20,253 nucleotides of DNA from a virus. How positions within the stretch are numbered: position 1 is the first letter of the stretch; every line of letters begins with the position of its first letter. A program made the position numbers and the translations under genes. The notes beneath the pieces were generated by a model that saw only the letters and a list, made by a program, of their open reading frames with translations, was not told where the DNA came from and searched no databases. Positions 1 to 20,253 of this stretch are shown here, one piece after another. Location: positions 1 through 20,253 of IMG/VR virus record IMGVR_UViG_3300007345_010388, one strand, 5' to 3'.

Positions 1-8
1 AGTATAGT

Positions 9-860
9 ATGAACTACAGAAAAACATACTTTGCCTTAATCAGAAAAGCACTGGAGCGCAACAAATGTCCCAAAGGCGTTCATTGCGAAGATCACCATAT
101 CATACCTAACAGTTTCGTAAAAAATAATTGGACAGTTACATTGACTCCAAGAGAGCATTTTATATGTCACAAGTTGATATATAAGTATTGCTTAAAAAGA
201 TATGGCACAAACGGATTTAAAACCAATAAGGCTTTAATAGCATTCTTTTTTATGTCTAATAGGATGAATATAAAAAGATCTAAAGAGTACGAGCAAGCAA
301 GATCTAGAGTTATAGCTTATTTACGTTCAATACAACCAGAGTACGTTTTTTATCACAAAAAGTTTGGCAAGTTTGTCGGTACAATGCGAGAGTTTATCGA
401 AAAATACCCCAATTTAAATCCGCATCTTCTTTCGGGTGTGTGGAATGGCCATAAGTCTCATCATAGAGGTTGGTGTATAAGCGAGGAAATGATGGATAAA
501 GTAGAGAAGGGACTACATACTAAGAAAAAAGTTTATAAATTTGTTCATAACCAACACGGAATATTTGAAGGTAGTCTTTCTCAAATGAAAGATAAGTTTT
601 CTCATATGAAACTAAACATATCGACATTAGCGGCAGTCTATCGAAATGAAAGGTCACAGCACAAAGGCTGGAGGAGATTAGACTATGTTGACACTAGAAA
701 TAAAATCAAGTGGATACATTCAGAATATGGAATAGTAGAAGCCGGAGTTACAGAGCTTGTAAATCTATTTCCAGAATTAAAATTAAATCGGGGTCACCTC
801 TCAAGCGTAAAAACCGGGAGATTAAAACACCATAAAAAATGGAAATTATTAAATGAATAA
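9..860 (+). CDS. HNH homing endonuclease with three tandem DNA-binding repeats
   Basis: A 283-residue free-standing HNH nuclease of the kind common in large phages, expected to cut or nick a specific DNA site and promote its own spread. The N-terminal domain (about residues 1-60) carries the family signature: HHIIP at residues 29-33, N40, and LTPREHFICH ending at H54; these His and Asn residues would form the beta-beta-alpha metal site. The rest holds three copies of a roughly 45-50 residue module (about 112-157, 175-223, 233-281), each with an aromatic-x-x-H start, a glycine turn, a helix, a serine/threonine-leucine stretch and an H-x-GW or H-x-KW end. These resemble the modular DNA-contact repeats of phage and intron HNH enzymes. 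The start fits the usual N-terminus of the family, but only eight upstream bases are visible. The stop overlaps the terminase start by eight bases, so the two are probably co-translated. Confidence 0.85.
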   Translation: MNYRKTYFALIRKALERNKCPKGVHCEDHHIIPNSFVKNNWTVTLTPREHFICHKLIYKYCLKRYGTNGFKTNKALIAFFFMSNRMNIKRSKEYEQARSRVIAYLRSIQPEYVFYHKKFGKFVGTMREFIEKYPNLNPHLLSGVWNGHKSHHRGWCISEEMMDKVEKGLHTKKKVYKFVHNQHGIFEGSLSQMKDKFSHMKLNISTLAAVYRNERSQHKGWRRLDYVDTRNKIKWIHSEYGIVEAGVTELVNLFPELKLNRGHLSSVKTGRLKHHKKWKLLNE

Positions 861-2442
861 ACAACAAAGAGATGATGAATTGGCTTTAGCAGCTGATATG
901 CAGAAGAAGGGGAGCAGTCTCTCCTCTTCTGACAAAGAAGAACTACTCAGGTTGAAATGCAGGACTGACTTTGTTACTTTTGCAAAAATTATCACCGATC
1001 TTCAGTTCAAGTCGTATCCAGTACACGAGCTAATTTGTTCCTATCTTCAAAACATCGGAGATGGTAATAAAGACTATAAGAGGAGCGCAATTTCTCTTCC
1101 TCCAAGAACAGGCAAGTCTATGCTTATCTCGCGGATCTTTCCGGCCTGGCAAATAGGGCGGAGTCCTACAGCTCAGTTTATTATGAGCTCATACGCGTTA
1201 GGCCTATCCACGGAAAACTCTCGAGCGGTTCTTGATTTTATTACCTCTGAAAAGTTTTCTTGGATATTTCCAGAATGCGAAATCAATAAAGAGAAATGCA
1301 ACCTCACCGCTCTGAGAACAGAAAACGGCGGGTTGATTAAAATTGCATCTGCAGGAAGTAGCGTTACTGGATTTGGCTATGGAGTTATTGCAGACGACGA
1401 TCTCCCAGGCATTGGCATCCTCGACGACCTTCTTGCTGATGGTAACTCACTAACTGTTATGGAGAGCACGTTTGGTTGGGTCCAAGCTCAGTTCTTAACT
1501 CGTGGTTTGCCTAACCACGCTATTATTTCTATGGGAACAAGGTTCCATTGCGATGATGTTATTGGTAGGTTGCTGAGTGCAGACAGAGATAACTGGAAAG
1601 AACTAAATGTTCCGGCAATCTGTGTCGATGAAGAAAACGACACGTTAGGTAGGGAGCTAGGTGAGTCTCATTGGCCAGAGTTTTTTCCTGTAGAAAACCT
1701 TGAGGCTATTAAAAAATCTATTGGCGAAAGGGACTTTAACTCTCTGTACCAGGGCCAGCCCGCCGGTGATGCAGGTGCCATCTTCAAAGAACATTGGTTA
1801 GAAACCTATTCTAAGCAAGAAAGATATTCTTACATCTATGCCACAATCGACACGGCTTATAAAGCCACGAGCATGAATGACTTTACTGCGATTTGTGTAT
1901 GGGGTTTGGCAAAAGATAAAAGCCTTAAGCTCCTCCACGTAGTCATGGAGAGGATGGAGTTTCCAGATCTTCAAAAGTTAATCCCTAAAGTTGTTAAGCA
2001 ATGGAAAGTTAGATGTGTATATATCGAAGGAAGAGCAAGCGGAGTTCCATTGATTCAAACTCTACGATCTACTCTGGATATACAAATAAAGGAAATCGTA
2101 CCGTCTAAAGATAAAGTACTAAGAGCCAACTCAGTGGCGCCCTTAGTAGAAGAAGGAAGTGTTAGCATTTATGAAAACATACCTAACCTTCAAGAAAGAA
2201 TTAACGAACTAACCTCGTTCCCTTTTATTAAAAACGACGACTTTGTAGATGCATTTGTGTACGGAATTACCGTATACAGAGATGAGTTAATGGGAGGAAG
2301 AGGCACATCTTCTGGTGGAATTAGAACTTCTTTGCCCCGATTGAGCTATGATTCCCCATCTTCTAGAAAATCCGCTGGGTTAGGATCATTATTAAACGAC
2401 AGAAGAAACACCCGTAATGCCGGGGGTGTGCGTTATCTCTAG
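853..2442 (+). CDS. terL: Terminase large subunit (packaging ATPase and nuclease)
   Basis: The motor protein that pumps phage DNA into the prohead and cuts the concatemer. At 529 residues it has the usual length. The ATPase domain shows a Walker A P-loop, PPRTGKSM, at residues 83-90. The most likely Walker B is GILDD at 188-192, chosen because its distance to the following LTR and SMGTRFHCDD (226-235, motif III) fits the family; a second acidic run, VIADDD at 178-183, lies just before it. The C-terminal RNase H-fold nuclease shows its three acidic clusters: D333 in TIDTAY, E392 in VYIEG, and DDFVDAF at 462-468. Both domains look intact, and the HNH gene just upstream has not truncated the N-terminus. 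The last 50 residues are a polar Ser/Arg/Gly-rich tail. Assigned to the Terminase_6-like group on motif order only. Confidence 0.95.
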   Translation: MNKQQRDDELALAADMQKKGSSLSSSDKEELLRLKCRTDFVTFAKIITDLQFKSYPVHELICSYLQNIGDGNKDYKRSAISLPPRTGKSMLISRIFPAWQIGRSPTAQFIMSSYALGLSTENSRAVLDFITSEKFSWIFPECEINKEKCNLTALRTENGGLIKIASAGSSVTGFGYGVIADDDLPGIGILDDLLADGNSLTVMESTFGWVQAQFLTRGLPNHAIISMGTRFHCDDVIGRLLSADRDNWKELNVPAICVDEENDTLGRELGESHWPEFFPVENLEAIKKSIGERDFNSLYQGQPAGDAGAIFKEHWLETYSKQERYSYIYATIDTAYKATSMNDFTAICVWGLAKDKSLKLLHVVMERMEFPDLQKLIPKVVKQWKVRCVYIEGRASGVPLIQTLRSTLDIQIKEIVPSKDKVLRANSVAPLVEEGSVSIYENIPNLQERINELTSFPFIKNDDFVDAFVYGITVYRDELMGGRGTSSGGIRTSLPRLSYDSPSSRKSAGLGSLLNDRRNTRNAGGVRYL

Positions 2443-2446
2443 CGCA

Positions 2447-2455
2447 TGGTATAAT
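2447..2455 (+). promoter_or_regulatory. Extended -10 promoter for the thioredoxin/sigma operon
   Basis: TGGTATAAT (TG at 2447-2448, TATAAT at 2450-2455) is a perfect extended -10 element. It sits directly after the terL stop and about 75 bases before the thioredoxin start. No good -35 hexamer is seen about 17 bases upstream, which an extended -10 promoter does not need. Predicted transcription start near 2462. Confidence 0.6.
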
Positions 2456-2528
2456 TACAAAAGTCGTAGGTTTTGTATAGTAAAACGACGAGCGCACGCG
2501 ATTTATTTATTAGTAAAACATTTGAGAT

Positions 2529-2843
2529 ATGACAAACTCTACACAATTTAAATATAGAGTAGTTTTCTTTAAACAACCAACATGTGTTGCATGTGAAACT
2601 ATGAAGCCTATTTGGGTTGAGGTTGCAAATAAGATTTGCGAAGAGTACCCCCATTATAACGTTGGTTTTGGCGAATGGGACGTAACTTCTGATGACTGGG
2701 AATTCTGCGATAAGATCGAGTGCGACGGCACTCCTAACTTTGCAGTCTTTGATGAAGAAGGAGTTCTACTGGGAATTAATACTGAAGGAATGCTTGCAGC
2801 CGGGCAGCTAAAGGACTTCATAATTACCTCTATTGAGAAATGA
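2529..2843 (+). CDS. Thioredoxin-fold protein with CVAC redox motif
   Basis: A 104-residue protein of thioredoxin size. Residues 10-14 (RVVFF) look like the central beta strand, followed by QPTCVACETMKPIW, with the redox pair C19 and C22 in a CxxC motif at the start of helix alpha 2. GTPNFAVF (67-74) holds the cis-proline P69 expected opposite the active site. The normal WCGPC is replaced by TCVAC, so this is a divergent thioredoxin or glutaredoxin-like protein and its reduction partner is unknown. Phage thioredoxin-like proteins can act as reductants for ribonucleotide reductase or as polymerase accessory factors; neither partner is in this window. It is the first gene after an extended -10 promoter, and its stop overlaps the sigma-factor start (ATGA). 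The ribosome-binding site is weak. Confidence 0.8.
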   Translation: MTNSTQFKYRVVFFKQPTCVACETMKPIWVEVANKICEEYPHYNVGFGEWDVTSDDWEFCDKIECDGTPNFAVFDEEGVLLGINTEGMLAAGQLKDFIITSIEK

Positions 2844-3610
2844 AGCAAAGAACTAAGTCTAAGAGAGCAAGAGATAAACGCGATGAGCATATTATCTCTC
2901 AGATGTGGAAAGCAGACCAGGTTGCTAGAAAAATCTCGAATTTTACCGGGTTGCCATTTGAGGAGCTCAGAGATGCAGCGCTCGAGTATATTGTTCGTAT
3001 TTATGACACCTGGGATCAGAGCAAAGGGGCAAACTTTAGTACCTGGGTAAACAGGTGCTTGCAATTCCACATGCTCAATTATCTTAGAGATAGTTCTAGG
3101 CTCGTTAAGATGCCTCGTTCGTATTCCGATTTATATCTGAAGATCAGAAAATATCTCATTAAAAATCCTAATATCACCAATCAGGAAATTGCAGACGATT
3201 TAAAGATTCCTGTCAAGAAGGTCGATACTGTTCGCACAGCTTTTACAATGAGTTTTAATCCTGTTACGGAACAAAACTGCGTTATTGAAAGTTCCGAGAC
3301 AAACGAAATCGGATTTAATGAGTTACTTTCAAATCACAACGAGTTGTTGTTCAGGATTACTGACCTGGAGTCTAACGATGAAACTTTCTTGATTGACTAC
3401 CTTGTAAAGAAAAGATCAGTATCTACTCTTTTACGTAAAAACCCCCACCTTAAAAACATTGATGATATTAAGTCGTACTCGACTAAGCTAATTAACTACA
3501 TACTATGGGCAGACAAGTCGTTCGAGTCCTGGGACAAGACTATACAAAAACAGGGTTCGAGAAAAAGTGGTCAGAAGTCGTTAAAAACACAGAATGCAAC
3601 TACTTCGTAA
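2840..3610 (+). CDS. Phage sigma-70-family RNA polymerase sigma factor
   Basis: A 256-residue protein with the hallmarks of sigma region 2 at about residues 25-95: an acidic helix (FEELRDAALEYIVRIYDTWD), then a FSTW segment with R72, LNYLRD and LVKMPRS (66-94), which matches the core-binding and -10-contact helices of small alternative sigmas. A helix-turn-helix like region 3 follows (NPNITNQEIADDLKIPVKKV, 109-128). A clear region 4 is missing; residues 178-222 could be a degenerate one. It would redirect host RNA polymerase to phage promoters, probably late ones, as T4 gp55 does, though I cannot show it is a gp55 orthologue. It overlaps the thioredoxin gene by ATGA and is probably coupled to it. 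Its last 34 or so codons overlap the next gene in another frame and look like low-quality sequence, which suggests a run-on C-terminus. Confidence 0.75.
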   Translation: MKQRTKSKRARDKRDEHIISQMWKADQVARKISNFTGLPFEELRDAALEYIVRIYDTWDQSKGANFSTWVNRCLQFHMLNYLRDSSRLVKMPRSYSDLYLKIRKYLIKNPNITNQEIADDLKIPVKKVDTVRTAFTMSFNPVTEQNCVIESSETNEIGFNELLSNHNELLFRITDLESNDETFLIDYLVKKRSVSTLLRKNPHLKNIDDIKSYSTKLINYILWADKSFESWDKTIQKQGSRKSGQKSLKTQNATTS

Positions 3611-4206
3611 GATCGCCGGATTTTGAATTTGTCCACGAGGTGGTTGGTAAGATAGAGAAGTGGAAAACGCTTCATGAACGTAATGGCCTCAAGTACAAAA
3701 TAAGAAATAAGAAGTTTCAAGGTCGTGCTGTACGAGGAGTTGTGATGATAACTCCTAGGTCAAAAAGGGAAATCTGGTTGGGGAAAGGAAAAATAGTTGA
3801 AGAACTATTTCCCAGAACAAAGCCTCTGCCCGAATATAGGCAAAATAAAAAAGAAGCGCTGGCGGCTCTAAGACAAATTGTTGAGCCTCAGATTGTTTTA
3901 TATAGAAAATCTGTATTAAGACAGATAAAGCGCAAACCATTAAAATGTCCTATTTCAGCAGATTTTTTGGAAAATACAAGTTTTCATATAGATCACAAAT
4001 ATCCATTTAAAGATTTGGTGATAGAATGGTGCAGAGAAGAAAAAGTAGATCTTGAAAATATAGACGTTTATTGTAGGGGCACAAAATGCTATCTAAAAGA
4101 CACAACTCTTGCAGAGTCTTGGTTTGATTATCATATGATTAATGCAGAACTTCAAGCGTTAAGCGCAAAAGCAAATTTGCAAAAAGGTTCAAAATATTAT
4201 GGCTAA
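3505..4206 (+). CDS. Probable HNH-type nuclease, overlapping the sigma gene
   Basis: A 233-residue protein. The C-terminal half looks like a variant His-Me (HNH) finger: C148 in KCPI, then HIDHKYPF (H161, D163, H164), a W-x-x-YH element (H210), and KANLQKGSKYY with N224 and K227. The D-H, distant H, N-x-x-K order is that of HNH nucleases, but the sequence is unlike the other HNH enzyme in this window and lacks its repeats. The N-terminal half (residues 1-100) is basic and unrecognised and may bind DNA or RNA. The chosen ATG lies 106 bases inside the sigma gene, with no Shine-Dalgarno sequence. I keep it because residues 1-40 read as ordinary protein and the next in-frame ATG (3745) would lose 80 residues. 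The stop overlaps that of the convergent gene on the other strand. Confidence 0.6.
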   Translation: MGRQVVRVLGQDYTKTGFEKKWSEVVKNTECNYFVRSPDFEFVHEVVGKIEKWKTLHERNGLKYKIRNKKFQGRAVRGVVMITPRSKREIWLGKGKIVEELFPRTKPLPEYRQNKKEALAALRQIVEPQIVLYRKSVLRQIKRKPLKCPISADFLENTSFHIDHKYPFKDLVIEWCREEKVDLENIDVYCRGTKCYLKDTTLAESWFDYHMINAELQALSAKANLQKGSKYYG

Positions 4207-4820
4207 ATTGACCGAATATCATCATCAGCTAGATCTCTTTCATCAAAGGCTTCTTCAAAAAGTTCTTCTACTTTTTCTGCAATAATATCACCAATGCCTT
4301 GAGCAGTTTTATCGCTACTTAGCCAAGGCTTATTCTTATCAACTAGAGGAGCATACTTTACTTTATTCCCTATAGAATAAACTCCTTGAGTCCTCCTACG
4401 AACAAAATGTCCTGCATATAACTTACCGGTAATTCTTTTAATTCCTTCTTCGTTGTATCTTTGCTCCAAGTACTGGATGATCGGTGTTTCTGGGCCCTTT
4501 GTACTTAGAAATATATTAAGACGTTTTAATACATTCTCTACTACCACATTTATATTGTCTGAAGATTCGTCAAAGTCTACATCGAGCTCCATGTCTTGGA
4601 CGGCTTCTATGTATCCTTCAGAACGTTCCTTTACTTGGTCTAAAAAGTTTTGTGCTATTTGCTCTCCGATTAATGCTTTAACATCCTGCATCTGAGACTT
4701 GAGAGCAGCCTCTTTTATCCGCTCTCTTGCAGCATTTTTTACTTCATTTTTAAGAGAGTCTTTGATTCCATCGAGAGCTATTCCGATTATAAACTTAGAT
4801 AGGGCTTGGACTGGTATCAT
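4203..4820 (-). CDS. Small virion-associated protein, possibly tail-completion-like
   Basis: A 205-residue protein. I do not recognise a family with confidence. The first 75 residues are strongly helical and charged, likely a coiled coil. The C-terminal part contains NKVKYAPLVDKNKPWLS followed by a long acidic helix; a YAxxVD segment followed by a PWL-type turn and a terminal helix is reminiscent of HK97 gp10-type tail-completion proteins, but this is only a resemblance. The start codon overlaps the stop of the tail hub gene (ATGA at 4817-4820), so it is translationally coupled to the hub and is most likely a tail or baseplate component. No catalytic motif is visible. Its stop overlaps that of the HNH-type gene on the plus strand, leaving no room for a separate terminator. 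Confidence 0.6.
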   Translation of the reverse strand: MIPVQALSKFIIGIALDGIKDSLKNEVKNAARERIKEAALKSQMQDVKALIGEQIAQNFLDQVKERSEGYIEAVQDMELDVDFDESSDNINVVVENVLKRLNIFLSTKGPETPIIQYLEQRYNEEGIKRITGKLYAGHFVRRRTQGVYSIGNKVKYAPLVDKNKPWLSSDKTAQGIGDIIAEKVEELFEEAFDERDLADDDIRSI

Positions 4821-7800
4821 GATGGCTTAAGGCACTCAAGTACTTCACGAGCAAATTGTTGTCGATCATCTAAGACCGGCGTACCGGCTCTTTCATAAGC
4901 TGCTTCAAAAATTCTTGTTGCCTCGTTAGCACTATTTGTAGCATTTAATTGGCGGATCATCTCTTCGCCGCTTATGGCCCCTCCAAATTTATTATTCTTT
5001 ACTTCATATACAAACCAGGACATCTGAGTATTTATGCTTTTTGGATCACCGCCTATTTTTGCCGCGTATTGTTCAAGTGCTGCTTTTCTAGGTCCGTTCC
5101 ATTGAAATATACCCAGCTCCCCAGCGGCTCCTAAAGCCTGGGGATTTAAATAAACTCCATTTACACTTGATTCTTTTAACCCATTACCAAGAATTCCGGC
5201 TGTACCGGCTGCACTATTTATACCTAGTTGAGATGCCGCGTCGATTACTTTTTGAATATTAGTGGGATTATATTTACTACAGGTGTACTTAAATTTACCG
5301 GGAGGAAACTCTGATTTTACGTCATTTGCGCCAATTTGCCCAGGCTCTCTTCTTGCGCTTGAAGGTTTACCGCATTCATTGCATGAAAGTTTTCCGTCTT
5401 TTCTTTTGTAGCATAAATCACTAGGAGATCTAATATAGTCGTAGTAATCTGCATATTCGTAGTCTTGAAGGTACTCGCTAAATGTAGGCACTAGCCCCTC
5501 CCAGGTTTGATTCTGAGTAGTATCCGGCCTTCTAAGCGCATTAACAGTAACTTTTAGGTTTCCTTTTTCCCACTTCCACTCTGTTTCATTTACAAACCAA
5601 TTTCTATACTCATCTGGTACCCATACTCCAGGATCAACTTGAGTGTCATCTTTGCCTCCTTCTATCCAAGAATCATAGTCTGATACAAAAGACAGTACAG
5701 TTTTACCTGGTTCTATTTCTAGAGCCCTAGGAACTCCTTGAAACTCTGTTTTTAGTTGGAAACAAAATTTATCCTGAAGCGGCGCTGCGCCGCCACTTGA
5801 GACAGGACTTGAAGTAACTTTGTTGGCAACAGCGGGTATTAAGTCTGCTTTATCTGCTCCTTGAGGAGGGCTGGGGAGTAAGTGAGCTAATAAAAGTCCT
5901 TTGCCTCCTCCAATATCAAGAACGACATACGACCCATAGCCTCCTTTGCTACCAACGTCATTAACTTTAATATTAGGATTAGTTATATCTATAGGTTGGC
6001 CAATAATTCCTGCACCGACAATATCTACGCCTTCGTGCAACTTACCATTTCTTGGACCATAGGGAGAACCTGTTTCCCACTGAGATGGTTTTTTGCCACC
6101 TATGGTGATATAAGGATCTAGATCGGCAGCTGTAACTTTTGGAGATATATCGTTTTTAAAACCCACTCCAGTTAAAGTAGATATTTCTGCATGCAAGTGT
6201 GCCCCGTCTTTTCCTGGGGGATCGACGTTTCCGCTATATCCTACCCAACCCACTAATGTTTTTCCCTCGTTATCTCCAGAAGAGCTATCTGGCGCCTTAT
6301 CCTCTTGTTCTTTATCTTTGAGAGGCTCGGTGACAGACATTGTAAGCCTAACGGTTGCCGGAGTAATGGAAATTACAGAAGACTCTGCCTGAGGAGGTCT
6401 TATAAAGTATCTTGTTTTAGTTTGTTTATCCCCTGTCTGCACCTCTCCGACTTTAGCACCAATTTCTATATCATCTCCTTCTTTTACCTTTATACCCGAT
6501 AGAGACGTATACTCTTGATGTATGTAATAACGTTGTTCTTTGTTCTGAGCAGATAAATTTATAGTAAGCGTGCTTTTAACTACGACTCTTCCTTCTTCTT
6601 TAGATACAGTAGTAACTTTTCCTCCTAAATAAGACATGCCCTCTTTTGCATTTCCAAATGCTGCGTTCTTTTCTAGCTTTGTTATAGTAAATTTTTTACC
6701 TTTAGCCTCACCTTTAAATACAACTTTTGCTTGGTTACCAGTAGAGTAGTCTCCTATCTCATCAAATTGCCCCTCAAATTTAGTAAAAGCGTTTGAAGAG
6801 GCGGCATTTATTTTCTCTATTGTTTCGGTTACAGCGTTATTGTTATTTTTAGAAAATTTAAATTCTCCCTCGCCTACTTGGGCCAGGCCTGGCAGCGGTT
6901 CTGGGTTTTCAGGATCGCTTGTTTTAGGCCGAGACGTAGTAATATCAAATTCATTAATAGCGTACTCAGCATTTATACTATATTGCTTATATAAACCCTT
7001 ACCTAAATAAAACACTCTAGACGCCCTACAGCTATAATCTGTTTTATTACAAATCTGAATAACTTTAGCGTTTTCCGCCTTGGCAGAAATGTAGGCATCC
7101 ATAAACTCTTTTTCTCCGCTGTATTTTTGTAACAACTGCCCTGGAGAAAGAGCAGTGCTTTTATAGGACTTTTCAGAGACTTCGTCCTCGTCTTCTCCGC
7201 ATACAGACTCTATCTTATATCCAGATTTTGAAAATATTTTATCATTCAATTGTTTAAGGACCGGCTTTCCCTTCTCAAAGAAAACAGGTATAGTTTGATT
7301 AAAGTCTGTACTAAAAGCGTATTGCCCCCTCATTGTAACTTGAGGATATTTTGAACCATGGTCAATAGTTACTTTTGTGGCTTTAAAATATGTTTGAAAC
7401 TCTGAAGTTATTCCTATGCCCTCTATTTCATAATAAAGAGATATAATTATCCATCCCCTGTTTTCTGCTAGGTTAACAAGATCTGGATCGTCTATTGTAT
7501 CGTAAAAGGGATAACAAGGAGTGCTGTCTGGATCTTGGCCTTTTTCACATTTAGGTAAAAGTGTTCCTGCATTTTGATAAGCATTAAATCCGCTCATCAC
7601 TTGTGCCATGTTTCCAAGTACAGGCCAAGCAGCCCCGTCTAAATAGGGATCGTTAAGAGTTACAGTGCATTCGTTATCTTTGGTACTATATAGTAAATCA
7701 TCTAGCCCTCCGCTGGTATTTGTGTTAAACGTAGTAACATTCTGTTTTAATTTTACAGAGACAGAGTCTATCTGCCGTTCTGGAAAAACAATTACGTTTT

Positions 7801-7855
7801 TACTTTTTGCAGGTTTGAAAGCAACTTTTGCTCGGCACCTATATATGCTATTCAC
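4817..7855 (-). CDS. Tail hub protein with rearranged M23 peptidase and tail lysozyme domains
   Basis: A 1012-residue multidomain protein, likely the tip of the tail that docks on the baseplate and digests peptidoglycan during DNA entry. Residues 1-220 resemble tail-hub proteins of the gp27/gpD type (inferred from the pattern around YPQVTMRGQYAF). Residues about 405-585 form the C-terminal half of an M23 metallopeptidase: YYIHQEYTSLS, KVKEGDDIEIG, then AHLHAEI (552-558) and DLDPYI. Residues about 590-660 form the N-terminal half: YGPRNGKLHEGVD (metal ligands H607 and D611), GGYGSYVVLD and LLLAHL. The halves are therefore in reversed order. Residues 815-859 hold four cysteines, including CNEC. 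Residues 870-1010 match the phage tail lysozyme family: AAGTAGILGNGLKES with probable catalytic E895, then LGIFQWNGPR. The start is GTG; an in-frame stop lies four codons upstream. A GTTTAAAG motif begins 32 bases upstream. Confidence 0.85.
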   Translation of the reverse strand: MNSIYRCRAKVAFKPAKSKNVIVFPERQIDSVSVKLKQNVTTFNTNTSGGLDDLLYSTKDNECTVTLNDPYLDGAAWPVLGNMAQVMSGFNAYQNAGTLLPKCEKGQDPDSTPCYPFYDTIDDPDLVNLAENRGWIIISLYYEIEGIGITSEFQTYFKATKVTIDHGSKYPQVTMRGQYAFSTDFNQTIPVFFEKGKPVLKQLNDKIFSKSGYKIESVCGEDEDEVSEKSYKSTALSPGQLLQKYSGEKEFMDAYISAKAENAKVIQICNKTDYSCRASRVFYLGKGLYKQYSINAEYAINEFDITTSRPKTSDPENPEPLPGLAQVGEGEFKFSKNNNNAVTETIEKINAASSNAFTKFEGQFDEIGDYSTGNQAKVVFKGEAKGKKFTITKLEKNAAFGNAKEGMSYLGGKVTTVSKEEGRVVVKSTLTINLSAQNKEQRYYIHQEYTSLSGIKVKEGDDIEIGAKVGEVQTGDKQTKTRYFIRPPQAESSVISITPATVRLTMSVTEPLKDKEQEDKAPDSSSGDNEGKTLVGWVGYSGNVDPPGKDGAHLHAEISTLTGVGFKNDISPKVTAADLDPYITIGGKKPSQWETGSPYGPRNGKLHEGVDIVGAGIIGQPIDITNPNIKVNDVGSKGGYGSYVVLDIGGGKGLLLAHLLPSPPQGADKADLIPAVANKVTSSPVSSGGAAPLQDKFCFQLKTEFQGVPRALEIEPGKTVLSFVSDYDSWIEGGKDDTQVDPGVWVPDEYRNWFVNETEWKWEKGNLKVTVNALRRPDTTQNQTWEGLVPTFSEYLQDYEYADYYDYIRSPSDLCYKRKDGKLSCNECGKPSSARREPGQIGANDVKSEFPPGKFKYTCSKYNPTNIQKVIDAASQLGINSAAGTAGILGNGLKESSVNGVYLNPQALGAAGELGIFQWNGPRKAALEQYAAKIGGDPKSINTQMSWFVYEVKNNKFGGAISGEEMIRQLNATNSANEATRIFEAAYERAGTPVLDDRQQFAREVLECLKPS

Positions 7856-7879
7856 TAGATGACATTACTCGTATATATA

Positions 7880-7887
7880 CTTTAAAC
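7880..7887 (-). promoter_or_regulatory. GTTTAAAG motif before the tail hub gene
   Basis: The minus strand reads GTTTAAAG, starting 32 bases before the GTG of the hub gene. It is one of five intergenic copies that share orientation with the downstream gene. It directly abuts the 3' arm of the terminator hairpin at 7887-7913, so the hairpin's last G is the motif's first base. Candidate phage promoter element; its function is inferred from recurrence and position. Confidence 0.5.
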
Positions 7888-7913
7888 CCCCAGAAGGGAT
7901 CTCCTCCTGAGGG
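7881..7913 (-). terminator. Terminator-like hairpin after the 243-aa virion gene
   Basis: On the minus strand an 11-bp stem (arms 7903-7913 and 7887-7897, with two G-T pairs) closes a 5-base loop, followed by TTTAAAGT. The stem is strong and GC-rich, but the T-run is short, so it may be a leaky terminator or an mRNA 3' stabiliser between the virion gene and the hub gene. It fits strong expression of the upstream gene with partial read-through. Confidence 0.6.
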
Positions 7914-7937
7914 CTAAAGAGACTATTTAATTTTTTA

Positions 7938-8669
7938 TCAGAGTAGCTGAGTAACCTCGGCAAGCGCGGGAGTAGATCCAGCGGGAAGTGTACCAACAGC
8001 GTCAAGGGCGATAATAACGATATCGCCAACCGAGTAATTAGCGCCTGGAACTGGAACTCCAAGATTGTCGCCAGATGCCGTAACAACTCCGTCAACAACA
8101 GATAGGCCGTTGTCAAGATTCGCGTTTCCGTCACCACCACCAGAATCTTCGGTGCTAACCAAGAAGAAGGTTGTGGCGCCATCAGCAGCGTTGGTGTAAC
8201 CTGATCCGCCGTCGATAAGAGTAATAGTAAGAATTCCGCCTTCAGCAGCAGTACCCTCAACAACTTCTGTCTCAACTTCACCAACGATACCAGAGATCAC
8301 TTCGCAAAGATTGAATGTAGCAACCATGAAGTGAAAGTCTTCTTCGCCTTCAAGGCCAACAAAACGAGTAACATTAACTAACTCTGTAGTAAGAGCAGTC
8401 TTGTCTGCAGCTGGAACAGCGGCTGAGGCTTGAAGGGCAAGTACAACTTGCTCAAGAACGGCGTAAGCATTACGCTTAGCTTCAAATCCCATAGAAGGTC
8501 CGCACTTAATAAACTTTGTAAGTGCTGTTGCAGCGGCTGCTGCTTCTCCGGCTTGTGCTTGAACAAGGGGATCATCCTTAAATTCTGTAAGGAGAGTCTG
8601 TAATTTCAGTTTGAATTCAAATTCAATACCGAGGGTACGAGATAAACCCTCGTTTAGAATATTAGCCAT
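7938..8669 (-). CDS. Virion structural protein with helical N-terminus and beta-rich C-terminus
   Basis: A 243-residue protein that I cannot assign to a named family. Residues 1-135 are helical and alanine-rich (for example GEAAAAATALTKF), with no signal peptide or membrane segment. Residues 145-225 are beta-rich and contain LIDGGSGYT and GANYSVGDIVI, which resemble the GxGYxxGD turns often seen in phage decoration and fibre proteins; a related RGTGYILGERL occurs in the 650-aa gene product encoded at 14998-16950. The sequence is richer in GC than its neighbours, it has its own GTTTAAAG motif 36 bases upstream, and it ends at a strong hairpin. All three suggest an abundant late virion protein. 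A long open frame at 7865-8284 on the same strand is a shadow of this gene. The start ATG has no clear Shine-Dalgarno sequence. Confidence 0.75.
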   Translation of the reverse strand: MANILNEGLSRTLGIEFEFKLKLQTLLTEFKDDPLVQAQAGEAAAAATALTKFIKCGPSMGFEAKRNAYAVLEQVVLALQASAAVPAADKTALTTELVNVTRFVGLEGEEDFHFMVATFNLCEVISGIVGEVETEVVEGTAAEGGILTITLIDGGSGYTNAADGATTFFLVSTEDSGGGDGNANLDNGLSVVDGVVTASGDNLGVPVPGANYSVGDIVIIALDAVGTLPAGSTPALAEVTQLL

Positions 8670-8697
8670 AGTATTGTTTTATAACAAATCTAGTTAT

Positions 8698-8705
8698 CTT
8701 TAAAC
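8698..8705 (-). promoter_or_regulatory. GTTTAAAG motif before the 243-aa virion gene
   Basis: The minus strand reads GTTTAAAG, beginning 36 bases before the ATG at 8669 and overlapping the last codon and stop of the kinase gene (GTT TAA). A TATAAA lies 14 bases downstream and could be a -10. Candidate late promoter element, one of five such copies. Confidence 0.5.
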
Positions 8706-9263
8706 CAGGACGTAATCCAGAACAGACTCCCCGAGTTTAGGCTTGATTATTTGATATGGCAGAGTGGAAATGTTTTCGAGATAGTTCTTCATATAAGCAT
8801 AGTATTGCTTATGTTCTTCCTCTCTTACAAGGAGTTGGTTACGCTTATAGTACGGAGTTGCATTAGGGAATAGCTCGTCGATTTCTTTAATATGGTTTTC
8901 TTTCGCCCATTCCCAATCTCTTTTCACAACAAGAATATCAAGAGACTTACTTACAGCAAAGAAATACGACTCTGCTGCCACAGCCCACTCTGGAGAAATG
9001 ATGATGTTCCTACGAAACTTTTCATAGAAGCAAACTTCAGAGAACCCTCGGTCACAAAGGATATATTCTGCGGTGTTCCGTGTGGTAACTTTATTTAGAG
9101 GCTCAATATATTGTTCAATAGGGCTATTATGGTGAGGCTGAGGTCCAGAGAAATGAAGCTTTTCTACGTTAGCAAACTCATTAATTACATTATAGCTATT
9201 TTCAACGAGGGTGCTTTTTCCAACACGATCGGGACCAAGAACAGCAATAATACGTGGGAGCAT
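8700..9263 (-). CDS. P-loop nucleotide kinase (thymidylate/dNMP kinase-like)
   Basis: A 187-residue P-loop kinase, near the usual size of thymidylate and phage deoxynucleotide kinases. It probably phosphorylates a deoxynucleoside or its monophosphate to feed phage DNA synthesis. The Walker A loop is GPDRVGKST (residues 10-18); CDRGFSEVCFYEKF (from C70) carries the DR dyad of the base and phosphate site; KRDWEWAKENH (114-124) is the likely LID-type arginine segment, though a second arginine is not obvious there. The substrate cannot be read from sequence. I start it at the ATG at 9263, since this leaves two residues before the first beta strand (RIIAVLG); the open frame extends to a TTG at 9290, but that lies inside the predicted -10 box. 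It has a sigma-70-like promoter, unlike its virion-gene neighbours. Confidence 0.8.
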   Translation of the reverse strand: MLPRIIAVLGPDRVGKSTLVENSYNVINEFANVEKLHFSGPQPHHNSPIEQYIEPLNKVTTRNTAEYILCDRGFSEVCFYEKFRRNIIISPEWAVAAESYFFAVSKSLDILVVKRDWEWAKENHIKEIDELFPNATPYYKRNQLLVREEEHKQYYAYMKNYLENISTLPYQIIKPKLGESVLDYVLV

Positions 9264-9289
9264 TAGAGAGAATAAGGTGTATGTATACA

Positions 9290-9298
9290 ATTATATCA
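9290..9298 (-). promoter_or_regulatory. Extended -10 promoter for the nucleotide kinase
   Basis: The minus strand reads TGATATAAT, a perfect extended -10 (TG at 9298-9297, TATAAT at 9295-9290), giving a transcription start near 9283 and a leader of about 20 bases. A weak -35-like TTTAAA lies about 15 bases further upstream; it is the reverse reading of the opposing GTTTAAAG motif at 9311. Confidence 0.55.
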
Positions 9299-9310
9299 TG
9301 GATGGCTGAA

Positions 9311-9318
9311 GTTTAAAG
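9311..9318 (+). promoter_or_regulatory. GTTTAAAG motif before the fibre-like gene
   Basis: GTTTAAAG begins 35 bases before the ATG at 9346 in the divergent region between the kinase and the fibre-like gene. TATAGT (9339-9344 area) just before the start could be part of it. One of five intergenic copies. Confidence 0.5.
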
Positions 9319-9345
9319 CTAAATTAGATATTTTGTTATAGTCAC

Positions 9346-9918
9346 ATGACAACTCCGAATCATAGGTGGGGGATTAGATACTCCTCCGATTCTGCTAAAA
9401 ACTTGGCGTACATTCAAACGCAATATACCAACGACAACACTTTTGCTAAGCCCGGTGAGCTCTTCCTAAACGAAAACCTCCAAGAAATCTACTATGTAGA
9501 CCATTCTGACAATACTGCTAAAAAGCTCGCTGGAGTCTGGGCCAAGACTGGATCAGATGCTTATTACTCAGCAGGTAAAGTAGGGATAGGTCTATCAGCC
9601 CCGACCGCTCCACTTGAAGTCGCCACTACATGGAACGACGTAAACGTTACTCATTATGGTGTTAAAATCACCGTCACCGACACGGAATCGGCTGCTGCTT
9701 CTAAACCCCTTGAGATCACAGTAGGTGGGTCTTCTAAGCTATCTGTTTCTAAGGCCGGGGATCTTACTGTTGCTGGAAAAGTCACCCTACCCTCACAGCC
9801 TCCGGCATCTGCCACAGCTAACGGTTCTACCGGAGACATTGCTTGGGACACCGACCATATCTATATTTGTGTAGCGACCAATACTTGGAAGCGTGCTGCA
9901 CTTGCAACCTGGTTATAA
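9346..9918 (+). CDS. Fibre-like virion structural protein
   Basis: A 190-residue protein. Residues 1-65 contain a short head segment with FAKPGELFLNENLQEIYYVD, the type of start often seen in phage fibre and collar-whisker proteins. The middle shows GKVGIGLSAPTAPLEV (78-93), a repeat unit typical of trimeric fibre shafts (VGIGxxxPxxxLxV), and later KLSVSKAGDLTVAGKV, a second beta-helical repeat. The C-terminus has the pattern seen at the ends of many phage structural proteins: GSTGDIAWDTDHIYICV followed by NTWKRAALATW. It is therefore most likely a short fibre, spike or decoration protein at the particle surface. No enzymatic motif is visible. The start has no Shine-Dalgarno sequence but lies 35 bases after a GTTTAAAG motif, and the gene is followed by the structured phoH leader. 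Confidence 0.75.
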   Translation: MTTPNHRWGIRYSSDSAKNLAYIQTQYTNDNTFAKPGELFLNENLQEIYYVDHSDNTAKKLAGVWAKTGSDAYYSAGKVGIGLSAPTAPLEVATTWNDVNVTHYGVKITVTDTESAAASKPLEITVGGSSKLSVSKAGDLTVAGKVTLPSQPPASATANGSTGDIAWDTDHIYICVATNTWKRAALATWL

Positions 9919-9920
9919 AA

Positions 9921-9928
9921 GTTTAAAG
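9921..9928 (+). promoter_or_regulatory. GTTTAAAG motif before the phoH leader
   Basis: GTTTAAAG lies just after the stop of the fibre-like gene. Unlike the other four copies it is 123 bases, not 32-36, from the next start codon. It may drive a leader or small RNA that runs to the terminator at 9993-10027. Confidence 0.45.
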
Positions 9929-10027
9929 TTATATGAACATTAGTTAATTCATATCTTGATGTTCCGACACTTTATTATTAGTTTGAGCAGGGTCCCTTAA
10001 GCGCAGCAATGTGCTTGGGGGATTTTT
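9929..10027 (+). ncRNA. Candidate small RNA or structured phoH leader
   Basis: This gene-free stretch begins after a GTTTAAAG motif, contains a 7-bp perfect inverted repeat (ATATGAA at about 9931-9937 with TTCATAT about 10 bases later), and ends at a strong intrinsic terminator. That is the layout of a small RNA of about 100 bases or of an attenuated leader for phoH. It does not fold as a tRNA and I recognise no known riboswitch. Speculative. Confidence 0.35.
9993..10027 (+). terminator. Intrinsic terminator between the fibre-like gene and phoH
   Basis: A 12-bp stem (9993-10004 with 10011-10022, three G-T pairs) with a 6-base loop AGCAAT is followed directly by TTTTT (10023-10027). This is a textbook Rho-independent terminator on the plus strand. 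The phoH ribosome-binding site starts only eight bases after it, so no promoter fits between them. Confidence 0.8.
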
Positions 10028-10043
10028 GCTATATGGAGACCCT

Positions 10044-10775
10044 ATGGCACGTAAAGTAAAAAACACTCGTAGACAAAAAATCCGTACCGAACAAATCTAT
10101 ATGCCACAGAATCGAGAACAAGACCAAATAAAAATTATTATGCCTCGTAACCCATCTCAAGTAGATGCGTTAAATTGCCTAAAAACAAAGACTCTTACGA
10201 TTCTAACAGGACCTCCAGGCACAGCAAAAACCCTTCTCTCTGTTTATGCTGCTTGCCAAGCACTTCAAAAAAGAGAAATTGACAAGATTTATTATGTAAA
10301 ACCCATCGTTGATGTGGTGGGTGAACAAGGCCTCGGTTTTTTGCCAGGCGAAGTTGATGAAAAAACTGCGCCCCATATTGCTCCGTTAAAGGATGCCTTA
10401 TCTGTATTTATGCCAAAAGGCAAAGCAGATTATCTCATTGAAAAGAAAATAATTGAATTTGTTCCTCTAGAGCACCTCAGGGGCAGAAGCTTAGCTAGAT
10501 GTTTTATCATTGCTGACGAAATGCAAAACGCAATCCCCCACTCGGTGCTAACTGTACTTACTCGATTAGGAAATGATAGCAAGGTGGCTTTACTTGGTGA
10601 TGTTGTACAACGTGACCTTGACGGAAAGTTTGGTCGCGATGGACTCTCTGATGCAGCAAAAAGGTTGGCCAAGCTTAATGAGGTTGGTCATGTTGAGTTC
10701 TCCTTTAGTGAAATTGTAAGATCTGGGTTTGTAAGGTCTGTAATTAGAGAATATGCGGATCTATACGCAGCGTAG
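10044..10775 (+). CDS. phoH: PhoH-like P-loop ATPase
   Basis: A 243-residue PhoH-family protein, very common in marine phages; the family is an ATPase related to helicase cores, sometimes linked to phosphate stress and RNA metabolism, but its phage role is unsettled. The Walker A loop is GPPGTAKT (residues 56-63), Walker B is IIADEMQN (155-162, D158 and E159), and the family motif ALLGDVVQRDL (182-192) acts as sensor or motif III. KPIVDVVGEQGLGFLPG (86-102) is the PhoH signature with the usual GFLPG. Basic residues fill the first 15 positions. The start is the ATG at 10044, which has a good GGAG Shine-Dalgarno at 10035-10038 with five bases spacing; the in-frame GTG at 10011 lies within the terminator stem. 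The gene lies between two virion genes, with a terminator hairpin in front. Confidence 0.92.
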   Translation: MARKVKNTRRQKIRTEQIYMPQNREQDQIKIIMPRNPSQVDALNCLKTKTLTILTGPPGTAKTLLSVYAACQALQKREIDKIYYVKPIVDVVGEQGLGFLPGEVDEKTAPHIAPLKDALSVFMPKGKADYLIEKKIIEFVPLEHLRGRSLARCFIIADEMQNAIPHSVLTVLTRLGNDSKVALLGDVVQRDLDGKFGRDGLSDAAKRLAKLNEVGHVEFSFSEIVRSGFVRSVIREYADLYAA

Positions 10776-10776
10776 A

Positions 10777-10784
10777 GTTTAAAG
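10777..10784 (+). promoter_or_regulatory. GTTTAAAG motif before the 1396-aa virion gene
   Basis: GTTTAAAG lies directly after the phoH stop and begins 34 bases before the ATG at 10811. A TATAGT follows 11 bases downstream. One of five intergenic copies with the same orientation as the next gene. Confidence 0.5.
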
Positions 10785-10810
10785 TAACTATATATTATAG
10801 TTGCAGTACT

Positions 10811-13800
10811 ATGCCTGGTAAGCTACCTGGGGGAAAATTAAGAATATCTAGAGTTGTTCCCCCTCTTTCTACAGTTGCGGATCCTACGGACACTGAAGTT
10901 AAATACTTTGGTCTTACAAGAGACGACGCTCTTAGTGATCTTGAGTCTAGCACGGAAGCGTTGCAAGAAGTGCTAAAGGACATTCAGTCTGTCTCTGAAA
11001 GAGAGACGGAAGGGGTATTTAACTTAAAAGACGTTTCGATTCTAGACGGCATTGAGGTTTTTGGAGTCACAAAAGAAGACCTTTCTCCGCTTCAAGGTGC
11101 TGCCTTAACAGACGGTGTTGGTGAAGCTATTGTAAATCCTCGCCAAAGACTACAAGATAGAATTACTCATTTTGAATCTTTTGCGGGGCGAGGTACTCCG
11201 TTCTTCGGATCTGGGCCTATAAAATATATGTATTACGCCGATCCTATCGGTACAGACCTTCCAGGGATTGTTTCTGTTGCTGCTAATGGAACTGTAACAG
11301 GTAACAGTACTAACTTTAATGGATCTACGGGTGCAAATGATCCATTTACTCCCCATGTTTTAACAAATGGCGACTATGTAGATGCATATAATTCAAACAA
11401 CGAAAGGGTCGGAAGATATATAGTTAGCGGAAATCCATCTAGCAAGACGGCAATGACCGTTACAAATGCTGACACAGGCGCTATTACCGCTGTGTCTAAC
11501 GTGTCATTAAAAGTAATATATTCTCACACTAGCCCACCTCCATTTTTTACAGAGCCAATAACCTCTACAGCATTTAACGCCCCAGATCATATTCCCAATA
11601 TCTCACAACTCGAATATACTCATAGAATAGGTAGTAGCTCTACAGGAAGCTTTGTGCCTACAAAGTACAAAGAAGATTGGTGGGAAGGAGATTATGAAAG
11701 AGATTTCAAAACCCCTATTGCTAACCCCTATCAAGCATCTGGAGAAAATGCAGATAACGATCCAACTTTTAACATCATTAAAGACGGAAATAAAAACTAT
11801 GGGCTATTACTCAATGACTTTCCTATTGATAAAAATCTAGGAATAAGATACGACTTTTATTTAAAAAAAGATTTTGTCGGAGAGTATTTTAAGTGGGCTG
11901 TACAAAAGTACGGAGAGGTTAAGATCGATGTTTACAAGCAAACAGGAATTGCTTCTAACGGCAATCCTCAAGGGTCTTGGATAACTGTTTTAGATACAAC
12001 TGATGAGAGCACTTATCACGTATTTATTGACAAAGAAGAAAGTACACAAAACTTTGCAGAATTTAGAGAAGTGTATATGAACGGCGGCTCTAATTTTGAA
12101 GCATTAGCCACTACTTCTGAAGCAGCATTTTTAGATACAAGAGATACTTATACAGACTTAGAAGATACCGAGATCTCTAATTTTGACAACGAGTTTATTC
12201 CTGTTATTATTAGATACTGGCACGGACAAAATACTTTTAACAAAAATATAACAACTATTCCTGAGCAATCAAGATTAACACCTGGTGGAACAACTCCTTC
12301 TGTTAACTTTGATCTTAGAGAGTTTAATCTTTCTGAAGTTAACCTAGGTGGAACTATAAGCACATTAACAACTGCAGGAGTAGTTACAGGAGTTGGAACT
12401 GCATTTACTACAGACCTTGCAGTTGGAAGCAGAATAACTATAAATAGCAAGTCTTATAAAGTAGTTTCTATAGACAGTGACGTAAGCTTAATTATAAGAA
12501 ATCCTGCAGAAGATAATTTCACAGGGCAGAGCTATATAGCTTCAACTGACAGAACCCATAAGCAAGCATGGAATAATTACTATACCCACGTTAAGGGTAC
12601 TTTTGCAGGTGGTGTAGTAACATTAGATAATAATTATACAGGAGCAGGAACACAAAATAGTTTAGCCAATATGAATCGTAGATTTGATATTGTTGCATAT
12701 ACTATCGCAGGAAATGCTCCCACAGGCTTAAGTAATACAAAAAATATTTTAAACTATAAATCTGAATCTCAAACCAAATATGACTTCGGTCCTTCTAAGA
12801 GTAATTTTTACGAGGGAATAAGACTAGATGGCGGAAGTGGCGACTGGACTGATCTTACTTTTACAGTATCTGGTATTTCTATAGCAGAAAATGCTACAGT
12901 TCACATGATGATTCAAAATAATCCTCTCAAAACTGAACCTCCAAGAATAGTACCTGCCAGTAACTCTAATTTTACAGACGTTGATGAAATTGATAATGGT
13001 AGCGGCCGGGCTCTTTGGGTTGAATTTGTTTATTATCCCGATGAAAAAGGTACATACGAAGACGCAGGCGATCTCTTATCTAATGGAGCAGGGTATTCAG
13101 AAATAGATCCAGAAAAGCAAGCTCTAGAAGAAAGAAGCGTTTATTTTGGGTATAAGTACGGCGTGCTCCCTGAAACAAATCAATATACCTCTGCAAGGTA
13201 CGATGGATTTTTAAGAAACACAATTACAAATGCTGTTACGAACAGAGACTATGATTATAACCATCCCAAACTTCTTGCAATAGGAAGGCAGAAAAAAGAC
13301 ACGGCCATTAAGCCTTTGCAAACAGGAGAAATAAGACCTGATGGCGCTAACTACACTTTCTTCATGTATGAGGCCGACGCATTCAATAACGGAGGTAGGG
13401 TTCAAATTCTTGCCGGGCCTGTTAATAGCTTAGCCGCAATATTTGCTCCAATAGCAGCTGGAGTAGACGCATCTTCAAGTCCTGGTAAAATACTTCATAG
13501 CACAGACAACGTTAATACTTTTTCAAATACAAATAAGCAAAACATAACAGCAGCTACTTCTGTTGTTACTCAAGGTAGTGGGTCTAATAATTACGGCATC
13601 TATCAAGAGGAATTTTTAGGAGGCCCGATTCTAGTTGCAAGAGGAAGCGGTACAGCAGGAGACTACAGCCCCGTTTGGTCTATTTCAAACATGGGAGACC
13701 CAGAAGGCAGAAACACTATCAACAAGACCTTATTCCTTGCTTATGTTTCTCAGGGGGCTGGGATCAACGCCTATTTTCGCGAGTTAATTAACGCGGAAAG

Positions 13801-15001
13801 ACCTAGCGTCAAAGCCTCTTCTATCACATTAATAGGAGGAGGTCCGACACCGTCAATCCAAAATGCTGGTTTATTTGCCGCGGACTCTTCTAACTCATCT
13901 AGAACAAATCAAAACGCCGTTCCTTATATAAGCTCTAGGGTTGCCCTATACGCCTCAACGGATTCTGCTTATGCTACTGTCTTAGCAGAATATGACGTTA
14001 CATCCTATACTGCTAGTTCTACTACAGTAGCTTTAAATAGAATAACAGGAACAGACCAGCCCGCCGGAACTTATAGAGCAATAGTTTATTACAACTACTT
14101 AAAAATACCACAAGCTCTTCATACTTTAGATTGGACTGACGAAAACGGAATAGACAAAACAACTACCTCTATACAAGACTCCCCGACGTATAGCGGAACT
14201 AACAACAACATGATTATTAACGGAGTGTATAGCACTTCGGCAACCTACTCTAGAGTTGATAACGGATCAACTTTGTCGTTTGGCGACGCACTGCTAATCG
14301 AGCCAGGAAGCAACACTGGCTCTGCTATAAGTCCTTTTAGCTCACAAACAGAACTTCCCTTCCCGCCTTCTGCAGCAGTAACACCCTTCGGGTTTGATAA
14401 GTCTTCTAATGATATAAACAACCCAGGATTGGGAGGTATTTGCTATCCTCCTATTGATGCTCCAGCAGATCCTGCACTTTCAACTCTTGCTATTGAAGAT
14501 GCTAATCTATATGGCCGATCTGGCGGAACATTAAGAAAAGCCGAGGGACATTATGATACTTACTTTGGAGGTAAAAATTTAACTAATATTGGCTTGGCGT
14601 CTATAACAGTGACAAGAGGGTTCGTGTTTGATTTCCCTGCAGACAGCTATAACGATATCATCACAACGCCTTCCTCTGCACAATTACCTATATTTTCTTC
14701 CAACTCCTACACTCATAAATTAAGAGTAGAACTTACTCCGTACATTGGAGAGCCTAGTACTACTTTTGCTAACGCTACAGGGTTGTTTTTAAGATCAGAA
14801 CTTTATAATAATCCTACGGGTGCAAGTCCACTGACTTCTTCTGACCAAAACCCCCATATTTACAACGACGTAACTACGTACTACTCAACTCAAGAGGCTG
14901 TAAAAGAAGCAGTGTACTTATTTACTAAGTCTTCCTCTATCAATCCTACATCAGAAACTGACGTTAGCCTAATATCAACAAGTTCTATAAACTTTGTTTA
15001 A
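10811..15001 (+). CDS. Large virion structural protein with beta-rich modules
   Basis: A 1396-residue protein, rich in Ser, Thr, Asn and Gly, typical of phage tail-fibre, baseplate-wedge or adhesin proteins. The N-terminal 110 residues are helical, charged and probably attach it to the particle. Two stretches (about 157-238 and 512-577) share the pattern VTGxxTxF...NGD or VGS..I, then a short V.SI strand, a module found repeatedly in phage structural proteins. Between them, residues about 283-475 (WWEGDYERDF through FIPVIIRYWHG) have the look of a PA14-type carbohydrate-binding fold, which I only suggest; WVEFVYYPDEKGTY near residue 740 may be another exposed module. The rest is unrecognised beta-rich sequence. 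There is no signal peptide, membrane segment or peptidase motif. The start has no Shine-Dalgarno sequence. The stop overlaps that of the convergent 650-aa gene by two bases. Confidence 0.7.
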   Translation: MPGKLPGGKLRISRVVPPLSTVADPTDTEVKYFGLTRDDALSDLESSTEALQEVLKDIQSVSERETEGVFNLKDVSILDGIEVFGVTKEDLSPLQGAALTDGVGEAIVNPRQRLQDRITHFESFAGRGTPFFGSGPIKYMYYADPIGTDLPGIVSVAANGTVTGNSTNFNGSTGANDPFTPHVLTNGDYVDAYNSNNERVGRYIVSGNPSSKTAMTVTNADTGAITAVSNVSLKVIYSHTSPPPFFTEPITSTAFNAPDHIPNISQLEYTHRIGSSSTGSFVPTKYKEDWWEGDYERDFKTPIANPYQASGENADNDPTFNIIKDGNKNYGLLLNDFPIDKNLGIRYDFYLKKDFVGEYFKWAVQKYGEVKIDVYKQTGIASNGNPQGSWITVLDTTDESTYHVFIDKEESTQNFAEFREVYMNGGSNFEALATTSEAAFLDTRDTYTDLEDTEISNFDNEFIPVIIRYWHGQNTFNKNITTIPEQSRLTPGGTTPSVNFDLREFNLSEVNLGGTISTLTTAGVVTGVGTAFTTDLAVGSRITINSKSYKVVSIDSDVSLIIRNPAEDNFTGQSYIASTDRTHKQAWNNYYTHVKGTFAGGVVTLDNNYTGAGTQNSLANMNRRFDIVAYTIAGNAPTGLSNTKNILNYKSESQTKYDFGPSKSNFYEGIRLDGGSGDWTDLTFTVSGISIAENATVHMMIQNNPLKTEPPRIVPASNSNFTDVDEIDNGSGRALWVEFVYYPDEKGTYEDAGDLLSNGAGYSEIDPEKQALEERSVYFGYKYGVLPETNQYTSARYDGFLRNTITNAVTNRDYDYNHPKLLAIGRQKKDTAIKPLQTGEIRPDGANYTFFMYEADAFNNGGRVQILAGPVNSLAAIFAPIAAGVDASSSPGKILHSTDNVNTFSNTNKQNITAATSVVTQGSGSNNYGIYQEEFLGGPILVARGSGTAGDYSPVWSISNMGDPEGRNTINKTLFLAYVSQGAGINAYFRELINAERPSVKASSITLIGGGPTPSIQNAGLFAADSSNSSRTNQNAVPYISSRVALYASTDSAYATVLAEYDVTSYTASSTTVALNRITGTDQPAGTYRAIVYYNYLKIPQALHTLDWTDENGIDKTTTSIQDSPTYSGTNNNMIINGVYSTSATYSRVDNGSTLSFGDALLIEPGSNTGSAISPFSSQTELPFPPSAAVTPFGFDKSSNDINNPGLGGICYPPIDAPADPALSTLAIEDANLYGRSGGTLRKAEGHYDTYFGGKNLTNIGLASITVTRGFVFDFPADSYNDIITTPSSAQLPIFSSNSYTHKLRVELTPYIGEPSTTFANATGLFLRSELYNNPTGASPLTSSDQNPHIYNDVTTYYSTQEAVKEAVYLFTKSSSINPTSETDVSLISTSSINFV

Positions 15002-16950
15002 GGTAGATATCTAAATAGAGGTACTAAGTAAGTATTAACGTTCCCGCTACCATTTTGAGCGGGGAGAGCTACTGTTGATACTGATGGGGCATTTTCTTTA
15101 TGGAAATAAAACGCTCCGTCCGCGCCTAGATAATGTGATTCGCTATTGGCTGTTCCTAAGCTAACTGGTTGAATGCGTTGTCCCAAGGTCGCAACTTCTG
15201 TGTTAAACGCGTAGGCTGTGTTTGAACTATCAGTATCCTGAGCAGAAACAGCGTACGTACTGCCAAGGTCTGGATTTGTAATATTGCCGGCATTACTAAG
15301 AGTAAGGAAAGGTTTGTCTTTTGTAGAAAACGCTCTTTTATACTCAGTACCTACCTTAATAAATATTCCAGGAGCTTTGTACTTAACGTTATTATGGAGT
15401 ATTTCAAATCTTCTCCCCCCTTCAAATGCAGTTTTTAATTTTGCTTCTGTTATCCAGGCATTATTAGGATTTAGTATGTAGTCTTGGTCTCTAAGTACGA
15501 GCCTCTGTCTAAATCTTGCGCTAACTCCTACAAACCTATTAAACTCAAATCCTAGATTGTTTCTGCTGTCTGTTTCGGTAAGAGGTAGCCTTGTATTTTG
15601 AATAGATAGCTCAGCGTCACTTGTAAGTCGGGCAGCAAGTTCTTGTAGTCCATTTATCTCTCCGACAATTTGACCTCCTAACTGATATCTGTTTATATAT
15701 TGTTCCAACGCTACAGCAGAACCAGAAAATCTTAAGTTAAATATATTTCTAACATCTACTCCATCAAATCTTGCAATTCTAATTTGCCTATCTTCTACGC
15801 CCTCATTAAACTGCGTTTCATCTTTTTCTTTATCTAAAAATATGTATTTTGATTCTAAAGAGTCATATAAATAAAACCCATCAGGGCCGCCTTTTACAAC
15901 ATCATATAGATAATTTACAACAAAAATACTTGGTTTGTTTCCAGAATATAGATAATCTTCTTGTTTCTCTAAATATAAAGCACCGTTACCTGATGTGTTA
16001 GAGACAACGCCTTCTTTTACTAATAGTCGTTCTCCTAGAATATACCCTGTTCCTCTAGAAGTAAATGTAATAGAGGCAATCTTAAACCTTCTTGTATAGA
16101 ATCCTGTATAGTACGATAGTTCTTCGGGTGCGTTGGTGGGGGGTAGTAGTAGTGTTCCAGACTGGTTCTCGCTGCTTTGCTGAGGAGTTACAAGCGTATA
16201 TTCTTTAACTACATTATTAGCAAAAGTAACTTTTACAAGTACATTAGTACTTAACGGGCTACTACCAGAATCCGCTGTATAGTTCCAAGTACCATTTGCA
16301 TTCATCTGGAAGTCGTGGCCTGTTCCAAAAATGTTATTAGCAGGAGAACCAGCAGCATAGTCTGAGCCATTTAGTCTATAGGTAGTGACATTTGCTGTAG
16401 CGTAAATAGTTGGGTCTATTACAAATTCTACTGTTGCTAGGGCATTATTTGCTCCGCTTTTCTCCCCCTCTAAAACAACTCCTGAAACAGTTACATTAGA
16501 AATTAAATTTTCAACTTCTCCTTGAGAGTTTGTTTGTCTAAAGAAAAATCCGTCTCCAGAGTTATTAATTTTAATTTGAGGTATAGATCCGTTCTCAGAG
16601 TATATGGGACCATAAGCCTCGGCGTCACCCCCTACCCCCAGAGTATAAGTATCAAAAAATACTTTATTTCCAGTAGCAAAAGTGTAGTCTTTTGTAATAA
16701 ATTTTGTTCTCTTTACTGCTTGATCTTGGTTATTAACTTTAGTTTTAAAAGTTTGAGAAGCAAGCGCTATAAGTTGAGCAGAAGGATTTGACTGAGACTC
16801 CGTACCGCTATTTACAAGAGAATTAATCTGAGAAGATAAAGAAAACAATTCTATATCATTTTCAATTCCCGGCGCATCTAATTTTTGAAGGGCCTCTTTA
16901 AGGTTAATGTCTCTTTCAGAAAGATTTAATTTTTTACTTAATCCTGCCAT
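14998..16950 (-). CDS. Virion structural protein (650 aa)
   Basis: A 650-residue protein not assignable to a named family. The first 85 residues are helical and polar, likely a trimeric attachment stalk; the remainder is beta-rich with repeated aromatic and Asn/Gly turns. Residues about 150-255 (from NVTVSGVVL to KEYTLVT, including NANGTWNYT) look like a separate Ig-like beta sandwich inserted in the chain. Residues 293-312 carry ITFTSRGTGYILGERLLV, the GxGYxxGE turn also seen in the 243-aa virion protein. It lies 23 bases downstream of the LRR protein gene on the same strand and has a proper GGAG Shine-Dalgarno (16960-16963) nine bases before its ATG, so it is probably co-transcribed with that gene. 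Likely a tail-fibre or baseplate-associated component. Its stop overlaps the stop of the 1396-aa gene. Confidence 0.7.
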   Translation of the reverse strand: MAGLSKKLNLSERDINLKEALQKLDAPGIENDIELFSLSSQINSLVNSGTESQSNPSAQLIALASQTFKTKVNNQDQAVKRTKFITKDYTFATGNKVFFDTYTLGVGGDAEAYGPIYSENGSIPQIKINNSGDGFFFRQTNSQGEVENLISNVTVSGVVLEGEKSGANNALATVEFVIDPTIYATANVTTYRLNGSDYAAGSPANNIFGTGHDFQMNANGTWNYTADSGSSPLSTNVLVKVTFANNVVKEYTLVTPQQSSENQSGTLLLPPTNAPEELSYYTGFYTRRFKIASITFTSRGTGYILGERLLVKEGVVSNTSGNGALYLEKQEDYLYSGNKPSIFVVNYLYDVVKGGPDGFYLYDSLESKYIFLDKEKDETQFNEGVEDRQIRIARFDGVDVRNIFNLRFSGSAVALEQYINRYQLGGQIVGEINGLQELAARLTSDAELSIQNTRLPLTETDSRNNLGFEFNRFVGVSARFRQRLVLRDQDYILNPNNAWITEAKLKTAFEGGRRFEILHNNVKYKAPGIFIKVGTEYKRAFSTKDKPFLTLSNAGNITNPDLGSTYAVSAQDTDSSNTAYAFNTEVATLGQRIQPVSLGTANSESHYLGADGAFYFHKENAPSVSTVALPAQNGSGNVNTYLVPLFRYLP

Positions 16951-16959
16951 GTGTTATTT

Positions 16960-16963
16960 CTCC
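16960..16963 (-). promoter_or_regulatory. Shine-Dalgarno GGAG of the 650-aa virion gene
   Basis: Minus-strand GGAG nine bases before the ATG at 16950. It is one of only two clear ribosome-binding sites in this window, the other being phoH. It supports this start codon and translation from a read-through transcript of the LRR gene. Confidence 0.6.
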
Positions 16964-16973
16964 TATTTATACA

Positions 16974-19900
16974 TTAAACGACGGGAACATCAAACAAGTC
17001 TATGGTTATCCTACTCGAGTTTAATTCTCTTAATTTTGTTTTTAATGGGTCCTCTGCTCCACCGGAAAGAGTATCAAAGATATCGTTTAACTGCCAATTA
17101 CTATAAGTTCCTGCAGAGATATCTGGTTTTGTTGCTTTAAGTTTTATTCTGAGATCTCTTAGTCTATTATCACCCATAATTTCATATACATCATAAGCGT
17201 CTTGAATAATTCTTCTGATAGACAATCTACTTAGCGGATTATTTTCTAAGTTAATGGTTACTATTTCTGCTCTACCTGTAAACCCAGCATTTGAAGCTCC
17301 TGTTATATTTTGAAGGGTCCCCGTCCTATAACAAGTAAGCAAATTACTTTGTAAATCTAAAGTTCTTAACCTTCCCTGCCCAGTGTTTTTAAAATTAGGA
17401 ATAAAGCCGCCTAAAGAGCAATCCTTCATGTAAATATACTCTACATTAGGACATCCGTTAAAGAACCCATCGCATTCAATGGCCTTTCTTCTAAAAGTAA
17501 CAGATGTGTCTGAACTATAATTTAATGTTATACCTTCTCCTGTAGAGTTTGCTCCTACTACTACAATATACTCGTAGCTAGGATCTTCATTAAATACGGA
17601 TCCAACTCTGCCTTTTAGTTGCCCACCAATATACACTTCATCACCGACTCGAACATATTTTTGCAAGTTAGTAACGCCTGCAGTTTTAAGAAGTATATTT
17701 CCAGCAGATTGCGGGGCTCCTTTATAAGCCCTAGATTTAAATGTAGTAGAGCCTGAAACCCACTGTTCTTGTGAAATATTCCCGTACTCAGAGGTAGTAC
17801 TCTTGTCATCCCAGTTTAATGGCGCAAGAGCACTAAACACTGGCTTATTTTGCTTAGACGTATCTTGTGCCCAGCTTGATGGATACTTCGAAAGTAGAGA
17901 ATCTGTTGTATAGAATCTTTTTAATATAGTGCTTCCGCTATTAATATTTAATGGGGCCATGTCTGGAACAATTGCTCCACCAACGTTTGTTCCAGAATAC
18001 CTGATATAGATTTCCTGTACTCTTTTTGTTGATTTCACAGATAAAGCGCTTAGATCAAAGAATCTATTATTGTCAGCGCGCATTCTAAGCGCTAACGACT
18101 CACTTGCGCCCTGGGCTACTCCTGGAATTCTGGGGAAACGTCCTGACCAGCGCCCTGAGCTAATCGAAAGAAAAGCCATTTTAGTAAGCTTATCAAAGTC
18201 GTTATACCTAAACTTCATTTCATAATTTCTATTATTATTGATTTCTAAGGCCCTAATTACGGTCTCTGTAGTAGGGTGGAAGAAATTGAGCGGAAATATA
18301 TATTTACCGGGTTCATTGGCTCCTGTGCCTCCCTGCGAGATTGAAAGACTACCTTCTGCGTAGCCCTCCCAATCAATTGCGCCAATATTTATATAATCTA
18401 ATTTTGGGCAATCTTTAACGCTAAATAGTCTGCCGGTCCATCCACTGTTAAAAGAAACAATCGTTCTTAATTCCGACGCTTTTACAAAATCGTTCGAGTC
18501 GGTTGTGGTGGTAGTCGTACCAGGATTATATCTAATTTTTCTTTCTGGTCCATGAGCCCTAGTGTAAGTAAGATTCAATGATTCTAGTTTTTGCCAAATA
18601 AGAGAAGATCCTGTTGCTAAGTTAAAAGCTATGTCGGTTTGGACGAAATCAATAACTTTAGCGTTAGTCAACCAGCCGGACCATGCCGTTGCCGCGCTAG
18701 TAGCTGCGTGACTGTATCTATTAAGAGCCGTTCCTCCGATAGTATCTGTGACGTTCATAACGCGTGCGGTGGTATTGGCCGGTTCGTTAATATTTCCAAC
18801 CATTGTATCATCTGTGCAAATGCCTCCAGCAAAGTTATTACTGTTGTAACCTAGATGGTCGACATTCCATGTAATTACTTTAAATTGTCCTATGAATTGT
18901 TGTTGTTGATCGGCTGTATCTCCAGATGCCCATTGAATATTATCGCCGACATCCCGCATACTCCCACCAACTTGTGTCTGCCAAGAATAGTTTATCGAAA
19001 ACTCCTGGTTGTTATTATTTAATTTAGGAATATTTCCGTATAGGTTTTTAACCCCGCTTTGAGATGTTGATATATCTATCTCTCCAAGATTGGGGAAAAT
19101 AACAGAAAAATCTGGATTTGCAACTTTAAACCTTGAGCCTAATCTCAATATCCTTAGAGCAGTAAATCTTCTGATACCATTTGCAAGACCTGCTGCTCCG
19201 GTAAATGAGCCGTTATTGCCAGGGTTTAATCTTGTTTGATGGAGGAGGTGGCTTCCGGCCGTTGCAGTTGATAAAGTTCCGTCATACGAAGCTTTCTTTA
19301 CTCCGCCACCGCCTGCTTCAAATCCGCTATATGCTAGTATCTGTACCCCGGTCTGAATGGGAATGTTGGTGCTATTGTAGCTATTATATAGGTTTGGGTT
19401 AGTTTGCCAGTCGAACCATTCAATAATACCTTGGTCCCAAAATCTATTACCACGCAAATCTAGTTCTTCTAAAGTAAAGTGGTTTACCTTTAGCCACGTA
19501 GGAATGGTGGAAAGTTTATTATTCCGACAAGAAAATACTTTTAAGTTGTCGAACCCAAGTAAGCCTAGATCAGGAGTATTATCGTCCTCTTCTATTCCTA
19601 GTCCTTCCAACCTTAATTCCTCTACAATAAAAGGAGCACAATAGATATATAAATAAGCATCCTGGTTATTTCCAGTCTTTCCGGTGGTATTTATACTTCT
19701 AGTCATTGTGTTTCTAGAAGCTTCTAGAGAATCATTAAAAGTTTCTCCTATAATTTTATAATTATCGCTTTTTCTTCTAAGCTCGTATCCAAAATAATAT
19801 GGAGAAGGAGCGTTCCGAGTAAAGATTGTAAAGCTTGCAGAGTTGTTAATCTTAACTGGGACTCTTAGCGGAGAGTTTTTAGAGGCAAGAGCGTCTACAA

Positions 19901-20253
19901 CCTGCAACGAAGGACTAGACGTGTTAGGCGTTTGCATATAAACGGGAACCTTCACAATATTTGTAGGGCTTTCCGTAATACCGCCTTTAGGAACAAATAA
20001 ATTTTTTGCTAATTTGAGACTAGAGTAGTGGCCTCTTCTTCTTACTCTTAGGGTTCCTCCATAGGAAGCATTAGTATATCTTCCATTTGTGTCTCTTTCT
20101 GCATTAAATAAACTTTCTCTAGAGGTAGATACTGTTGCTGTCGAAAGGTTTCCTTTTTTGTCTTTAAATTTATATTCTATTGCGTTAGCGGCTATTCCGC
20201 CATGAAGCATTATAATGTTATCAGAGTACTCGGAAGTAAGAAGGCTGCTTTTA
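16974..20253 (-). CDS. Leucine-rich-repeat-containing virion protein, 5' end beyond the window
   Basis: The frame is open to the right edge. An ATG at 20210 gives 1078 residues, but codons upstream of it read as normal protein (SSLLTSEYSDNII) and the ATG has no Shine-Dalgarno sequence, so the gene probably starts outside. Numbering from 20210, residues 195-260 contain convincing leucine-rich repeats: VEELRLEGLGI, DNLKVFSCRNNKLSTIP and LEELDLRGNRF. More scattered LRR-like units occur at 350-360 (ALRILRLGSRF), near 545 (LESLNLTYT) and at 948-985 (LRTLDLQSNLLT, VTINLENNPLS). Between them lies Ser/Thr/Asn/Gly-rich sequence typical of virion proteins. An irregular LRR solenoid on a phage particle suggests a receptor-binding or adhesion role. 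No enzymatic motif, signal peptide or membrane segment is visible. It is followed by the 650-aa virion gene. Confidence 0.75.
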   Translation of the reverse strand, partial: KSSLLTSEYSDNIIMLHGGIAANAIEYKFKDKKGNLSTATVSTSRESLFNAERDTNGRYTNASYGGTLRVRRRGHYSSLKLAKNLFVPKGGITESPTNIVKVPVYMQTPNTSSPSLQVVDALASKNSPLRVPVKINNSASFTIFTRNAPSPYYFGYELRRKSDNYKIIGETFNDSLEASRNTMTRSINTTGKTGNNQDAYLYIYCAPFIVEELRLEGLGIEEDDNTPDLGLLGFDNLKVFSCRNNKLSTIPTWLKVNHFTLEELDLRGNRFWDQGIIEWFDWQTNPNLYNSYNSTNIPIQTGVQILAYSGFEAGGGGVKKASYDGTLSTATAGSHLLHQTRLNPGNNGSFTGAAGLANGIRRFTALRILRLGSRFKVANPDFSVIFPNLGEIDISTSQSGVKNLYGNIPKLNNNNQEFSINYSWQTQVGGSMRDVGDNIQWASGDTADQQQQFIGQFKVITWNVDHLGYNSNNFAGGICTDDTMVGNINEPANTTARVMNVTDTIGGTALNRYSHAATSAATAWSGWLTNAKVIDFVQTDIAFNLATGSSLIWQKLESLNLTYTRAHGPERKIRYNPGTTTTTTDSNDFVKASELRTIVSFNSGWTGRLFSVKDCPKLDYINIGAIDWEGYAEGSLSISQGGTGANEPGKYIFPLNFFHPTTETVIRALEINNNRNYEMKFRYNDFDKLTKMAFLSISSGRWSGRFPRIPGVAQGASESLALRMRADNNRFFDLSALSVKSTKRVQEIYIRYSGTNVGGAIVPDMAPLNINSGSTILKRFYTTDSLLSKYPSSWAQDTSKQNKPVFSALAPLNWDDKSTTSEYGNISQEQWVSGSTTFKSRAYKGAPQSAGNILLKTAGVTNLQKYVRVGDEVYIGGQLKGRVGSVFNEDPSYEYIVVVGANSTGEGITLNYSSDTSVTFRRKAIECDGFFNGCPNVEYIYMKDCSLGGFIPNFKNTGQGRLRTLDLQSNLLTCYRTGTLQNITGASNAGFTGRAEIVTINLENNPLSRLSIRRIIQDAYDVYEIMGDNRLRDLRIKLKATKPDISAGTYSNWQLNDIFDTLSGGAEDPLKTKLRELNSSRITIDLFDVPVV

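Follow-up and report, generated by a model that had tools for sequence, protein, structure and literature searches.

M23 enzymes are a very common family of cell-wall peptidases, and their annotation relies on a fixed order of motifs. The locus described here raises the question of how such a domain is to be read when, in a phage virion protein, the motifs that usually end it stand ahead of those that usually begin it. The motifs lie in a minus-strand gene of the window, by which we mean the whole stretch of DNA that was analysed (20,253 nucleotides), and the encoded protein, hereafter the carrier, was divided as follows.

4817..7855 (-): whole carrier, 1012 aa with a GTG start; a virion structural protein homologous to S-TIM5 gp111
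6866..7855 (-): residues 1-330, N-terminal scaffold, no family match
6323..6679 (-): residues 393-511, complete degenerate M23/LytM fold in normal order, without zinc ligands, holding YIHQEY and GDDIEIG
6104..6256 (-): residues 534-584, permuted M23, C-part (LVGWVGYSG..GAHLHAEI..DPYI)
6068..6103 (-): residues 585-596, linker IGGKKPSQWETG, connecting what are usually the two termini, C to N
5861..6067 (-): residues 597-665, permuted M23, N-part (SPYGPR..HEGVD..GYGSYVVLD..LLAHL)
5402..5770 (-): residues 696-818, second scaffold part
4835..5260 (-): residues 866-1007, Phage_lysozyme2 (PF18013), E 3.1e-23

The source of the carrier is a marine cyanophage related to the genus Aurunvirus. Over its full length the protein was 58-60% identical to its homologues in the Aurunvirus cyanophages S-TIM5, S-TIM61, and S-TIM66 and 36-37% identical to that of S-TIM54, and the surrounding gene order (PhoH, structural proteins, carrier, a ~205-aa protein, sigma factor, terminase) was that of S-TIM5. 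The S-TIM5 record labels the homologue only "virion structural protein and packaging". At the limits applied, searches of Pfam, NCBIfam, and PHROGs found no hub family for the carrier, the NCBIfam search of the whole protein gave no match, and a hub-like function of the N-terminal scaffold is assumed. The C-terminal lysozyme domain scored 83 bits against a curated cut-off of 28.2 and matched the phi29 gp13 lysozyme (3csr). Elsewhere in the window, positions 16974-20210 (-) encode a phage protein of 1078 aa that carries leucine-rich repeats (Pfam LRR_1, E 1.2e-5), which is odd for a gene of the virion region, and a small thioredoxin-like gene (PF00085, E 1.6e-6) at 2529-2840 (+) adjoins the terminase gene, at a place where S-TIM5 has a hypothetical gene of equal length. 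A reading frame of 233 aa at 3505-4203 (+), with the HNH-like motif FHIDHKYPF, lies partly over the end of the sigma factor gene, in a different frame, and had no Pfam or PHROG match.

Order of the motifs and extent of the unit

Re-reading of the sequence located YIHQEY, GDDIEIG, AHLHAEI, DPYI, HEGVD, GGYGSYVVLD, and LLAHL, in this order, within residues 405-660 (window 5876-6643, minus strand), and thus confirmed the motifs named in a preliminary description of this DNA and the placement of the C-terminal M23 part ahead of the N-terminal part. The same reversed order was present in all four cultured cyanophages (S-TIM5, S-TIM61, S-TIM66, and S-TIM54) and in 35/35 IMG/VR frames containing the C-part (a pattern identified 30, and reading of the sequence the other 5), a set that includes near-duplicates and one frame (L049) that leaves its contig before AHL; 8 more IMG/VR frames were partial, lacked the C-part, and were uninformative on order. 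Because the order is common to cultured phages and many contigs, an assembly artefact is ruled out, and the order is no product of chance.

The C-part and N-part were scanned against Pfam as separate pieces. For L014, the first and second pieces matched Pfam M23 with E values of 5.5e-6 and 3.3e-5, respectively; the corresponding values were 8.2e-4 and 4.9e-5 for L009 and 1.7e-5 and 3.1e-3 for L032. The first piece covered M23 profile positions 65-87 (66-87 and 67-89 in two of the three) and the second covered positions 2-54. Both parts were recognisable as M23 in these three homologues, whereas the window's own pieces, scanned alone, gave no Pfam M23 match at E<=10. With the whole carrier as query, residues 586-659 weakly matched a PHROG metallo-endopeptidase (0.0024) and residues 590-648 weakly matched 9gy1 (0.058). 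A profile of the unit, built from 22 sequences with the window first, matched 30 PDB sequences at E<=0.01, with 3slu_A best (E 8.4e-16). This match was crossed, profile positions 59-122 aligning to chain residues 240-297 and positions 3-37 to residues 307-341, and crossed stretches in the same sense were found in 5/5 alignments listed (3slu, 6muk, 9gy1, 9m7n, and 5j1l). Since the profile meets solved M23 enzymes in two crossed stretches, the arrangement is a true circular permutation, and since the 3slu stretches stop at 297 and start at 307, the cut lies in the loop between. As far as sequence can establish it, these results show a layout of M23 profile positions 65-87, a short linker, and then positions 2-54; the chain is opened in the loop normally found after the AHL strand, and a GGK..S..(T)S.YG linker connects the usual ends. 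The circular permutation of the preliminary description is strongly supported by the Pfam pieces, the crossed profile matches, the co-variation of the two parts, and the alignments that span the linker.

The permuted domain comprises residues ~534-665 alone, and the region before it, residues 393-511, proved to be a separate M23. Residues 422-479 matched Pfam M23 positions 22-79 in normal order with an E value of 2.6e-4, under the curated cut-off. A structure prediction of residues 385-700 was made from 19 aligned sequences (mean pLDDT 69.8, pTM 0.46), and in a comparison with solved structures its residues 9-127, which are protein residues 393-511, matched complete M23/LytM folds. The matches were to SpoIIQ 3tuf_B (Z 10.9, 97 residues, rmsd 2.7, with a model range up to 316 that includes some residues outside the domain), ShyA 6ue4_A (Z 10.8, 95 residues, rmsd 2.7), DipM 7qrl_C (Z 10.7, 102 residues, rmsd 3.3), and StM23 9gy1 (Z 10.3, 95 residues, rmsd 2.8). 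The domain has RYFI at the position of the HLHFE strand, and no HxxxD motif was found anywhere N-terminal to the C-part in the 35 IMG/VR frames. Among 27 homologues (the window, the four S-TIM phages, and 22 IMG/VR proteins, near-duplicates and fragments being left out), H446 of YIHQEY was kept in 7, and the domain evolved along with the scaffold. We conclude that residues 393-511, like SpoIIQ and EnvC, represent a degenerate M23; the role of this ligand-less domain is probably structural.

These results change the earlier account of the region. Residues 405-530 had been taken as belonging to the second half of the enzyme, which is ruled out by a whole, ligand-less fold at 393-511 in normal order (Z 10.9 to 3tuf_B) that evolves with the scaffold. 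A central hairpin is indeed present in both pieces, but the first hairpin belongs to that separate fold. An origin by duplication of the domain within the carrier and loss of the outer halves was left unsupported, since the permuted unit also occurs in other architectures (P60 gp33, tape measure proteins, and stand-alone proteins) and so need not stem from the neighbouring M23. In a subgroup of homologues the first and the permuted M23 are separated by an insert of ~200 aa (L022:5046-5747, L029:5061-5795, L050:6046-6732, L039:6022-6729, L044:6031-6726, and L024:5055-5714). It carries conserved GH..D, E, H, and E residues and resembles an amidase by motif, but neither search made with it supports a family: of five inserts scanned with Pfam, a single one reached Amidase_3, at E 0.08, and with a six-insert profile no PDB chain was matched at E<=1.

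Site residues, predicted structure, and exchange of the unit

The residues expected to form the site, among them H658 of AHL, which we take to be the catalytic residue, were compared across the 27 homologues.

6197..6199 (-): H553, first His of HxH, 27/27 homologues
6191..6193 (-): H555, expected zinc ligand, 25/27 (L015 and L059 have Asp)
6035..6037 (-): H607, expected zinc ligand, 25/27
6023..6025 (-): D611, expected zinc ligand, 27/27 homologues
5882..5884 (-): H658 of AHL, expected catalytic His, 27/27 homologues

L035 and L039 have Tyr in the H607 column and His two residues earlier, giving H(x)5D. The accessible text of an M23 review (PMC9662197) gives the zinc ligands of the family as H(x)nD, with varying spacing, plus the second His of HxH, and describes the first His of HxH as a non-ligand proposed to coordinate and activate. 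The unit stretch of the homologues was otherwise merely 26-44% identical to that of the window, and retention of the site residues in 25-27 of the 27 within so diverged a stretch suggests selection on the site. As a side observation, many permuted M23s, as well as some bacterial M23s of normal order, have HLD where HLH is usual (L015, L059, L067, L073, L077, L080, and L081 are those listed). Changed first-ligand motifs (HxAHD or HLGHD in place of HxGxD) were seen in some permuted proteins of ~220 aa, including L102, L126, L160, L177, L179, and L193, and the sites of these proteins are perhaps shifted or lost.

Residues 526-690 alone gave a compact single-chain prediction (pLDDT 78.8, pTM 0.78, 22 sequences), and this model favours a site within one chain. 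Foldseek found nothing for the unit model in the PDB at E<=0.001, and no M23 was among the best 50 matches listed. In a second structure comparison three M23 enzymes stood on top with weak scores (Z 4.0-4.5, 77-81 residues, 22-29% identity); the rmsd values were 2.3 for 9gy1 (77 residues, best Z of 4.5, model residues 55-150), 2.4 for 6muk, and 3.4 for 4rnz, and 9gy1 and 6muk superposed on the N-part alone. Low scores are to be expected for a permuted fold from aligners bound to chain order, although the matches are still weak on their face; the missing Foldseek match is no evidence for a different fold. Against a viral library, four predictions matched the unit model at E<=0.001, namely S-TIM5's own protein, A0A510E7V3, the P60 internal virion protein, and a tape measure fragment; the last two aligned over 139 and 147 columns with rmsd values of 4.6 and 4.7, respectively.

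Comparisons of closely related phages placed the two parts within one exchanged stretch. The S-TIM5 and S-TIM66 genes were 97-100% identical in DNA except at bases ~1561-2014, where identity fell to 0.33-0.62 per 60-base block with a border block at 0.90, and L012 and L015 were 0.33-0.78 identical at ~1618-2070 and 0.85-1.00 identical elsewhere; in both pairs the stretch corresponds to roughly residues 521-690. The scaffold, first M23, and lysozyme of L032 and L035 were 0.98-0.99 identical and the two parts 0.53 and 0.57, whereas L009 and L014, only 0.33 identical in the N-terminal scaffold, shared 0.77 and 0.68 identity in the two parts. Partial Mantel tests on pairwise identities (27 proteins, 351 pairs, scaffold regressed out) gave a correlation of the C-part with the N-part (r 0.735, p 2e-4); neither part correlated with the first M23 (r 0.002, p 0.47, and r 0.022, p 0.35, respectively) or with the lysozyme (r -0.07 and -0.11). 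These data show that phages inherit and swap the C-part and N-part together, as a single cassette. The cassette form was the same in S-TIM5 (isolated on WH8102) and S-TIM61 (CC9605) and different in S-TIM66 (CC9605), so the variant does not simply track the isolation host. The C-terminal lysozyme-like ~120 aa were swapped separately in the pairs L019/L029 and L022/L030, which are ~90-100% identical elsewhere, making the carrier a virion protein with two independently swapped enzyme parts.

The reversed order in other phage proteins

The order was also found outside the carrier family. P60 gp33 of a Synechococcus phage has the C-part (GPHLDV) and then the N-part at its end, behind a Phage_lysozyme2 match, and reversed order together with HLD was found in the tape measure protein of Acinetobacter phage YMC11/11/R3177, the tail protein of Moraxella phage Mcat23, and proteins of the Synechococcus phages S-EIVl, DSL-LC07, and S-CBP1. 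The profile aligned without a break across C-part, linker, and N-part in L171 (79 bits), Mcat23 (48), the Acinetobacter locus L174 (48), S-CBP1 (35), DSL-LC07 (32), L198 (32), and P60 (25); in S-EIVl it covered positions 17-87 only (13 bits), and low scores of 9-18 bits were obtained for L179, L087, L202, and L136. All eight phage M23 controls of normal order (Thermus P74-26, ArV2, StauST398-4, ACG-2014f, Syn1, XC31, MT836505, and MT836188) split into crossed stretches with the N-part first, some of the half-matches being weak (E 0.06-0.12). The linker itself aligned, the profile 'ggkklsswevtsgyg' against GGKPLSSYKISSNYG in L174, and a single origin of the permutation may be argued from the shared linker only. 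A tblastn search with the P60 unit returned 5 phage records and 2 IMG/VR loci only.

A scan of viral contigs for the HLD motif gave at least 120 loci, highly redundant. Among the matches listed, the N-part lay downstream of HLD in at least 101 and upstream in at least 1, with at least 18 unclassified; by motif, the same loci had HxGxD downstream in at least 103, a changed H..D in at least 8, a truncation in at least 8, and another arrangement in at least 1. Many of the listed loci are tape measures of the Acinetobacter type, and many are proteins of ~220 aa that consist mostly of the unit. After clustering at 60%, with windows of 110 aa or less dropped, at least 8 clusters among the matches listed look permuted and L146 does not. 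In genome contigs, 38 in-frame TGPHLDVR sites (43 stretches) were sorted by a first classifier into 10 with the N-terminal motif upstream (the usual order), 2 with it downstream, and 26 with none. A stricter motif check gave 9 upstream and 2 downstream, both of the latter in Acinetobacter genomes. The sites of normal order mean that H-L-D is no mark of permutation. The spread of the permuted M23 among phages is unexpectedly wide.

Proposed role, competing readings, and known systems

We hold it very probable that one explanation covers the whole, namely that residues ~534-665 form a permuted M23, inherited as a single cassette and acting as a single-chain zinc peptidase that cuts peptidoglycan, with the first M23 structural. 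The C-part and N-part would fold together within one chain, H607, D611, and H555 would bind one zinc, H553 and H658 would assist catalysis, and the domain would cut the peptide cross-links of peptidoglycan as the tail opens the cell. The unit most likely serves as a zinc peptidase that opens peptidoglycan during infection.

An arrangement of two ordinary tandem M23s, in which an insertion has set the C-part, as last strand, apart from the rest of 393-511 and a second, truncated M23 supplies the N-part, would fit an M23 fold that sits ahead of the C-part and whose hairpin Pfam places at profile positions 22-79. That fold, however, matches complete M23s without any help from the C-part (model residues 9-127), and the C-part co-varies with the N-part (r 0.735) and not with the first M23 (0.002, 0.022). 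Moreover, the ~200-aa domain parts the first M23 from the C-part in L019, L022, L024, L029, L030, L039, L044, and L050, and the unit is found in proteins of other make-up, some of ~220 aa. Two divergent tandem M23s are rejected on the co-variation, the complete first fold, the inserts, and the stand-alone units, and we give them hardly any credence. The preliminary description had also considered a site built between the subunits of a trimer; in such a trimer, or in a ring, the C-part of one chain would complete the N-part of the next. The trimeric state common among tail hubs was counted in favour of this, and domain swapping is compatible with the order alone. We nevertheless judge such a site very unlikely, as the unit alone is predicted to be compact as one chain (pTM 0.78) and occurs in short stand-alone proteins and at the ends of internal virion proteins, which need not trimerise.

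It is improbable, although less so than either of these, that the unit is a domain of M23 descent that lacks peptidase activity and serves in binding or structure, or that it acts on another substrate. M23s without the ligand set mostly act in protein-protein contacts, according to the accessible text of PMC9662197, H555 is Asp in 2/27 hub-type proteins, and permuted proteins outside the family have HLD. A changed substrate is kept open mainly through the precedent of the permuted NlpC/P60 group, which acts on lipids and not on peptidoglycan in the account available from PMC12994826. On the other side, H553, D611, and H658 are kept in 27/27 homologues and H607 and H555 in 25/27, in a stretch 26-44% identical to that of the window, and a lysozyme domain lies in the same protein. 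HLD also occurs in normal-order bacterial M23s (9 loci with HxGxD upstream), so Asp need not mean loss.

For the permuted peptidase, we lean towards a history in which one permutation founded a virion-borne class of phage enzymes that moved as a cassette among tail hub-like, tape measure, ejection (internal virion), and stand-alone proteins; the new ends after the AHL strand would permit plugging into structural proteins, and an HxD site would now be common. Pfam sees the permuted branch merely as fragments, so phage virion lysins have probably been missed or mis-annotated. Permuted M23s are natural domains tolerant of new ends, and the clean natural swaps of one enzyme cassette between near-identical phages offer a way to test whether tail-enzyme variants are selected by host peptidoglycan or by another factor.

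No permuted M23 was found in the literature (open-licence full texts), and the stem "permut" is absent from the accessible text of the M23 review PMC9662197. On the accessible texts of PMC6403190 and PMC12994826, NlpC/P60 (YaeF/LRAT) comes closest as an earlier case of permutation in a wall-hydrolase fold; it differs from the unit in being an unrelated cysteine peptidase fold whose permutation was accompanied by a shift to lipid substrates. The closest relatives are the YMC11/11/R3177 tape measure protein and P60 gp33, which have the same permuted M23 unit and a similar linker but HLD in place of HLH and other carriers, recorded as tape measure and as virion structural or internal virion protein. 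The M23 family PF01551 (3slu NMB0315, 9gy1 StM23, LytM, and lysostaphin) shares the H(x)3D, GxPV/I, GYG..V, AHL, VGxTG..GPHLHxE, and DPY elements; the unit differs in its reversed part order, an open loop at profile ~55-64, and a new linker between the usual ends. It has the kinship motifs H607xGxD611 and H553-L-H555 but not the canonical chain order of H(x)nD before HxH. SpoIIQ, EnvC, and Csd2, which are degenerate LytM proteins, have their fold in common with domain 393-511 (Z 9.1-10.9) and likewise miss the full ligand set, whereas domain 393-511 lies within a phage virion protein and has no known partner. The tail-tip protein phi29 gp13 (3csq) resembles the carrier in having both a Phage_lysozyme2-type domain and an M23 within a single virion protein. 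The parts of that M23 stand in the usual order and, unlike the carrier, gp13 has no second M23; the motif of that M23 is H(x)7D, as given in the accessible text of PMC9662197.

Follow-up and report, generated by a model that had tools for sequence, protein, structure and literature searches.

Genes and candidate promoter elements of the window

The window, meaning the whole stretch of viral DNA analysed here, corresponds to a 20,253-base IMG/VR record close to the genus Aurunvirus (cyanophage S-TIM5). Three members of this genus, S-TIM5, S-TIM61 and S-TIM66, share 85–86% identity with it across 85% of its length. The gene content includes terL, a thioredoxin-like gene, a sigma factor, phoH and several virion genes, and an Rfam search of the window gave zero matches. 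Two virion genes are encoded on the minus strand, one with M23 peptidase-like and tail lysozyme domains (4817..7855) and one structural gene (7938..8669). The plus strand carries a structural gene assigned to a tail protein PHROG (9346..9918), phoH counted from its conserved ATG (10044..10775), and a large virion structural gene (10811..15001). The structural assignments of the genes starting at 8669, 9346 and 10811 follow the annotation of their S-TIM5 orthologues.

The first-pass annotation of this DNA had described GTTTAAAG as a recurrent element and candidate phage-specific promoter in front of virion genes. All seven exact copies that it located are present in the window, compared with 1.9 (sd 1.2) expected from dinucleotide shuffles, and none of 100 shuffles reaches seven. 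The motif-to-start-codon distances that it gave for four copies, measured from the motif's first base, are exact. The copy at 7880..7887 (minus strand) lies 32 nt before the start codon of the tail/lysozyme gene (7887 to 7855), is kept in at least ten related loci, and sits right behind a conserved hairpin, CCTCAGGAGGAGATCCCTTCTGGGG, which directly adjoins it. The copy at 8698..8705 (minus strand) lies 36 nt before its ATG (8705 to 8669) and has orthologous copies in S-TIM5, S-TIM54 and IMG/VR loci; it overlaps the end of an ORF ending at 8700. On the plus strand, the conserved copies at 9311..9318 and 10777..10784 precede their ATGs by 35 nt (9311 to 9346) and 34 nt (10777 to 10811), respectively. 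The fifth copy, at 9921..9928 (plus strand), was correctly placed upstream of phoH, with a leader of about 123 nt before the ATG at 10044 and a conserved leader length of about 110–120 nt. Each of these five copies is a putative late promoter element of the gene behind it. Across the orthologous gaps of this region, GTTTAAAG is retained while the flanking sequence diverges. The remaining two copies lie within coding sequence, as reported, both on the minus strand: one is antisense in the thioredoxin-like gene (2567..2574), where S-TIM5 differs by one base, and the other is in a virion gene (19124..19131). Both are probably due to chance, and gene-internal copies form a low background seen in all genomes.

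Enrichment, direction and gene class

Every 8-mer in the 60 bases upstream of each gene was counted in S-TIM5 (212 genes) and S-TIM54 (209 genes), with gene positions from the deposited annotation and expected counts from genomic frequency. GTTTAAAG clearly outranks every other upstream 8-mer in both phages, preceding 25 genes in S-TIM5 and 28 in S-TIM54, compared with 1.2 expected in each. The first-pass annotation had proposed a search before the start codons of related phages and had named a lack of enrichment elsewhere as evidence against a promoter; the enrichment is found in both phages. Compared with 560 8-mers of the same composition, GTTTAAAG is ahead in every genome tested, widely so in the larger ones, and by one or two genes in the smallest contigs. 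The single-base variant GATTAAAG is enriched as well (15 versus 0.9), as are, to a lesser degree, a few other variants. A separate promoter class for GATTAAAG was considered and rejected, since its sites are heterogeneous, and it is taken as a weaker variant of GTTTAAAG.

The element is also directional. Among its 36 copies in S-TIM5, 25 aim at a start codon no more than 60 nt away, none aims only the wrong way, and 23 lie at least half in intergenic gaps, with gaps accounting for 5.4% of the genome. In divergent gene pairs each gene has its own copy, in opposite orientation to the other, as at S-TIM5 positions 49537/49562, 57041/57054 and 122783/122802.

The distribution over gene classes is strongly uneven. 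With operon leaders defined as genes having an upstream gap of at least 22 nt, and the virion class taken as annotated in the S-TIM5 and S-TIM54 records, an exact GTTTAAAG precedes 16 of 26 virion leaders in S-TIM5 but 1 of 23 named non-virion leaders (Fisher p = 2e-5); the corresponding fractions in S-TIM54 are 15/23 and 1/23. Together with the overall enrichment, this bias supports the original proposal that virion genes are preceded by a phage-specific promoter. Ten virion leaders of S-TIM5 have no exact copy. Four of them are preceded, at 29–53 nt, by a copy with one mismatch. For a fifth, the S-TIM61 annotation sets the start codon further upstream, and an exact copy lies in front of that start. 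The element is also concentrated at operon leaders and almost absent before operon-internal genes: in S-TIM5 it precedes 16/26 leaders versus 1/21 internal genes of the virion class, and among hypothetical genes the fractions are 7/60 and 0/64. Instead of GTTTAAAG, TATAAT is found before early and replication genes (topoisomerase, hli, phd, DNA polymerase, nrdA, primase, dCMP deaminase, thyX); in many cases it takes the form of TGATATAAT or follows TTGACA at a distance of about 17 nt.

Some GTTTAAAG sites precede genes of unknown class, an alpha-glucosyltransferase gene, and psbA (209 nt upstream). These sites count against a late-promoter reading.

Conservation in relatives of the sigma factor

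Scans of viral_contigs with the phage sigma factor and its alignment returned more than 50 loci at identities down to 55%, and a third scan returned one relative at 50% identity. All 17 sigma-encoding IMG/VR contigs that were searched whole contain GTTTAAAG. In the ten uncultured relatives analysed in detail, with genes called mechanically as for all IMG/VR contigs, it is the top upstream 8-mer or, in one contig (G014), tied for top; these genomes reach 56% GC, and their sigma factors range down to 55% identity. Six of these ten are distant contigs, and there it is top in five and tied for top in the sixth; in the other four it is top. L126, the relative at 50% identity, carries two copies that precede ORFs by 33 and 35 nt. 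Among the sigma relatives compared, none was found whose motif had changed. The FliA protein of MaAM05 was considered as a distant relative and left out, because the stretch encoding it looks bacterial rather than phage-derived.

No excess of GTTTAAAG over a reversed control was found in S-PM2, Syn9, P-SSM2, T4 or Ma-LMM01. The same unbiased scan upstream of genes, applied to 50 kb of the T4-like cyanophage S-PM2, returned AATAAATA, not GTTTAAAG. AATAAATA is the late promoter already published for T4-like cyanophages (PMC2984593), so the procedure picks up an established late promoter in a phage that has one.

The phage sigma factor

The sigma factor (2840..3610, plus strand; 256 aa) comprises SigF-like regions 2 and 3 and a putative, diverged region-4-like domain. 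Residues 26–172 match SigF/FliA-type profiles, and the best NCBIfam model is PRK07408 (cyanobacterial SigF), at 43 bits and thus below its curated cutoff of 261. Pfam Sigma70_r2 matches the window protein with an E value of 4e-5 (23.7 bits, cutoff 24) and a relative, L037, with 26.3 bits. Due to the low pTM of the full-length structure model (0.33), models were used by domain only. Residues 8–86 superpose on region 2 of SigE with a Z score of 11.8 over 78 residues at 1.7 A. The window consequently encodes a protein with Sigma-70 region 2, the part responsible for core binding and -10 reading.

The C-terminal part is more diverged. No sequence match to region 4 was found in residues 161–224, and the profile matches end near residue 172. 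When residues 161–224 are modelled alone, sigma region 4 domains are among the nearest structural matches, with Z up to 7.6 and no Foldseek E value below 1. This model is suggestive, not proof, of a region-4-like fold that the protein seems to keep. Region 4 usually reads the -35 element, and such a fold counts against a single -10-type reading of GTTTAAAG.

Conservation within the protein is concentrated where -10 reading and melting are expected. In residues 58–104 (regions 2.3–2.4/3.0), 40 of 47 columns are invariant among 23 relatives, compared with 15/64 in the C-terminal domain and 8/35 in region 3. An invariant reader beside an invariant element would be expected of a sigma–promoter pair, and is not in itself proof of contact. 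Recognition of GTTTAAAG by this protein is plausible, judging from correlation and co-conservation.

Promoter architecture

The architecture was analysed on 116 non-redundant GTTTAAAG sites from 13 genomes or contigs. Position-specific information is limited to the eight bases of the motif. The base directly before it is a purine (A or G) in 91/116 sites, and a mild A+T preference follows behind it. In these sites there is no conservation at the -35 place, no partner element upstream or downstream, and no host-type -10 hexamer at a fixed distance, so the earlier impression from the window that no fixed -10 partner is evident holds for the larger sample. The distance from the motif to the start codon has a median of 34 nt and quartiles of 30–41. 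The trinucleotide TAG occurs at +14 from the motif start in 20/116 sites, whereas the maximum at any position in 500 shuffles was 10. This TAG, 6–8 nt behind GTTTAAAG, is a weak hint of the transcription start, with an uncertain register.

Proposed mechanism and alternative explanations

Taken together, GTTTAAAG is very probably the core of an S-TIM5-type late promoter that occupies the -10 region, has no -35 element, and is read by the SigF-like phage sigma factor. During early infection, host RNA polymerase would use the host-type promoters of early and replication genes (TGATATAAT or TTGACA-N17-TATAAT). The sigma gene may first be expressed in the same way, from TGGTATAAT (2447..2455, plus strand), a host-type extended -10 in the gap between terL and thioredoxin–sigma; its S-TIM54 counterpart is TGGTACAAT, with one change. 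The sigma factor, bound to host core polymerase, would then read GTTTAAAG without any -35 element. The motif would represent the whole sequence-specific core, from about -15 to -8. Transcription would begin some 6–8 nt further on, in many cases at a T-A step, and leave leaders of about 20 nt. Later, the sigma gene would also be transcribed from the terL operon. In S-TIM5 the terL gene cluster runs on into the sigma gene and has GTTTAAAG at its head, 35 nt ahead of the first gene, so the sigma factor would reinforce its own late supply.

The reader of the element could be different. GTTTAAAG may be a core or operator used by an alternative sigma factor of the host, or by a phage activator together with a host sigma factor, given that motif and phage sigma are tied by correlation only, and that the enrichment of GATTAAAG, one copy of which (nrdA) is close to a host-type TATAAT, points to some looseness. 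Such a reader is nevertheless unlikely. The motif fits the melting region and lacks the host-type -10 at a fixed distance, the gp55-encoding cyanophages, T4 and Ma-LMM01 lack an excess of it, and it is kept in step with the phage sigma across genomes of different GC and presumably different hosts.

A second alternative concerns the geometry. The first-pass annotation had likened the motif to the -35 elements of SigB- and FliA-type promoters, which would make it one half of a bipartite promoter. TAAAG does weakly resemble FliA -35 elements, and the phage sigma is nearest to SigF/FliA profiles and seems to retain the region-4-like fold. With GTTTAAAG at -35, however, 52–59% of the 116 sites would have their transcription start at or within the coding sequence, and leaders would be shorter than 8 nt in 75–79%. 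With GTTTAAAG as the -10 element and a start placed about 14–15 nt after its first base, all leaders reach at least 8 nt, with a median of about 20. Furthermore, no -35/-10 pair of FliA or SigB type at a fixed spacing was found, with no partner on either side. The -35 likeness is therefore not supported: the geometry does not fit and the partner element is absent, which leaves this reading very improbable. GTTTAAAG is better read as a single -10-type element, in agreement with both the geometry and the weak TAG signal.

Least credible of all is a signal acting in the leader RNA, for example in processing or as a translation enhancer, with transcription actually driven by promoters located further upstream, because the motif, while near start codons and always on the sense strand, has nothing else conserved upstream of it, is too distant from the ATG for a ribosome site, is concentrated at operon leaders and nearly absent before operon-internal genes in S-TIM5, and occurs once per side in short divergent gaps.

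Implications

S-TIM5-type phages are marine cyanomyoviruses that do not belong to the T4-like group. No description of their transcription signals was found in the literature searched, and the original S-TIM5 paper may mention them. Judged by title, papers that contain GTTTAAAG and mention cyanophages do not deal with phage promoters, nor do those listed on S-TIM5 or TIM5-like phages deal with the promoters of S-TIM5. The consensus GTTTAAAG is new, while the kind of system, a single-element late promoter, is already known. Such a consensus allows late genes and operons to be assigned from sequence alone in cultured and uncultured relatives. In addition, GTTTAAAG and the phage sigma form a concrete predicted sigma–promoter pair.

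A more speculative possibility concerns the sigma factor itself. A review of T4 late transcription raises the question of why a fused late sigma has never turned up in nature (PMC2988020), and the S-TIM5-type protein is a candidate to examine in this respect. It might, tentatively, be a fused late sigma derived from SigF, in which a -10-reading part is joined to a region-4-like domain that no longer reads DNA, and which serves the roughly 25 single-element late promoters of each genome with neither gp55 nor a T4-type clamp. If true, the T4 late strategy would have been invented twice, independently.

Comparison with known systems

Ma-LMM01, a phage of Microcystis, is likewise a cyanomyovirus without gp55. 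It is reported to use host SigA-like promoters for all gene classes and to have no phage-specific motif (PMC5780444), and only two copies of GTTTAAAG occur in its genome. Phage 7-11 shares late promoters served by a phage-encoded sigma factor, but these are bipartite with a fixed spacer, GTAAtg-(16)-aCTA (PMC8948821), whereas GTTTAAAG is single.

The middle and late promoters of phiEco32 are closer in design. They consist of a single element, tAATGTAtA, are read by the phage sigma gp36, and start 6–8 bp downstream (PMC8948821). The single conserved element is shared, and the start distance matches the TAG signal behind GTTTAAAG, a suggestive agreement. Sequence and host group differ: tAATGTAtA is not among the leading upstream 8-mers, where GTTTAAAG is top. 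Six promoters were found experimentally in phiEco32, compared with about 25–28 candidates per S-TIM5-type genome. The lack of a -35 element in phiEco32 was explained by the lack of region-4 homology in its sigma factor (PMC8948821); the S-TIM5-type sigma has a predicted region-4-like fold and yet no -35 element.

The T4-type late promoter, TATAAATA, is read by gp55 with gp33 and the clamp gp45 (PMC2988020), and its counterpart in marine T4-like cyanophages is NATAAATA (PMC2984593). Shared with S-TIM5-type phages are the reliance on one 8-bp element near -10 without conservation at -35, a phage-encoded sigma factor, and many scattered copies before virion operons (PMC2988020, PMC2984593). The element itself differs, being GTTTAAAG rather than TATAAATA or NATAAATA, and TATAAATA has 0–1 upstream copies in each of the six distant related contigs. 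The sigma factor differs too: it is SigF-like and combines regions 2 and 3 and the putative region-4-like domain in one protein. The gp55 family (phrog_234) and the gp45 family (phrog_223) were found in S-PM2, Syn9 and T4 and in neither S-TIM5 nor S-TIM54, where a diverged clamp is possible. Because consensus and sigma factor differ and these two families were not found, the S-TIM5-type system is a member of neither the T4 nor the phiEco32 type. Set beside T4, it offers a comparison for the origin of single-element late promoters in another sigma lineage.

Possible RNA elements adjoining GTTTAAAG

At two positions in the window, the eight-letter motif GTTTAAAG, the proposed late promoter element, lies directly beside a conserved stretch that may act at the RNA level. 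The phoH leader (9929-10043), located downstream of the copy at 9921, is strongly conserved across eight related loci, and the consensus fold of these loci is a good one at -38 kcal/mol with 42 pairs, only one of which (1/42) shows a two-sided change. A search of Rfam returned no match for this leader, which is possibly a regulatory RNA leader. On the minus strand, the conserved hairpin-like stretch CCTCAGGAGGAGATCCCTTCTGGGG (7888-7912) immediately precedes the GTTTAAAG element at 7880, so that its GGGG end continues into the motif. CCTCAGGAGGAGATCCCTTCTGGGG could be a terminator of the upstream gene, overlapping the promoter of the next one.

Annotation of other records

In S-TIM5, the virion gene at 106128 (position 6128 of the genome stretch L003) has GTTTAAAG 92 nt from its annotated start. 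Its orthologue in S-TIM61 is annotated as approximately 60 nt longer, and an earlier start would bring the motif distance within the usual range; the true start thus seems to lie upstream of the annotated one. MW495066.1, labeled "Microcystis phage MaAM05", carries in its first 50 kb secE and nusG together with genes for ribosomal protein, secretion, and housekeeping metabolism. On this portion, the record appears to be a contig of bacterial rather than phage origin.

Comparison with S-TIM5

The S-TIM5 match to the window starts at 891, past a homing-endonuclease-like ORF (9-860; phrog_655 match) that adjoins terL. A host-type extended -10, TGGTATAAT (2447-2455), lies in the gap that separates terL from the thioredoxin-sigma genes. 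In S-TIM5, psbA has GTTTAAAG 209 nt upstream (8047-8256 of genome stretch L001) and, besides this motif, a host-type TTTACA-N17-TATAAT sequence, which suggests both early and late expression.
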